The translations under genes were made by a program, and so were the position numbers. A DNA stretch of 64,000 nucleotides from positions 11,845,501 through 11,909,500 of the forward strand of contig NZ_CP069338.1 in assembly GCF_016859125.1 (NCBI RefSeq), read 5' to 3'. Position 1 is the stretch's first letter. Each line of letters opens with the position of its first letter. Under the pieces are notes generated by a model that worked only from the letters and a program-made list of their open reading frames with translations, had not been told where the DNA came from and made no database searches. This stretch comes from Archangium violaceum (GTDB taxonomy: Bacteria > Myxococcota > Myxococcia > Myxococcales > Myxococcaceae). Positions 1 through 64,000 of the stretch are shown piece after piece.

Positions 1-776
1 CCCGTGAGCTGCATCACCCGGCGCGTGGCCTGCTCCGTCGTCCAGGCCTTCACCTGGAGGCGCGGCGTCTCGGCCGAGGCCGGCAGCTCGAGCTGCTCGC
101 CCGACCAGGACGTCTGCACCACCTGCCACGGGTACCCGGCGCTCTGGGTGGTGTGGATGATGATCGCCCCGGCGGCCCCCACCTTCGCGGCCTGCTCGTA
201 CTTGTAATCCCAGCGGCCGTACCAGAGCCGCGCCTTGCCCCCGAAGAGCTTCGGATCATCCTCCGGGTCGTTGTTCAGGATGAGGAGCGTCTTGCCCCTC
301 AGGTCCATTCCCTTGAAGTCGTCCCACTCGTACTCGGGCGCCTGGATGCCATAGCCCACGAAGACCAGCTCCGAGTCCTGCAGCACGGCCTGCGGAGTCT
401 GCACGCCCGGGTTCGCGATGAAGTCGTCGAGGTACCGCAACTCCAGGCGACCCGAGGCGCTGGTGAAGGTCAGCGTCTCGGGATGGCCCGTCAGGCCCAC
501 CAGCTCGAAGGGCTGCAGGTAGCTCCCGTCCGGCAGCACGGGCTTCAGCCCCAGGAGCTGGAACTGTGTCGCGATGTATTGCTGGGCCAGCGCGTCGCCG
601 CGCGTACCCGGGCCCCGGCCCTCGAGTAGATCCGAGGCCAGGAAGCCGATGTGGGCCCGGAGGTCTCCGGCTTCGATGGTCCGGGAAGCGGACTTCTCCG
701 CCGGTGTCGTGAGCTGACCGTGGGCGGCGAGCGGCAGGACGAGCAGGAGGGGGAGGAGCACCAGCGTTCGCGTCAT
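1..776 (-). CDS. M28-family metallopeptidase with PA domain, partial (C-terminus outside window)
   Basis: An open frame runs from ATG at 776 leftward off the window edge (258 codons), so only the N-terminal part is seen. The product starts with a hydrophobic signal peptide (MTRTLVLLPLLLVLPLAAHG) and is probably exported. Residues about 35-75 (HIGFLASDLLEGRGPGTRG) match the start of M28 aminopeptidases of the PepS/Aap type, where a substrate-occluding PA domain is inserted before the zinc site. The stretch VFVGYGIQAPEYEWDDF and the later GAAGAIIIHTTQ are typical of that PA domain. The zinc ligands lie beyond the edge, so activity cannot be judged. It follows cysS on the same strand after about 100 bp. 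Confidence 0.85.
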   Translation of the reverse strand, partial: MTRTLVLLPLLLVLPLAAHGQLTTPAEKSASRTIEAGDLRAHIGFLASDLLEGRGPGTRGDALAQQYIATQFQLLGLKPVLPDGSYLQPFELVGLTGHPETLTFTSASGRLELRYLDDFIANPGVQTPQAVLQDSELVFVGYGIQAPEYEWDDFKGMDLRGKTLLILNNDPEDDPKLFGGKARLWYGRWDYKYEQAAKVGAAGAIIIHTTQSAGYPWQVVQTSWSGEQLELPASAETPRLQVKAWTTEQATRRVMQLT

Positions 777-882
777 GTCGGGTGTGCCCCTAACATGACC
801 TGCCCGGCCTCGCAGGGGGGATCTTCGCTCGGATGGTTGAGCGGTGGACCCTCACTCCCACGCCTTCCCTGGGGGAGAGGGC

Positions 883-2352
883 TCAGGCAGCCGGCGCGGC
901 CACCTTCCACACGGTGCCGCCCGCGGTATCCATGATCTCCACCCCGAGCCCCTTGAGCTCCTCGCGGACGCGGTCGGCCTCGGCGAAGTTCTTCGCCTTG
1001 CGTGCATCCGCCCGTGCCTGGAGCAGCTGCTCCACCCGCGCCACGTCGATGCCCCGCTCCTTCACCGCCCGGTCACGACGCCGCAACAGCCACTGCGTCG
1101 GCTCGTCCTCGAACAGGCCCAGGACCCCGGATACCTTCCGCACGTCCTCGCGCAGCGCCTGCAGCGTCCTGCCCACCAGCGCCTTGTCCTTCACCGGCGG
1201 CTTGTCCGTCAGCTCGTTCATCAACGCGAACAGGCCCGACAGCGCGCCCAGGGCGCCCGCCGTGTTGAAGTCGTCGTCCATCTGCGACTCGAACTCGGTG
1301 AGGAACCTGCCCGGCTCGCCGTGCAGCGCGCCCTTCCCGAAGTCCTTCCCGCCCACGCGCTCGTCCACCTTGCGCAGCGTCTCGTAGAAGTACTCCATGC
1401 GCTGCTCCGCGTCCGCCAGCCCCTTGTCCGTGAAACCCAGCGGGTGCCGGTAGTGCGTCGACAGGAAGAAGAAGCGCAGCGCCTCCGCGTCCACCTTCTC
1501 CATCGCGTCCCGGAGCCGCACCACGTTCCCGAGCGACTTGGACATCTTCGCCCCCTCGAGATCGAGGAAGCCGCAGTGCATCCAGTACCGGGCGAACGTC
1601 TGCCCGCTGGCCGCCTCGCTCTGGGCGATCTCGTTCTCGTGGTGCGGGAAGATCAGATCCAACGCGCCCCCGTGGATGTCGAACGTCTCCCCGAGGTACT
1701 TCGCGCTCATCGCCGAGCACTCGATGTGCCAGCCCGGTCGCCCCTTGCCCCACGGGCTGTCCCACGCGGGCTCGCCCGGCTTGGCGGCCTTCCACAGCGC
1801 GAAGTCCAGCGGCTCGTGCTTCTGCTCGCCCGGCTGCACCCGCTCGCCCGCGCACAGGTCGTCCAGGTTGCGCTTGGACAGCTTCGCGTACTCCGGGTAG
1901 CGCCTCACGGAGAAGTACACGTCCCCCTGGGACTCGTACGCCACCCCCTTCTCCACCAGCTTCTGGATGATGCCGATGATCTCGGCCAGGTGGTCGCTCA
2001 CCTTCGGCGACACGTCCGGCGCACGCAGGCGCAGGGCCCGCGCGTCCTCCTCGAAGAGCTTCACGAAGCGCGCCGCCAGCTCCACCGGCTGCTCGCCCGT
2101 CTCCTGCGCGGCCTTGATGATCTTGTCGTCCACATCCGTGTAGTTACGTACGTACTTCACGTCGAAGCCGCGGTAGCGCAGGTAGCGCACCACCACGTCG
2201 AACGACGTGAACGTCCGCGCGTTGCCGATGTGGATGTAACTGTAGACCGTCGGGCCGCAGACGTAGACCCCCAGCTTGCCCGGCACCGCGGGCACCAGGG
2301 TCTCCTTCTGCATCGTCATCGTGTTGAAGAGGCGAATCGATGCTGCGGCCAC
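883..2352 (-). CDS. cysS: Cysteinyl-tRNA synthetase
   Basis: Class I aminoacyl-tRNA synthetase that charges tRNA-Cys in the cytoplasm. The 489-residue product has the HIGN form of the HIGH motif at residues 41-44 and KMSKS at 269-273. Candidate zinc ligands are Cys32, Cys212, His237 and Glu241. The frame is open further upstream, but homology begins at SIRLFNT. The GTG at 2352 lies 9 nt after a GGAGG, so it is the better start than the far upstream ATG at 2580. The upstream FHA gene is divergent. Confidence 0.95.
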   Translation of the reverse strand: MAAASIRLFNTMTMQKETLVPAVPGKLGVYVCGPTVYSYIHIGNARTFTSFDVVVRYLRYRGFDVKYVRNYTDVDDKIIKAAQETGEQPVELAARFVKLFEEDARALRLRAPDVSPKVSDHLAEIIGIIQKLVEKGVAYESQGDVYFSVRRYPEYAKLSKRNLDDLCAGERVQPGEQKHEPLDFALWKAAKPGEPAWDSPWGKGRPGWHIECSAMSAKYLGETFDIHGGALDLIFPHHENEIAQSEAASGQTFARYWMHCGFLDLEGAKMSKSLGNVVRLRDAMEKVDAEALRFFFLSTHYRHPLGFTDKGLADAEQRMEYFYETLRKVDERVGGKDFGKGALHGEPGRFLTEFESQMDDDFNTAGALGALSGLFALMNELTDKPPVKDKALVGRTLQALREDVRKVSGVLGLFEDEPTQWLLRRRDRAVKERGIDVARVEQLLQARADARKAKNFAEADRVREELKGLGVEIMDTAGGTVWKVAAPAA

Positions 2353-2552
2353 GTGCGAGAACCTCCGCTGGTCAGGATCCAGGCTTGGAAAGCAGGACTC
2401 TAGGACTTCCACACGGACTGGACCACAAATGCCTGACACTCCCGGCGACTCTGGTGCCCTGTTGGCACTCCAGGCCGTCGAAAAAGGACTATCCTTCGTC
2501 TCCCGACCCGCCCCCATCTCCGCCGGCCGTTGAATCTGGGAGAATACCCCCC

Positions 2553-3914
2553 ATGAGTCCTCCCAATCCCAAGCGCCCACCCCGCTCGCCCCTTCCCCCC
2601 GGGGATACGGTGTCGCGCCCGGAGCCGGAGGTCGAGCTCCCCTTCGATGACGACGAGGTGGCTCCCCTCCAGGCGGACGACCCTCGCCCCCAGCGCGTCC
2701 CCCAATTCCCCGCCGGCCCCCGCCGCCGCCCTCGCCGCGGCCCGGGTGGTGCCTCGCGCGAGGGACGTGACCGTGAGCTGCCCGCCCGCTTCGACTCCGG
2801 CGAGTACGAGGATCCGGGCCACTCCCCCGCCTTCCTGTACGTCGAGCGCGGCCCCGGTGCCGGTCAGCTGATCCCCGTCAAGCAGGGGGTGCTCGTGCTC
2901 GGCCGGGCCTCCACGTCCGACCTGCGTCTGCAGCACCCCTCCATCAGCCGCCGGCACGCCCAGCTCACCCGCCGCGGGGACCGCCTCTCCCTGAAGGACC
3001 TCGGCAGCCAGAACGGCACCTACGTCAACCGCACCCGCCTCTCCTCCGAGGTGGAAGTGTGCGCCGGGGATGAGATCGCCCTCGGCAACGCGCTCCTCCG
3101 GGTACGCGGGCCCGGCTCCACCGCCGAGCGCGCTCGGGGGACCTCCAGCCGCTCCGCCTCCTCGCTCCGGGTGGGCCTGAGCACCCACCGCCTCGTCCTG
3201 CTCGCGGCCGCCACCGGCTCTCTCGTGGCCGTGTTCCTCACGCTCGCCGCCGTGCGGTTCATGCGCTCGCGCGGCGAGCCTTCCAACCTCGTGGAGAGCG
3301 TCGAGGTCCGCGAGGAACGCGAGGGGCCTCCGAGCCTCGAGTCCGAACCGGCCGTGCGCGCCGAGGCCTCGTCCGTCGTCGAGGCCCACGCGGACCCCGT
3401 GCCCGTCACGCCCGCTCTCGCGGCTCCAGATGGGAAGCCGAGGGGCGCCACGGGAGCACGTGCGATCAGCGCCCAGGCCATCGCCTTGTCGGCGACGTCC
3501 CAGGTCCCGAAGGCAGCGGGTTCGAGGTCTCGGGAGCCCGGTGTCCGGGCAAAGGTCGCCGCCGAGAAGCCCGCCCCCGCAGTCACTCCGGTTCACAGGG
3601 GAGAGGCGGGAGCGGCCGAATCCGAGGCCATCGCCCTCTATGAGACGGGGAATGTCGAGTCCGCGCTCTCGCTGGCCCGGCGTGCGCACCTGGAGGACCT
3701 GGCTTCCTCGCTCGCGCGCTTCCAGGAGGAATGGAGTGCGGGGAATGCCGCCCTGGCGGCCCAGGATCCCTCCTCCGCCATCCAGCACCTCTCCACCGCG
3801 CTCGAGCTCGACCAACGGATCTCCAAGGGGTGGGGCTCCTTCGCGCCGAGGATCCGCAAGGCGCTCGCGCAGGCCCACCAGCAGGCTGGGAACAAGCAGG
3901 CCAGCACGCCGTAG
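2553..3914 (+). CDS. FHA-domain, single-pass membrane protein
   Basis: 453-residue protein. Residues 1-90 are proline- and arginine-rich and look disordered. About 93-186 form a forkhead-associated phosphothreonine-binding domain with the GR...S..SRRH..L and GSQNGTYVN signatures. One transmembrane helix lies at about 209-233. A low-complexity linker follows, then a helical C-terminus (about 350-450) that resembles TPR repeats. FHA proteins read Ser/Thr kinase signalling, which is abundant in myxobacteria. The partner kinase is not in the window. The ATG at 2553 has GGGAGA upstream. It is divergent from cysS. Confidence 0.8.
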   Translation: MSPPNPKRPPRSPLPPGDTVSRPEPEVELPFDDDEVAPLQADDPRPQRVPQFPAGPRRRPRRGPGGASREGRDRELPARFDSGEYEDPGHSPAFLYVERGPGAGQLIPVKQGVLVLGRASTSDLRLQHPSISRRHAQLTRRGDRLSLKDLGSQNGTYVNRTRLSSEVEVCAGDEIALGNALLRVRGPGSTAERARGTSSRSASSLRVGLSTHRLVLLAAATGSLVAVFLTLAAVRFMRSRGEPSNLVESVEVREEREGPPSLESEPAVRAEASSVVEAHADPVPVTPALAAPDGKPRGATGARAISAQAIALSATSQVPKAAGSRSREPGVRAKVAAEKPAPAVTPVHRGEAGAAESEAIALYETGNVESALSLARRAHLEDLASSLARFQEEWSAGNAALAAQDPSSAIQHLSTALELDQRISKGWGSFAPRIRKALAQAHQQAGNKQASTP

Positions 3915-3943
3915 ATTCGTGCGCTCGTGCACGTGGAAGAGGG

Positions 3944-4600
3944 CTATCGGAGCGACGCGGGCTTTCTCTTGAAGCTCCGCAGGAGCAGTGCGGCGTTCGT
4001 CAGGATGAAGGCCGTCAGCAACAGCGCCACGAGCAGCAACCCCTTGTCCCCTCCCGGCCGCGCTCCCTCCACCACCATCCACAGTCGCCCGTCCCGGGGC
4101 TGCACCTCTCCCATCTCCCGCAGCAGCTTGAACCCCTCCCGGTAGCGCTCGGCGTCCTCCTCCGCCAGCAGTCGTCCCCGGATCGCGAACGGCCGCTGAT
4201 CCGGCTGCCTCGGCGCACGCCCTGACGCCCACTCCTCCCCTGGCAGCGCCCGCCGACGCACCAGGAACGGGGACTCGCGCAACCCCACCACCACGTAGAC
4301 GTCCTCGCCCTCGCGCCCATAGGCACCTCGCAAGGTCGGGATTCCGTGCAACTGCACGTAGCGGTTGGACTCCAACAGGTCGTACCGGTACGCCCCCTCC
4401 GCGCCCAACGTCAGGGGCGTCCCCGGGGAGAAGAAGTACACCAGGTCCTTCCACATCATCCCCAGCAGCACCCCGGCCACCGCCATGGCCAGCAGCGCCA
4501 CCGGAGCCTTCACCCCCACCCCGCGCCGTTGGATCCGCGCCTCCAGCTCCGCGATGCGCCGATCCCGCTCCTCCCGCAGCTCCCGCGACTCGTCGGACAT
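3944..4600 (-). CDS. Two-helix membrane protein of unknown function
   Basis: 218 residues. A charged coiled-coil-like N-terminus (about 1-25) is followed by a membrane helix at about 32-50. A soluble middle region of about 130 residues lies between the helices, and a second membrane helix sits near 188-208. No family was recognised; the two-helix layout suggests an inner-membrane protein with a periplasmic domain. The gene follows cdnL on the same strand but is separated from it by a strong intrinsic terminator, so it may have its own promoter. It converges with the FHA gene. Confidence 0.7.
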   Translation of the reverse strand: MSDESRELREERDRRIAELEARIQRRGVGVKAPVALLAMAVAGVLLGMMWKDLVYFFSPGTPLTLGAEGAYRYDLLESNRYVQLHGIPTLRGAYGREGEDVYVVVGLRESPFLVRRRALPGEEWASGRAPRQPDQRPFAIRGRLLAEEDAERYREGFKLLREMGEVQPRDGRLWMVVEGARPGGDKGLLLVALLLTAFILTNAALLLRSFKRKPASLR

Positions 4601-4640
4601 GAAAAAACCCCGGTCCCCATCTTCAGGGAACCGGGGCTTT
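4601..4640 (-). terminator. Intrinsic terminator after cdnL
   Basis: Read on the minus strand, a GCCCCGGT(T)CCC arm pairs with GGG(G)ACCGGGG across a 7-nt loop and is followed directly by six T residues at 4607-4602. This is a textbook Rho-independent terminator 20 bp past the cdnL stop. The start codon of the next gene lies immediately beyond it. Confidence 0.85.
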
Positions 4641-4660
4641 CTACCTCCACCCGACGGGGA

Positions 4661-5155
4661 TCAGGCGAGGTTGAAGATCTTCTTGAGATCCGACTCGATC
4701 TCTTCCTCGGAGCAGTCCTTGGCCAGCGACAGCTCCTTGATGAGCAGCGAGCGCGCCGTATCCAGCATCTTGCGCTCACCGAACGACAAATCCTTGTCTC
4801 CCTTCAGCAGGTAGAGGTCGCGCAAAACCTCGGCGATCTCGAATACGGAGCCCGTCTTGATCTTCTCCATGTACTCGCGGTACCGACGATTCCACGTCGT
4901 CGAGTCCACCGAGATGTCCTTCTCCTTCAGGATGGAGTAGACCTGCTTGACGTCCTCCTCACTGATGATCTCCCGGAGGCCGACCGAGCCCACCTTGTTG
5001 ATCGGGATCATGATCCGCATCCCATTCTCCAGGATGCGCAGCACATAGAAGGACTGGCGCTGCCCGGCGACCTCGGTGTGCTCGATGCCCATCACCTCGC
5101 CCACGCCCTGTCCGGGGTACACCGCCTTATCGCCGGTCTTGAAGCTCGTCTGCAC
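4661..5155 (-). CDS. cdnL: CdnL, CarD-like RNA polymerase-binding transcription factor
   Basis: 164 residues, the length of Myxococcus CdnL. The N-terminus (FKTGDKAVYPGQGVGEV) is the RNA polymerase beta-subunit-interacting CarD/CdnL domain, and the helical C-terminal domain (about 70-160) binds DNA upstream of the -10 element. Known members stabilise open complexes at promoters such as those for rRNA and are essential in M. xanthus. There is no acidic HMGA-like tail, so this is CdnL rather than the longer CarD proper. A strong terminator follows and comEC is divergent. Confidence 0.95.
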   Translation of the reverse strand: MQTSFKTGDKAVYPGQGVGEVMGIEHTEVAGQRQSFYVLRILENGMRIMIPINKVGSVGLREIISEEDVKQVYSILKEKDISVDSTTWNRRYREYMEKIKTGSVFEIAEVLRDLYLLKGDKDLSFGERKMLDTARSLLIKELSLAKDCSEEEIESDLKKIFNLA

Positions 5156-5256
5156 TCGTTACCGCCTCCTTGGGATGGCTTGGCTCGACTCGACACCCGG
5201 CCTCGGAAAGCGCACCACGAGTACCACAATTCACCCCCACCAGCAACATTGAAGCC

Positions 5257-5286
5257 TTGACCCGCTCGGATTTTCCCGACTAGCCT
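5257..5286 (+). promoter_or_regulatory. Possible sigma-70 type promoter for comEC
   Basis: TTGACC at 5257-5262 and TAGCCT at 5281-5286 are separated by 18 bp. They lie in the AT-richer divergent region between cdnL and comEC, about 80 bp before the comEC start. The assignment rests only on similarity to the consensus. Confidence 0.3.
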
Positions 5287-5367
5287 GGGTACCTTTGCGT
5301 GTGTGCGCTCGCTCGGTAGGGCGGTGCACCACGACGGGACGGATCGGATGGGTGGTGGGGGTGGTAG

Positions 5368-7842
5368 GTGGGCCGTTACTCGTGGCGCGATCTGACCGCG
5401 CGTCCTTTGTTCTTCCCCGCTGTGAGCCTGATACTCGGCGCGGGATTTGGGGTCAGAACCAGCAGCGCTGGTGGATTATTCCAACTTATGGCAGCTGGTG
5501 CCCTGGGTGCTGCCGCCCTGTGGCTCGCTCGCCTGCCTGGTTCTCACCTGGGCGTGCTCCTCTGTCTGGGGCTCACGGGCGCGGGGCTCGCCTCCCTGGA
5601 AGCGGGGGCCGATGTGCCGCCCTCCCTGCCGCTCGAACAGGGAGGGACCGCGGTCCTGGAGGGAGAAGTGGAGCGGGTGGAGCGCTTCGAGGACGCCACC
5701 CGCATTCTCCTGGCCGTGGCCCGCGTGGGTACCGGAACCGGAAGCCCCGCCCGCTTCCACGCGAGCCTCTACGCCCAGGGCGAGCCTCCGTCGCTGCTGC
5801 CCGGGCAAAGGTTGCGCGTGGAGGCCCGGCTCAAGCCGCTCGAGTCCGCTTCGAATCCCGGAGAAAAGGATTTCTCCGCAACCCGGCGGCGGCAGGGGCT
5901 CGCCTTCACCGGCAGCTTCCAGGCCGCGGGGATGCTGGTGCTCTCCCCTCCCCCGCGCTGGCGCCTGGAGCTGGTGCGCACGCAGGAGGGGCTCGCCGAG
6001 GCGGTGCGTGCCGTGGCTCCCTCGGCCGATGCCGCGGCCCTCTTCCTCACCCTGGCGGCCGGACAGCGCGCCGCGCTCGATGATGACCTGGAGGAGGACT
6101 TCTCCCGAAGTGGGCTCGCGCATGTGCTGAGCGTGAGCGGGCTGCACGTCGCGGCGCTGGCGCTCATGACGCTCGCCCTGCTGCGCCGGCTGCTCGTCCT
6201 GGCGGGGGCCCGGCTGCGAAGCCTGCGGCGCGTGGATGCCCGCCGTCTGGCGGCCCCCGCCTCCGTGCCCTTCGTCTGGGCCTATGTCGTCTTCACCGGC
6301 AACCAACCGCCCGCGGTGCGCTCGGCGGTGATGGCCACCGGGGTGCTGCTGGGACTCGCCCTCTGGCGACGAGCCGATGGACTCAACAGCCTCGCCTCCG
6401 CCGCCGCGCTCCTCGTGGACTGGGCGCCCTCCAGCGTCGCGGACCTGTCGCTGCAGCTCTCCTTCCTCGCCGTCTTCAGCCTGCTGCTGCTCACCCCCGC
6501 CCTGCGCGAGGCCATCCCGCTTCCGCCTCCGGATCCACGGGAAGACCACCGGCTGAAGCGACTGCTCGCGAGCACCCGGGAGACGGTGCTGGAGACGTTC
6601 TGCGCGAGCGCCGCCGTCACCCTGGCCAGCCTGCCCCTGGTGGCGGGCACCTTCGGCCGCGCGAGCCTCGCGGGGCTCGTCTCCAACATCGTCTGCATGC
6701 CCCTGTGCGGCCTGCTCACCGGCTTCGCCGCGGGAGGCGCGGCCCTCTATGTCGTGGCGCCCGTGCTGGCCACCCCGCTGCTGTGGGGAGGAGCGTGGGC
6801 CTCGCAGCTGCTCCTGTGGCTCACCCGCTTCTTCGCGCACGTGCCACTGGCCACCCTGGAGCTGCCCTCCTTCGGGCTCGCCGCCTCCCTGCTCTACGCC
6901 GCGGGGCTCGCCTGCTGGGCCCTGGGCGAGCGGCGCTGGCGCATGGGTGGGCTCCTCGCTCCCGTGGGGCTGGTGCTCGTCTTCCTCGTGCCACGCCTCG
7001 TGCCCGAGCCCGGCCTGCGCATCACCTTCCTCTCCGTGGGCCAGGGAGACGCGGTGGTGCTCAGCTCCCAGGGACACCATGCCCTCGTCGATGGCGGCGG
7101 CGTGCCCGGTGGCGCGGACCCGGGGTCACGTATCGTCGTCCCCTTCCTGAAGGCCTCACGCATCGAGCGGCTGGACCTGGCCGTCCTCTCCCATCCCCAC
7201 CCGGATCACGCGCTCGGGCTCATCTCCACGCTGGAGCGGGTACCCACCGAGCGGCTCTGGCTCTCCGCGGGCAGCGCGGACGGGCCCCTGTCCCGGAAGC
7301 TCATCGACACGGCCACCGGCGCGCGGGTGGAGGAGGTGCAGCTCGGCCATCCCGCATTCCCGTTGGGCGAGGCGAGCCTGGAGGTGCTCGGGCCTCCCGA
7401 GGACCGCGAGCTCATGGAGGGCGTGAACGACAAGAGCGTGGTGCTGCTCGTGCGCCACGGCGATGTCACCGTGCTCCTCCCCGGGGACGTGGAGGAAGAG
7501 GGCGAGGCCGCGCTGCTCGCGAGCGGACGGCTCGGGCCGGTGTCGGTGATGAAGGCACCGCACCACGGCTCGCGCACCTCCTCCACGGAGGAATTCCTCG
7601 CGCGGCTGCGTCCCCGCTTCGTCGTCTTCTGCGTGGGCCGCCGCAACCGCTTCGGCTTCCCCCATCCCGAGGTGGAAGCGCGCTACCAGCACCTGGGCAC
7701 CGAGTGCCTGCGCACGGATGTGCACGGTGCCATCACCCTGGAGAGCGATGGGCACGATGTCCGCCTGAGGACCTTCCTGGCACCCGAGGGCCCGGCACCC
7801 GAGACCCCGGTTGCCCCGGTGACCGCCCATCACCACCGTTGA
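5368..7842 (+). CDS. comEC: ComEC/Rec2-family DNA internalization protein
   Basis: 824-residue polytopic inner-membrane protein. An N-terminal DUF4131-type part holds two or three helices. The central competence domain (about 215-540) has many helices and the conserved segment HVLSVSGLHVAAL. The C-terminus is a metallo-beta-lactamase-like domain with HPHPDH at about residues 608-613 and KAPHHGS further on. Known ComEC forms the channel that carries single-stranded DNA into the cytoplasm during transformation. The start is GTG at 5368 after a G-rich stretch. A short gene follows after 4 bp. Confidence 0.92.
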   Translation: MGRYSWRDLTARPLFFPAVSLILGAGFGVRTSSAGGLFQLMAAGALGAAALWLARLPGSHLGVLLCLGLTGAGLASLEAGADVPPSLPLEQGGTAVLEGEVERVERFEDATRILLAVARVGTGTGSPARFHASLYAQGEPPSLLPGQRLRVEARLKPLESASNPGEKDFSATRRRQGLAFTGSFQAAGMLVLSPPPRWRLELVRTQEGLAEAVRAVAPSADAAALFLTLAAGQRAALDDDLEEDFSRSGLAHVLSVSGLHVAALALMTLALLRRLLVLAGARLRSLRRVDARRLAAPASVPFVWAYVVFTGNQPPAVRSAVMATGVLLGLALWRRADGLNSLASAAALLVDWAPSSVADLSLQLSFLAVFSLLLLTPALREAIPLPPPDPREDHRLKRLLASTRETVLETFCASAAVTLASLPLVAGTFGRASLAGLVSNIVCMPLCGLLTGFAAGGAALYVVAPVLATPLLWGGAWASQLLLWLTRFFAHVPLATLELPSFGLAASLLYAAGLACWALGERRWRMGGLLAPVGLVLVFLVPRLVPEPGLRITFLSVGQGDAVVLSSQGHHALVDGGGVPGGADPGSRIVVPFLKASRIERLDLAVLSHPHPDHALGLISTLERVPTERLWLSAGSADGPLSRKLIDTATGARVEEVQLGHPAFPLGEASLEVLGPPEDRELMEGVNDKSVVLLVRHGDVTVLLPGDVEEEGEAALLASGRLGPVSVMKAPHHGSRTSSTEEFLARLRPRFVVFCVGRRNRFGFPHPEVEARYQHLGTECLRTDVHGAITLESDGHDVRLRTFLAPEGPAPETPVAPVTAHHHR

Positions 7843-7846
7843 GGCG

Positions 7847-8101
7847 ATGATCTCCGACGACCTCGATCTGCGGCAGCTGACCGCTGACTTGAAGCACATG
7901 CTGGGCCCGGGCGAGCCCGTGGGCTACCTGCGTGGCAAGTCCCTCATGCGCAACCTGCTCGTGGAAACGAAGGGCTTCTCCGAGCTGGAAGCCGAAGAAC
8001 TCATCGACACCCTCGAGCTGCGCGGCTTCCTGCGCTTCCTGGGAGACCCCACCGAGCGGTCCGTCGCGGACGCCCCGTGGGAGCTCTCTCCCCACTCGTA
8101 G
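7847..8101 (+). CDS. Small conserved-looking protein of unknown function
   Basis: 84 residues, mostly helical, with an acidic central part (SELEAEELIDTLELRGFLRF). No signal peptide, membrane helix or metal motif is present. The gene begins 4 bp after the comEC stop and is probably co-transcribed with it. I do not recognise the family. Confidence 0.7.
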   Translation: MISDDLDLRQLTADLKHMLGPGEPVGYLRGKSLMRNLLVETKGFSELEAEELIDTLELRGFLRFLGDPTERSVADAPWELSPHS

Positions 8102-8104
8102 CGT

Positions 8105-9304
8105 CTACTCGAAGACGAGCCACCCGAAGCGCGGCAGCGCGTGGAAGTCCCCCACGAAGAGTGGGGAGAAGGCCTGACCTTCCACCTGCCGCCGCTTCAC
8201 GTGCTCGAGCCGGTACAGGTTGAAGCGCCAGCGCTCCCCCTTCTTCGGCGGTAGGTTCGGCACCTCGGCCAGCCGGGCGAAGGGAATCCGCATCTCCACC
8301 CGCCAGCCCTCATCCCGGTCCTCGGGATTGTCCAGCGTGCCGCGCACCTTCACCGCCGTCGTCATCCCCGAGTCCCAGCCCAGGTCCATTCCCTTGCGGC
8401 GCGCGGGGAAGTAGGCGTCGAAGTTGACGTTGTGCGGGGACACCTGCATCTCGTTGTAGGTGCGTCCGTCCGCGTTGGCGTCGAGGAAGATCTCCACCAC
8501 CTCCTGCTCGTAGATGGGCTCATCCCGCTCGCGCAGGGTGCCCCAGATGTCCGGATCCTCCACGTCGAACGCGACGTAGAGGTGCCGGTCGTCGTAGGCC
8601 AGACGTGCCTCGGTGCGCAACGAGACCGGGCGGCCGTCGAAGCTGCCGCGCAGCACCACCGGGGCGGCGTCCTTCCACACCGCGTCATCGAGCTCGCCAT
8701 CGATGACCGGAGCCTTCGCCGCGCGACGGACGGTGTACTCGGGCAGCGACGGAGCGGCCCCCCCGAGTTGCGGCCCCAACATCCGGTTGTCTCCCTTGTG
8801 CGCGTTCGGATCGTCCACCGGGAGGCGCGAGTCCCCCTGCCAGAATCCCAACACCACCTGGCCGGGCGAGGGAGGCATCGGCACCGTGTGGACGTCCTCC
8901 ACCACCTTGCCCACGGGCCAGGAGCCCAGCGGGGCCGCGCCGCCCGCGAAGGCATGGTCCGCGTTGACCATCATCTGCCCGGTGGCGGGGTCCACCACGT
9001 GCACGAAGAACTCCCAGCCCTGAGGCATGGGACGCAGGGCCTCGAAGTAGTGCGCGAGCTGCACCTGCTGGCCGGGCACCGCCACCGGCGGAGTGAGACG
9101 CGTGCCGAGGTAGCGCACCGCGCCCCCTGCGAACGTGGCCCCGCTGCGCCAGGTGAGATCCGCCGGCGCGGCATCCAGCACGCGGGCCTGGGCGGGAGGA
9201 GGCAGGGCCTTGTTGCGCGGCTTCGGACCAGCCTGCTCGTCGCGGCAGGAGGTGGCGAGCAACGTGAGCGACAGCAGCATCAGGAGGCGGGAGGCGGGGC
9301 GCAT
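8105..9304 (-). CDS. Lipoprotein with C-terminal CBM9-like (carbohydrate-binding family 9) domain
   Basis: 399 residues starting at ATG 9304. A lipoprotein signal (MRPASRLLMLLSLTLLATSC) predicts lipid attachment at Cys20. The middle part resembles beta-sandwich modules (HYFEALRPMPQGWEFFVHVVD). The C-terminal 180 residues (APVIDGELDDAVWKDA to the end) fit the CBM9-like fold found in surface sugar-binding and DOMON-related proteins: VDGxLdDxxW, then YVAFDVEDPDIWG and VEIFLDANADG. It is probably an envelope protein, ligand unknown. It converges with the comEC operon, with a 3-bp gap. Confidence 0.8.
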   Translation of the reverse strand: MRPASRLLMLLSLTLLATSCRDEQAGPKPRNKALPPPAQARVLDAAPADLTWRSGATFAGGAVRYLGTRLTPPVAVPGQQVQLAHYFEALRPMPQGWEFFVHVVDPATGQMMVNADHAFAGGAAPLGSWPVGKVVEDVHTVPMPPSPGQVVLGFWQGDSRLPVDDPNAHKGDNRMLGPQLGGAAPSLPEYTVRRAAKAPVIDGELDDAVWKDAAPVVLRGSFDGRPVSLRTEARLAYDDRHLYVAFDVEDPDIWGTLRERDEPIYEQEVVEIFLDANADGRTYNEMQVSPHNVNFDAYFPARRKGMDLGWDSGMTTAVKVRGTLDNPEDRDEGWRVEMRIPFARLAEVPNLPPKKGERWRFNLYRLEHVKRRQVEGQAFSPLFVGDFHALPRFGWLVFE

Positions 9305-9471
9305 CGGGGCCGCGAATCCTAGGCCCCCCCCCGGCCGATGTCTCGGAGAAGGGGCGCCCGTTGCGTCCGCGTACGTGGATGGAGGGTGGGAGATGGGACG
9401 GGCGGGAGGCGGCAACCCCTCGCGATTTCTCCAGTCCGTCCCGGCATCCGGCTTGCTGCCACGCCAGCGCC

Positions 9472-10341
9472 ATGAACTTCGAATTCGAGCACATGGGCAC
9501 CGCCACCCCCTTCGAGCTCCCCGAGGGCATCCACCTGCTGGGCGGAGGCGAGGAGGACCAGGTGCGACTGGAGGGACTCCCCCCGAGCCTCCTGACGCTG
9601 CGCATCGAGAGCCAACGCCTGATGGTGGAGGCCACCCGTACCTTCACGGTGGGGGGCGTGATGGTACCGCCGGGAGTCCCCCGCCTCGTGCTGCCCGGCG
9701 AGGTGCTGGGCCTGCCCGAGAGCATGAGCCTGCGGGTGATGGACTCCCACGCGGAGACCGAGCGGCAGGTGGGCACCGTGGCCGTGCTCAAACACCTCCT
9801 CATGGACACGGAGCAGCCACCGCCCTCCCGGGCCGCCGCCCTGATCTGCCTCACCGGGGCGGACGTGGGCCGCGCCTTCGCCCTCGCCGAGGCGAACACC
9901 GAGCTCGGCCGGAGCAGGGAGGTGTCCGTACGCCTGAGGGATCCCGCCGTATCACGACGCCATGCGCGCATCCGCCACCAGGAGGGCACCTTCCTCCTGG
10001 AGGACCTGGACAGCCCCAATGGCGTCTACCTGAACGGCCAACGGGTACTGAAGCCCTCCCCCCTCCACGAAGGCGACGTCATCGAAATGGGCCGGACGTT
10101 GCTGCGCTTCCAGGCCCCCATGGCGGAGCCTCCTCCCCCGGCCCCCGCCCCGAGCGAGGCCCCCGTCGAGAACGCGACCCCCGCCCCGAGCGAGGCCCCC
10201 GTCGAGAACGCGACCCCCGCGGCACTCTCCGGCGAGGACATGCCGGAGCGCCCGCGGGTGCGCTGGGAGTGGTGGCTCATCGGCCTCGGGGCGACGCTGG
10301 CCCTGGTGGGGCTGCTCGCCACCTATGCCATGGCGGCTTGA
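9472..10341 (+). CDS. FHA-domain protein with C-terminal membrane anchor
   Basis: 289 residues from ATG 9472. An N-terminal region resembling a second, degenerate FHA-like module (residues 1-95) is followed by a clear FHA domain at about 120-215 with ELGRSREVSVRL, SRRHARI and SPNGVYLNG. A proline-rich linker carries two exact 12-residue repeats. A single membrane helix (WWLIGLGATLALVGLLATYAM) ends the protein, so it is tail-anchored with FHA in the cytoplasm. The upstream start is rejected because the extra residues lack homology-like character. Confidence 0.8.
   Translation: MNFEFEHMGTATPFELPEGIHLLGGGEEDQVRLEGLPPSLLTLRIESQRLMVEATRTFTVGGVMVPPGVPRLVLPGEVLGLPESMSLRVMDSHAETERQVGTVAVLKHLLMDTEQPPPSRAAALICLTGADVGRAFALAEANTELGRSREVSVRLRDPAVSRRHARIRHQEGTFLLEDLDSPNGVYLNGQRVLKPSPLHEGDVIEMGRTLLRFQAPMAEPPPPAPAPSEAPVENATPAPSEAPVENATPAALSGEDMPERPRVRWEWWLIGLGATLALVGLLATYAMAA
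10144..10215 (+). repeat. Two 36-bp tandem repeats inside the FHA gene linker
   Basis: The 36-bp unit at 10144-10179 is repeated without change at 10180-10215. It encodes PAPSEAPVENAT twice in the linker between the FHA domain and the membrane helix. Identity at the DNA level suggests a recent duplication that could change linker length. Confidence 0.9.
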
Positions 10342-10344
10342 AGC

Positions 10345-10779
10345 TCAGGCGCGCAGCGGCGTGAGACCGGAGCGCTCGATGAGCAGGTGCGCCAGGTGGC
10401 GGTGATGCGCGAAGAGGCTGGTGAAGTGCACGAAGCCCCGGCTGCCACGCACGGCGTACACCGTCACCGGCCCGGGCAGCACCTCCACCTTGCGGATGTC
10501 CGCGAAGGAGAAGCGCCGAGTGCGCACCAGCCCCCGGTACGTCATGCCTCCCGCGTCCACCACGATGCGGGTGCGGCCGTAATACGTCACCGACACACCG
10601 AAGAAGAGGACGAAGAAGACCGCCGAGAGGAACGTCTGGACCGGAACTCCTTCGAAGCGCAGTAGGTACACCAGGACGCCCAGCCAGAGCAGCGTCGCGG
10701 CGCCCATGATGGCCGCGAGCACAGCGTGTGGGCGGAACACCTGCTTGCCTGCCTTCTGATCGCCCCCATTCATACCCAT
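10345..10779 (-). CDS. Bacterial PH-like membrane protein
   Basis: 144 residues if started at ATG 10779; ATG 10773 is nearly as likely. Two membrane helices (about 18-60) are followed by a C-terminal half resembling bacterial PH domains (RIVVDAGGMTYRGLVRTRRFSFADI). Such proteins are generally membrane-associated and of unknown role. The gene converges with the FHA gene (3-bp gap) and is followed by nothing on its own strand, so it is probably a single unit. Confidence 0.65.
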   Translation of the reverse strand: MGMNGGDQKAGKQVFRPHAVLAAIMGAATLLWLGVLVYLLRFEGVPVQTFLSAVFFVLFFGVSVTYYGRTRIVVDAGGMTYRGLVRTRRFSFADIRKVEVLPGPVTVYAVRGSRGFVHFTSLFAHHRHLAHLLIERSGLTPLRA

Positions 10780-10857
10780 GAAGCTAAGACGGGAGGCTGA
10801 CATACGCCACCGGCTCCCTCGCTTTCCCGGCAAGGGAGTCGATGGAATGACTTCCAG

Positions 10858-10881
10858 GAAACTCCGGGTGTCCGGAGTTTC
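10858..10881 (-). terminator. Perfect 10-bp hairpin downstream of purA
   Basis: GAAACTCCGG and CCGGAGTTTC pair perfectly around a GTGT loop 15 bp after the purA stop. Only three T residues sit in the distal arm, so it is a weak or bidirectional terminator candidate. Confidence 0.55.
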
Positions 10882-10896
10882 TCTACTCCGGGCGAC

Positions 10897-12243
<1,347 letters not shown>

Positions 12244-12280
12244 TCACCGGGATGGAATGGGAAGAAGGAGGATCCCCCGG

Positions 12281-15200
12281 TCAGGCCCGAGCCCCGGGAT
12301 GACAGTGTCCAACGTAGCCACACGCCATCGTCTGGCAGACCGATGGCTCCCTGCCAGGCCAGCGACCGCGGACGTCCGCCTCCACCAGCCCCCGGGCCGC
12401 CTCTCGCAGGCGCTCGGCGATGGCCGCCAAGTCCACGGTGGGTGCGGGGAACTCAGGCTCCGGGACATCGTCTCCCAGGAAGGCCACACCGACCTCCACG
12501 GGGACGCCCTCGCGCACCAGCCGCCGAGCGGCCAACGACAGGGTCGCCAGTGCGTCCGCATGGGCCGCCGTCCCCCGAGGCGAGCGCGGGCCCGGTTTGA
12601 AGAGCACGACCCGAGCCTCGCCCGCCGGCGTCTCCCACAGGAGGTCCACCTCGCCCTCGAGGGCCGCCGACGTTTCACCCGGCAACGCCAGCACGAAGGG
12701 CAACGCGCGATGCACACTCGACACGGGCGCCGAGGCCAGACGGCGGGCGAACGCGGTGCCCAGGAAGCGCTCCACCGTGGCGAGCGCCTCCGCCACCCCG
12801 TCCTCGCCCACCTCCCAGCCGACCTCCCGCACGAGCGCCTCCAGGCGGGACCGCTGCTCGGGGGCGGGCGTCCCGGCGAGGCGGAAGTCCACCACCCGAA
12901 GCAGGGTCAGCACCCGATCCGAGACGCTCGGAGTGGGTGCGCCCCAGGCGTCCCTCTCGATGTACGGCGAGGAATCGCGCGGCGGCAGCTCCCAGGGCGC
13001 CCCCTCCGCGCGTAGACCGAGCCGGTGCACGTACCGGTAGCGGCGCGGGCAGACGAGGAAGTCCTGCACGGCCTCGGTCCCCACGGAGATCACCCCGGGC
13101 GCGGACAGTGCCGTGCCCTCGTGGATCCGCTGCAACGCCGCCTCGACGCGAGCCTCCTGCTCCGACAGGTCCACGTCCTCCGGCTCGTCCGCCTCCGGGG
13201 GCGCGGGAAGGGTGTCCACGTCCAGGTCCTCGACGAGCCCGCGCAGCCGCGTGTCCTCCTCCAACCGCTTGTCGAGCAGGCACCACCACGAGTCGGACGC
13301 GCCGCGCTCCTCGCCTCCAGAGAGGATGAGCCTGTCCTGTGCGCGGGTGAGCGCGACGTACAGCAGGCGCCGGTACTCGGCCGTCTCGCGCCGCTTCAGC
13401 TCGTCCTTCACCTGGTCGAAGCGGGGGGAGCGGTACTTGTCGAGGCTGTCCGGCAACCACGGTCGCAGGCAGAGGCCATGGGTGCGCTCGAAGAGGGCCC
13501 GCCCGCTGCTGAAGCGCCGCAGGCTGCCGAGCGAGGGCACCACCACCACCGGCCACTCCAGGCCCTTGGCGCGGTGGATGGTGAGGAGTTGCACCGCGCG
13601 AGGGTCGCCCGCCTCCAGCAGATCCGCCTGGGCCTCGGTGGGCTCCTCGTTGGCCAGCCGCTGCAGCTCGCGGGCGAAGGTCACACAGCCGCCCGTGCCA
13701 CGCTCGTCGCGCCGGCCCGCCAGCGCGAGCAGCTTCTCCACGTTGGCGCTCGACTGCTCCGCGTATGGAGTCCCCGCCAGGGCCTCGCGGTATCCCGTCA
13801 CGTCCAGCGCGGCTTGCAGCAGGGCACGCACGCCGAGCCGATCCCTCTCTTCCCGCAGCGAGGGCAGTGCGGTGAGGAAACGCTCCAGCCTCGCCCGTTC
13901 TCCCTCGGGCAGCTTCTCCAGGGCGGAGGAGCCCGCCTTGTCCACGGCGGGCAGGGTCAGGCCCTCGGGCCCGGCGAGCCTGAAGAGCGAAGCGTCCGAC
14001 AGTCCCACCAACGGAGAGCGCAGCACGGCCGCGAAGGCGAGCGAGTCCTCGGGATCCGCCAGCAGCGACAGCAGCGAGGCCAGATCCAACACCTCCTGAG
14101 CGCCGTAGAAACCGCGCCCGCGCAGCACCCGGTGCGGAATCCCGTGACGAATGAGCGCCTGCCGGTACACCTCCAGGTGCGTGAAGGTCCGGAAGAGCAT
14201 GGCCACATCCCCGCCTCGCACGGGGCGCCGCTCCGCGCTCTCCTTGCCCACCGCCACCAGGGGCTCCGCGCCCGGGGCCAGCATGACCTTCAGCCGCTTC
14301 GCCACCGACTCGGCGTCCGCCAGGCGCAGCTCGCCCGTGGAGAGCTCCTCGTCATCCAGCAGGAGCCGCTCCACCACGGGAGCGGGCATCGGCGCCGGGC
14401 GCACCGGAAGCAGGTCATCCCCCTTGGGGTCATAGACCACTTCGTACGAGCGCGCTCCGCCCTCCCCCGCCACCAGCACGCCCGCGAAGGCCTGGTTGAA
14501 GAAGTCGAGCAGCGGCGGCACCGAGCGCCGGTTGTGCTGGAGGTAGTCGCGCACACCGCCCTCGGCCTCGATCTTCTTCGCCAACACCTCGAACACGGAG
14601 ACGTCCGCGCCGCGGAACTCGTAGATGGACTGCTTGCGGTCACCCACCGCGCACAGGAAGGCGGGCTCCAACGGCAGCGCGGCCACCAGGTCCTCGTCCG
14701 GACGCAGCGGGCGCGGGCCTCCATCGCGCTTCTCGGCCAACAGCAGCACCAGCTCAAGCTGCAGGCGGTTGGTGTCCTGGAACTCGTCCACGAGCAACGC
14801 TCCCAGGCGCTCCTGCACCTGACGGCGGAAGTCCGGGAGGTCTCGCAGCAGGTCGCGCGTCTTCACCAGCAGCGCGGTGAAGTCCAGGGCGTTGCGCCGG
14901 ACGAACTCCTCCTCGTGGCGCGCCTCCACCTGCGCGAGCAGCGAGCGGAACGAGGCCTCGAAGGGCGCGGTGCGCCACCCGGCGTACGCGTCCTCCAGAC
15001 GCATCACCGAGCCGTCGCTCTTCCCGAAGAGGAGCCAGTACAGCTCCTTCATCGAGTTGCCCGGCTCCTTCCTCAGCCGGCGCACGTCACGGCCGTCATC
15101 GAGGAAGGCCGCCTTGAGCGAAGGCAACCGCTCGGGCTCGAAGCAGTTCTCCGGCGTGAGACCCTCGAGCGCGCCCTCGAGCGCCTCGCGCAGGTTGCTC

Positions 15201-15934
15201 CACTCGCCCTTGGCATCCAGCTCGCGCACGGTGGCGCAGAGCTGACGGCACCGCTCGACGAGCTTCTCCAGTGCGGCACGGGCCTCGTCCGCGTCGGAGA
15301 TACGAGCCTCCGCCGCGCGCAGTCCTTCCTCACGCAGCTTGCCGTAGGTGGCGGCCAGCGAGGACACCAGGCCCTCGGTGAAGTCCGACCCCGAGAAGGT
15401 CAGCTCCTGGCACAGCTCGCGCACGCCCGCGTCACCGGCCTCCAGCGCGTCCAGAACCACGCGCTCACACACGTCCACCACGAGCGTGCGGGCCTCCAGC
15501 TCATCGAGCACCTCGAAGGACGAGTCCACGCCCGAGCCCGGCGGAGCACGGCGCAGCAACTGACCGCACAGCGAGTGGAAGGTGCCCACGGATGCCGAGC
15601 CCAGCTCCTCGCGCAGGGCGCGCCAGGTGTCCCGCGAGGGGAAGGGACGGTCCAGCCGCTCGAGCGAGGCCCGCAGCACCGGCTCCTTCACGTCCTTGGG
15701 CTCGGACTGCACGAGCACATCCAGACGATCCCTCACACGCGCGCGCATCTCCGCGGCGGCCTTGTCGGTGAACGTCACCATGCACAGCCGTGAGGGACGC
15801 AGGGGCTTCGCCCCCTCGCGCGCACCGGACAACAGGTGCAGCGTCATCGTCACCAGGCTGTACGTCTTGCCCGCGCCGGCACCCGCCATCAGGGCGAGGT
15901 TCTTCTCCAGCGCCAGGGGAGAGGCCTCACTCAT
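12281..15934 (-). CDS. addA: AddA/RecB-type UvrD-family helicase subunit
   Basis: 1217 residues. Helicase motifs of superfamily 1A are present: GAGAGKT (about 18-24), DEFQDTN, GDRKQSIYEFRGAD, TIHRAKGLEWPVVVVP and YVALTRAQDRLILSG. The C-terminus carries a RecB-like nuclease region beginning near FLVCPRRYRYVH and ending with a cysteine cluster (CQTMACGYVGHC). In the nuclease core the expected D-x-K is VLFK, so the acidic metal ligand seems replaced by Leu. With addB it would resect double-strand breaks for RecA. Its start overlaps the end of addB by 8 bp, showing translational coupling. Confidence 0.88.
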   Translation of the reverse strand: MSEASPLALEKNLALMAGAGAGKTYSLVTMTLHLLSGAREGAKPLRPSRLCMVTFTDKAAAEMRARVRDRLDVLVQSEPKDVKEPVLRASLERLDRPFPSRDTWRALREELGSASVGTFHSLCGQLLRRAPPGSGVDSSFEVLDELEARTLVVDVCERVVLDALEAGDAGVRELCQELTFSGSDFTEGLVSSLAATYGKLREEGLRAAEARISDADEARAALEKLVERCRQLCATVRELDAKGEWSNLREALEGALEGLTPENCFEPERLPSLKAAFLDDGRDVRRLRKEPGNSMKELYWLLFGKSDGSVMRLEDAYAGWRTAPFEASFRSLLAQVEARHEEEFVRRNALDFTALLVKTRDLLRDLPDFRRQVQERLGALLVDEFQDTNRLQLELVLLLAEKRDGGPRPLRPDEDLVAALPLEPAFLCAVGDRKQSIYEFRGADVSVFEVLAKKIEAEGGVRDYLQHNRRSVPPLLDFFNQAFAGVLVAGEGGARSYEVVYDPKGDDLLPVRPAPMPAPVVERLLLDDEELSTGELRLADAESVAKRLKVMLAPGAEPLVAVGKESAERRPVRGGDVAMLFRTFTHLEVYRQALIRHGIPHRVLRGRGFYGAQEVLDLASLLSLLADPEDSLAFAAVLRSPLVGLSDASLFRLAGPEGLTLPAVDKAGSSALEKLPEGERARLERFLTALPSLREERDRLGVRALLQAALDVTGYREALAGTPYAEQSSANVEKLLALAGRRDERGTGGCVTFARELQRLANEEPTEAQADLLEAGDPRAVQLLTIHRAKGLEWPVVVVPSLGSLRRFSSGRALFERTHGLCLRPWLPDSLDKYRSPRFDQVKDELKRRETAEYRRLLYVALTRAQDRLILSGGEERGASDSWWCLLDKRLEEDTRLRGLVEDLDVDTLPAPPEADEPEDVDLSEQEARVEAALQRIHEGTALSAPGVISVGTEAVQDFLVCPRRYRYVHRLGLRAEGAPWELPPRDSSPYIERDAWGAPTPSVSDRVLTLLRVVDFRLAGTPAPEQRSRLEALVREVGWEVGEDGVAEALATVERFLGTAFARRLASAPVSSVHRALPFVLALPGETSAALEGEVDLLWETPAGEARVVLFKPGPRSPRGTAAHADALATLSLAARRLVREGVPVEVGVAFLGDDVPEPEFPAPTVDLAAIAERLREAARGLVEADVRGRWPGREPSVCQTMACGYVGHCHPGARA

Positions 15935-18900
15935 ACGAAGAGCCCTCCTCTTCCACGAGCCGCCGCTCGGTGATGCGGCACACGGGGCGGTAGCCGCAGC
16001 TCCCGCAGTCCTTCGGTCTCATGGCGAACTGCCCCGCCCTCACCGTGCGGATCAGCGCCTCCACCGCGTTGGCCAGGTTGGGCTTCGCCTCCGCCGCCAT
16101 CCGCGCCCGCACCTCCGGCTCGGTGGACAGCAGTTCCTCCAGCTCCACCGCGTCCTTCTCCAACACCTCCGAGAGGTAGATGACCTCTCCCGTCCGCAGC
16201 GAGAACCACGCGGCCTGGCGCGTGTTCCGGTGACCACTCGCCCGGGCCGCGTACAGGTACAGCGGGAGCTGGAAGTCCGAATCGAGCAGCTTCTTCTTCA
16301 GCTCCGACTTCGACAGCTTGCCGGACTTGTAGTCGATGACGCCCACCTCGCCGCCCGCCATGTCCAACCGGTCGATGGTGCCCTCGAAGTGGATGACCTC
16401 CTCACCAACCTGGAGCGTCACCTCGTTCCACCCCTCCGCCGGGTTGCGAGGCCCGAAGCGCAGCTCGAAGCCCGCGGGCTCGAAGCGCTCGAACGGCAGC
16501 CCCCGCCGCTCGTCCATGAGGATGCGGCGAACCATGTTCTTCGCCCGCTCGCGCGCCAGGCGCCACAGCGCCGGGTGACCCACGTAGTGCCGCTGCTCGA
16601 AGTGCGCCCGCACCTCGTCCAGCACCGCGTCCAACAGCTCCTCCGGCAGCTCGTCGAGACCCCGGCCCAGCAGCTTGCGCTCCTTGAGCCGCTTGAAGAA
16701 CTCCTCCAGCACGCGGTGCCAGAAGATGCCCTGCCCCCGGCGGTCGAAATCCTCTCCGGGCTGCTCCGGCTCGGGCACCTTCAGTCCATAGGACACGAAC
16801 CCCTGGAAGCCACAGTTGCCGAAGCGGGCCAACGCCGAGGCCGACAGAGGCCGGTCCGCGTCGAAGCGGAAGGCCTCGCGAACGGCCTCGCTCAGGGCCG
16901 GGTCATCCACCGCTCCGGTGTAGCGGCCAGCGCCCTTCCGCGTGTCGCCGAAGAAGTGCAGGCGTTCGATCTCCACCTGCACCATCTCCTTCGCCGCGGC
17001 GAGCCACGGCGCGCCCTCGAAGCGGCTCCTGATGACGTTCCGGGCGGGATCCGGCGCGGAGACGCGCAACCGCTCGATCGCGAGCGACTCCAACACCACG
17101 CGCTGGCGCAGCTCCGACTCCGTGAGCACCTCGTCGAGCGGTGCGATGGCCGGCAGCGAGCGCGCCACCCACGAGGCCCCCGTCAGCCGCCGCACCTCCT
17201 CCAGGAAGGCCGAGGGCGCCTGCTCCTGACCTCCCGGGCCCTCCACCGAGAAGGACAGGCTCACCGTCTCCTCGGCGGCGGCCAGGACGCTGGCGAACAG
17301 GAGCCGGTCCTCGGTGAGGCGCCACGGCGCGCGATCCTCGAACTCGCCGCCCGTGAGACGGAAGATGTCCCGGCTCAGGTGCTTGTTGAGGGCGATGCGC
17401 TCGGCGTCACCCAGCAGCGGATTGGGCTCCTCGCGGCCGGGGAAGCGGCCCTCGGCCAGTCCTCCGAGGAAGACATGGGCGAAGGAGCGCCCCTCCAGCT
17501 CGGAGACGTCCAGCACCTCCACGGCGCCCGTCGCGGGCCCACGCGCGGGCAGGTGCACGTCGCGCATCGCGTCCTGCAGCCAACGGCCGAAGGTGCGCCG
17601 CCTCAACCGGGGCCCGCCGCCCACCACCGCGAGCGTCCGCTCCAGCTCCCGCACCCGCGTCGCGAGCGCGACCCGCGCCGCATCGTCCCGGGCTCGCGCA
17701 TCCAGCCGCAGCGCGCCCAACCCCTCGTCCGAGGGCGCATCCAGCGCGCCCTCCGAGTCCATCAACCCCAGCCGCTGCACCACCTGCCACCAGGCGGCGA
17801 GCAGCTCCGAGGCCTGCCCCTGCTCCGGAATGCGGCGGCAGGACTCCAGCAGCAAGAGGCACCGCTCGCGCAGCACCCGGGCCTCGTGGGCGCGCCGCTG
17901 CTCCTTCGGGCGCACCTGCTCCGGCAGCGGCTCCAGCCGCTTCGCCAGGGCCTCCAGGCGGAGCTCATACGCCCCCTTCCCTCGCGTCGCGCCCAGCCGG
18001 TCGTCCCGGACGGCCGCGAGCGTCAGGAGCGTCGCCGGAGCCTCGGGTGCCCCCCGGGAGAGCGCGGGCGCATAGCGGCTGGAGACCAGCTCCGCCACGC
18101 GCTCGGCGGGGAAGCCATCCTCCACCAGCAGCGGCAGCTCCAACGCCAGACGTACCGGGCCGGCCAACGCGAGCGGCTCGCCCCAGGGCAGGCGCACGGG
18201 CACTCCCAGTTCCGTGAGCGCATCCGCCAACCAGCGGGCCTCGGGCCCCAGGTCGCGCCACGCCACGGCGATGCTCCCAGGAGGAACCCCGTCGGACACC
18301 AACCGGCGCACGTCCCGGGCGATGAGCCGGGCCTCGTCCCGAGCCGCCCCGGCGCTCCACATCCGCAGGCCCTCCACCGCGTCCCGGAGCACGTCCTTCC
18401 GAGCCCGGGGCGAGAAGAGGTGACGGCCGAGCTCCACCATCGGGCGGGACTCGAAGGTGACGTCCGCCTTGAAGAGGTCCACGTGGGGAAGTGTCTCGCC
18501 GCGGTTCTCGAAGGCGCGGAAGAGGGCCGCCAGGGCCGCGTCCGCCACCGGGGAGCCACCCACCGGAGTCTCCACGCGCAGGGTCACCCGGCGCGCATCA
18601 CAGGCGGCCGCCAGGGCCATCAACAGCTCCAGCTTGGAGGGGCGCACGTCGTAGACGCCGTGCAGCACGAGCGTGCCCACGTCATCCCAGGCCGCGGGCC
18701 AGGCGTTGCGCTCCAGCGCCTCGCGCGCGCCACGCACCACGTCCTCGCGATCCGCCAGGCCCAGCTCGGCCATCTTCTGCTCGTAGGCGTGGTGCAGCAG
18801 GGCGAGCGTCCGGACGCGGTTGCGCCGCTCGGGAGGGAGCACCTCCAGCGCATCCTGCAACTCGCGCGGGGAGAGCCGGCCGGCCTTGAGATCCAGCAGG

Positions 18901-19181
18901 ACGTCCAGCGCGGCTCGGGCGAAGGCGGGCTCGTGGACGAAGTCGCCGAAGGGCGTGGCGCCCAGCCCCTGCGCCAGCGAGCCCACCACGGTGCGCGCCG
19001 CGAGGGGCGGGCACGGGCGCCGTCCCAACTCGCGTGCCCCGCCGAGTGCCTCCAGGAAGCCGTCCCAGGTGAGGAAGGCATCTCCCCGGACGACTCCAGC
19101 GGCGCTCCGGGCCGCGCGCAAGGCGGCCTGTCGGCGACCGGTATCGGGGTAGACCTGGAGGGTACGACGGGGAGAGGACAT
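15927..19181 (-). CDS. addB: AddB-type PD-(D/E)XK nuclease subunit
   Basis: 1084 residues. The N-terminus lacks a Walker A loop, as expected for an inactivated helicase half. The C-terminal nuclease has FEGTIDRLDM and GVIDYKSGK, the intact PD-(D/E)XK catalytic elements. Cysteines in FGNCGF and CGSCGYRPVC are placed like the AddB iron-sulfur staple. It is the first gene of an addB-addA unit with an 8-bp overlap. Assignment as AddB rather than the AdnA type of actinobacteria rests on order and domain content and is not certain. Confidence 0.85.
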   Translation of the reverse strand: MSSPRRTLQVYPDTGRRQAALRAARSAAGVVRGDAFLTWDGFLEALGGARELGRRPCPPLAARTVVGSLAQGLGATPFGDFVHEPAFARAALDVLLDLKAGRLSPRELQDALEVLPPERRNRVRTLALLHHAYEQKMAELGLADREDVVRGAREALERNAWPAAWDDVGTLVLHGVYDVRPSKLELLMALAAACDARRVTLRVETPVGGSPVADAALAALFRAFENRGETLPHVDLFKADVTFESRPMVELGRHLFSPRARKDVLRDAVEGLRMWSAGAARDEARLIARDVRRLVSDGVPPGSIAVAWRDLGPEARWLADALTELGVPVRLPWGEPLALAGPVRLALELPLLVEDGFPAERVAELVSSRYAPALSRGAPEAPATLLTLAAVRDDRLGATRGKGAYELRLEALAKRLEPLPEQVRPKEQRRAHEARVLRERCLLLLESCRRIPEQGQASELLAAWWQVVQRLGLMDSEGALDAPSDEGLGALRLDARARDDAARVALATRVRELERTLAVVGGGPRLRRRTFGRWLQDAMRDVHLPARGPATGAVEVLDVSELEGRSFAHVFLGGLAEGRFPGREEPNPLLGDAERIALNKHLSRDIFRLTGGEFEDRAPWRLTEDRLLFASVLAAAEETVSLSFSVEGPGGQEQAPSAFLEEVRRLTGASWVARSLPAIAPLDEVLTESELRQRVVLESLAIERLRVSAPDPARNVIRSRFEGAPWLAAAKEMVQVEIERLHFFGDTRKGAGRYTGAVDDPALSEAVREAFRFDADRPLSASALARFGNCGFQGFVSYGLKVPEPEQPGEDFDRRGQGIFWHRVLEEFFKRLKERKLLGRGLDELPEELLDAVLDEVRAHFEQRHYVGHPALWRLARERAKNMVRRILMDERRGLPFERFEPAGFELRFGPRNPAEGWNEVTLQVGEEVIHFEGTIDRLDMAGGEVGVIDYKSGKLSKSELKKKLLDSDFQLPLYLYAARASGHRNTRQAAWFSLRTGEVIYLSEVLEKDAVELEELLSTEPEVRARMAAEAKPNLANAVEALIRTVRAGQFAMRPKDCGSCGYRPVCRITERRLVEEEGSSYE

Positions 19182-19221
19182 ACGGGGGCGGGGATTCTAG
19201 AACGGGGCGAGGGGCGCATTT

Positions 19222-20133
19222 ATGCTCGCCGACATGCCTTCTGCCCTCTACGTTCTAGCGCTCGCCTCCCTGCTTGCCACCTCCCCCGTGTTGGCCGAGG
19301 CCCCGCCCCGGGCCCAACAGGCGGCGGACGCCCCTACGCTCCATGAGTTGAACTTCAACTGGACGCGCGACGGGCTCATCACGGGCGTCGCGGGGGTGCT
19401 GTGGATCGGCAGCGAGGCCCTCTTCAAGGAGCAGCTCGTCCCGAAGACCTGCCGCTGGTGCGATCGCTCGGCGGACGGCGCGGACACGCTCAACGGACTG
19501 GACCGATGGGGCCGGGGCATCGCGGCGAAGACCCCGGAGGGCCGTGATCGCTGGGACACGTGGAGTGACGTCATCGACTTCGGCGTGCTGCCGGTGGGCG
19601 TGCTCGGGGCGCAGTACCTGCTGGGCTCGGCGAGCGGGGCGCCGCCGCGCTACTTCGCGCAGGACGCCACCATCATCATCGAGTCGGTGGTGATCGCCTC
19701 CGTGGTGAACCAGGGCGTGAAGTTCGCCGTCGGCCGCGAGCGCCCCTTCGTGCACGTGCTGCCCGAGGACCAGAAGGGCCTGACCGAGCACCCCAACGAC
19801 AACAACCTGTCCTTCTACAGCGGACACACGAACATGGCCTTCGCGATCGTCACGGCGGCGGGCACGGTGTCCGAACTGCGGGGCTACAAGAACCGCTGGC
19901 TCATCTGGGCGGTGGGCCTGCCGGCGGCGGCGTCGGTGGGGCTGCTGCGCATGGGCGCGGACAAGCACTACCTCACCGACGTACTGGTGGGCGCGGCGGC
20001 CGGCACCCTCTTCGGCGTGGGCGTGCCCCTGCTGCTCCACGGGCGCCAACAGCAGGCGCAGCCGCGAGCCGCGGACATGTCCATGAACGTGTCCGGCGGC
20101 CTCGGCGGCGTGGTGCTGTCCGGGCAATTCTAG
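19222..20133 (+). CDS. PAP2-family phosphatase, exported or membrane-bound
   Basis: 303 residues with a signal peptide (residues about 5-26 from ATG 19222; ATG 19234 also possible). All three PAP2 phosphatase signatures are visible: KFAVGRERPF (K-x6-RP), YSGHTN (SGH) and DKHYLTDVLVG (H-x3-D). The catalytic histidines are therefore present. Hydrophobic helices around these fit a membrane lipid or undecaprenyl phosphate phosphatase, but the substrate cannot be told. GAGGGG lies 7 nt before the chosen start. It is divergent from addB. Confidence 0.85.
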   Translation: MLADMPSALYVLALASLLATSPVLAEAPPRAQQAADAPTLHELNFNWTRDGLITGVAGVLWIGSEALFKEQLVPKTCRWCDRSADGADTLNGLDRWGRGIAAKTPEGRDRWDTWSDVIDFGVLPVGVLGAQYLLGSASGAPPRYFAQDATIIIESVVIASVVNQGVKFAVGRERPFVHVLPEDQKGLTEHPNDNNLSFYSGHTNMAFAIVTAAGTVSELRGYKNRWLIWAVGLPAAASVGLLRMGADKHYLTDVLVGAAAGTLFGVGVPLLLHGRQQQAQPRAADMSMNVSGGLGGVVLSGQF

Positions 20134-20142
20134 GAGCCACTC

Positions 20143-20372
20143 GGTATGACGGTGTCGTCTGCCTTCTGAGTCAACTCGCACCGGTGTACGCGCTCTACGC
20201 GTCCCATGTGGAGAAGACGAGCCCCCCGAGCGGAAGGCCTGGCTCCGCTTCCCACCGGTTCCGCCCGAGTTCCAATCCCACGAGGCGAAGCTCGCCAGGC
20301 TCATCGAGTCCACGTTCGGATTCACCCGCCTGGCCAACGAGGTCCTCTTCACCCCCGTGTGGATTGACGAGC
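20143..20372 (+). pseudogene. Frameshifted fragment of an unrecognised gene
   Basis: Right after the PAP2 stop one frame reads RYDGVVCLLSQLAPVYALY..HVEK. After loss of one base near 20215, the next frame reads DEPPERKAWLRFPPVPPEF.. to ..LFTPVWIDEP. Together they look like the C-terminal about 75 residues of a real protein with ordinary myxobacterial codon choice, but no start or upstream domain exists. I do not recognise the family. It converges on the glycosyltransferase stop. Confidence 0.5.
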
Positions 20373-21680
20373 CTACGCCATCCGCGCCGCGTCCCGCAGG
20401 CGCCGCTCGATCTCATCCGCCGCGAGCACCTCGGCGCCCTCCTTGCTCGCGTTGACCCCGAGAGCCCTGGCCCGTTCGACGACATGCGGCTGCGCCACCT
20501 CCCGGAGCGCCGCGACCAGGCTGTCCACCCGGAGCTCGCGCCGCGGCAGCAGCGTCCCGACACCCTTCTGGCGCACGACGTGTCCCCAGACGTCCTGCGC
20601 GAAGAAGGCTGGGACGATCACCGAGGGCACTCCCGCCGAGGCCACCGCGCCCGTCGTCCCCGCTCCTCCGTGGTGGACGACGGCCTTCACGCGCGGAAAG
20701 AGCCAGTCGTGCGGCAGGTTGTCATCCACGTACACGTTCGCGGGAAGCTCGCTCCGCCCATCCACGGTGTTGCGGTGCAGGATGCCCCGCTGGCCCGTGA
20801 CGCGCAGGGCCTCGAGCAGGATGTCCGTCACGGCCTTCTTGTCGTGCACGCCCCAGCTCCCGAAGCCGATGTACACGGGGGCCTCTCCCGCGGCCATGAA
20901 GTCCATCAACCGCTGGCCGGGCCGCTGCTGCGTCACGAGGCGCCAACGCCCGGTCTGCGCGAACCACTCGGGCCAGTCATCGGGCCGCTCCACGAGATGC
21001 CGGCTCCACGCCACCAGCACCGGCAACCGGAAGAGCAGCCCCGGCCGGTGGTTCTCTCCGAGCAGGTCCACCGGCAACCGGTGCTCCCTCCGCCACGCAT
21101 TCACCAGGTCCCACGAGAACAACCCGCCGACGATGTTCTTCAGCCGGGTCGCGGCGACATTGAGGAACGCATTCCGATCCTGGATGCGGTTGTCCAGGAC
21201 GCAGTAGCGCCGCGTCGGAATGAAGCCCGGATCGAAGAAGGCCTGGAAGATGGGAATGCCGCGCCGCTCGGCGATGGGGATCGCCGGACCCGTGAAGGCG
21301 GCGTTGTTGAGGAGGACATCGGCCCCCTCGCTCGCCTTCCAGAACTGCCGGAGCTGTGACGGGACCATGCGCCGCTGCCACGTCACCATGAGCTTCACTC
21401 CATCGGCTCCCCCGGTGCTGCTCGCGAGGGAGTGCATGAGCTCCTCGGTACCGTCCTCCTCCATCTCGAAGAACTCGAGCCCGTTCTCCTCGATGAAGGA
21501 GCGGAAGGGGGCCCTCGCCGCGAGCAGGACCCGGTGACCCCGGCGCACGAGCTCCGCTCCGAGCGCCACGAAGGGTTGGACATCACCCCGCGAGCCCCAC
21601 GTGAGCGCGGCGAACCGGAAGGACGGCTTGCACTGGAAATGACGCAGGTAGGCCCGAGGCCAGAGAGTCCCATCCGCCAA
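20373..21680 (-). CDS. GT1-family glycosyltransferase (macrolide/sterol UGT-like)
   Basis: 435 residues with the two-Rossmann GT-B layout. The N-terminal RFAALTWGSRGDVQPFVALG is typical of GT28/GT1 enzymes acting on lipids, sterols or polyketides. The C-terminal donor-site segment is HHGGAGTTGAVASAGVPSVIVP. The start is TTG at 21680, supported by AAGGAG seven nt upstream; no internal Met precedes the conserved N-terminus. It lies 12 bp after the metallophosphoesterase gene and the two likely form one operon. Acceptor unknown. Confidence 0.88.
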   Translation of the reverse strand: MADGTLWPRAYLRHFQCKPSFRFAALTWGSRGDVQPFVALGAELVRRGHRVLLAARAPFRSFIEENGLEFFEMEEDGTEELMHSLASSTGGADGVKLMVTWQRRMVPSQLRQFWKASEGADVLLNNAAFTGPAIPIAERRGIPIFQAFFDPGFIPTRRYCVLDNRIQDRNAFLNVAATRLKNIVGGLFSWDLVNAWRREHRLPVDLLGENHRPGLLFRLPVLVAWSRHLVERPDDWPEWFAQTGRWRLVTQQRPGQRLMDFMAAGEAPVYIGFGSWGVHDKKAVTDILLEALRVTGQRGILHRNTVDGRSELPANVYVDDNLPHDWLFPRVKAVVHHGGAGTTGAVASAGVPSVIVPAFFAQDVWGHVVRQKGVGTLLPRRELRVDSLVAALREVAQPHVVERARALGVNASKEGAEVLAADEIERRLRDAARMA

Positions 21681-21692
21681 GTTGGTTCTCCT

Positions 21693-22601
21693 TCAGATAC
21701 CCGTGCCCAGGGGCTCGGGCTCGGGGAGTGAGGGCAGCGAGCCCAGCCCCCACGGCGACCCTGCCCGCCAGGACACCTGACCGGAGAGGCCCCAGCCCGC
21801 GCTTACCACCTCGCGGCCCTGGAACTCCATCCAGAACACCGACTCCTCGGGCCGCGCCGCCTGATCCAGGCACGCCACGCGCGTCACCGTCCGTCCCCCC
21901 TGCCATCCGAGCGTCACCGCGAAGGCCCGGTGCGAATGCCCGCACAACACCCACTTCGGATGCACCCTCTCCACCAGATCCCGGGTGATGGGGTTCCCAA
22001 TCCAGGACGACGGCAGCGGCCGGCCCGGCGGTGGCACATCACGCTCCTGCGCTCGCTGCGGCAGGCCCCGGGGCCACTCATGTAACAGCATCAGATCCAC
22101 GTCACGCAGCGCGGAGACCTTCTCCACCTCGGACACGCGGAAGTACCCGGCCTGCTTCGCCGTGTCGAGTGAGCGCGGACGCTTCAGCGGCTGCTCGTAG
22201 AAGCGCGGTGCGTGGATGCCCGACAGGTACCCCACCCGGAGCCCGTGCAGCTCCTTGAGACCCGCCCGCCCCAGGTAGTGCACGTTGGGCGCGAGCTGGA
22301 AACCGTCCGGCGCGTCGTGCAGCGCCTCGAAGTCCTCGTTGTTGCCACCGATGAAGTACAGCGGGCGCCGCATGGCCCGGACGCCGTCCGCGTACTCGGC
22401 GAACTCGGCGGGCATGGCGCGCTTGGCCGCCTTGCGCCGGTGGTCGTCCGCGTGCCGGAAGGCCTCCACGTCGCCCACGGCCAGCACCATGTCCACCGGA
22501 CGGCCCCGCGCCGCCTCCAGCGCGTCGAGCCATGCTTCCACGCGGTGGAAGCGACCATGGATGTCTCCCACACCGGCGACCAGGAGCGATTCCGGAGCCA
22601 T
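21693..22601 (-). CDS. Metallophosphoesterase (Dbr1-like calcineurin fold)
   Basis: 302 residues from ATG 22601, preceded by GGTGA; ATG 22610 is an alternative. Metal-binding motifs are in order: GDIHGRFH, VLAVGDVEAF, FIGGNNED (the GNHE position is GNNE, as in lariat debranching enzyme-like proteins), LLHEWPRG and CGHSHRAF. The fold is a cytoplasmic dimetal phosphoesterase; substrate unknown. It is the first gene of a two-gene unit with the glycosyltransferase. Confidence 0.85.
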   Translation of the reverse strand: MAPESLLVAGVGDIHGRFHRVEAWLDALEAARGRPVDMVLAVGDVEAFRHADDHRRKAAKRAMPAEFAEYADGVRAMRRPLYFIGGNNEDFEALHDAPDGFQLAPNVHYLGRAGLKELHGLRVGYLSGIHAPRFYEQPLKRPRSLDTAKQAGYFRVSEVEKVSALRDVDLMLLHEWPRGLPQRAQERDVPPPGRPLPSSWIGNPITRDLVERVHPKWVLCGHSHRAFAVTLGWQGGRTVTRVACLDQAARPEESVFWMEFQGREVVSAGWGLSGQVSWRAGSPWGLGSLPSLPEPEPLGTGI

Positions 22602-22664
22602 CGTGCCCATCACCCTGCACGGCCCCACGCGTCCTGTCGAGTGGGATTACCTCGCAGTGTGTCA

Positions 22665-22697
22665 AAAAGGAAAAGGGGCGCCCCGGAGAGCGCCCCT
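22665..22697 (-). terminator. Intrinsic terminator after the ASH/VWA lipoprotein gene
   Basis: On the minus strand AGGGGCGC pairs with GCGCCCCT around an 8-nt loop, followed by TTTCCTTTTT. It lies about 22 bp beyond the stop of the 22719-25685 gene. Confidence 0.8.
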
Positions 22698-22718
22698 CTC
22701 GCTTCCCGCCAGTCCTGG

Positions 22719-25685
22719 CTAACAGCCCACCGGGTACGTGATCTCCACGGTCGCCCCGGGGGCCGGAGCCGCGTCCGCGTCGAAGATGACGGTGTTGGTG
22801 GCCGGGTCGTACGTCCACCCGCTCGTCACCTCCGCGCCGTCCACCCGCACCACGATGCGCGAGACATCCGACGGCTTGTCGCTGAGCGGGAAGGAGCGGT
22901 TGGGACCGAAGGCGTTCTCCGAGATCCGCTCGAGCGAGGCGGCCCAGTTGGCCGTGCAGATGCTCTCCACCACGCCCCCGGTGTTCTGGGCGAGCTGGAT
23001 GTAGCGGCTGCCGAAGCTGCTGGCGCGGGGGCAGGAGCTCAGGTCGCTCGGCCCGGCGATGGCGGAGAAGAGCACCTTGGAGCGGTCCTGTCCCTTGAGA
23101 CCCAGGAGGAACGACTCGTAGAAGGACACCGGCTGCGGCGAGAAGTCCTCCTCGTCGGTGACGGCGATGATGGCCAGCTTGGCGTCGTCTCGCAGGAAGC
23201 CGGCGTTGCCGTCCATCGGCTGCGGCGAGCGCGGGTCATCCATGTTGTACACCAGCGGATCCGCCAGGGCGCGGTACATGGCCTCCAGGCCCTGCTCGTT
23301 CCAGTGGCACACGCCCACACTCGTGTTGCGAGCGAAGACGACGTCCGCCGCCGGCGTGGTGGGCGAGATGATGCGCGGGGACGAGCCGTCGACGGGGAAG
23401 AAGCGGCCGTTCTCACCCCCCTCGGCGCCACCCGGGCACACCGACCAGCCGCCCGAGGAGCGCTCGAGGCCGGTGGTGGTGACGGCGATGTGGTAGTCCA
23501 CGCCCGCGGCGGCCGCGTGGGTGAGGAAGGCCGAGAAGTTCGAGCCCAGATCCTGCTGCTCGTCCATCATCGAGCCCGAGTTGTCCACCACGAACAGCAC
23601 GTCCACCTTGGCCTGCGACTGCTGGATGAACTGGTCCGTCTGCTCGTTCTTGAGCACGCCCTCGCCCACCATGCTCACGGTGTAGGGAGCGCCCGGGCCC
23701 AGGTCGAAGCGGAGCGCGGCGGCGTCCACCCCGTCGCTCTGCGGCGCGTACGTCACCTTGACGCGAACCTCGCTGTTCGCGGCGAGCACCGCCGGGAAGA
23801 CGAAGGGATGCGCCACCTTGAAGTCGCTGGCGTCCCCCTCGAGGCTCAGGTTCCTCAGCTCGGTGGGCCCGGGGCACTTGTTGTAGACGATCACCTCTCG
23901 CTCGCGAGGGCCGCACGTCAGCCGCATGGTGCCGAAGTCCAGGTGGGTGGGCTGCACGGAGAAGCAGCCCTGCACGCCCTGGCCATGCAACGGAATCAGC
24001 AGGTGGCCGTTGCTGGGGTGGTTGACCCAGCCCTCCGCCAGACCGGAGAACTCCCCCTCCGAGCCCGGCTTGAAGCGCACGCGCAGCACGGCGCGCTGCC
24101 CCGGCAGGAGCACCTCGTTGCCCGTCTTGTCCGCCGAGAAGGCCGCATCCGACCCCTCGGCGACCTGCATCCCCGCCACGAAGCACTCGGAGCGGCCGAC
24201 GTTGCGAATCGCCGCGCCGAGCGTCACCTCGGACCCCACCGGCACTCGGCCGAACTCCACCGTCGCCGGCTCCAGCCTGTACTGGCAGGGAGTGAACACC
24301 TTGCCCGAGCCCAGCACCCGCACCACCTCGGTGGAGGTGCTGTTGCCGTTGAGGATCTTCGCGACGAGCTCCGCCTCACCCGCCCCCACGCCAGCACGCG
24401 GCATGAAGGTGATGGGCACGGAGACGGACTGGCCCGCGGGGATGGGCTGACTGGAGGGCGCCGTGGCCAGCATGAAGTAGCCGCCCTTCTTCGTGGTGAG
24501 CTTCAGATCGCTCAGCAGCACGTCGGTACGGCAGCGGTTGAGGACCTGCACCTCCCGGGTGGCGTTCATGCCCTCGGCGACCGTGCCGAAGTCGAGCGGA
24601 TCCGGCTGCAGCACCACGCATGAGGTGCCTCCCTCGCCCGTGAGCGTCACCTTGGGCCCCGGGTTGGTGGTGCCCACGGGCCGCACGTCGAGCTCCAGCC
24701 GCGCCGTGGGCACGGGGCCGCTGACGGTGGGCGTGAAGGCCACCCGCACCTCCACCATCGCGCCCGAGGCGAGCACGTTGCCCGGCAGCGAGGGCGCGTT
24801 CATCACGCGGAAGACGTTGCCCGTGTCGTCCACCACATTCACCCCACCGAAGGACATGGGCTCGGAGCCCAGGTTGCGCACGGTGATGCGCTCCTCGGCG
24901 GTGGCCCCCAGCGCCACGCGGCCGAAGTCCACCCGCAGCGGCGTCACCTCCAGGCGCGTGGCGATACCGGTACCCGACAGCGTCACGACGATGGGCTCGC
25001 ACGTGGGGCACGCCACGCTCACGCGCGCCTGGACCGAGGCCGCGCCCAGCCGCGTCGGAGAGAAGGTCAGCGGCAGCCGGCGCTCCTCTCCGGGCCGCAG
25101 CACGAAGAGCTCTTCCGACTCGCTCGAGCCGAACTCGTCCGCGTCCGCTCCGTCGAAGTCCAGGCGCACCGGGCTCTCCACCTCCGTGGGGTTGCGCACG
25201 AAGAGCTCGCGCATCTCCACGTGGCCCAGCTCCACGTTGCCGAACTCGATGGAGCGCACCGGCACATCCACCCACGCCTTCACGCCCCGGCCCGCCAGGT
25301 CGAGCTGCGCCATGCCATCCTTGCTCACGTTGTCGGCGTCGGTGAGCACCTGCAGCACGCCCGCGACCTCGCCCTCCACGGCGGGCGTGAAGCGCACCTC
25401 CACCTCATGCTCTCCGCCCGCCTTCAGCTCGAAGGCCTCGAAGGGCACCACCTCCACATTCGGCAGGGTGGCCGTGGCTCCATGGACCGTGAACGGCGCG
25501 CGACCCCGGTTCGACAGCCGCACCTTCATCGTCTTGGTCACACCCACCGCCGAGAGGCCGAACTCCAACTTCTCGGGCGACGCCCCCAGACCTGACTGGG
25601 CTCGCTGCGACGACGGCCTCTCGCAGCCCACGATGGCCAGGGCCAACAGGCACGCTGCCGTGCAAACCCACCTGAAACCCAACAT
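22719..25685 (-). CDS. Large lipoprotein with ASH-like repeats and a VWA-like domain
   Basis: 988 residues from ATG 25685, six nt after GGGGAGG. A lipoprotein signal (MLGFRWVCTAACLLALAIVGC) predicts export and lipidation. Residues about 35-720 contain six or more immunoglobulin-like repeats of the ASH/choice-of-anchor-D kind, each with a FGxVxxG motif such as EFGNVELGH, DFGRVALGA and EFGRVPVGS. A VWA-type domain follows with the MIDAS start DVLFVVDNSGSMMDEQ, and a short beta domain ends the protein. It is probably a surface adhesion or scaffolding protein. A terminator follows. Confidence 0.85.
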   Translation of the reverse strand: MLGFRWVCTAACLLALAIVGCERPSSQRAQSGLGASPEKLEFGLSAVGVTKTMKVRLSNRGRAPFTVHGATATLPNVEVVPFEAFELKAGGEHEVEVRFTPAVEGEVAGVLQVLTDADNVSKDGMAQLDLAGRGVKAWVDVPVRSIEFGNVELGHVEMRELFVRNPTEVESPVRLDFDGADADEFGSSESEELFVLRPGEERRLPLTFSPTRLGAASVQARVSVACPTCEPIVVTLSGTGIATRLEVTPLRVDFGRVALGATAEERITVRNLGSEPMSFGGVNVVDDTGNVFRVMNAPSLPGNVLASGAMVEVRVAFTPTVSGPVPTARLELDVRPVGTTNPGPKVTLTGEGGTSCVVLQPDPLDFGTVAEGMNATREVQVLNRCRTDVLLSDLKLTTKKGGYFMLATAPSSQPIPAGQSVSVPITFMPRAGVGAGEAELVAKILNGNSTSTEVVRVLGSGKVFTPCQYRLEPATVEFGRVPVGSEVTLGAAIRNVGRSECFVAGMQVAEGSDAAFSADKTGNEVLLPGQRAVLRVRFKPGSEGEFSGLAEGWVNHPSNGHLLIPLHGQGVQGCFSVQPTHLDFGTMRLTCGPREREVIVYNKCPGPTELRNLSLEGDASDFKVAHPFVFPAVLAANSEVRVKVTYAPQSDGVDAAALRFDLGPGAPYTVSMVGEGVLKNEQTDQFIQQSQAKVDVLFVVDNSGSMMDEQQDLGSNFSAFLTHAAAAGVDYHIAVTTTGLERSSGGWSVCPGGAEGGENGRFFPVDGSSPRIISPTTPAADVVFARNTSVGVCHWNEQGLEAMYRALADPLVYNMDDPRSPQPMDGNAGFLRDDAKLAIIAVTDEEDFSPQPVSFYESFLLGLKGQDRSKVLFSAIAGPSDLSSCPRASSFGSRYIQLAQNTGGVVESICTANWAASLERISENAFGPNRSFPLSDKPSDVSRIVVRVDGAEVTSGWTYDPATNTVIFDADAAPAPGATVEITYPVGC

Positions 25686-25961
25686 TGGAGCCTCCCCAAT
25701 CGGCGACGCACACACCGTCCGCACGATCACCAGCCACACCTGGGGTGAGGGCTCTGCAACCTCGGGGCCCTGGCAAGCAAATGACACACGCCAGAGACAA
25801 ATCGCGGGGGTGCAGGGAAAAGTATTGGACTCAGGTGAGAACCAACCTGCCCCGCGGATCCTGTTTCCTGAAAAGATTTCCGGAGTGCTCGCCAGATGAC
25901 GGGAAAAACCGGCTCCCGATGGGGCAAGGAAGGGAAACACGAACTCCCGAGAACTCCCCGC
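25686..25961. other. Intergenic upstream region of the ASH/VWA lipoprotein
   Basis: 276 bp between two minus-strand genes. It is less GC-rich than its surroundings and probably holds the lipoprotein promoter. I see no open frame or repeat worth naming. Confidence 0.4.
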
Positions 25962-26555
25962 TCAGGAAGAAGGTCTGGAGTCTGGAACGAGCAGGCGGGA
26001 AACCAGGCCCGTGCCCCACAGCACGCCCCCCATACACACCAGGGAACCCACCAGGGAGAGCGGGTGGAGGGGCTCCCCCAGCAGCAGCGCGGCCCAGGCC
26101 CCCAACGTGAGGCTCATGCCTCCCTGCACCGCGCTCCAGATGACGAGTCCCGCGCCGAGGGTGGTAGCCACCAGCCCGGACGCCAGGTACCCGTTCACCT
26201 GCTCCTTCAAGATGAAGATGCCGAGGATGGCGGCACAGATGGGCCAGCAGGCATTGAGCAGCGTGGCGGGCCCGACCGCGAGCCGGTCGATGGCCATGAA
26301 ATAGAAGTAGACGGCGCCGCCCCCGAAGATGCCGCGCAGGGCCCAGAGCCCGGGCCGACCCATGCGCGGCCGACGCCCGATGAGCGGGAAGTAGAACGCG
26401 AGGAACACCAGCCCGATGGCGAAGCGCGCGCATACCACCTGCCCCACCGACAGCCGGCCCGCCACGCTCCTCGCGCACAGGGCCATGACCGCGAACATGA
26501 GGCTGGAGACAACGAGCAACGGAGAGCCGCGCAGGCGCTCGGGGAGGGGGGGCAT
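25962..26555 (-). CDS. EamA/DMT-family transporter with internal deletion
   Basis: 197 residues instead of the usual about 290. The first EamA half is complete, with about five helices, from LLVVSSLMFAVMALCARS to LGAGLVIWSAVQGG. It then jumps directly to LTLGAWAALLLGEPLHPLSLVG, which resembles the last two helices of the second EamA half. About 90 residues are thus missing, apparently in frame. It may be a nonfunctional relic or a short transporter that dimerises. Divergent from uvrA. Confidence 0.75.
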   Translation of the reverse strand: MPPLPERLRGSPLLVVSSLMFAVMALCARSVAGRLSVGQVVCARFAIGLVFLAFYFPLIGRRPRMGRPGLWALRGIFGGGAVYFYFMAIDRLAVGPATLLNACWPICAAILGIFILKEQVNGYLASGLVATTLGAGLVIWSAVQGGMSLTLGAWAALLLGEPLHPLSLVGSLVCMGGVLWGTGLVSRLLVPDSRPSS

Positions 26556-26731
26556 CGCGGCGACACCGTAACCCGGAACCCTCTACCTCCCCAGCCCCCG
26601 CGCGCCCGCCTGCCCTCCCCCCTCACGGGGAGGGATTCGCCTTGAAAATCCGTTCGTTCAGGACCATTCAACCCACGGCGCGCCCACATTCTCCCTACCT
26701 GCGCGCCCTTTCAGTGGTAGATCGCGCCCCC

Positions 26732-29617
26732 ATGTCCGAGCCCGACGTCATCTCCATCCGAGGAGCCAAGGAGCACAACCTCAAGAACATCTCCCTGGAG
26801 ATTCCGAAGAAGAAGCTGGTGGTGTTCACCGGCGTCTCCGGCTCCGGGAAGAGCTCGCTGGCGTTCGACACGCTCTACGCCGAGGGCCAACGCCGCTACG
26901 TGGAGAGCCTGTCGGCCTACGCGCGGCAGTTCCTCGGGCAGATGGAGAAGCCCAAGTACGACACCATCCGGGGCCTGTCGCCCACCATCTCCATCGAGCA
27001 GAAGGCGGCCAGCAACAACCCGCGCTCGACGGTGGGCACCGTCACCGAGGTGCATGACTACCTGCGCGTGCTCTTCGCCTCCGTGGGCGTGCAGCACTGC
27101 CCCAACTGCGGCAAGCGCGTGGGCAAGCAGAGCGCCCAGCAGATCGTCGACACGCTGATGGAGTCGCCCGCGGGCACCAAGGTGATGGTGCTGGCGCCGG
27201 TGGTCTCCAACCGCAAGGGCGAGCACAAGGACATCCTCACCGAGGCCCAGAAGCGAGGCTTCTCCCGCGCGCGCGTCGACGGCAAGGTGAAGAGCCTCGA
27301 GGAGCGCATCGAGCTGGACAAGAAGTCCAAGCACGACATCGCGCTCGTCATCGACCGGCTGGTGCTCAAGCCGGAGATCCGCACGCGCCTCACGGATGCC
27401 GTGGAGACGGCGCTGCGCGAGGGCAAGGGCATGCTCATCATCACGGACGAGACGGGCAGCCCGGCGAGCGATCGCATCATGAGCGAGCTCAATGCCTGCC
27501 ATGCGTGCGGCCTGTCCTTCGGCGAGCTGTCCCCCTCGTCGTTCTCCTTCAACAACCCGCTGGGCATGTGCCCGGACTGCAACGGCCTGGGCACGAAGGC
27601 GGAGATGGATCCGGACCGCATCGTCCCGGACCCCTCGCGCAGCCTGCGCGAGGGCGCGGTGGAGCCGTGGGCCAGCGGCATGAACAAGGGCGAGGGCTGG
27701 ACGGCGGACTTCGTGGAGAGCCTGGCCGGGGCGTTCGACATCGACCTGGACACGCCGTACGCGAAGCTGCCCGCGAAGGCGAAGAAGATCATCATGTACG
27801 GCGTCGAGGGCAAGCGCTTCACCGTCCAGTGGGGTGACGGCGGCCGTTACGAGATGGAGTGGGAGGGCCTGGTCAACAAGCTGATGCGCGGCTTCAAGAC
27901 GACCACGTCCGAGGCAATGCGCGCCTACTACCAGAAGTTCTTCAGCGACAAGCCGTGCCCCACGTGCGACGGAGCGCGCCTGAAGCCGGAGAGCCGGGCG
28001 GTGAAGGTGCACGGGCGCTCCATCGTGGAGCTGAGCCGGCAGACCATCGGCGACGCGCTGCGCTGGCTCAAGGACCTGCAGCTCACGGAGACGGAGCGGA
28101 AGATCGCCACCGAGCTGCTCAAGGAGATCCGCAGCCGCCTGGGCTTCCTCGAGGACGTGGGCCTGGCGTACCTGACGTTGGACCGCACGGCGTCCACGCT
28201 GTCGGGCGGAGAGAGCCAGCGCATCCGGCTGGCCTCGCAGATGGGCAGCGAGCTGACGGGAGTCATCTACATCCTCGACGAGCCCTCCATCGGCCTGCAC
28301 CAGCGCGACAATGGCAAGCTGCTGGCCACGCTCAAGCGGCTGCGAGACCTGGGCAACTCCGTCGTCGTGGTGGAGCACGACGAGGAGACGATGGAGGAGG
28401 CGGACTGGCTCGTGGACTTCGGTCCGGGCGCGGGCGAGCTGGGCGGCCAGGTGGTGGCCGAGGGCACCCCGGCGCAGGTGATGGAGAACGAGAAGAGCTC
28501 CACCGGCGCGTACCTCTCCGGCCGCAAGGAGATCGAGATTCCCGAGACGCGCCGCGCGCCCGGCAAGGCGAAGGTGGTCATCCAGGGCGCGAAGGAGAAC
28601 AACCTCAAGGACGTGACGGTGGAGATTCCCCTCGGGGTGTTCGTGGCCGTCACCGGCGTGTCCGGCGCGGGCAAGTCCACGCTCATCAACGAGATCCTCT
28701 ACCCCGCCGCCGCGCGCGCGCTGTACGAGAGCCGCGAGGTACCGGGCAAGCACAAGGCCATCACCGGACTGGAGCACCTGGACAAGGTCATCGACATCGA
28801 CCAGCGGCCGATCGGACGGACGCCGCGCAGCAACCCGGCCACGTACACGAAGCTGTTCGACTCCATCCGGGACGTGTTCGCGATGACGCCGGAGGCCCGG
28901 GCGTTCGGGTACACACCGGGACGCTTCTCCTTCAACATCAAGGGCGGACGCTGCGAGGCGTGCGAGGGCGATGGCGTGAAGCTGGTGGAGATGCACTTCC
29001 TGGCGGACGTGTACGTGCCCTGCGAGGTGTGCAACGGCAAGCGCTTCAACGAGGCCACGCTGCGGGTGCTCTACAAGGGGAAGAACATCGCCGAGGTGCT
29101 CGAGATGAGCGTGCGCGAGGCGATGCAACACTTCAGCGCGCACAAGGACATCATGCGCGTGCTGCAGACACTCGAGGACGTGGGGCTGGGCTACATCCGG
29201 CTGGGGCAGAGCTCACCGACGCTGTCGGGCGGAGAGGCGCAGCGCATCAAGCTGGCGCGCGAGCTGGCGCGCGTGGCCACGGGCCGCACGCTGTACATCC
29301 TCGACGAGCCCACCACGGGTCTGCACTTCGAGGACATCCGCAAGCTGTTGCAGGTGCTCAACCGGCTGGTGGAGGCGGGCAACACGGTGCTCGTCATCGA
29401 GCACAACCTGGACGTCATCAAGAGCGCGGACTGGGTGATCGACCTGGGTCCCGAGGGCGGCGCGGGCGGAGGACAGTTGCTCGCCACGGGAACGCCGGAG
29501 CAGGTGGCCGAGGTGAAGGAGAGCCACACCGGGCGCTACCTCAAGCACGTGCTGACGAAGTCCCGGAAGCACCGCGTGGGCCGCAAGCCCCCCGCGAAGG
29601 CCGCCCCCGCCGCCTGA
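26732..29617 (+). CDS. uvrA: UvrABC system protein A (excinuclease ATPase)
   Basis: 961 residues, normal length. Damage-sensing ATPase of nucleotide excision repair. Two ABC modules are present: Walker [13 protein letters not shown] with signature [12 protein letters not shown], and Walker [11 protein letters not shown] with signature [12 protein letters not shown]. Zinc-binding cysteine pairs are seen in [26 protein letters not shown] and [20 protein letters not shown] 26732 begins the conserved [19 protein letters not shown]; the longer open frame upstream has no homology. It borders the accessory region on its 3' side. Confidence 0.97.
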
Positions 29618-29640
29618 TGGTTCTCAAGCAGGACGGGGCG

Positions 29641-29670
29641 GCGGCTTCGATTCCCGCTGCTTCTCCCTGA
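29641..29670 (+). repeat. ssrA/tRNA 3'-end-like repeat, copy 1
   Basis: Sequence of the form GCGG-C-TTCGATTCCCGC-T-GC-TTCTCCCTGA, 23 bp after uvrA. It matches copy 2 at 42681 except for two substitutions and a 2-nt gap. Both resemble the T-arm and acceptor end of tmRNA or tRNA genes, which are common integration sites. No complete RNA gene is attached. Confidence 0.5.
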
Positions 29671-29676
29671 TGCCCT

Positions 29677-30702
29677 CTATGCCGCCGCTTGCCTTCGGGA
29701 TGTTGCGCGCCCCATGAGATTGGACTCCCATTCGATCAGCGTCTCGACGCCCCTATAGAGTGTCTGATAGATGTCGCGCTCCGTGACGCCAAGCCGGCGC
29801 TTGTTCGAAATGTCATGGATGCCATCGGAGGGGTCGGAGTGCTCTCCGTGGATACCGCGAATCGAGAGCCCCAGCTTTTCGCAGAGGCCCTCGAATTCGG
29901 GCCGCTGGGAGAGAAAGGGGATTCTGATATGGACCGAGGCTCGCATTGCCGTGCCAAGATTCGTGGGGCACGTCGTGTGAAAGCCGAGGATTTCGTCACA
30001 GGCGAACTCGAGCCTGCTGTGAATGTGGTCGAGTGCGGCTTTCAGCCGGATGAATGCCGCCTTGATATCAGCACCCCGTTGCATGCTGATGATCCGCATG
30101 GAATCTTCCTCGCCAACCCACACCAGGAATCTTCTGTCGGACGAATGGTATATTCCGCGGTTCTGGGGCCAATCCCGGTTTACGCCCGCGCTTTCCAGGA
30201 AACGATCTCCCTGTTTGAACAAGAGGTGGCCATCCACCATCTCCTGGCGCCTCTCCTCGGTCATCTCACTCAGCCGGTGGTACTCGCCCGCCAATCCGCC
30301 CGTGAGCTCCGAAAGCACGTCGAGGATTTCGGCCTCCATTCTCGCGCGGTCTTCAGCGCGGATTGCCGGAGGAAAAGCATACTCCGCGAGGTTTCGCCCA
30401 ACTCGAACCCGGGTGGAGATGACGAACCTTCCTTCGGGATCCAGGTTCTTCGCGGGGAGCCCATCGAGCGAGAAGTCGCTTGGGTGCCCACTCATGTCAT
30501 ACCTGGAGTAGTCACGGATGAGCGGGTCGAAGAGGGGTGAAAATACCCTATATGATTCGCTATCGCCCGCATAGATGCCGATGCTGGAATCGGGATTCTC
30601 GACTCCGCTCCGTATGGCTTTCTTTAGACTCCAGCCGCTCCGGGTCGTCAGCTTTTCAAGCGCCGCCTTTATTTCTGGCGTGAGATACTTCTTCATCAGC
30701 AT
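29677..30702 (-). CDS. Arginine kinase (ATP:guanido phosphotransferase)
   Basis: 341 residues with both the small N-terminal and the large catalytic phosphagen-kinase domains, so it is arginine-kinase-like rather than the shorter protein-arginine kinase McsB. Key elements are STRVRVGRN (97-104), WVGEEDSMRIISM (195-207), the reactive cysteine in TTCPTNLGTAMRASVHI (Cys245), GEHSDP (Glu287) and SNKRRLGVTE (299-308). It reversibly stores ATP phosphate as phosphoarginine. A functional arginine kinase is known from Myxococcus xanthus. AT-richer codons than uvrA suggest transfer. Start is ATG 30702 or 30696. Confidence 0.93.
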   Translation of the reverse strand: MLMKKYLTPEIKAALEKLTTRSGWSLKKAIRSGVENPDSSIGIYAGDSESYRVFSPLFDPLIRDYSRYDMSGHPSDFSLDGLPAKNLDPEGRFVISTRVRVGRNLAEYAFPPAIRAEDRARMEAEILDVLSELTGGLAGEYHRLSEMTEERRQEMVDGHLLFKQGDRFLESAGVNRDWPQNRGIYHSSDRRFLVWVGEEDSMRIISMQRGADIKAAFIRLKAALDHIHSRLEFACDEILGFHTTCPTNLGTAMRASVHIRIPFLSQRPEFEGLCEKLGLSIRGIHGEHSDPSDGIHDISNKRRLGVTERDIYQTLYRGVETLIEWESNLMGRATSRRQAAA

Positions 30703-31036
30703 GTCTGAATGTCTCGAGCGTCCGTTCGGACAAGGTCAGCTGAAACGGACTGCCCTGCTGACAATGCCCATCGAAGCGAACGTCTTCTCCTCCGCCCTGA
30801 GCTCACCATCGGTGAAGGCGCTCCCCTTCAGGCTCGATGGCCTTGCCTGTCCAAGGCTCGTCCGTACCGTGACGAGCCGCGACGACCGGCTGTTGCACGA
30901 GCCGCGCCAACCTCACGTCCCTTTGACCTGGCTCCGGAAGACGAGAACTGACACGTCAGCCAGCCTCTGATGACACGACAGCGATGTCGGCGGACGCGTC
31001 AAGAACATCCACGGCTACCGCCAGCCAGAAGGCACT
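30703..31036. other. Non-coding region between arginine kinase and PhnW-like genes
   Basis: 334 bp between two minus-strand genes. A palindrome GTCCGTTCGGAC lies near 30718-30730, close to the arginine kinase start. Short open frames here do not look like proteins I know. Confidence 0.35.
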
Positions 31037-32146
31037 TCAGGCGGTGTGCGGCAGGGCGTCCAGCTCCCGAAGCGCGTCGCCCATGGCGGAAACGGCACGG
31101 CGCATATCGTCGGGCGTCACGGCGCCAATACAGCCGACACGGAAGGTGGGCTCCTCCGTGTTGTAGAAGTTCGAGATCAGCACGCCGCGACGCTTCAGCG
31201 CGTCCACGAAGCGCTGGAGTTCGAAACCGCCGCCGGGCTGGTGGAAGGTGCCGATGATGGGCCCCTGGTGCTCCACCGCCAGGTAGGGGCGCAGGCCCAG
31301 CGCCTCCATGCCCTCGCGCAGGATGCGCATGTTCTCGCGGTAGCGGGCGAGGCGCGCGGGCTGGCCGCCCTCCTCTTCATAGAGGCGCATGGCCACGCCG
31401 AAGGCCCGCAGCACCTGCGGCGCCGGCGTGAAGCGAGAGGAACCGGAACCGTTGCGCTCGGCCCTCAACAGCACGTCCGCGAGATCGAGGCTCCAACTGC
31501 CGGCCTGCCCCAGGCGGGCGCGGGTGTGCTCGACAGGGCAGACCGCGAAGCCACAGCCCGGCAGTCCCTCCAGGCACTTGTTGGGGGTGAAGGTGATGGC
31601 ATCGACCTCGGGGTGATCGGCGAGGCGGAAGGGCCAGGCCCCGAAGGCGCTGACGGCGTCGAGGAGCACACGCTTGCCGGCACGGCGGGCGGCGGCACCC
31701 AGCACCTCCGGGTCGTTGATGATGCCCGTGCCGGTCTCGCTGACCACGGCGCACAGATGAGTCACCTCCGGATGTGCGGCGAACGCGGCGTCCAGCTCCG
31801 CCTCGGTGACGGGCCGGGTGTCCGGCAGCTCGAGCGTCACGGGGACACGCCCGGCCTCGCTGGCGAGGCGGTGAATGCGCGCGGCATAGGTACCGTTCAT
31901 CGGCAGGAGGAAGCAGCCACCCGCGGGAATGAAGGTGCGGATCGCCGCTTCCACGATGAAGTGGCCCGAGCCCTGAAGCGGCAGGGTGGCGTGCCTACCC
32001 GGGATGCCTCCAGCGATCTCGGTCACCTTGGCGCGGATGGCGGCGTACTCGGCGCGGAAGTCCAGGTCCCAGGGAGCAATGTCCGCGGTCATCGCGGCGC
32101 GCACGCGTGGATCGGTCTGGACGGGGCCCGGAATGAGCAGGAGCAT
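31037..32146 (-). CDS. PhnW-like class V aminotransferase
   Basis: 369 residues. PLP-dependent enzyme closest in pattern to 2-aminoethylphosphonate-pyruvate aminotransferase: LLLIPGPVQTDPRVRAAM, then PWDLDF, LPLQGSGHFIVEAAI, Asp163 in LLDAVSAFG, and the Schiff-base lysine Lys190 in TPNKCLEGLPGCGF. No phosphonatase (PhnX) or transporter gene is nearby, so the substrate could instead be another 2-amino compound with pyruvate or glyoxylate. It lies in the accessory region and has no operon partner. Confidence 0.8.
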   Translation of the reverse strand: MLLLIPGPVQTDPRVRAAMTADIAPWDLDFRAEYAAIRAKVTEIAGGIPGRHATLPLQGSGHFIVEAAIRTFIPAGGCFLLPMNGTYAARIHRLASEAGRVPVTLELPDTRPVTEAELDAAFAAHPEVTHLCAVVSETGTGIINDPEVLGAAARRAGKRVLLDAVSAFGAWPFRLADHPEVDAITFTPNKCLEGLPGCGFAVCPVEHTRARLGQAGSWSLDLADVLLRAERNGSGSSRFTPAPQVLRAFGVAMRLYEEEGGQPARLARYRENMRILREGMEALGLRPYLAVEHQGPIIGTFHQPGGGFELQRFVDALKRRGVLISNFYNTEEPTFRVGCIGAVTPDDMRRAVSAMGDALRELDALPHTA

Positions 32147-32249
32147 CGTTGGTCCTCAGCATGGTTCCCTCAGAAGGGATTCTTCTCGAAACGTGGGGTG
32201 CTCGGGTCGATGAGATGCAAGGGCTGGGCCGAGCCGGCCCCGGGGAACA

Positions 32250-32301
32250 GGTGTCAAACGATTCGTGGGGAGGACGTCGTTGGAACGATTCCTTTGACAC
32301 C
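32250..32301. repeat. 9-bp perfect inverted repeat, 34-bp spacer
   Basis: GGTGTCAAA at 32250-32258 and TTTGACACC at 32293-32301. A short direct repeat AACGATTC lies inside each arm edge. It sits between divergent genes and could be an operator or the remains of a small element. Confidence 0.4.
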
Positions 32302-32380
32302 TCGTGGGCCGGACTTTTTCTGGACACCCTTTCCGACTCCCCTCTAATCCGGGATTTACCCTTGGAGATGGGAGAGGCGG

Positions 32381-33304
32381 ATGCCACTCAACTACAACCC
32401 AAACGACGTGATTGAGTTCACGGCTCATGATTTCCTGTATGGGCTGGACACCGGAGCCCTCAGGCCCCGCTCGCTCTTCTTCCAGAACTTCGTCCGGCCA
32501 CTGAAGGAGGATGGGAATATCTGGAAGGATCACCACGTGGACTCCCACAAAATCGATTGCCTGACGCAGGGGCTTGGTCCGACACCTCCCAAGGACATCA
32601 TGCTGCTGCCCAACACGATGCTGGCAGTGGATATACTCAAGAAGTCGAGAGAGGCCTCCGAGAAGGCGGGTCTGAAAGACGGGTGGGAGGGAAGGATGAC
32701 CAAGCAAAAGAGTGACTTTCGGATCCAGGACCAGGCGGAATACCTTCAGTGGATCTCGAGCACCCGCTACTCACCCGGGCTGTCCAGGTTGCCAGAGAAC
32801 TGGAACACGCGCTTCAAGCGGACGAGCAAGGCCGGCCTGTTCTGGACGCTCTTCGTGAAAGGCTACAACGTCCACTTCATCGTGGACGGCAAGATGGACT
32901 ACGACATCGTGGTGAGGGGCTCGAAGAGCCATGCGCAGTACGCCAGATTCACGAAGAAGTATGCCAGTTCCCTGGCCGATGACGTCGTGGAGGTCGAAGA
33001 GAAACGCATCACCTGGTCCGAGATGCGGTGGATCTACCGCCACAGGGACTTCGCCGCCGTCTCGAATCACGTCCAGTTCTGGGAGATGGTCGATGCCTAC
33101 GAGTTCAAAGCCGTCAAGGCCCCCTGGCTTGATCAGCGGTTCAGCAGCGCGTGGACGAGCTATCAGCCCAAACTCGACAAGAGGGACACCAGCAGTGACG
33201 ACATGGGGGAACTCCTGAAGACGATCAATCCCAACCATGAGCCCGTGGGTCCCCAGCCCGTCGCACGGACGCGCGAGACGAATGGGAAGCTGCAGGTCCT
33301 GTAG
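32381..33304 (+). CDS. Uncharacterised soluble protein
   Basis: 307 residues without signal peptide or membrane helix. The start ATG 32381 has GGAGAGGCGG directly upstream. The sequence is basic and rich in aromatic residues (WISSTRYSPGLSRLP, LFVKGYNVHFIVDGKMDYD, WSEMRWIYRHRDF). I do not recognise the family. Mixed alpha/beta composition with conserved-looking Asp, Arg and Trp suggests an enzyme or an effector. AT-richer codon choice than the core genes fits its place in the accessory stretch. Confidence 0.75.
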   Translation: MPLNYNPNDVIEFTAHDFLYGLDTGALRPRSLFFQNFVRPLKEDGNIWKDHHVDSHKIDCLTQGLGPTPPKDIMLLPNTMLAVDILKKSREASEKAGLKDGWEGRMTKQKSDFRIQDQAEYLQWISSTRYSPGLSRLPENWNTRFKRTSKAGLFWTLFVKGYNVHFIVDGKMDYDIVVRGSKSHAQYARFTKKYASSLADDVVEVEEKRITWSEMRWIYRHRDFAAVSNHVQFWEMVDAYEFKAVKAPWLDQRFSSAWTSYQPKLDKRDTSSDDMGELLKTINPNHEPVGPQPVARTRETNGKLQVL

Positions 33305-33495
33305 ACGCTCTTGGACCCGCTCCGAGAGGGTGGCGCATCCGGCTCACCGCGAAGGCGTCAGCTCACCCACCTCGCTCCACCTGAGGACCCCGCACGTTCC
33401 GCGCTAACACCCCCATCCCGCCTATACTTTTTCCGTCTCACGGGATACGCAGCCTGCATTCAGGTACTCGTTCGTGGTGAGTGACGTGGAATAGG
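33305..33495. other. Short intergenic region
   Basis: About 190 bp between two plus-strand genes; nothing recognisable apart from the probable promoter area before the methyltransferase, where TATACTTTTT near 33423 is unusually AT-rich for this DNA. Confidence 0.3.
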
Positions 33496-34710
33496 ATGAA
33501 CCTTCAAGATCGACTGAAAGCGCTCACCGACCTGCTCAGGCCCTGGTCGGAGCTCTGGTCACGCTCCATCCTCCAGAATTGGCCGGAGTCCGGAGCCGCC
33601 TATCTCGAATCCTGGCTGTCCTATGCTGAATCACTCGACGAAGAGGGCGAAAGGATGCTGGATGATGGGGAGCTTCCAGGTGAGCCTCCCGCGTCGCTGC
33701 ATTCGCTCGTGCTCGCTCTTCGTGAACTGACAGCGCTGCCCTGGCATGAAGGCGTTCAACGTCTGACGACCGCGGACGCGCAGGGACTCAATACCAAGAA
33801 AGCCCATGAGATCGAAAGGGTCCTCGCCCTGCTCGGGTCGAGAACAAAGACGATCCGGCAGGCGGTCGACATCGGTGGCGGCATGGGACATCTCGCTCGT
33901 CTCTGTGTCAGGGCTTTCGATTGGACCTTCCACAGCATCGATCGTGATGCCGCCTTACAGGAGAAAGGCCGAGACTGGCTGCGAAGGACCCGGAGCCTGC
34001 CGCGGGAAAAGCTGTGGTTCATCCACTCTTCCGTCGAAGACGGGCCGCAGAGCGAGATTGATCCGCTCTTTTCCGGTCAGGACCGGGTCTCGATTGGCCT
34101 GCACACCTGCGGGTCGCTCGCGCTGAAGCAGATCCGCAAGAGCCAGAAGGCAGGACTCCTCCTGAACTTTGGCTGCTGCTACGACCAGATGGATGCAGCA
34201 CGGGACTATCCTGTCTCCCGCTTCGGGAAGGTGCATGAGCTTCCCATCACCCGACGAGCCCTGTTCCTGGCGACGCGTGGAAGACACCACAAGACCGAGG
34301 CTGAGTTCGCGCTGATGAAACGCGTCAACGAGCAACGGTTCGCGCTCGATCTCCTGCTGAGGCGGAAGTTTCCCGCTCTCGGCTTCGTGCGGGCGGGGGA
34401 TGCACCCAAGACGCTCTATGCCGGGAGTTTCGCTGTCTATGCGCGTGATCGTCTGGAGCGCCTGCGACTCGATGTCGGCATGACGGACGCCGAGCTGAAT
34501 TCCTTCGAATTGTCCGCTCGCCCCGAGACGAGGCGCATCTTCCTCTGTCATCTGCTGAGGGAGCGCTTCGCGAGGGCCCTGGAGATCGTGATTCTGCTCG
34601 ATCGCGCGCTACTCCTCGAAGAGATGGGCTTTCAGGTCGAACTCCTGCAGGTCTTCGAACCGAGCCTCTCCCCTCGCAACATCGCCCTCATCGCATCAAG
34701 GGCAGACTGA
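33496..34710 (+). CDS. METTL25/RRNAD1-like SAM-dependent methyltransferase
   Basis: 404 residues from ATG 33496, which follows GGAATAGG. The Rossmann SAM-binding loop is VDIGGGMGHLARL, with an acidic partner in SIDRD. The later pattern IGLHTCGSLALKQI and LLNFGCCYDQM matches the CG(D/S)L and GCCY signatures of the Methyltransf_32 domain in eukaryotic METTL25 and RRNAD1 proteins. The N-terminal 130 residues are helical. The substrate is unknown. Codon use is less GC-biased than neighbours, which suggests transfer. A MITE-like element follows 15 bp after the stop. Confidence 0.8.
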   Translation: MNLQDRLKALTDLLRPWSELWSRSILQNWPESGAAYLESWLSYAESLDEEGERMLDDGELPGEPPASLHSLVLALRELTALPWHEGVQRLTTADAQGLNTKKAHEIERVLALLGSRTKTIRQAVDIGGGMGHLARLCVRAFDWTFHSIDRDAALQEKGRDWLRRTRSLPREKLWFIHSSVEDGPQSEIDPLFSGQDRVSIGLHTCGSLALKQIRKSQKAGLLLNFGCCYDQMDAARDYPVSRFGKVHELPITRRALFLATRGRHHKTEAEFALMKRVNEQRFALDLLLRRKFPALGFVRAGDAPKTLYAGSFAVYARDRLERLRLDVGMTDAELNSFELSARPETRRIFLCHLLRERFARALEIVILLDRALLLEEMGFQVELLQVFEPSLSPRNIALIASRAD

Positions 34711-34724
34711 CTCTGGTTCCAGAA

Positions 34725-34848
34725 TTCCTAGGAGCTTGTCGGAATATCTCAACGACCCACTACATATCGGGTAGTGCGAGCTGAACGCACCGCCACAGTT
34801 GGTATGTAGGAGTCGTTTTTGGTCGATACTCCGACAGGCTCCTAGGAA
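34725..34848. mobile_element. 124-bp MITE-like element with 24-bp terminal inverted repeats
   Basis: The arms 34725-34748 (TTCCTAGGAGCTTGTCGGAA..) and 34825-34848 are inverted copies matching at 22 of 24 positions. The 76-bp interior has no gene. Size and structure fit a miniature inverted-repeat element mobilised by a full-length transposon elsewhere. It sits 33 bp left of the outer IS21 element. Confidence 0.7.
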
Positions 34849-34965
34849 AACCGCCCTCGAACGCTCCGGACTGTTCTCTCCTGTAGAGCGACAGCAAAAT
34901 TGACCCCCTGGCGACACTAAAACTGACCCCCTCCCGGAGCCCCCTGAACCAGGGAGGTAACCTCG

Positions 34966-36258
34966 ATGGGAGAGACGGCAGCAGTTGTGGCACCCCGCGC
35001 AGCGGAGGTGCCGATGGTCGAGCAGGAAGTGGTGCGGCGGATACGGGTGCTGGCGCAGGCCGCTTGGGGCCACAAGCGGATAGCGCGCGAGATGGGCGTG
35101 GCGCGCAACACCGTGCGGCGCTATCTGCGCGGGGGCAGCGAGGCCGACAAGCAGGTGCGGCCGAAGGCCCGGCGGCTCACCGCGGCTGAGCAGGAGCGCG
35201 CGGCGGAGCTGTGGAACGGCGCAGCCGAAGGCAACGCGGTCGTCGTCAAGGCGCTGCTGGCACAAGAGGGAGTGGAGGCCAGCGTGCGCACCGTGCAGCG
35301 AGCGGTGGAGGACAGACGGCGAGAGGCGCACGCGGCCCAAGTGGCCACGGTGCGCTTCGAGACGAAGCCGGGACAGCAGATGCAGGTGGACTTCGGGGAG
35401 AAGCAAGTGCGCCTGGGCGGGCAGTTGGTGAAGGTGTTCCTGCTGGTGGCGGTGCTGAGCTTCTCGCGCCGGCTGTTCGTGCGAGCCGTCCTCAACCAGC
35501 GAGGAGACGACTGGAGAGAGGGCGTGGCGGCGGCGTTCGTGCACTTCGGAGGGGTGCCGCTGGAGGTGCTCGGGGACAATGCGCGGCCGCTGGTGGACAA
35601 GCACGACAGGAAGGCGGGCACGGTGCGCTTCCACCCGGCCTGGTTGGAGTTCTGCCGGGACTGGGACGTGACGCCCAAGGCGTGCGGGCCGTACCGCGCG
35701 CGCACCAAGGGCAAGACGGAGTCGGGCGTCAAGTACGTCAAGCGCAACGCGCTGGCGGGCCGGGACTTCGAGGACTTCGGGGCACTGGAGAAGCAGCTGG
35801 AGCAGTGGATGGCCGAAGCGGATGAGCGCGTGCACGGCACCACGCACGAGCGGCCGCGGGAGAGGTACGAGCGCGAGGAGAAGGCCGCGCTGCGCCCGTT
35901 GCCCTCGCGGCCAGTGCCGAGCCGCCAGCAGAGGCTCAAGCGCAAGGTGGCCAATGACGCGTTGGTGGACGTGGACACGGTGCGCTACAGCGTGCCGCAC
36001 CGGCTGGTGCGCGAGAGCGTCGAGGTGCAGGTGGGCGAGGACGAGGTGCGCATCTTCCACGCGGGCAAGCTGGTGGCCACGCACGCACGCAGCAAGGAGC
36101 CGCACGCGCGCGTCGTGGACTCGGCCCACTGGAAGGGCCTGTGGCGGGCGCGCGCGGAGCAGCCCACCAAGGAAGGCTCCAAGCTGACCGCGCTGGGGCG
36201 CTCGCTGGAGGCCTACGCCGACGTGGTGGAGCAGGGCGCGAAGCGAGGTGCGGTATGA
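34966..36258 (+). CDS. istA: IstA transposase of the outer IS21 element
   Basis: 430 residues. Helix-turn-helix N-terminus (RIAREMGVARNTVRRYL) and an RNase H-fold integrase core with the DDE residues in MQVDFGEKQV, VLGDNARPL and KGKTESGVKYVKRN. It has the C-terminal beta-domain usual in IstA. The stop overlaps the istB start as ATGA. The frame is intact, but transposition also needs istB, which is broken. Confidence 0.93.
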   Translation: MGETAAVVAPRAAEVPMVEQEVVRRIRVLAQAAWGHKRIAREMGVARNTVRRYLRGGSEADKQVRPKARRLTAAEQERAAELWNGAAEGNAVVVKALLAQEGVEASVRTVQRAVEDRRREAHAAQVATVRFETKPGQQMQVDFGEKQVRLGGQLVKVFLLVAVLSFSRRLFVRAVLNQRGDDWREGVAAAFVHFGGVPLEVLGDNARPLVDKHDRKAGTVRFHPAWLEFCRDWDVTPKACGPYRARTKGKTESGVKYVKRNALAGRDFEDFGALEKQLEQWMAEADERVHGTTHERPRERYEREEKAALRPLPSRPVPSRQQRLKRKVANDALVDVDTVRYSVPHRLVRESVEVQVGEDEVRIFHAGKLVATHARSKEPHARVVDSAHWKGLWRARAEQPTKEGSKLTALGRSLEAYADVVEQGAKRGAV

Positions 36259-37065
36259 GCCACGAGCTGGTGCACGCGCGCGTGCTCGAGCACCTGGAGA
36301 GACTGCGCCTGGGACACCTGGCCGAGCGGCTGGACGCGATGCTGGCGGAGGCGGCGCGCGGTGAGCCCACGTACCTGGACTTCCTCGACGCGCTGCTGCG
36401 CGAGGAGGTGGGAGCCAAGCAGCGCAAGCGGGTGAGCATGGGAATCACCATCGCGCACTTCCCCACGGTGAAGACGCTGGAGGACTTCGACTTCAAGGCG
36501 CAGCCCTCGGTGGACCAGAAGCTGGTGCGGGAACTGGCCACGGGGCGATTCATCGCCCAGGCGGAAAACGTCCTGCTCTTCGGCCCGCCGGGCGTGGGTA
36601 AGACGCACCTGGCCATTGGACTGGGCCGGGCGGCGGTGGAGGCCGGGCACCCGGTGCTCTTCACCAGTGCCACGGCGCTGCTGGCGGCGCTGGCCAAGGC
36701 CGAAAGCGAAGGGGCGCTCAAGGACAAGCTCAACTACTTCGCCAAGCCGAAGCTGCTGGTGGTGGACGAGCTGGGCTACCTGCCCTTCGAGAAGCGCAGC
36801 GCCCACCTCTTCTTCCAGTTGGTGGCGCGTCGCTACGAGAAGGGCAGCATGCTACTAACCACCAATCAGATGGTGGGCCAGTGGGGCGGCGTCTTCGGAG
36901 ATGACGTGCTGGCCGCGGCCATCCTCGACCGGCTGCTGCACCACAGCCACACGCTGCTCATCCAAGGCGGCTGCGTATTCCGGCCATCGTGATCACCCAG
37001 ATCGGTCGATCGTGATCACCTGGATCGGTCATCGTGATCGGAGCGAAGCGACGCTGACCGGGGAC

Positions 37066-37806
37066 CTACTTCTCCGCGGACTCCTCCTTCCTGCGGGAGG
37101 GGCCCTTTAGCACGACCCGATGGGAGTTATGTAGCACCCTGTCGCAAATGGCATCGGCCACCGTCGGGTCACCCAGGTGGTGGTGCCACTTCGTGGTGGG
37201 CAGCTGGCTGGTCATGAGGGTGCTGCGGTTGCCGTACCTGTCCTCGAGAATCTCCAGCATGTCGCGACGCTCCTGCTCCTTGAGCGGCGCCAGCCCCCAG
37301 TCGTCAATCACCAGCACGTCCACCTTGGCCAGACGCGCCAGCACGCGCGCGTACGAGCCGTCCGCATGGGCCAGTGTCAGCTCATCGAAGAGGCGCGGCG
37401 CCCTGCGGTAGAGCGCCTTGTAGCCCTTGCGGCACGCGGTCTGCGCCAGCGCGCATGCCAGGTACGTCTTGCCGGTGCCCGTGGCTCCCGTAATCACCAC
37501 GTTCTGGTGCTCGGCCACCCAGCGGCACGAGCCCAGCTGGCGCACCAAGCTCTTGTCCAGCTCGCGCTTGGGGGCGTAGTCGATGTCCTCCAAGCTCGCG
37601 CTGCTCAGCCGCAGCTTCGCTTCGCGCAGGCAGCGCGCCGTGCGCGCGTTCTCCCGGTGCAGCCACTCGGCGTCCACCAGCATTCCCAGCCGCTCGTCGA
37701 AGGACAGCTTCGACAGCTCGGTGTCCTTCTGCTGCCACTCCCACTCGGCGGCCAGGGCGGAGAGCTTCAGGGAGTGCAGCTTCTGCATCGTCGGTTCGTT
37801 CAGCAT
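37066..37806 (-). CDS. istB: IstB ATPase of the inner IS21 element
   Basis: 246 residues from ATG 37806, with GAGGAGAAG just upstream. AAA+ helper protein with Walker A VITGATGTGKTYLA and Walker B VLVIDDWGLAPL, plus the IstB N-terminal helical domain (MQKLHSLKLSALAAEWEWQ). Full length and apparently functional. It belongs to a different IS21 branch from the outer element's protein. It follows istA on the same strand. Confidence 0.92.
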   Translation of the reverse strand: MLNEPTMQKLHSLKLSALAAEWEWQQKDTELSKLSFDERLGMLVDAEWLHRENARTARCLREAKLRLSSASLEDIDYAPKRELDKSLVRQLGSCRWVAEHQNVVITGATGTGKTYLACALAQTACRKGYKALYRRAPRLFDELTLAHADGSYARVLARLAKVDVLVIDDWGLAPLKEQERRDMLEILEDRYGNRSTLMTSQLPTTKWHHHLGDPTVADAICDRVLHNSHRVVLKGPSRRKEESAEK

Positions 37807-37931
37807 GTGCTTCTCCTCGGGTGTGAGGCACCTGCCGGGTGCCGCGGTGTTGGAGGGCCTCGTCGTCGCGCGCCGGCGCACGCAGTGCGACGGCGCGCCC
37901 TCACGCACGAGGCTCCCAGGTGGCGTGAGGG

Positions 37932-39476
37932 TCAGTGGTAGTAGTCGCCGCCGCGCACGTTCTCGTGCGTCTGCGCGGCGGGCTCCGGCTGCACTTCGTC
38001 CGTTGGTGGGGCGAGCCGGTCCAGCCCGTTCTGGAGAATGGAGTCGACGTGCCGAAAGGAGCGGGCGCTCACTGCCAGGGCTCGCGTGCACGCCGCCTCC
38101 AGCCGCTCGTTACCGTAGCGCCTGGCCAGCCGCAGTATCCCCAGGCAGGAGCGGTAACCCAGCTCCGGGTGGGGACGCTCCGAGAGGATGCTCTCCACCA
38201 GCTTCCGGGTGTTGGGGCCGATGGTGCCGGCCCAGTGCACCAGCCGCGAGGGTGTCCACTCCAGGTGCTTCTGGTGCGCCTTGGGCATGTGCTCCGGCTG
38301 CGTGGTGTGCCGTCCCCGCTCGTCGCTGCGCACGTGGCTCGCTACGCGCTCGCCGCGCTGGTACAGCTCCACCGAGGTGGCCGTCACCCGCGCCTCCAGC
38401 ACCTGCTGCACCAGCGCGTACGGCACCGAGTAGAAGTGGTGGTGCACCTGCACGTGGTAGTCGATGTTGACTCGCACCTGCTTCCACTCGCCGTAGGTGA
38501 AGGCCTCGGCCGGTAGCGGCCGCAGCGCCGGCTTGTCCAGCCGCTCGAAGAGCTCGCGCCGACTCGCGTCGTACAGCCGCATCTTCCGGTTGTTGATGTC
38601 CTCGAGCAGCTCGCCAATGCGCTCGTTGAGCGCCTCCAGCGAGAAGAAGGTGTGGTGGCGCAGCCTCGCCAGCAGCCAGCGCTGCACCACCAGCACGCCC
38701 ACCTCCACCTTCGCCTTGTCCCGGGGCGAGCGCGGACGCGCTGGCAGCACCACCGTGCCGCAGTGCCGCGCGAATTCCTCGTACGTGCGCTGCACTCCCG
38801 GCTCGTAGCGGCACGCTCGCGTCACCCCGCTCTTGAGCTGGTCGGGCACCAGCGCTCCCGGCACCCCACCGAGGTACACGAAACAGCGCTGGTGGCTGGC
38901 GATGAAGTCCGGCCCTCGCTGCGTGCGCGTGGCCTCCGCGTACGTGTAGTTGGAGGCCCCCAGCACCGCCACGAACAGCTCCACCTCCACGCGCTCGCCC
39001 GTATTGGGGTCCACCAGGTGCGGCTTGTTTCCCGAGTAGTCGACGAAGAGCTTCTCTCCGGCCCGGTGCTCCTGCCTCATGGTGAGCCGGTGTCTGGCCA
39101 GCCACTGCCGGTAGTACTCGCAGAACTGCGTGTAGCGGTACCCGTCCGGATGCTTCTCCAGGTACTCCAGGTGCAACAGCTCCAGAGTGACGCCCGGCTT
39201 CTTTCTCTCCGTGTAGATGTACACCGGGTCGGGCAGGGGCCGCTGGGCCGCTGGCTTCGGCGCGGCGCCATACAGCCGCTCCTCCAACTCCTCCTCCCGC
39301 ATCTGCTCCACCTGCTCCCAGTCCAGCTTCGCCGCCGTGGCGCGCGCCAGCACGCTCCCCACCGCCCCCTCGCTGATTCCCAGGCTGCTGGCCACCTCCC
39401 GGTGGCTTCTCTTCTGCACCCACTTCTGCCGTAGCACTTCTCGTATGTGACGCATGGACAGTCGCTCCGTGGCCAT
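37932..39476 (-). CDS. istA: IstA transposase of the inner IS21 element
   Basis: 514 residues from ATG 39476, preceded by GGAGGGCCG. HTH N-terminus (SHREVASSLGISEGAVGSVL), integrase core with FVDYSGNKP, LVPDQLKSG and DKAKVEVGVLVV for the DDE triad, and the C-terminal domain with YHVQVHHHFYSVPY. Length and motifs are complete. The open frame upstream of 39476 lies in the IS terminus and is not used. Confidence 0.92.
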   Translation of the reverse strand: MATERLSMRHIREVLRQKWVQKRSHREVASSLGISEGAVGSVLARATAAKLDWEQVEQMREEELEERLYGAAPKPAAQRPLPDPVYIYTERKKPGVTLELLHLEYLEKHPDGYRYTQFCEYYRQWLARHRLTMRQEHRAGEKLFVDYSGNKPHLVDPNTGERVEVELFVAVLGASNYTYAEATRTQRGPDFIASHQRCFVYLGGVPGALVPDQLKSGVTRACRYEPGVQRTYEEFARHCGTVVLPARPRSPRDKAKVEVGVLVVQRWLLARLRHHTFFSLEALNERIGELLEDINNRKMRLYDASRRELFERLDKPALRPLPAEAFTYGEWKQVRVNIDYHVQVHHHFYSVPYALVQQVLEARVTATSVELYQRGERVASHVRSDERGRHTTQPEHMPKAHQKHLEWTPSRLVHWAGTIGPNTRKLVESILSERPHPELGYRSCLGILRLARRYGNERLEAACTRALAVSARSFRHVDSILQNGLDRLAPPTDEVQPEPAAQTHENVRGGDYYH

Positions 39477-39966
39477 CGGCCCTCCTCGCGGAGGGCTGTC
39501 GACGAATGCCGTCCAGCGTGCTCGCCCGCCCTCCCGCGTCCGGTTGCTACCAGCCGACGGGCCCCGTAGGGCGAACCACCTGACCTCCAGCGTAGTCCTC
39601 GGACCCAAAGGCCCGCTGCTCACGATGGCCGATCCCGGTGATCACGATGCTCCGATCTCGCTGATCACGATGCTCCGATCCTGGTGATCACGATGGGCCG
39701 ACGCGCGCAGACAGCTACCGGTTGAGGCAGAAGAGGAAGGCCGGGCTGATGGGCCGAGGCACGCCGCAGGCCACCGGCGCAGGTGCAGAATCCGAGCGAT
39801 GAGCCTCGGAAGACGCCTCCGCTCGCCCTCGCTCGAGAAGCAGCGAGGGCGAGCTCCGGCGGACGAAGGACGCAGAACGACGTAGCCTCTCGATGTAGGA
39901 AAACGGGTCCTGGGAGGGGGTCAGTTTTAGTGACGTAAGGGGGTCAAAAATTCCTGTCGCCTGACA

Positions 39967-40358
39967 GCCTCGCGTCTCTGCCCCTTGGCGGGGAGTTGAA
40001 GCGCCATCCGGCAGACGCGCTCAGGTGGGATAAAGCCTGGAGCTACAGCTACACCCGCCCGGGTGAGGCCCACCCGGCAAGCGTGGCTGTGCGGCTGAGC
40101 CTGTCAAACCCCGGCGCGGAGCCCTGGACGCTGGCGGGGGCGGCGCTGGTGGACTCGGCGGGGGAACAGGTGGAGCTAGCCCGTTGGCCACTGGCGCCTA
40201 TCCCCGCGAATGGGGCCGGTGCCGTCGTGGTGGGCATCGAGGGGGAGCGCGCGCAGCTCGGCTGCCCCTGCACCCTCAAGCTGTGGGAGGCAGCCGGGCC
40301 GCGCACCGTCACCCTTGGGAACGTCACCTTCCCGGTGAGCCAGCAGGCGGGGCCCTGA
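39967..40358 (+). pseudogene. 3' fragment of a DUF2381/TIGR02268-type gene cut by the outer IS21
   Basis: The frame is open from the IS border and reads SLASLPLGGELKRHPADALRW and on to RLSLSNPGAEPWTLAGAALVD, ending TVTLGNVTFPVS. This is the C-terminal beta-domain pattern of the myxobacterial DUF2381 family as I recall it; about two thirds of such a protein would be missing. No matching 5' half lies left of the IS. A TTG at 39996 could start a short product, but this is more likely a relic. Confidence 0.7.
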
Positions 40359-40509
40359 GCACGGCCACCGCGAGCCGTGCCGAGCCTCAAGGGCTGCGCG
40401 CCCGCAGATCTCCGGGAAACGCTCGTTGGCCCGTTTGAGCGCGTCCAGGTGCGCGGGGTTGTCCAGGTCGAGCGGCGCGTCCGTGAGCCCGAGGCGGGCG
40501 ACCTCCGTT
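40359..40509 (-). other. Gene-like remnant and 7-bp hairpin
   Basis: After the ankyrin gene stop, the minus strand reads RLGLTDAPLDLDNPAHLDA and KRANERFPEICGRAA in one frame without a start codon. It looks like the tail of a decayed gene. GCACGGC and GCCGTGC form a hairpin at 40359-40380 just past the DUF2381 fragment stop. Confidence 0.35.
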
Positions 40510-41142
40510 CTACAACGGCATGCGGTCCTTCGCTCCTCCGAGCAGTTCGAACGCGGCGTCCCATTTCTGAGGGTCGGAGTCATCGCGTGGCGGCAGGCGG
40601 TCACGAGTGGGCTGTCGGTTATCGTCTGGGGCCTCTGGGTCCGCGCCCGCGTCGAGAAGTAGTCTCATCATCGGAATGTCCAGCCGCGATATCGCAATCC
40701 CGAGTGCGGTGCATCCAGTCAATCCGCCCCAGTCATTGATAGTCTGTGTGGCACCCGCGCCCAGCAGGAGAGAAGCCATTTCCACATTGCCCAGCTCCGC
40801 GCACGCCCGCAGCGGCGTATCGCCTTCACTGCTGCGCACATTGGGTTCGGCCCCCGCTTTCACGAGCACGTCGACTGCCGCTAGCTGGTTTTCGCAGACC
40901 GCCTCCAATAAAGGGGTCCTGTCCCGCTCGGCATCCCATGCGTTGACATCCGCGCCGTGCTCAAGAAGCGCCAGGAGCACACTGAGTTCGCCTCCATCGG
41001 CGAGTGCGTGGATGGCCACTTGCAACGGAAGCAGTCCCGGCCACTCCTGCTGTGGCTCGTTCGGATCGGCCCCTCCCGCCAGCAGCGCCTTGACCCGGGC
41101 CGTATCGTGCTGCTCGATCGCTGCGAAGAGTTCTTTCGACAT
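40510..41142 (-). CDS. Ankyrin-repeat protein, candidate immunity protein of the adjacent toxin
   Basis: 210 residues, cytoplasmic, built of about five ankyrin repeats (DTARVKALLAGGADPN, VLLALLEHGADVNAWD, AAVDVLVKAGAEPNVR, VEMASLLLGAGATQ, IPMMRLLLDAGADPEA). The start is 3 bp after the stop of the upstream lipoprotein gene, with GGAGAAG inside that gene's end, so the two are translationally linked. Ankyrin proteins are a known class of polymorphic-toxin immunity proteins, and SitI genes follow SitA genes in M. xanthus. The immunity role is inferred. Confidence 0.85.
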   Translation of the reverse strand: MSKELFAAIEQHDTARVKALLAGGADPNEPQQEWPGLLPLQVAIHALADGGELSVLLALLEHGADVNAWDAERDRTPLLEAVCENQLAAVDVLVKAGAEPNVRSSEGDTPLRACAELGNVEMASLLLGAGATQTINDWGGLTGCTALGIAISRLDIPMMRLLLDAGADPEAPDDNRQPTRDRLPPRDDSDPQKWDAAFELLGGAKDRMPL

Positions 41143-41145
41143 GAT

Positions 41146-42180
41146 TCACTTCTCCGCCATCGGATGACCAGGGGCACAATTCTTTGCTTCGAGTTTCTTG
41201 ATATTCGCAATGCCCTGTTCGAGTTCGGTCATTGTTGTATCGTGGCCCGGGTCGGGCTTGCCTCCAAAGCATTCTTTCTCAATCTCCCACCGTTTCTCCA
41301 GAACTCTTTTCATCGATTCAAGACGCAGCCGGATCCTGGAACACGGCACCTTGTCCAGCTTCTCTACGTTCTTCGATCTAGGCGCCTTCGGATCGTAGGG
41401 AGGAACTAACTTCATAAGCAGCTTTTTTTCCGCCTCAAGCTCGTCGAGCCGGCTGTTCTTGCAGGTCTGATCCGGGTGGCGGGGAACCCGGTCGTACTCC
41501 TCCATGCTGGTGTAGTTCCTACCCGTCGCCGGATTGGTTTTTTTCCACCAAGGGGTGGGAGCCGTGACCGCCGCAACCGGGTCCGAATCAACGTCCGGCA
41601 CGACCTCCTCTGCTTCCTGATGCTCAAATTCCTCCATGAGCCGCCGCGACTCCTCCGCCACCTCCCGCAGACGGGCTTCATACTCCCCTTGAGCGTCGAC
41701 CCACTCCGGGTGACGGTCGATGTCCGGCCCGGCGGTGCTGGAGGGGTAGAGCAGGACGAGGCCCACGAGCAACGGGCCCACGCGGGGGAGGAATTCAGCC
41801 AGCGTCCTGGCGCGTCCCGCCTGCGCGACGCCCTCCGCCCCCCTCACCACCTCGGCGGCCTGCCCGCTCGCTTTCGCGGCGCGCGAGAAGCGTTCGAAGG
41901 CCCGTTCCGCCGCGGTGAGCTTGCGGTTCAACTGTTCCCACTGACGCGGCTCGATGTCTTGGCGTGCCCGAGATAGCAGTGCCCTGGCCTTGTCCAGGTC
42001 CGCCTTTCCAATCCACGACCGTTCCGGTGTCGGCTCCATCGGCGAGGAAACGAGCCGGATGCGCGGGCCCGGGGTGGGAGTCGACGCGAAGGCATGGGGC
42101 CGTGGCATCGACTGCGGGGCGGGCGCGCTAGCGCAGGCTGAGGCCAAGAGCAGAAGTACAAGGCAGGCTCGGAAACGCAT
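41146..42180 (-). CDS. SitA-like lipoprotein toxin candidate
   Basis: 344 residues from ATG 42180 behind GGAGG. Lipoprotein signal MRFRACLVLLLLASAC (Cys16). Residues about 45-190 form a helical delivery-like region with a hydrophobic helix (FLPRVGPLLVGLVLLYPSS). A charged linker precedes a separate C-terminal module (about 215-344, YTSMEEYDRVPRHPDQTC to NCAPGHPMAEK) that looks like a polymorphic-toxin tip. This fits myxobacterial SitA toxins, which move between kin by TraA/B outer-membrane exchange. The toxic activity is unknown. Family assignment is from layout and remembered similarity. Confidence 0.7.
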   Translation of the reverse strand: MRFRACLVLLLLASACASAPAPQSMPRPHAFASTPTPGPRIRLVSSPMEPTPERSWIGKADLDKARALLSRARQDIEPRQWEQLNRKLTAAERAFERFSRAAKASGQAAEVVRGAEGVAQAGRARTLAEFLPRVGPLLVGLVLLYPSSTAGPDIDRHPEWVDAQGEYEARLREVAEESRRLMEEFEHQEAEEVVPDVDSDPVAAVTAPTPWWKKTNPATGRNYTSMEEYDRVPRHPDQTCKNSRLDELEAEKKLLMKLVPPYDPKAPRSKNVEKLDKVPCSRIRLRLESMKRVLEKRWEIEKECFGGKPDPGHDTTMTELEQGIANIKKLEAKNCAPGHPMAEK

Positions 42181-42680
42181 GGAAAGGTCCTCCATTCGAG
42201 CTAGGACCTGGCGGGTCCTGGCGGGGCCGCTCGGAGTATGACAGGGCGCCCCGACACTACGGACGAGCGCGCCGGGGGCACGAAAGGGGCCAGGGTGCCG
42301 CAGCCGCAACTCGGGCCAGGGCGAGCGCGAACACAGCAGGCAGCCCATGCTCGGGGGCAGTGCAGGCTCTAGGGCGCTAGGTTGCACGCCCCGTGTCCCG
42401 GGCCGGTGGAACGGTGAGGCGCGCACCTGGACCGCGCTAGGCGGCTCCAGCGGCGCCGCTGCTGGGGCTCGGGGCTGGTGAAGGGAACGGCACACGTCAG
42501 CCTCATTCGGGACTGTGCGTGGCCCCAGGGCGGTAGCTATGCCAGCGGGCGCGCTCTCGCGGACAGTGCCGGGACAGGCAACCGCTTGTAGATGGAGGGA
42601 TGCGGCATATCGACTCCCAAGCATTCCGAGCGCTTACGAGGTAAGGGCGCGATTCTGCTGGGAGTTTCGCACCGCCCGGC
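42181..42680. other. Non-coding upstream region of the toxin gene
   Basis: 500 bp without a convincing gene on either strand. It must hold the toxin promoter. It ends at the second ssrA-like repeat. Confidence 0.4.
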
Positions 42681-42708
42681 GCGGTTTCGATTCCCGCCGC
42701 CTCCCTGA
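42681..42708 (+). repeat. ssrA/tRNA 3'-end-like repeat, copy 2
   Basis: GCGG-T-TTCGATTCCCGC-C-GC-CTCCCTGA. It resembles the 3' end of many tmRNA genes (GGTTCGATTCCCGCCGCCTCC). The upstream 90 bp cannot be folded into a tRNA or tmRNA acceptor, so it is a fragment. Same orientation as copies 1 and 3. Confidence 0.5.
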
Positions 42709-44303
42709 CTCCGGGCTCCCCCGCGGAGCTACGGCCGCCAAGTGTAGGGCGGCGCGATCGTGACGTCCGTCGTGTTCGAGGCGGCCGAGGTGCCAGAATC
42801 GACGAAACCGAAGTAGGTGCCGCTCGACTTGTTCAAGCCCACGCCCCGGTATTCGATGTCACCGAGGAGCTGCGCCGTGCCCGACACCGACTGCTGGCCT
42901 TCGTAGAAGCCGAGCGGATAGAAGGTGGAGGCGACCTTGGCCGAGCCACTCACGCGGAAGCCGTTCGTCAGCACCGAAAGGCCGGTGACGGTGCCACCGG
43001 AGACGTTGCCCGACAGGACCACCGCGTGATCCTCGATGCGCGCCGAGCCGCTCACGCTCCCGCCGAGCACCTGCGCGTAGGGGCCGACGTACACGCTCGC
43101 CGGAACGCCGCTGACAACGCAGCCGCCGCCGTTCGAGTGACGCTGCGTTCCCGAAGGACAGGCGTCTTGCTTGCCACTCTTGAACCCCTCGGGCCAGGCA
43201 TTCGTGAGCTGAACCATCCACGGATAGCGATGGATGGTGTTGTACATCTGATCCCAGACGATCTGCTTCTGCACGGAGGGCGTTCCAACCACGACCAGGA
43301 AGAGCGCTTCGCCGGGATTGACGCAGAAATGGAGCTCGCCGTCCGAGCCGCGCTGCAGGGCGCTATAGCGTGGCGTGGTGATGGCGCTGTCCGTGGCGAC
43401 GAGGCCCCAACGCCAATCGGAGTCCGCGCCACTTTGCGTCACACCGCGGAAGGTCACGGTCACGCTCGTGGCGCCCGTGTCCGGGTACAGCCGCACGATG
43501 TTGTAGCCCCAGCGCTGCGGCGCCCAGCCGCTCGGCGTCACGAAGCGCCGATTCGTCGCGTAGTTCCCATCCAGCGGTTCGAGCTGGGTCAGCCGGAGGC
43601 GCTGCTCCGACCTCGACTTGCTCATGATCGAGCCGTACTTCGCACGATAGGTCGGACCCTGGTTGCCGCCGCTGGTCGGGGGCGGATCCTTGTAATCCCA
43701 GGTCACGTTGTGCATCGCCCACTCGCCGAAGAAGTCGTTCATCTGGCTGATGTTCCAGCCGCGCGTCTTCATGATTTGCGAGAAGGGATCGTTGCTCGGG
43801 CTGCTCGTCCAGATCTCGTTGACCGCGCTGTAGCAGTACTTGTCCTTCAAGAACTCCATGAACTGCCAGTTGCAGTAGCGATCGCGCGTCGACCCCAGAT
43901 AGACGTGCGGCGCGTTCACGGACATCTCCGAGCAGTGCACCTCGTTGCGGTACTCGGGGAGCTGGTGAGGCATGAAGTTGGCGTGGCTCTCGTAAATCCA
44001 GCCACAGGTGTTCGACTGGTTGCACGTCATGCCGCCACTCACGCTCTGCACGGCATGCATGAACTCGTGCGCGAGCCCCCAGTGATCATTGAGCGCGCCG
44101 GTTCCGATCCACATTCCCATCCGCGTCGAGCTCCAGGCGCCGCCGGTGAGACCCCAGTCGGAATGAACGTGGATGCTGACCTTGGTCTTCTTCGACAGGT
44201 TGCAGAGCGGTTCCTTGAAGTAGATCGGCGCCCCGAAGTAGACCTTCCAGATGGTATTTTCGAGCGTGTCGAGCGCGGCCTGAGCCAGGGAGCTGGAGAT
44301 TGA

Positions 44304-46042
44304 CCCCGCCTTATTCACGAGAGGTGCAGGAGGATGACCGGAAAAGGAGGGTGACGCGCCTGACCTCCCGAGTGGTAGAGGGGTGTTGTTCAGACATCCA
44401 CCACCACAAGGCAGGAGGCGCGTCATGGGTGAAATCCTCAACGACTTCGGGCTGGAGTTCAACGGCTCCGTGAAGCTGGAGGCGAGGGCGGAGCGGTTGA
44501 CGTCGGAGGCAGGTGCGGTGCTGCTGAGGGAGGTGGACGAGCGGTTGGGGCTGACGCGCTGGCTGGGGGAGATGTTGACGGACACGCGAGACGAGAAGCG
44601 GATAACCCACTCGCTGAGGGAGTTGGTGCGCACGGACCTTCTGCTGTTGGGGCAAGGGTGGAGAGACCACGACGACGCGGACGCGCTCAGGAGGGACGCG
44701 GCGTTGAGGTTGGCGGTGTCGGACAGCAAGAGCAGCGTGCCGCTGAGGGGGAAAGAGGGGGGAGCGGAGGGGTTGGCCTCACAGCCCACCTTGTCGCGGC
44801 TGACGGCCATGTTGGCGCGAGAGGAAAACCGGAAGGTGCTGCACGAGGCGCTGGTGTGGCAGACGGGGCGGAGGCTGAGGCGCAGCAGCCCAAGGGCCAG
44901 AAGCTCAAGCAGGTGACGGTGGACGTGGACGGGTTGCCGGTGGAGGTGCATGGGCACCAGGAGGGCAGCGCGTACAACGGGCACTACGGAGTACGCATGT
45001 ACCACCCGATTGTCGCCAGTCTGGCCGAGACGGGAGACCTGCTGGACGTGAGGTTGCGCGAGGGAAACGTGCACAGCGCCAATGGAGCGCTGGAATTCAT
45101 CGACGAGTTGCTGGGGCGAGTGGAGAAGGAGGTGTGTGAGGTGGCGGCGGTGCGCTTCGACGCGGGCTTTCCCGAGGAGAAGCTGCTGGCGAAGCTGGAG
45201 GAGCGAGGCACGCCCTACGTGGCGCGCGTGCGCAACACCAGCGTGTTGCAGCGGGAGGCGGCGCTGCCGCGCTTCATGAATTCGGGAGTGCCGCAGGGGA
45301 GCCGGGCACCCACCTGTACGAATGGGAGTACCAGGCGCAGGGCTGGAGCCGTGCGCGGCGCGTGGTGTTGGTAGTGCTGGAGAGGAAGGACGAGCTCTTC
45401 CCGCACGCCTTCTGGCTGGTGACGAGCTGGAGCAAGGAGCAGATGCCGGCCGAGGCGCTGCTGGAGCACTACCGCCAACGCGGCACGGCGGAGGGCCACT
45501 TCGGAGAGCTCATGGACGTGCTGGCCCCGGCGCTCTCCTCGGCCAGACGGCCCAAGTCCAAGTACCGGGGGCAGCCGCCCGTCCAGCGCGCGGTGTCCAT
45601 CGACGCCTTCGCCAACAACGAGGTACGCCTGTTGCTCAATGCCCTGGCCTACAACCTGGTGCACGCCGCGCGCGTGCTGATGGAGCAGGCCACGGGCGAG
45701 GGCTGGGGCTGCTCCGTGTGCGCGAGCGGGTGCTCAAAGTAGCCGCGCGGGTGCTGTTACACGCCAGAAGAGTGGTGCTGGTCATTGGCCGGGAGTCGGC
45801 CAGCCTCTGGCAGAAGCTGTGGACGAAGCTGGGCTCGCTGAGCACAGCGCAAATCACGTAGCTGCCTGGAGTCAATTGCAGCTCACGTGTCGCACTCTCC
45901 CCACTCCCCTCTCCATCTCCTCCTGCTTGCTACCCGCTGCCCCGGGGCGGGCTTCCTCTGCCTTGTGCCCGATAACTCAACCCAACGCGCTCGACCTCAG
46001 CCTTCATGCATGTCTTGAGCCAGTCGTCGCGAATATGGTGGG
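44304..46042 (+). mobile_element. IS1380-family element with 4-bp target duplication
   Basis: 1739 bp flanked by TTGA at 44300-44303 and 46043-46046. The ends are inverted: CCCCGCCTTATTCACGAG on the left and CCCACCATATTCGCGACG read inward on the right. Excision with one TTGA restores the interrupted gene exactly in frame, which fixes the borders. It contains one transposase gene with three frameshifts. Confidence 0.88.
44425..45861 (+). pseudogene. IS1380-type DDE transposase with three single-base frameshifts
   Basis: Start ATG 44425 after AGGAGG. The reading passes through three frames: from LTSEAGAVLLREVDERLGL to HEALVWQTG, then AEAEAQQPKGQKLKQVTVDVDGL.. and ..RFMNSGVPQG, then EPGTHLYEWEYQAQGWSRARR.. 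to MEQATGEGW, and finally LLRVRERVLKVAARVLLHAR to the stop. Each shift needs one extra G, at the GGGG runs 44865-44868, 45296-45299 and 45705-45708. Corrected length is about 479 residues, normal for the family. Either decay or homopolymer undercalling. Confidence 0.85.
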
Positions 46043-46385
46043 TTGACTCGTCCGAATAGATGGCGAAGTGCGCGGACTCCTTGATCAACTTGAAGTTCGC
46101 GTGATCCGGATCCGGTCCGCCCGCCGTCCAGGTGCCGGCGGTGCAAGCCGGCGGCGAGGTCGGGCAGTTCGTCGCCCAGGCCGTCGTCGTGGTTCCGGGA
46201 TCACACGCGGCCGCTAGCTTGGACTCACCGCTGCCACTCGTGCCATCGCCAATGCACTCGCCGCCGGAGCATTCGCCGGAGACGCCCTCCTCCGCCGTCA
46301 TCCCTCCGTCAAGCAAACACCCGGTTCCGAAGACGCTCACCATGAGCAGCAGGGAGGGCGTACGTAGTGTCTTGTGGGTCATCAT

Positions 46386-47031
46386 GGTTTCTCATTTCCT
46401 TGCCAGTCAGGCGATTTGAATCCATGACGCATCCGGCCAGTTCACGCGCGAATGGACAGCGCTGCCCTGGGCCGAGAGCGTGTTCCAGTGAGCGTTCTCT
46501 GCATAACATGCCAAAGCAGGAACTCAATCTAAAACGATGAGTCGAGAGCCAGACTCGACTTCGTGGACACACGCAGCGCAATTGATTTCGGTAAGGGCCG
46601 CACTGAATCTCGAGCGCTCCGAATTCCAAGAAGGCTGGAATCACCCTCTCCTTCCAGGAGCCCGGCACAATTGGCGCGCGGGCGAGTTCTCAAGCCCAAT
46701 CATATACGTCCAGGGACTCCACCTTTGCCTGGTCAGCTCGCTCCGCGTGCCAACGGCTCTTACTCCGAACGCATGGAGGTGCTCGCGGGAGCGCGGGCCC
46801 GAGCGCGGCGATGGCCTCGACGATCCACGGCCACACCTCGGTAACCCGTCGCATCACGCCATCCCGCTCGTCTCCCGGTGGAAGAGTGGCACAGTGGGCC
46901 GTGGCCATGGCCGCGCTCTCGTGACGGCCTCCACGGTGTCGCCCAACCCGCAGTGGGCAGTAGTCTCGCGCATGTCCCACGGCTCGTGGGTCTTCCGCGA
47001 GCTACCGTGGCCCACTGCTCGGAGGCTGTGA
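46386..47031. other. Region without a clear gene
   Basis: 646 bp. The left part holds the promoter of the split metalloprotease gene. On the minus strand near 46700-47000, pieces such as PWDMRETTAHCGLGDTVEAVT and VMRRVTEVWPWIVEAIAAL occur in different frames and could be a decayed gene, but I cannot join them convincingly. Confidence 0.35.
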
Positions 47032-48036
47032 ATGGTCCGTCTCTTTGAACGCGTCGGGTTCTCGCTGCTCCTCGTGCTCCTACTCTCCACCGGCTGCAAG
47101 CATGGAGGTCAGCCCCGCTCTCCGTCTTTCGAAACACCCGCCACCAGCGCCGCGCCCACGCGCAAGCCCGCCACCACCCCCCTGGGCAAGCTCAACGAGC
47201 ACTTTCACACCGACTACGATCGCGTCCTGGCGGCCCACGTCGAGCAACTGAAGGCAGCGCCCCTGGTGTGGATGCGAGGCAGCCAGCTCATCCTCCGACA
47301 CCAGGGCGTGGAGCGGAAGCACACGGTGGCGGGCGACACCTACCACGCCGTCAAGAGCATCAGCCACGCGCCCTTCCTGCTCGTCATCACGCTGCTGGGC
47401 AATGAGGGCCCCACGCTCACCGAGACGACCCGGGCGAGCCTCGTGCGGCAGCGGCAGCTCGTCACGGATGCCCTCGCGGCCCTGACGAGTGAGGTGCCCG
47501 AGCAGCGGCCGCGGGTGCCCGCGGAGCTGGTGCCCCAGGAGCAGGCCCTGCTGAAGACCACCGGCGACTTCATCGAGGAAGTGCTCGCCTCCGGGCCGCC
47601 CAGCCGGGAGCGGCTCGAGTCCTTCGCGGCGGGCGTTCGCCCCACCCTCCACACCAACTTCCGAGCGGCGGCGCACGAGCTTCTGGGCAACCTGCACCAG
47701 CGAGTGACGGAGTTCCGGGCGGAGCTCGGCGAGGCGGAGTGGGCCCGGGTCCACGTGGTGGTCAGTGTGGCCCGTCAGGCGCGGGCGCGGGAGATCTCCG
47801 TGCAGTACTTCGAGCGGGTGCTCGGCGAGCGCATGGGTGAGGGCGCCTCCTCGGAAGGTCGGCTGGTCGTCACCGAGGACTTCAACCGGGGACAGACCCT
47901 GGAGCTGTTGGCCGCCCACGTGCTGGATCAAGAGGCCGGGGCAATCCTCCTGGGGGACCCGAAGCGGCTGCAGATGGATGCGCTCGCGGAGGCCGCGGCC
48001 GAGCTCCTCCCACGACTGCTGCCGGACCGATCGTAG
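47032..48036 (+). CDS. Lipoprotein of unknown function
   Basis: 334 residues. Signal MVRLFERVGFSLLLVLLLSTGC predicts lipidation at Cys22. A Ser/Thr/Pro-rich linker (25-55) is followed by a helical domain with many charged residues (LGKLNEHFHTDYDRVLAAHVEQL to the end). No catalytic motif or known domain is recognised. It stands alone on the plus strand, with no clear partner. Confidence 0.8.
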   Translation: MVRLFERVGFSLLLVLLLSTGCKHGGQPRSPSFETPATSAAPTRKPATTPLGKLNEHFHTDYDRVLAAHVEQLKAAPLVWMRGSQLILRHQGVERKHTVAGDTYHAVKSISHAPFLLVITLLGNEGPTLTETTRASLVRQRQLVTDALAALTSEVPEQRPRVPAELVPQEQALLKTTGDFIEEVLASGPPSRERLESFAAGVRPTLHTNFRAAAHELLGNLHQRVTEFRAELGEAEWARVHVVVSVARQARAREISVQYFERVLGERMGEGASSEGRLVVTEDFNRGQTLELLAAHVLDQEAGAILLGDPKRLQMDALAEAAAELLPRLLPDRS

Positions 48037-48082
48037 GCGCGCCGCCTCCCACCTCCACCCCGACCTACACCGATTCCTCGGC

Positions 48083-48226
48083 TCAACCCGTCCGTCCGTA
48101 GGCGAGCCGCTCGGAGCTCCGCCGGATGCGGGCGGCCTCCTCGGTGAGCCCCGCAGCTTCCAGTTGTGCGAGGACCCAATCCAGCGCCGCCGCCATGGTG
48201 GGAGCGACATAGTACGGGGCGGGCAT
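48083..48226 (-). CDS. Possible small protein or gene remnant
   Basis: 47 residues from ATG 48226 (PAPYYVAPTMAAALDWVLAQ, then a helical AAGLTEEAARIRRSSERLA). Codon choice looks genuine, and the frame stays protein-like about ten codons upstream (GDVIFHLKP) but has no good start there. It may be the 3' end of a decayed gene or a short helical protein. Confidence 0.4.
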   Translation of the reverse strand: MPAPYYVAPTMAAALDWVLAQLEAAGLTEEAARIRRSSERLAYGRTG

Positions 48227-48488
48227 GGGCTTGAGGTGGAAGATGACGTCACCACCAGCCGGACCACGGGCGAGGTGATGATGAGGCTGGGCCGAGCCCC
48301 ACCCGTCGGAAGAGCTCCTCATGCCTTCGCGGCCTCCTACGGCGCATGACATCGCCAGGCTTCGGGCATGAACCCGCGCTCCCACCAGGAGGGTTCGAGC
48401 ACACGGCCCGAGAGGTGGCGGCTCCGTCTCGGCCGGGGCTGCTGACGGCGGTGTTCGGGGGCTGGTGCATCCGGGCTACCTTCCCTCC

Positions 48489-49184
48489 ATGTCCCGTGCC
48501 TCACGCCTGCTCGATCTCCTCCAGTTGCTGCGCCGCCACCGCGCGCCGATCTCCGGCCCGGCGCTGGCCGAGGAGCTCGGCATTTCCATCCGCACCCTCT
48601 ATCGCGATATCGCAACACTGCAGGCGCAGGGCGCCGATATCCAGGGTGAACCGGGCCTCGGGTATGTGCTGCGCCCCGGCTTCACCCTCCCCCCCCTGAT
48701 GTTCTCGGCCGACGAAATCGAAGCATTGGTGCTCGGTTCGCGCTGGGTCGCGGCGCGGGGCGATGCGCGGCTCGGGGCCGCAGCGGACAACGCCGTGGCG
48801 AAGATCCGCGCCGTGCTGCCCGATTACCTCCGCGAGCGCGTCGATGCCGCCACCCTCACCGTGCCGATGATCCGCGGCGAGCCGGTCTCCATCGATGCCT
48901 CGGTGATCCGTGACGCGATCCGCGAGGAGCAGAAGCTCCTCATCACCTATCGCGACAATGACGGCGCCGACACGACCCGCACCATCTGGCCCCTGCTGAT
49001 CGGCTTCTTCGACAAGGTGCTGGTGCTCGCCGCCTGGTGCGAGCTCCGGAAGGATTACCGCGCCTTCCGCGTCGACCGCATCCAGTCGGTCCAGCCGAAG
49101 GACGAGCGCTATCCGCGCCGCCGTGCCTCCCTGGTCAAGGAGTGGCGGGCCAGGCAGCACCTTCCCGCTACTGCCGGAAACTGA
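48489..49184 (+). CDS. YafY/PafC-like transcriptional regulator (HTH_11 plus WYL)
   Basis: 231 residues from ATG 48489. N-terminal winged HTH (RLLDLLQLLRRHRAPISGPALA..TLYRDI) and a WYL-type ligand-sensing domain (AIREEQKLLITYRDNDG, then YRAFRVDRIQSV). Such regulators often control the neighbouring gene; here a VOC protein starts 46 bp later on the same strand. Codons such as TAT, GAT and ATC are more frequent than in the neighbours, suggesting acquisition from a proteobacterium. Confidence 0.88.
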   Translation: MSRASRLLDLLQLLRRHRAPISGPALAEELGISIRTLYRDIATLQAQGADIQGEPGLGYVLRPGFTLPPLMFSADEIEALVLGSRWVAARGDARLGAAADNAVAKIRAVLPDYLRERVDAATLTVPMIRGEPVSIDASVIRDAIREEQKLLITYRDNDGADTTRTIWPLLIGFFDKVLVLAAWCELRKDYRAFRVDRIQSVQPKDERYPRRRASLVKEWRARQHLPATAGN

Positions 49185-49230
49185 CAGTCGCAAGGCGCAA
49201 ACCATCCCCATCCACCCGATGGAGATGCAC

Positions 49231-49605
49231 ATGCGTACCCTCAACTACCTGCTGCTTGCCGTCCGCGATCCACTCAAGAGCGCCGAGCTCTATTCGAAGC
49301 TCCTCGGTCGCGAGCCAGTCGAGAAGACCAGGTCCTTCGTTCTCTATGTGCTGCCGAACGGCCTGAAGATCGGCCTCTGGCTCGCCGACGAGGTGGAGCC
49401 GAAACCGAAGCCCGCTGGAGGCGTCGAGATCTCCTTCAGCGAGGAGAGCAAGGACGCCGTCCGCGCGACCTATGCCGAGTGGACCCGGCTCGGCCTCAAG
49501 GTGGTGCAGGAGCCCACCGACATGGATTTCGGCTTCACCTTCGTGGTCGAGGACCCGGACGGGCATCGCCTCCGCCCCTTCGTCCTCGCCAGCAATCCGC
49601 GTTAG
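49231..49605 (+). CDS. VOC (glyoxalase/bleomycin resistance) family protein
   Basis: 124 residues from ATG 49231, with GGAG seven nt upstream. A single vicinal-oxygen-chelate module pair: NYLLLAVRDPLKSAELYSKLLG, then FTFVVEDPDGHRLRPFVL. The substrate is unknown. Together with the upstream WYL regulator it probably forms a two-gene unit. The 3' end overlaps the convergent gene by 4 bp. Confidence 0.85.
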   Translation: MRTLNYLLLAVRDPLKSAELYSKLLGREPVEKTRSFVLYVLPNGLKIGLWLADEVEPKPKPAGGVEISFSEESKDAVRATYAEWTRLGLKVVQEPTDMDFGFTFVVEDPDGHRLRPFVLASNPR

Positions 49606-50258
49606 CGCCTGCTTCGGCGGCGGAGCAGGGCCAGGAAGGTTCCCGCCATCGCGAGAATCCACACGGGCGAGCTCCCCGTGGCGGAGCAACCGCCCTGGTC
49701 ATCATCACCTTCGTCGCCCGTGCCGCCCGAGCCCGCGTCGGGTGAGTCCGTGCCCGCGTCAGGTGAGCCGTTGCCCACGGTCACGCTCCACTTCGTGGCC
49801 GCGGGCTTGTCGCCATCGCTGCCCAGGTCCGCGTTGGCGGAATTGCCGGCACCAAAGAGCGTGAGGGTGACATCCGTGGAGGGCGCGACCAGGGAGAAGT
49901 CGAAACGAAGCTCGTTGCCATTGAAGGCCTTGGGCGCGGAGTGGGTGAGCTCGCCCCCCAGCTTCCTCAGGCCCTCTCCGGCCTGGAGGATCGCCGCCGC
50001 GTTGTCCACGGCGATGTCCACACCTCCCACTTTCGCGGCCCCACCCCGGATGATGAACGAGAACTGGCCCGTCTCTCCCGGGGCGAGCGTCGTGGGGCCC
50101 TGGAACTCGACGGTGGGGCTCGGCCCCCCCTTGTGACACATGTTGCACGCGGCCCCCTCCTTGCCGGACTGCCCGGTGATGCCCGTGCTGGTGGCAAGGG
50201 CAGGAGTCGACGACAACCAGACAGCAACCACGCCCGCGGTACGGAAGGCAAAACGCAT
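49602..50258 (-). CDS. MXAN_6652-like MYXO-CTERM-anchored protein
   Basis: 218 residues from ATG 50258, behind GGAGGTCCG. Signal peptide MRFAFRTAGVVAVWLSSTPALA. The mature part starts with a CxxCH motif (CNMCHKGG), then a beta-sandwich region like Reeler/DOMON domains. A Gly/Asp/Ser linker ends in GGCSATGSSPVWILAMAG plus RRRSRR, a MYXO-CTERM sorting signal. Such proteins are sorted to the cell surface by a myxobacterium-specific system. Whether the CxxCH binds heme is unclear. Confidence 0.8.
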   Translation of the reverse strand: MRFAFRTAGVVAVWLSSTPALATSTGITGQSGKEGAACNMCHKGGPSPTVEFQGPTTLAPGETGQFSFIIRGGAAKVGGVDIAVDNAAAILQAGEGLRKLGGELTHSAPKAFNGNELRFDFSLVAPSTDVTLTLFGAGNSANADLGSDGDKPAATKWSVTVGNGSPDAGTDSPDAGSGGTGDEGDDDQGGCSATGSSPVWILAMAGTFLALLRRRSRR

Positions 50259-50381
50259 CGGACCTCCATGATTGGTTAACGCAATGGTGTTGTCACAACG
50301 GAGATGGCTCCCCCCATCCGAACGGGTCTTGCCCATCAGGAGCGAGGGGAGCCACGGGATGTCCTCGAAAGCGCGGGTGCT

Positions 50382-51599
50382 CTAGCGCAGCTGGAGGAAG
50401 GAGAAGGCGAGCCCTTGCGTGGTCACGGTGGGCCTGCCGCTCTCGCCCAGCACGTGCAGGGTCGTCGACGCGCTGCCCGCCCCGAATTCGGAGTAGAGGG
50501 TCTGATTCTGCGACTCGAAGAGGAAGACACTGCCCGTGGTGGACGGGAAGTCCGTCCTCCGCGTCGCGGTCAGGGTGTCGAGCTTCAACTGCCACCACTG
50601 CCAACCGGTCCCGCTCGCCACGGTACGGGGATGGGTGCCCTCGTTCACGGGGGCAATGCTCTCATCGAGCACACGCACGTAGGCCGTCCCCTGGGGACCG
50701 GGGATGAGCGCGCCCGCGGTGCCTCCGCCCACCAGCGAGTCGAGCTCCTTGTAGAAGGAGGGATCGAAGGTGCGCGTCTGGGGATCGAACTTGAGCAGGC
50801 ACGGCTCCGGCGTGTCCCTTCCCTCCACCCGGAACACCGCGGCGCCGTACGCCTCCGTCGCGATGTAGACCTTGCCATCAGGGCCGACGGCGGCATCGTG
50901 CGTGTAGCCGCACCGGTCATCCATCGCGATGGTGGGCTCATCCGTCCGCGTGTCGACGGAGACGACGCCCGCCTTCTTGGTGATTCCCACTCCCGAGACC
51001 GGACGCCAGCCCACGGGCATGATGATCTGGTTGTCGAGGTGCACGATCGCCCCCGAGAAGGACAGGATCGTGTTCGGGATGTTCAGCGCGTCGAGGGGGA
51101 TGGTCTTCGTGACCGTCATCTCGGTGGGATTCCAGATGACGAACTGGGCGGTGGTCCCGTCGAAGTAGTACGCCTTGGTCGCCGAGATGAACTGGAAGTT
51201 GTTCTGGTACTCCCCGAGCGACGAGATGCCCTGGCCCTCGAGGCTCAGGGTGCCCGCCTGCTCCAGGCCGCCGCTGCTCGTCAGGTCGTAGCGGGTGATC
51301 GTCGCGCTCTCGTCACTCACCACATAGAGCGAGCCCGACTTGGGAATGCCCACGCCGAGCGCGCGGCCGGGAACCTTGACGGCGTTGTCCAGCGAGAGCG
51401 TCGCGGTCTGCTCCGCCTGGTCCGTCACGATGACGTAGCTCTCCATCGGATCCGAGGAGAACAGCTGCGTGGTGATGGCGTACAGCGGCCCGTCATCGCC
51501 GTTGCCCGGGCCCTCCGTGTCACCACAACCGGAGAGCAGGGCGAAGGCGAGCATCGCGGAGGAGAGTCTCGAGGGGAGGACGGAAACAGGATGCTTCAT
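50382..51599 (-). CDS. MxcI-like iron-regulated lipoprotein with beta-propeller-like repeats
   Basis: 405 residues. Lipoprotein signal ending ALLSGC (Cys25). The body has repeated beta-rich blades (SGSLYVVSDESATITRYDL, GKVYIATEAYGAAVFRVEG) as in DUF4374/propeller lipoproteins; a similar protein, MxcI, belongs to the myxochelin siderophore locus of myxobacteria. A Fur-box-like palindrome about 150 bp upstream supports iron regulation. No siderophore synthesis or TonB receptor gene is next to it, so its role in iron uptake is inferred only. Confidence 0.75.
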   Translation of the reverse strand: MKHPVSVLPSRLSSAMLAFALLSGCGDTEGPGNGDDGPLYAITTQLFSSDPMESYVIVTDQAEQTATLSLDNAVKVPGRALGVGIPKSGSLYVVSDESATITRYDLTSSGGLEQAGTLSLEGQGISSLGEYQNNFQFISATKAYYFDGTTAQFVIWNPTEMTVTKTIPLDALNIPNTILSFSGAIVHLDNQIIMPVGWRPVSGVGITKKAGVVSVDTRTDEPTIAMDDRCGYTHDAAVGPDGKVYIATEAYGAAVFRVEGRDTPEPCLLKFDPQTRTFDPSFYKELDSLVGGGTAGALIPGPQGTAYVRVLDESIAPVNEGTHPRTVASGTGWQWWQLKLDTLTATRRTDFPSTTGSVFLFESQNQTLYSEFGAGSASTTLHVLGESGRPTVTTQGLAFSFLQLR

Positions 51600-51750
51600 G
51601 GGAACTGCCTTTCTGCCGTGGGGGGGAAGTGGGGGGGGCGGTGCTCCACCAGGAGCCTCAGCACGTCGAGGGCGGATGGCGCGGGTGCCCCTTCTCCGCG
51701 CCGCTGCCGCGCCCCTCGTGGCGAACGCCTCCGGACAAGCGCTCGAACAT

Positions 51751-51775
51751 GAAATTGATACGCATTCTCATTTTC
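51751..51775 (-). promoter_or_regulatory. Fur-box-like operator
   Basis: Read on the minus strand, GAAAATGAGAATGCGTATCA followed by ATTTC forms a palindrome (GAAA-TGA..TCA-TTTC) close to the Fur consensus of alternating GATAAT units. This is a strikingly AT-rich island in GC-rich DNA, 152 bp upstream of the lipoprotein start on the same strand. Confidence 0.65.
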
Positions 51776-52189
51776 AACACGTGTTAAATCCATCGCCGCG
51801 TCCTGTCAAGCAGCAGGTACGTGCCCTCCCCATGTCAGGGGCGTTGACGCCCAAGTCGGACGTGGGTCCGGCGAGGCGCGGAGGGACGGGGCTTCAGGGT
51901 CGTGCCCTACACCAGGTCGCTCTGGCAGGAGCGCTGAACACTCGACCGCGTTGAGCCCGCTCCACCCTGTGCACCTCCGTTACATCCTCCGCCCGGGGAC
52001 CGGAGTCCTGATCCTCCCAATCCTGGAGCGCCATGACTCGATTCATCGCCTGTGCAAGACATTGTCGGATCAGCAAGGCGAACCGGGTTCCGCTCACCGC
52101 TGTCAAACTGTCCTTCGGCGCCGGACGTGATCGGCGATTCCCCTCGTTGGGGCTGGCCATCTTTGAATCGGCCAACGCCCCGGACCCCG
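51776..52189. other. Intergenic region, no clear gene
   Basis: About 410 bp. Short open frames exist on both strands, but none has a ribosome site or recognisable product. The Fur-regulated promoter lies at its left edge. Confidence 0.4.
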
Positions 52190-52732
52190 CTAATGCACCT
52201 CAGGAGGCTCTCGGGGCTTGAGCTTGCCCAGGTAGAGCGTCAGGCCGATGAGGACGATGCCCAACGACAGGTAGAGGAGGTCGATCGCATGGTCGATGCG
52301 CAAGAGCAGGGCGCGCTGGAAGAACTCGATGACGAGCACCAACACGAGCAGCTTGGCGATGCGCTCCTTGAGGTCCTCCAACCCGCCGATGTGGAGCAGG
52401 CGGGGGGCGAGAGGCGATTGCCGCGCCACGTCCAGCTTGCTGATGAAGAACTCGTACAAGCCCAACGAGAAGATGATGAGGATGGCGGTGATGATGTAGC
52501 CATCCACCGATTTGACGATGAGGGTGAGGGCCTTGGCACGCACCTCCGAGCGCTGCTCGGCCGTGAGAGTCAGGTCCGTGTAGTCCCGCATCAGCCCTGG
52601 GAGCGACAGGGCATCCACCGTCGCCATGTAGAAGGCTGCCAGCGCCATCAAGGAGCTGAAGGTAACGCCGCCCAACATGACGAAGCGGCTGGCCCAGAGG
52701 GCCGACTCGAAGGCTCTTTCCAGCTTCTTCAT
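52190..52732 (-). CDS. UPF0114 (YqhA-like) membrane protein
   Basis: 180 residues with four predicted membrane helices. Family-typical segments are FESALWASRFVMLGGVTFSSLMA, then KSVDGYIITAILIIFSLGLYEFFISKLD and VLVIEFFQRALLL. Function unknown in all members; inner membrane. It lies 112 bp after the peroxidase gene on the same strand. Confidence 0.88.
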   Translation of the reverse strand: MKKLERAFESALWASRFVMLGGVTFSSLMALAAFYMATVDALSLPGLMRDYTDLTLTAEQRSEVRAKALTLIVKSVDGYIITAILIIFSLGLYEFFISKLDVARQSPLAPRLLHIGGLEDLKERIAKLLVLVLVIEFFQRALLLRIDHAIDLLYLSLGIVLIGLTLYLGKLKPREPPEVH

Positions 52733-52844
52733 CCGGGCTCACCTCTCGCCACGGCCCGCTCGAGCCCTTGGGAATCTGGCGAGAGGTTCGAGCGGGAACC
52801 ATGGCCGTGAAGGGCAGTCCCGTGATGAACGGTCAACACGGTGC

Positions 52845-54290
52845 TCAGAGCCGGTTCAAGAACTCGAGCAGATCCCGCTTCTGCTCGGGGCTGAGCGCCT
52901 CGGGCAGGCCCCCGGGGGTCTCGGGTGGGTGGACGGGCGGCAGGTTCATCTCCGCGGTGAAGGGCAGGATGAGCCGGCTGTAGCCGTCGACGACGTCCCG
53001 CAGGGTCTCGTGGCTGTTGTCGTGGAAGTACGGGGCCGTCCGCGCGATGCCTCGGAGCGACGGCACGTCGAAGGCCTCGAAATCCCCTGGGTCTCCTGTG
53101 ATGAGGGCGCGGCCGGGATCGGTGGTGAACCACTGCGGCAGTCCGTTGGGACCGACGATGGGAAGTCCGTTCCCGTCGAGCGCCGGAGTCGGGTCGAAGG
53201 GCTCGCCACTCGCCGTGACCGGGATGGGCGGAAGCTCGGTGACGGCGTGCTGGCGCGTGCCGTCCGTGTAGAAGCGGAAGCGGTATCGCGGCAGTTCCAC
53301 GGAGGAGGTGTACAGCGGGAGCTGGCCGATCTGCCCGAGATAGGAAAGAGCCCCGAACCCGATGTTCACGAACTCGTTGTTCGGCCGAGGCACCCGCACG
53401 GGAACGGGCCCTTGACCTGGAACCTGGGTGAACACGACGTTGCCGTCTGGCTTGAGCGCGGCGGAGAGTGCCGCGTGGACGGCGCGGTTCGTGATTTGAT
53501 TCGTGGTGGGGCCTCCATGACACGCCTCGCAGGCCACCTTGAAGACCTCGCGGCCGCGCTGCTCCTGCACTGTGAGCGGCATGAAGTCCTCGGGAATCGG
53601 GATCTGGTCGAGGGGAATTCCGGACGCGAGAAACTGCGAGACGAACCGGGCTCGAGGTGACGAGAACACGCTCCGCTCGAAATCGGCGAGCCGCTTCAGT
53701 TGCGCGCGCCCCACCTCTCGTCCCTCGCTGTGACTGAGGATCGCGGCCTGCGCCTGGTCTTCCAGCGTGGCCTCGCGGCCATCGAGCTGAAACGGCCCGG
53801 AGAGCGCCGTATCCTCGATGGTCGGCACTCCACGCCAGACGGAGATCTTCCGGTCGGAAGGGGTGATGACGTTGCCAGCGGTGTCAATGACATCCATGTT
53901 GCTGGGGAGTGGCAGGACGACACGGACGAGGCCCTTCTTGAGATGCTCATACGTGGGGACCGCCGCGTCGGGGTCATCCGCGTCGATGCGATGGAAGAGT
54001 GGATCCGCCGGGTTGGCGGCCAGCCGTGCTTCGACGCTCGCTGGCTTCAGCGTCGTGTGCTCGCCGAGGGGATGGCACGTCGCGCAGGAGCGCCCGTTGG
54101 TGTGGGGAAACGCCTGACTGAAGAGCTGCTTGCCGGAGGCCGCGTGCCCCGGAGAGACACGCGAGTCGGTCATGGACTGGGCTTCGGTTGCCTGCGCGGC
54201 GTCCACATCCAGAGCGGAGTTCGAACAGCTCGCGAGCCCACCCAATGCCGTCGCAATGGTCAAACCCGCGATGAATCGATTGGAAACCAT
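52845..54290 (-). CDS. Di-heme cytochrome c peroxidase-type lipoprotein
   Basis: 481 residues from ATG 54290. Signal MVSNRFIAGLTIATALGGLASC predicts lipidation (Cys22). Two heme c sites are present: CATCH (69-73) and CEACH (about 258-262). The order and the C-terminal TGDPGDFEAFDVPSLRGIARTAPYFHDNSHETL are those of CcpA/MauG-family di-heme enzymes, with the distal heme in the second half. Likely periplasmic, reducing peroxide or oxidising a partner. The gene lies 90 bp after the hydrolase gene on the same strand. Confidence 0.9.
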   Translation of the reverse strand: MVSNRFIAGLTIATALGGLASCSNSALDVDAAQATEAQSMTDSRVSPGHAASGKQLFSQAFPHTNGRSCATCHPLGEHTTLKPASVEARLAANPADPLFHRIDADDPDAAVPTYEHLKKGLVRVVLPLPSNMDVIDTAGNVITPSDRKISVWRGVPTIEDTALSGPFQLDGREATLEDQAQAAILSHSEGREVGRAQLKRLADFERSVFSSPRARFVSQFLASGIPLDQIPIPEDFMPLTVQEQRGREVFKVACEACHGGPTTNQITNRAVHAALSAALKPDGNVVFTQVPGQGPVPVRVPRPNNEFVNIGFGALSYLGQIGQLPLYTSSVELPRYRFRFYTDGTRQHAVTELPPIPVTASGEPFDPTPALDGNGLPIVGPNGLPQWFTTDPGRALITGDPGDFEAFDVPSLRGIARTAPYFHDNSHETLRDVVDGYSRLILPFTAEMNLPPVHPPETPGGLPEALSPEQKRDLLEFLNRL

Positions 54291-54380
54291 GTGCACGTCT
54301 CCCCCGATGATGAATTCCTCAGGAAACACCGGGGGTCAGCGGAAGTGTCACCCTGGCCAGGCCACGTCGGACCGTGCCCC

Positions 54381-55382
54381 TCACGGAGAGGGCGTAGCCC
54401 CCACGGCCGCGCCGAGCTCGGCCAGGAAGTCGAGCAGGGCCTGCCGAAGCCGCGACACCCCGGGCTCCTCCACCGGGAAGTGGCCCGCGTTCCCCAGCAG
54501 CACGAGCCGCTTCGGCACCCGCAGGCGCTCGAAGAAGGGCTTTGAAAGGGAGACGTTCGTCCACCGGTCATCCGCCGGATGCGTCAGCAGGACGGGGCAC
54601 ACGTCGAAGGACTCCGGCGGCACGAGGGGCTCGGACTCGAGGAACGTGCGCAGGAACCGCCCTGGCATCCACGTCCCTCCCGCCAGCGGGTCCGAGGCGA
54701 TGGCCCGCGCGAGCTCCGGCTTGTTCGCGATGGCGAGCATGTTGCCCGCCAGCCGCATGGGCACCGGCAACGGGTCCGTGAGGAAGGGCAGCGCCGTCAG
54801 CATCGGTCCCGCGAGGCCGCTCATCCAGGGCCAGCGAACCATGCGGCGCCGCACCTCCGGGTCTCTCGGAGCGAGGAAGCACGTCGAAACGAGGCCCACG
54901 GGGAGGCGGGTCCGCGCCGTCACGTCATAGGCGAGCATCCCTCCCATGCTGGCACCGAAGACCACCAGCGGGCGCCGCGAGCGGCCGGCCTCCGCCTCCA
55001 GCACGGCGGCCAGGGTGTCGCGCCAGTCGTCGTAGACAAGGGAGCGCTTGTCGGGGACCCGCGTCAGCCCGTAGCCCGGCAGGTCCGGCGCCACGACCTC
55101 GTAGCCGAGCGACGCGACCATGGCACCGAAGGGCGCCAGCAGCCGACCATTGCCTCCACCCCCGTGGACCAGCACGAGCGTGGCGGGCGCTTCCGGACGA
55201 CGCCAGCAGTCCAGGTGGACGCGGAAGGCCCCCACGTCGAGCCATTCCTCACCCGGCATCGGAGCATTCGCCGTCCCCAATTGAAGGTGGCCAGGCAGCA
55301 GCGACTGCACACGGCGCCAGCCCGACTCATGGGCTGCATACGTCGGCGGAGATTCCGGAGTCCGGGGCATGCTGACGTCCAT
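54381..55382 (-). CDS. Alpha/beta hydrolase
   Basis: 333 residues from ATG 55382, with GGAGGG 11 nt upstream; ATG 55370 is possible. Catalytic triad elements: oxyanion loop LVHGGGGNGRLL (71-82), nucleophile Ser145 in FGASMGGML, the acid in LTHPADDRW, and the base His in GNAGHFPVEEPG. No signal peptide, so cytoplasmic. Substrate unknown. Divergent from the membrane protein gene at 55462. Confidence 0.88.
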   Translation of the reverse strand: MDVSMPRTPESPPTYAAHESGWRRVQSLLPGHLQLGTANAPMPGEEWLDVGAFRVHLDCWRRPEAPATLVLVHGGGGNGRLLAPFGAMVASLGYEVVAPDLPGYGLTRVPDKRSLVYDDWRDTLAAVLEAEAGRSRRPLVVFGASMGGMLAYDVTARTRLPVGLVSTCFLAPRDPEVRRRMVRWPWMSGLAGPMLTALPFLTDPLPVPMRLAGNMLAIANKPELARAIASDPLAGGTWMPGRFLRTFLESEPLVPPESFDVCPVLLTHPADDRWTNVSLSKPFFERLRVPKRLVLLGNAGHFPVEEPGVSRLRQALLDFLAELGAAVGATPSP

Positions 55383-55461
55383 ACGACCGAAGCCCTCCAG
55401 GCGGCAAGACCCGGCCCTCCCTGGCAGGTGAAGTTCAGTTCGAAGAGAATCGAGGGCTGCC

Positions 55462-56157
55462 ATGCCAGCAGCACACGCGCCCACCCTCGGTACCACTTCC
55501 ATGCCGCCCATCTCACACCGAGCCCTGGCCGTTTCCTGGCTCCTGGCGGCGTTCGTGTGCATGAGACTGCTCGACGCGAGTCGATTCACCGTCCTCGACA
55601 CGTCCGTCCTGCTCGGTCCCACGCAGGTGCACGAGGTCGGGCTGGCGAGCGCCCCCGTGATGGCGGCCCTCCTGTGGGGGGCGCTCGTGCGCCAGTCCTC
55701 CGAGCGATGGCTCTCGTACGGCCTGGCGGTGGGTTTCGCGCTGGTGCCAGCGTTCCTCCTGCCCATGTTCTTCCCGGACCACATGGACCGGGCCTTCGGG
55801 GTGGGCGCGCTCCTGGGACTCATCGGCATCCCGCTGGGTCTGGTCTTCTCACGCGACCGCTCTGGCGCCATGTCGCTGCACCTGTCCATTGCCATGGTGG
55901 TGCTCGGCTCGGCCGTCCTCTACGTGCTGGCCCTGCCGTTCCAGGCGGAGACGCTCGAATTCTTCTTCAACGACCTGCTCGGAGAGGCGACCCTGTACGG
56001 GCTGGGCTTCTTCGCGCTGCTCTGCCTCGGCGGTGGCCAACAACTGGCATCCCGGTTCGTGCAATACGAGCCAGTGTACAAGGCCCTTGTCGTTGGCATG
56101 ACTGGCGGCGCGCTCCTCACCATCCTGTTGCGCAGCTTCACCCGAGGAGCGAATTGA
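55462..56157 (+). CDS. Polytopic membrane protein of unknown function
   Basis: 231 residues, about six membrane helices (ALAVSWLLAAFVCMRLL, SAPVMAALLWGALV, LSYGLAVGFALVPAFLLPMFF and others). No transport or enzyme motif is seen. ATG 55462 follows GAGGG; ATG 55501 is an alternative. A small gene follows 77 bp later on the same strand. Confidence 0.75.
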   Translation: MPAAHAPTLGTTSMPPISHRALAVSWLLAAFVCMRLLDASRFTVLDTSVLLGPTQVHEVGLASAPVMAALLWGALVRQSSERWLSYGLAVGFALVPAFLLPMFFPDHMDRAFGVGALLGLIGIPLGLVFSRDRSGAMSLHLSIAMVVLGSAVLYVLALPFQAETLEFFFNDLLGEATLYGLGFFALLCLGGGQQLASRFVQYEPVYKALVVGMTGGALLTILLRSFTRGAN

Positions 56158-56234
56158 TTGCTCCGCGTCAGCTCGTCCACCTTCCCTGCCTCTCCCGCCC
56201 CCCCGAGACGGCTCTCCCACGAAGGCACTCGCTC

Positions 56235-56495
56235 ATGACTCCCGCCCAGGTAGACACCCTTCTGAAGGCCCTGCGCAGCGGCCGCACGTTCGAAGATCAC
56301 AACAACTATGAGCACATCACGACCCACTATCGTTGGGATGCCACCGCAGGCGTCTTCGTGCTCGAGCACGAGGGTGCCCCGGACGAGCGATGGAGCGGCG
56401 AGTGGAGCGAGGCCGAGTTGCGGAAGATTTTCCTGAACTGGAGCACCTACGAAACGCCCGAGGCCTTCCGTCGGCTTATGGCTCGACTCCGGTAG
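56235..56495 (+). CDS. Small soluble protein of unknown function
   Basis: 86 residues, acidic, with many aromatic residues (FEDHNNYEHITTHYRWDATA, FLNWSTYETPEAFRRLMARL). No motif is recognised. The layout (helix, then HYRWD beta segment, then helix) resembles small immunity or modulator proteins, but that is only an impression. Its end overlaps an uncertain minus-strand frame. Confidence 0.65.
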   Translation: MTPAQVDTLLKALRSGRTFEDHNNYEHITTHYRWDATAGVFVLEHEGAPDERWSGEWSEAELRKIFLNWSTYETPEAFRRLMARLR

Positions 56496-56706
56496 GTGTC
56501 TGGCCACACCGGCGGACCCTCCAGTTGCCGCGCCTTCCAACGGTTGAGGCTCTGACTTCCTCGTCCGGCAAGAGCGTGCGCAGCAAATCGTCGTCAGGCC
56601 CGAGCGGTCCCCAGTCGGGCGGTGGCGGCGTGGTTCGGAGAGCGGCCCTGGCCCGCCTGACCAGCCGTTCTGAAGACTCGGGATCAGGCAGCGGTCCAAG
56701 GTGAGC
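56476..56706 (-). CDS. Uncertain short reading frame downstream of the PD-(D/E)XK-like gene
   Basis: A frame open from the end of the 56720-57226 gene reads LSGKAHLGPLPDPESSERLV, then PDWGPLGPDDDLLRTLLPDE and on to the stop at 56476. Composition looks protein-like, but there is no ATG or GTG in frame; a CTG would be needed. It may be a second small gene or the shifted tail of the upstream one. Confidence 0.3.
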   Translation of the reverse strand, partial: AHLGPLPDPESSERLVRRARAALRTTPPPPDWGPLGPDDDLLRTLLPDEEVRASTVGRRGNWRVRRCGQTPTGVEP

Positions 56707-56719
56707 CTTCCCGCTCAGG

Positions 56720-57226
56720 TCACGAAACTCGGACGTTGAGCCTGTAGGGCTTCGCCGCGAGGCAGAAGTAGGCCACGCTGAAAGCGGACTTGTTGTGAGA
56801 GCCGCGTCCGAGCGACGGGAGGACCCGATACCTATTGAGTTCCTCGGTCGAAAGCGGCGTCTTCGAGAGATCGAAGAGGACGAGAACGCCTCTACCATCA
56901 TGCTTCAAGAGTTTCTTGACCTCGTCTGCGTTCTTCTCCGGCAGGACGTCTGTCTTGGGGCACCCAGGCCTTCTGACCACGAATTCGACCGCAACATCGT
57001 AGACCATGAAGTCGAAACGACCGTAGCCGGTCAGCTTGCCGGGGAGGAGCGTCACCCGTTCGGGTTCGGCTCGTGGGCCAAAATAGCCGAGAAGAAACGT
57101 CCGGACGAGAGGTAGAAGGTCGCGTTCCGACCAGAGATCGAATCGGAAGGACTTGCGGAATTCCCTCCGACGCAAGCTCGTGAAGAGCAGCTCAAAAGCG
57201 TTTATGACTTCCCTCACGCTGGACAT
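56720..57226 (-). CDS. Unrecognised protein with a possible PD-(D/E)XK nuclease core
   Basis: 168 residues. The segment GYGRFDFMVYDVAVEFVVRRPG has the spacing D-x(n)-E-x-V expected of PD-(D/E)XK-fold nucleases, though the lysine position is Val. Flanking strands and LLKHDGRGVLVLFDLSKTPLS would complete a Rossmann-like half. No methylase or toxin partner is adjacent. Codon use is AT-richer than the core, consistent with an acquired defence or conflict gene. Function not assigned. Confidence 0.6.
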   Translation of the reverse strand: MSSVREVINAFELLFTSLRRREFRKSFRFDLWSERDLLPLVRTFLLGYFGPRAEPERVTLLPGKLTGYGRFDFMVYDVAVEFVVRRPGCPKTDVLPEKNADEVKKLLKHDGRGVLVLFDLSKTPLSTEELNRYRVLPSLGRGSHNKSAFSVAYFCLAAKPYRLNVRVS

Positions 57227-57558
57227 CGCATCTCCACAGTGGACGAGAAGTCATGTGAAAGCCGTCCATGCTTTCACGGTCCATGGTTCATCCATGACCT
57301 GGGAACTTAACTATATCACGCCGCGATAGGTTCTCGGAAACCCCTCATCCAAAGCGACCATCCCGCCTCCTATTAGAGCCACCCCCTACCGATGATCGTG
57401 CATGGAGTACCGAGCGACGTAGCGAAAAATGAGAGGATTGTGGGGGAAGCGGGCTGGTGCGCAGCGGAGCCGAGGCGGGCTCTGACGGGTGCCGCCCGGC
57501 CTGACACGCCAGCGCAGGCCGTCCTAATAGGTTTGATCTTGCCGGGGGGCGCCGAGAG
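57227..57558. other. Intergenic region at the accessory/core border
   Basis: 332 bp with no convincing gene. It is AT-rich near 57300-57330 (AACTTAACTATATCACG), probably the promoter of the 57226 gene, and ends at the third ssrA-like repeat. Confidence 0.4.
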
Positions 57559-57586
57559 GCGGGAACGATTCCCGCCGCCCCCTCAG
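57559..57586 (+). repeat. ssrA/tRNA 3'-end-like repeat, copy 3, also a hairpin after rtcB
   Basis: GCGG-GAA-CGATTCCCGCCGCC-CCCTCAG. It shares the 14-bp CGATTCCCGCCGCC core with copy 2. The left part forms a perfect 8-bp hairpin (GGCGGGAA / TTCCCGCC) just past the rtcB stop, so it could simply be an rtcB terminator. Confidence 0.4.
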
Positions 57587-57589
57587 GTC

Positions 57590-58747
57590 TCAGCCCTTGA
57601 GCACGGCGATAGGCGTGAGCCGGAGGAGGGGCGTCACCAGCTCCGCCTCGTCTTCCAGCACCTCCGCGATGTCACGGTAGGCCTCTGGCGCCTCCTCCAC
57701 CAGGTCATGCACCCGGCCCCGGTCGAACACCACCCGGCGCAGCGCCTGCTCCAGCGCCGCAGGGCGGATGCGCGCACGGGCCTCTCCTCGCGTCAGCACC
57801 CTCCCCGCCCCGTGCGAGCACGAGCGGAAGGCCCTCGGCTCTCCCCTCCCCTCCACCACGTACGAGGCCGTTCCCATCGAGCCGGGAATCAAGCCCCGCT
57901 GTCCGGCCTCGAGCCCCACCGCGCCCTTCCGGTGGACGAGCAGCACCCGGCCCAAGTGCGTCTCCTCCTCCACGTGGTTGTGGTGTACGTCCACGCTCGC
58001 TCCCGGCTCCGGCTCGCACCCGAGCGCCTCGGCCAGCACATCCACCGCTCGTGCCGCGAGGGCGTCCCGGTTGGCTCGGGCGAACCGGCAGGCCCAGGCG
58101 ATGTCCGCCAGGCACGCGGCTCCCTCGGGAGAGTCGGTGCGAAGGCCCGGCAGCGAGCCCTCTCCCATCGAGGTCGCCACCCGCAGATGGTGCGAGGCAA
58201 TGGCTCCTCCAATGCCTCGCGAGCCCGAGTGGATGAGCAGCCACAGGTCTCCCCCCGCGTCCCGGTCCAGCTCCAGGAAGTGATTGCCACCCCCGAGCGT
58301 CGCCAGGTGCCTCGGCGCGAGGCGCTCCCAGTCCTTCTGGAGCCGGTGGGTGGACAGGCTCGCGGCCTGGACTTCGGGAGGCAGGGGCAGGCCCGCGCCC
58401 CGGTGCACGGCGTCTCCCACGGGCACCCGCCGCGCCACGGCCGCCATCAGCCGCTCCAGGTCCGCCCTCCCGAGTGACGCCGCCGGGAAGGCGAACCGGT
58501 GCGCACTGACGCCGCACCCCAGGTCGCCCCCGAGTGCACCCGGGACCACGGTGCGCTCGGTGGCAAAGACGGTTCCCACGGCCACGCCCTGGGCGACGTG
58601 GACGTCTGGCATCACCGCCACGTGCTCCACCACGTATGGCTGGCTGGCGATGTGTTGGAGTTGTTTCACCGCCCCCGCGGGCACCTCGCGCGCCCAGGCG
58701 AGGATGGGGACGGCTCCGGGCGGGCTCTCGAGGACATGAGGCATCAT
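57590..58747 (-). CDS. rtcB: RtcB-type RNA ligase
   Basis: 385 residues, within the range of short RtcB proteins. It joins RNA ends (2',3'-cyclic phosphate or 3'-phosphate to 5'-OH) using GTP and Mn. Visible ligands are Asp75 and Cys78 in GGDLGCGVSA, His156 in GGGNHFLEL and His173 in LIHSGSRGIG. The GMP-accepting His312 lies in SCSHGAGR. The start overlaps the rbfA stop by 4 bp (ATGA), so the two are translated as one operon. No archease or RtcR gene is seen here. Confidence 0.93.
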   Translation of the reverse strand: MMPHVLESPPGAVPILAWAREVPAGAVKQLQHIASQPYVVEHVAVMPDVHVAQGVAVGTVFATERTVVPGALGGDLGCGVSAHRFAFPAASLGRADLERLMAAVARRVPVGDAVHRGAGLPLPPEVQAASLSTHRLQKDWERLAPRHLATLGGGNHFLELDRDAGGDLWLLIHSGSRGIGGAIASHHLRVATSMGEGSLPGLRTDSPEGAACLADIAWACRFARANRDALAARAVDVLAEALGCEPEPGASVDVHHNHVEEETHLGRVLLVHRKGAVGLEAGQRGLIPGSMGTASYVVEGRGEPRAFRSCSHGAGRVLTRGEARARIRPAALEQALRRVVFDRGRVHDLVEEAPEAYRDIAEVLEDEAELVTPLLRLTPIAVLKG

Positions 58748-59124
58748 GACTCGTCTCCTTCCCCGCCAGGGGCCAGGCGCGGCGCCACGCCCACGCAGAC
58801 GAAGCGCAGGTGCGGGACGCGTTTGAGGTTCAAGCCGAGCGCGAGCTGCGAGCGGATGAAGCCCATCGCGCGGTCGAGCGCCTCCTCCACTGGGGCCGGG
58901 CCGGACTCCTGGCGCTCGGGAGGGAGGGTGAAGCCAATACGGGCATGGCGGCCGTCGGGCGACAGCTCGAGCGTCGTCACGACGACGCCCTCGAGCAGAG
59001 GGTCCGACAGCTCACCTCGGAACAGGAGGGACACCTCCTCGAAGAGGGTGGACTGGAGGCGCAGGTGGCGCGCCGGAACGGAAGCTTCTTCGGAAGAACG
59101 GGTACGGCGGGGTTTCGAGCTCAT
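58744..59124 (-). CDS. rbfA: Ribosome-binding factor A
   Basis: 126 residues from ATG 59124. KH-type fold with the RbfA pattern: LQSTLFEEVSLLFRGELSDP, then VVVTTLELSPDGRHARIGF and FIRSQLALGLNLKRVPHLRF. Acts in late maturation of the 30S subunit and 16S rRNA 5' end. Overlaps rtcB by 4 bp. RbfA usually sits with infB or truB; coupling to an RNA ligase is unusual. A longer upstream frame exists, but homology starts near here. Confidence 0.85.
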   Translation of the reverse strand: MSSKPRRTRSSEEASVPARHLRLQSTLFEEVSLLFRGELSDPLLEGVVVTTLELSPDGRHARIGFTLPPERQESGPAPVEEALDRAMGFIRSQLALGLNLKRVPHLRFVCVGVAPRLAPGGEGDES

Positions 59125-59452
59125 GGAGCGAACGGTTCCCTGGACGCCGCACCCGGACCCGGGCACGGCGCGCTGAGTCAGGAAAAGACGAGGCTCCACA
59201 CCGGCGCGAGGGCGCCGGAGTCAGCGGTCCGTTCTAGCGATGAAACGGAACGCGCCCGGTCACACGAGCGGCAGCGTGGAGAGTCCCGAGACACCGTTTC
59301 GCACACGTCCCATGGCACACCTCCCGCCGCGCGAGGTCCGAATGCGCGAGCTACCCAACGAAAATGAACCCGCCTGCTCCCTGTGTCAACGCCCGGTCTG
59401 GAGGGCCTCGGAAACCGTTGCCCCCGAGCGGGCAGGAACGCAGGATGACCGC

Positions 59453-59875
59453 ATGGTCGACAAACTGGTCCTCAGTGACGAGGAATGGCGGAAGCGTCTG
59501 ACACCCGAGGAGTTCCAGGTGCTGCGCCAGCACGGAACGGAGCGCCCCTGGGCGGGCTGTTTCGTCGGGACGAAGGAGCCCGGCACGTACGTCTGCGCCG
59601 GCTGCGGCAACCCGCTCTTCAAGTCGGGCGAGAAGTTCGAGTCCGGCACCGGCTGGCCCTCCTTCACCAAGCCCGTGCAGGCCGACGCGGTGACGGAGTA
59701 CCAGGATCGCTCGTACGGGATGATTCGCACCGAGGTGCGCTGCGGCCGGTGTGATGGCCACCTGGGACATGTCTTCCCGGATGGCCCGCCTCCCACGGGG
59801 CTGCGCTACTGCATGAACTCGGTGGCGATGAAGCACGTACCGGAGGGACAGCCCCTCCAGCTCGTCACGAAGTGA
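59453..59875 (+). CDS. msrB: Peptide-methionine (R)-S-oxide reductase MsrB
   Basis: 140 residues from ATG 59453. Zinc cysteines Cys48, Cys51 (CAGCG) and Cys97, Cys100 (CGRC), the substrate pocket [19 protein letters not shown], and the catalytic Cys120 in [12 protein letters not shown]. Repairs methionine-R-sulfoxide in oxidised proteins, cytoplasmic. The open frame continues upstream to 59240, but the extra residues do not belong to the family. The start has AGGA upstream. Convergent with the methyltransferase gene. Confidence 0.95.
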
Positions 59876-59879
59876 GGGC

Positions 59880-60764
59880 TCAGCGGGCCGCGCGCTCGGC
59901 CTCGGCCAGGCGCTTCTGGGACAGCTTCAGGTACTGCTCGTCCATGTCGATGCCCACGTAGCGCCGGCCCAGCTTGAGCGCCGCCACACCCGTGGTGCCA
60001 CTGCCGTTGAAGGGGTCCAACACCAGCGCGTCCTCGGGGGTGCTCGCCTCGATGACGCGCTCGAGCAGCGACACCGGCTTCTGCGTGGGGTGGCTGCCGT
60101 GCGCCTTCTCCTCGCGGCGCGGCGCGGTCATCGTCCACACGCGGCCGGACTCGTCGGCGGAAAGCTCCTCGTCGCCCGTGCGCGGCAGCGCCCACACGTC
60201 GCGCATCTGCTTGCCGCCGTTCTCCGCCTTCATCTTGGCGTAGTTGAACGTGTGCTGAAGCTTCGAGGCCGGCTTCGGCGAGGCCCAGATGAGCAGCTCG
60301 GAGGAGTGCGTGAAGTAGCGGCACGCCAGGTTGGGGCTCGCGTTCGGCTTGTACCAGGTGACGGTGTTCAGCAGCTTGTAGCCGAGCTTCTGCATCGCGA
60401 AGCCGACCGAGAAGATGACGTGCTGCGTGCCGCTCACCCAGATGGTGCCCGTGGGCTTGAGCACCCGCTGGCACGCCTTGAGCCAGGCCGTGGTGAAGGC
60501 GTGGTCCTCCTCCACTCCGCGCGACACGTCCCAGCCTCCCTTGTTCACCGCGGCGCGCTTGCCGTTCTTGCAGGTGAAGCCACCGTTGGACAGGAAGTAG
60601 GGCGGGTCGGCGAACACCATGTCGAACGTTCCAGGCTCGAACTGCTCGAGCAGGGCCAGGCTGTCGCCGTGATAGAGCCGGTACGCATCGCTCTTGGCGA
60701 AAAGGCTCTCACGCAGCGAGGGCTGCTGGACAAGCTTCAGGGCAGGAGCGGCTTCCGCGGACAT
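59880..60764 (-). CDS. Site-specific DNA methyltransferase (N6-adenine or N4-cytosine)
   Basis: 294 residues. Catalytic motif DPPY (53-56, FADPPYFLSNGG) comes before the SAM-binding motif (DPFNGSGTTG, about 252-261), the order of the beta class. HPTQKPVSLLERVI precedes motif I as usual. No restriction endonuclease or specificity subunit is adjacent, so it is an orphan methylase that may act in regulation or epigenetic marking. Recognition site unknown. Confidence 0.9.
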   Translation of the reverse strand: MSAEAAPALKLVQQPSLRESLFAKSDAYRLYHGDSLALLEQFEPGTFDMVFADPPYFLSNGGFTCKNGKRAAVNKGGWDVSRGVEEDHAFTTAWLKACQRVLKPTGTIWVSGTQHVIFSVGFAMQKLGYKLLNTVTWYKPNASPNLACRYFTHSSELLIWASPKPASKLQHTFNYAKMKAENGGKQMRDVWALPRTGDEELSADESGRVWTMTAPRREEKAHGSHPTQKPVSLLERVIEASTPEDALVLDPFNGSGTTGVAALKLGRRYVGIDMDEQYLKLSQKRLAEAERAAR

Positions 60765-60885
60765 CTCGCCTCCGTCAGGGGTCGTCGTGACGGGTCGGAC
60801 TGTGCGGTCAACACGCTGCTACGTCCAATTTCTGGTCTGTAGCACCCTGAAACTTGACGCGGAAACGCGAGCGCCAGAAACGCCG

Positions 60886-60932
60886 CGAGCACGGCGGGGT
60901 GCCTCGGGGAGAGGCCTCCAGCGCCGTGCTCG
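60886..60932 (-). terminator. Stem-loop after rpmE
   Basis: CGAGCACGGCG and CGCCGTGCTCG pair perfectly (11 bp). The 25-nt loop contains a second small stem, GCCTC/GAGGC. It lies about 30 bp past the rpmE stop. No T-run follows, so it is a structural candidate only. Confidence 0.5.
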
Positions 60933-60961
60933 GCGGGTGCTGCGAAGCCGCAGTGAAGAGA

Positions 60962-61258
60962 CTAGGCCTTGGCCTTCTTGGCGGTCTTCTTCGCGGCGGG
61001 AGCGGCGCCCTCGGCGGGAGCAGCACCACCCTCGGCGGCCTTGGCGGCGCCAGCGGCCGGCCTGGCCTCGTACTTCTTGCGGAACTTCTCCACGCGGCCC
61101 GCGGTGTCGAGCAGCTTGTACTTGCCGGTGTAGAAGGGGTGGCAGTTCGAGCAGACTTCCACCGTGAACGAGCCACGGGTGGACTTGGTCTCGACCACGT
61201 TGCCGCACGCACAGGTGATGCGGGAGGGCGGGTAGACCGGGTGCAGTTCAGCCTTCAT
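60962..61258 (-). CDS. rpmE: 50S ribosomal protein L31 with Ala/Lys-rich tail
   Basis: 98 residues from ATG 61258, six nt after AGGAG. Zinc-binding form (C+): Cys16, Cys18 (CACG) and Cys36, Cys39 (CSNC), then the conserved [20 protein letters not shown]. The ribosomal domain ends near residue 66. A 30-residue Ala/Pro/Lys-rich tail (ending [10 protein letters not shown]) is extra compared with E. coli L31 and may bind RNA. Confidence 0.95.
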
Positions 61259-61381
61259 GTTCGACTCCTGAGCCTTGCCCCCACCCCAAAAGTGGGAGGT
61301 CTGGCGTTCTAGAGGTAGGCCGGCGCTTATAACGGCGGACCGGCCCTGGCACAAGGCCCGCAGACCGGGCCCCGTCCAGGA

Positions 61382-62497
61382 CTAGTGGGATGCGGAACCC
61401 GGGGGTTGGATTCGCTCCACCCGCTTCTTCAGTTCGGGATCATCCACGAAGCCGCTCCCCAGTGTGAGCGTCGAGAGACTCAGGGTGCGCTCGGACCCCT
61501 GCCCGGTCCCCTCCGCTTGCAGCGCCAGGCCCTTCCGTCGGGCCTCGAAGCTGGTGATGGTCTCCTGCCACGTCTTGCGGGTCTGTTCGTCCTTCGCGGC
61601 CGCCAGGCTCTGCCGGGCTTGCTGGAGGTTCTTGTCGAGGATCCGCAGGCTCTGCTGGGCACGCGACGTCTCGCCGAGATCCACGAAGGGGCCCTTGCCA
61701 CCCACGGAGAGCGCCAGGCGGACGAGCTGCCGTCCCCGCTCTCCCGAGGAGATCAGGGAGGCGAAGTCATTGCGCTGCGGCACGCCCGGGCTCCGGCTCT
61801 CGTGCGACTGGAGGATGAGGTCCACGGCGTTGCCCGCCTCCTTGGAGAGCAGGACGGCCTCGTCGTAGGGCACGGCCGCGAGCACCACCACCACGTCCAC
61901 CTTCTCCGCCTCGCGCAGTCTGCGAGCCTCGGCGATGGCCGCCTTCGCGGGTGGATGGCCCACGACGCCCGCCTGCTGGAGCACCGGCCCCTCGGGGGAG
62001 ATGCCGACCAGACCGAACTTCACCTCGCCCACCGTCACCACCGTGGAGGCGGGGAAGAGCCGCTTGCCCTTCGCGTCCACCAGGTTGGCGGACAGGAGTT
62101 TCATCTTCCTGCCCTTCGTCCTCTGGAGGAGGAAGCCCGTCCCGAGCGTCAGGTCGCGCGCGCCCACGGCCATGGCCGTGGTGCCCAGCGCGTCCATCTG
62201 CTCGAGCAACAGCCCGGCACGTTCCTTCTCCTTGGGGTCCGCTCCTGGCGTGGGGAATTTGAAGAGCGCGTTGCCCGAGTCCAACACCAGCACCGGCACA
62301 CCCCGCGCGCGCTCCTGCGAGAGGGCCGTCTTTCGTCTGGCCAGACCGCCAGACGGGTTGTGGCTTCAACCACAGGGGGCGATCTCGCCCCCGTTGTCTC
62401 CCGTGAAGAGGAGCACCACCTGCCGGGGCGCCGCGCCCGCCACCAGGGGCGTCAGCAGCAGCGCGAGCAGGGCCAGCAGCACCGGACGCAGCCTCAT
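61382..62497 (-). CDS. Candidate selenoprotein: exported metallophosphatase (5'-nucleotidase)-like protein with in-frame UGA at codon 44
   Basis: Frame from ATG 62497 to the stop at 61382 is 372 codons, open except for one TGA at 62368-62366. Signal peptide MRLRPVLLALLALLLTPLVAGA, then FTGDNGGEIAPCG-(UGA)-SHNPSGGLARRKT. Calcineurin-type features follow: VLVLDSGNALFKF, then TTAMAVGARDLTLG and VGEVKFGLVGISPEG. A coiled-coil C-terminus ends it. In related proteins I recall a PCGC-type motif with Cys at the UGA position. A perfect hairpin 10 nt after the UGA fits a SECIS. Read as stop, the gene would give a 43-residue secreted stub and an orphan frame from 62299. The start overlaps the CpoB-like gene (ATGA). 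Confidence 0.72.
62334..62355 (-). promoter_or_regulatory. Bacterial SECIS-like hairpin
   Basis: On the minus strand, CGTCTGGC (62355-62348) and GCCAGACG (62341-62334) pair perfectly around the loop GGTCTG. Eighteen nt separate the UGA from the loop. This falls in the 16-37 nt window known for bacterial SECIS elements, whose loop has a G in its first two positions; E. coli fdhF has AGGUCU. The arms use TCT, AGA and CGA codons, rare in this genome. Confidence 0.7.
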
Positions 62498-63354
62498 TTC
62501 TTCCCCTTCTTCGGCTCGGCCTTCTTCGCCTTGTCCAGCTCCGCCAGCCGGGCCTTCGCCGTCTTCGCCGCGTCCGACTTCGGGTAGCCCTTCACGAGCT
62601 CCTCGAGCGCCAGCCGCGACTCCTCCTGCATCTTCAGCTTCTTGAAGCAGTCCGACGAGCGCAGGTACGCGGACGGCGTGGCATCCGCCTTGGGGTACTC
62701 CTGCAGCAGCTTGCCGTACTCGAAGAGGGCCTCGCGGCACTTGTCCTCGGCGAAGTACGTCTCGCCCAGGCCGAAGTGCGCCTCGGCGGCCAGCGCGTCC
62801 TTGGGCCACTTCTTGAGGAACTCCGAGTAGAGCTGCCGGGCCACCGCCACGTCCCCACCCTTGGCCTTCTCCTGGGCCAGCGCGAGGAACTCCTTCTTGT
62901 CCGTGGGGCGCTTGAGCTCCTCGGCCTTCTTCCGGGCCTCGGCCTCCCTGAGGGCCTCCTCGCCCTTGAGCGCCAGCAGCCGCTTCTCCGTGGCCTCGTT
63001 CGTCTGCGCGAGCGCCGTCTCCAGCTCGCCAATCTTGTGGAGGTACGTCTCCACCTGGCCGCGCAGCTGGGCCAGGTCCTCCACCGTCTTCTGCAGCTGG
63101 ATGCCGATGTCCGCGCCCGTGCGGCGCGAGGCGGTGTCCAGGCTCCGCAGGGCCTTGGACACCTCGGAGATCTTCTCGTCGATGCGCGGCAGCGTGGCGT
63201 CGAGCTGCGCACGCGTCTGCTTCAGCTCTTCCTGGAGCTGCGCCTGGGAGGCATCGAGCTTCTCGATACGGGTCTCCAGCGCACGCCCGCGATCCGCGGG
63301 GTAGAAGCAGCCGGAGAGCGCGAGAGGGAGGGCGATCAGTGCAAGCCTTCGCAT
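62494..63354 (-). CDS. CpoB/YbgF-like lipoprotein with coiled coil and TPRs
   Basis: 286 residues. Signal MRRLALIALPLALSGC predicts lipidation at Cys16. Residues about 25-125 form a long coiled coil, and about 140-275 form TPR-type repeats (ARQLYSEFLKKWPKDALAAE, then EALFEYGKLLQEYPKAD). The C-terminus is lysine-rich. CpoB-type proteins link peptidoglycan synthesis with the Tol-Pal system; no tol or pal gene is visible here. The stop overlaps the start of the candidate selenoprotein by 4 bp, so both should be made from one transcript. Confidence 0.85.
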   Translation of the reverse strand: MRRLALIALPLALSGCFYPADRGRALETRIEKLDASQAQLQEELKQTRAQLDATLPRIDEKISEVSKALRSLDTASRRTGADIGIQLQKTVEDLAQLRGQVETYLHKIGELETALAQTNEATEKRLLALKGEEALREAEARKKAEELKRPTDKKEFLALAQEKAKGGDVAVARQLYSEFLKKWPKDALAAEAHFGLGETYFAEDKCREALFEYGKLLQEYPKADATPSAYLRSSDCFKKLKMQEESRLALEELVKGYPKSDAAKTAKARLAELDKAKKAEPKKGKK

Positions 63355-63428
63355 AGGGGGCGCATCTTACGGGCAAACCCTCCGGCCCGTGTGGGCTTCT
63401 TCACGTCCAGGGCCCGCCTGCCTGCCCG

Positions 63429-64000
63429 TCAACGCGGCGGAGTGGAACCGGAGGCCCGCTCCACCCGCTCGATGGCGCGCGCGCAGGCCACCTGGAGCCG
63501 GGCGTTGTTGAGGAAGAAGGGCGTGGCACGGGCCCTCCCCTCTTCCAGCGAGCGCAGGGCCCGCCGGTACTCCGCGGCGGCCTCGGCCAGGGACCCCCAC
63601 TGCTCGAGCAACATCCCCAGCAGGTAGCGCGCCGCCGCCAGGTCCGGATCCATCTCGAGGCAGCGCCGCAGCTTCTCAGCCGTCTGGGGACTCGCATCGT
63701 CTCCAGCGGCCCATTCCAGCACCTGGGCGAAGAGGGCATCCGCCTCGTGAGGAGTCGCGTCCCCACCTGGGACCGCGGTGGGAGTCTCCGTCTTCGCGGG
63801 GACCGCCGGAAAGCTCCCCGAAGGGGTGGAGCCCGAGGGCTTCGTGGACCCCACGGCCGGAAAGCGCCCCGAGCCCGGGGATGAACGAGCACCCACCGCC
63901 GGCAGGCCACTGGAGCTCGGCGTCCTCACGTTCCCGGGCGGCACCGCTTCAGTGGAGGGCGTGGACGGCTGCGCGCGGGCATAGAAGAAGGCCTGGTCGA
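63429..64000 (-). CDS. C-terminal part of a TPR protein, possibly CheR-like, partial
   Basis: The frame is open from the window edge to the stop at 63429 (about 190 codons). It begins DQAFFYARAQ, which resembles the end of a CheR-type chemoreceptor methyltransferase domain. A Ser/Pro/Gly-rich linker follows (VGARSSPGSGRFPAVG), then a TPR-like tail (LRRCLEMDPDLAAARYLLGM, AEYRRALRSLEEG). CheR proteins with C-terminal TPRs are common in myxobacteria, but the catalytic part lies outside the window. Confidence 0.6.
   Translation of the reverse strand, partial: DQAFFYARAQPSTPSTEAVPPGNVRTPSSSGLPAVGARSSPGSGRFPAVGSTKPSGSTPSGSFPAVPAKTETPTAVPGGDATPHEADALFAQVLEWAAGDDASPQTAEKLRRCLEMDPDLAAARYLLGMLLEQWGSLAEAAAEYRRALRSLEEGRARATPFFLNNARLQVACARAIERVERASGSTPPR

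Follow-up and report, generated by a model that had tools for sequence, protein, structure and literature searches.

UshA-like (COG0737) selenoproteins with a CxU motif were listed in the 2008 GOS survey (PMC2398784) and again in later reviews (PMC9312934, PMC13188914). NCBIfam holds two models for UshA-like (seleno)proteins, NF041198 (UshA_like_PCGU) and NF049981 (family 2). Members of the NF041198 family carry PCGU or PCGC, with Sec and Cys alternating, in a UshA-type N-terminal domain, and have a C-terminal cytochrome c554-type tetrahaem domain (profile positions about 400-519); full-length long-form relatives contain PF13435 and three to four CxxCH motifs. The NF049981 family shares the fold family and a Sec/Cys motif, but this motif is CxxU rather than CxU (PMC13188914).

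A frame related to these families, with an in-frame UGA, lies in the 64,000-nt stretch of DNA analysed here (the window), which comes from the 12.68 Mb genome of Archangium violaceum. The features of the locus are as follows.

61382..62497, minus strand: UshA-like selenoprotein (predicted), complete frame of 371 residues and stop, with Sec at 44
62366..62368, minus strand: in-frame UGA (TGA), codon 44, almost certainly read as selenocysteine (PCGU), from Sec/Cys alternation and from selA, selB, tRNA-Sec and selD in the same genome
62334..62355, minus strand: bacterial SECIS, 8-bp stem CGUCUGGC/GCCAGACG and loop GGUCUG (62342-62347), from covariation, folding and the bSECIS model
62432..62497, minus strand: part of the frame that encodes the putative N-terminal signal sequence (MRLRPVLLALLALLLTPLVAGA), read directly from the sequence
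62494..63354, minus strand: upstream YbgF/CpoB-like TPR lipoprotein gene with ATGA overlap, from TPR and YfiO-type Pfam matches; the pairing is conserved across the family

The window protein has PCGU at the same place as NF041198 members, but it lacks the tetrahaem domain and contains no CxxCH motif, and its metal ligands are further eroded. It scored 165.1 bits against NF041198 (cut-off 275), covering profile positions 12-375 of 519, and 39 against NF049981 (cut-off 140). All 20 relatives in set A2 matched NF041198, with a best E of 1.5e-54. An earlier note on this DNA had stated that no selenoprotein of this kind was described, which is wrong in view of the 2008 listing and the two NCBIfam models. 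It is plausible that automatic annotation misses the gene, because the protein scores below the NCBI cut-off. A literature search for myxobacterial selenoproteins, of limited coverage, returned no direct report of the UshA-like protein and no paper on a haem-less, ligand-poor UshA-like branch in Myxococcota. The deep-Sep paper does not mention the UshA-like family, and an older survey lists other selenoproteins of Anaeromyxobacter. What appears to be new here is the haem-less, ligand-poor Myxococcota branch tied to ybgF.

The frame contains a single TGA, which stands in the translated context ...TGDNGGEIAPCGUSHNPSGGLARRK.... The in-frame UGA, the Cys-Gly-Sec motif and the exact 4-bp overlap with the upstream gene, all reported in the earlier note, were found as described. 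The N-terminus is hydrophobic and resembles a signal peptide. Long open frames are cheap in a GC-rich genome, and the frame by itself is weak proof. Sequencing error was ruled out by the occurrence of the same UGA in many independent genomes. Conservation, the hairpin and the use of UGA as a normal stop elsewhere, for example at the end of the upstream gene, together led us to reject sequencing error, a pseudogene and code reassignment. A promoter/terminator scan found nothing.

To follow codon 44 through the family, homologues were collected and aligned across it. Matches to the window protein were present in 164 of 195 Myxococcota genomes, and most of the close ones contained exactly one TGA. 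Among 86 aligned distinct sequences, column 44 was U in 64, C in 21 and another residue in one. The one sequence with another residue, L123, belongs to a canonical phosphatase and does not contain the motif. Across family members in Myxococcota, column 44 is only Sec (UGA) or Cys. On a tree built with column 44 left out, the Sec/Cys state changed 10 times, with at least five of the changes forced by well supported branches. The alternation that the earlier note had proposed to look for is thus present, as are the Cys relatives that it had named. The latter include a PCGC paralogue in the same genome. This genome holds a long form, in which a UshA-like domain with PCGC is fused to a domain with four CxxCH motifs (C1:6496967-6498334 of G000, L133), and a short Cys paralogue at C1:1.695 Mb. 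A record named Comamonas sp. KCTC 72670 (L069) carries the myxobacterial gene with its neighbours and clusters inside Myxococcus; it is probably misnamed or contaminated.

The genome was searched for the selenocysteine machinery, the absence of which had been named in the earlier note as evidence against Sec. All four components were present, with matches above the curated cut-offs: tRNA-Sec (73 bits; anticodon TCA by ARAGORN), selA (577 bits), selB (326 bits) and selD (380 bits). The selD gene has an in-frame UGA of its own, within the motif CAGUAAK, and the genome therefore very probably decodes UGA as Sec outside the UshA-like gene as well. Counted from the search tables, selA occurred in 93 of the 96 genomes with a UGA-containing match. 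The three others are assemblies of 80-92% completeness, one of which has tRNA-Sec and selB, and another tRNA-Sec. In G094, a complete genome without selA, selB and tRNA-Sec, the orthologous gene has a Cys codon (TGC) and retains the same neighbours, the ybgF-like, rpmE (L31) and methylase genes; the congener G096 has the UGA form together with all three components. The same pattern as in G094, a Cys form and none of the three components, is seen in G109 (98% complete). In G147, a Cys form coexists with selA and selB, and conversion to Cys is therefore possible without loss of the machinery. In G162 (92% complete), the Cys form (L108) is still followed by GGCGGTCTGG after the codon; a tRNA-Sec match was found there and selA and selB were not, and a recent change from Sec to Cys is possible.

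The hairpin downstream of the UGA was compared with the bSECIS model, which requires a loop of 3-9 nt, a stem of 4-16 bp, a G in the first two loop positions, a spacing of 16-37 nt and an MFE of -7.5 or lower (PMC13188914). The hairpin begins 10 nt after the UGA and its loop 18 nt after it, and it lies within all of these constraints (6-nt loop, 8 bp, GG, 18 nt, -16.4 kcal/mol; z = -3.3 against dinucleotide shuffles). The stem was 88% paired over 34 distinct UGA sequences, and 20 cells were changed in both pairing partners (mean of the shuffles, 5.8), with none of 500 shuffles as high. The GGT of the loop, which is the second Gly codon, occurred in 62 of 63 UGA forms and in 0 of 21 Cys forms at the same column, although GGT accounts for just 361 of the 3952 Gly codons in these genes. 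The sequences are related rather than independent, and these counts therefore overstate how many separate events there were. Against synonymous recoding, the informative measures were stem pairing and the loop codon rather than folding energy: pairing of the window-gene stem exceeded the synonymous-codon null (p about 0.02), and folding energy discriminated poorly in single genes (z about -1.7 in the window gene). Neither the covariation nor the several separate Cys conversions rest on raw counts alone. The SECIS of E. coli fdhF has the same GGUCUG loop (GGTCTG) at codons +7/+8 after its UGA, with a different stem sequence and in a different protein. A search with Rfam at the gathering threshold over the whole window gave no match, which we list against the explanation favoured below. 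By comparison of sequences, the hairpin is a SECIS that directs Sec insertion.

One alternative is that the UGA is a real stop in a pseudogene, a truncated gene or an erroneous sequence, with the downstream frame translated separately or never. UGA does work as an ordinary stop elsewhere in the genome, and a shorter ORF could begin at the GTG at 62299. Yet 64 distinct sequences from many genera share this UGA and its hairpin, the frame is kept over 371 residues on both sides of the UGA, and Cys takes its place in genomes without selA, selB and tRNA-Sec. We consider a real stop highly improbable. The Sec/Cys alternation, the covarying hairpin and the complete machinery bear out the selenocysteine reading of the earlier note. 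Selenocysteine insertion at codon 44 is about as secure as sequence can make it, and this seemingly stop-broken myxobacterial gene is almost certainly whole, with its stop read as selenocysteine.

The fold of the protein was examined by structure prediction. The model had a pLDDT of 87.7, with the loop of the PCGU motif as the least certain part of its core (about 69). In structure comparison it resembled E. coli and cobra 5'-nucleotidase (Z about 31, rmsd 2.2-2.8 A) and SoxB (Z about 30), the latter with weak likeness in sequence. The window protein shares with E. coli UshA and CD73 the fold of the metal-binding domain; these enzymes have no PCGU and possess a 5'-nucleotidase C-terminal substrate domain that is absent from the window protein, and the two-metal site that is intact in UshA is mostly lost. 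SoxB is a thiosulfohydrolase, an envelope enzyme of sulfur chemistry with a dimanganese site, intact ligands and no CxU.

Compared with solved nucleotidases, the metal-site motif DxH is DNG in the window protein, GD is GN, GNHE is GARD, a later His is A208, and GHxH is SHES. The comparison covered eight site residues, namely seven metal ligands and the catalytic His, of which only two, D34 and H232, are kept, the latter being one His of GHxH; H36, D76, the Asn and His of GNH, and H208 are all replaced both here and in the Myxococcaceae relatives. A Pfam search gave no metallophosphatase match to the protein, because the metal ligands are lost. The term metallophosphatase-like, used in the earlier note, thus holds for the fold and fails as a description of the active site. 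Three distant Sec members (L104, L106 and L107) keep five of the eight residues (D34, H36, D76, H208 and H232), showing that the metal site and PCGU can coexist in one protein; they would be useful for testing which of the two came first. The Cys preceding column 44 (Cys42) is invariant (83 of 83), and the ligands were probably lost stepwise on a scaffold with an unchanging Cys-Gly-(Sec/Cys). The window protein has no Cys other than Cys42 beside Sec44, and a count of two is also found in 45 of 57 Sec relatives.

Nearly all Sec orthologues, down to about 36% identity, have a ybgF-like gene immediately upstream. Such a gene also adjoins four Cys orthologues (L046, L095, L101 and L108; genomes G094, G109, G147 and G162), and the Cys paralogues are located away from it. 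Further genes around the locus were named from their translations. Upstream of the ybgF-like gene, on the same strand, lies a chemosensory cluster that extends just beyond the window (L132 4000-14000, C1:11909000-11919000) and consists of CheR with TPR (window 63429 onward), CheB, CheA and two methyl-accepting proteins, with a Pal/OmpA-type gene after it, further upstream. An RtcB-like RNA ligase gene (57590-59199, minus strand) shares a few bases with the end of an RbfA-like gene. A gene for an MsrB-type methionine sulfoxide reductase (59240-59875, plus strand) lies within 2 kb of the selenoprotein gene; among the loci read, such a gene was near one other member only (L098), most stretches being too short to tell.

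We propose that the gene encodes a secreted envelope Sec protein with a dead hydrolase site and a Cys-Gly-Sec redox pair, an explanation that as a whole we regard as probable. SelB would decode the UGA at codon 44 as Sec, directed by the hairpin that starts 10 nt downstream. The product would be exported and located in the envelope, and the mature protein would consist of one domain, folded like the metal-binding domain of UshA, CD73 and SoxB. An active two-metal phosphoesterase is very unlikely, because nearly all of the metal ligands are replaced. Cys42 and Sec44, the only side chains available for thiol-type redox chemistry, would sit in the loop that follows strand 1, at the entrance to the former active site, where metallophosphatases hold their first metal ligands. 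The pair most likely cycles between selenol/thiol and selenenylsulfide in a redox reaction of the envelope, as suggested by the motif, the ligand loss and the domain fusion. Electron exchange would agree with the architecture of the wider family, in which this domain is joined to a tetrahaem c554-type cytochrome; the window protein has no such haem domain, and its electrons would come from, or go to, a separate partner. The conserved operon structure makes a link to the upstream YbgF/CpoB-like lipoprotein likely.

Two other readings accept Sec insertion. The protein could be a hydrolase or sulfur-transfer enzyme in which Sec acts as nucleophile or metal ligand, as in a SoxB-like enzyme, with no redox couple. 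The fold is as close to SoxB as to UshA, the NCBIfam SoxB and 5'-nucleotidase models match the protein weakly, and the distant PCGU members described above retain five site residues. We nevertheless consider this reading unlikely, given the replaced ligands of the window protein and its Myxococcaceae relatives, the tetrahaem cytochrome fusion in relatives, and the invariant preceding Cys, which is more in keeping with a dithiol-type pair than with a lone nucleophile. Somewhat less likely still, the protein could have a mainly structural or regulatory role, as a catalytically inactive nucleotidase domain that maintains the envelope together with the YbgF/CpoB-like lipoprotein and uses Cys-Sec as a redox switch. 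The loss of catalytic residues and the overlap with the ybgF-like gene, conserved across several families, speak for such a role; against it, the UGA and the SECIS are kept over large divergence, the Cys paralogues sit away from ybgF, and Sec is costly and usually catalytic. A bolder form of the favoured redox explanation, which we put forward tentatively and hold to be rather doubtful, is that the branch forms a distinct haem-less selenoprotein class, a dead 5'-nucleotidase fold rebuilt as a Sec-dependent envelope oxidoreductase for outer-membrane or division upkeep, nearly universal in Myxococcaceae/Archangiaceae and locked behind the YbgF/CpoB-like gene.

A widespread myxobacterial gene, probably missed by the standard annotation model, is almost certainly a full-length selenoprotein gene. 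One branch of the UshA-like family lacks both the haem and an intact hydrolase site, and this suggests that redox chemistry is the core function of the PCGU domain. The gene is present in aerobic, genetically tractable myxobacteria such as Myxococcus xanthus, and the function of the family is thereby open to a simple gene-deletion test.
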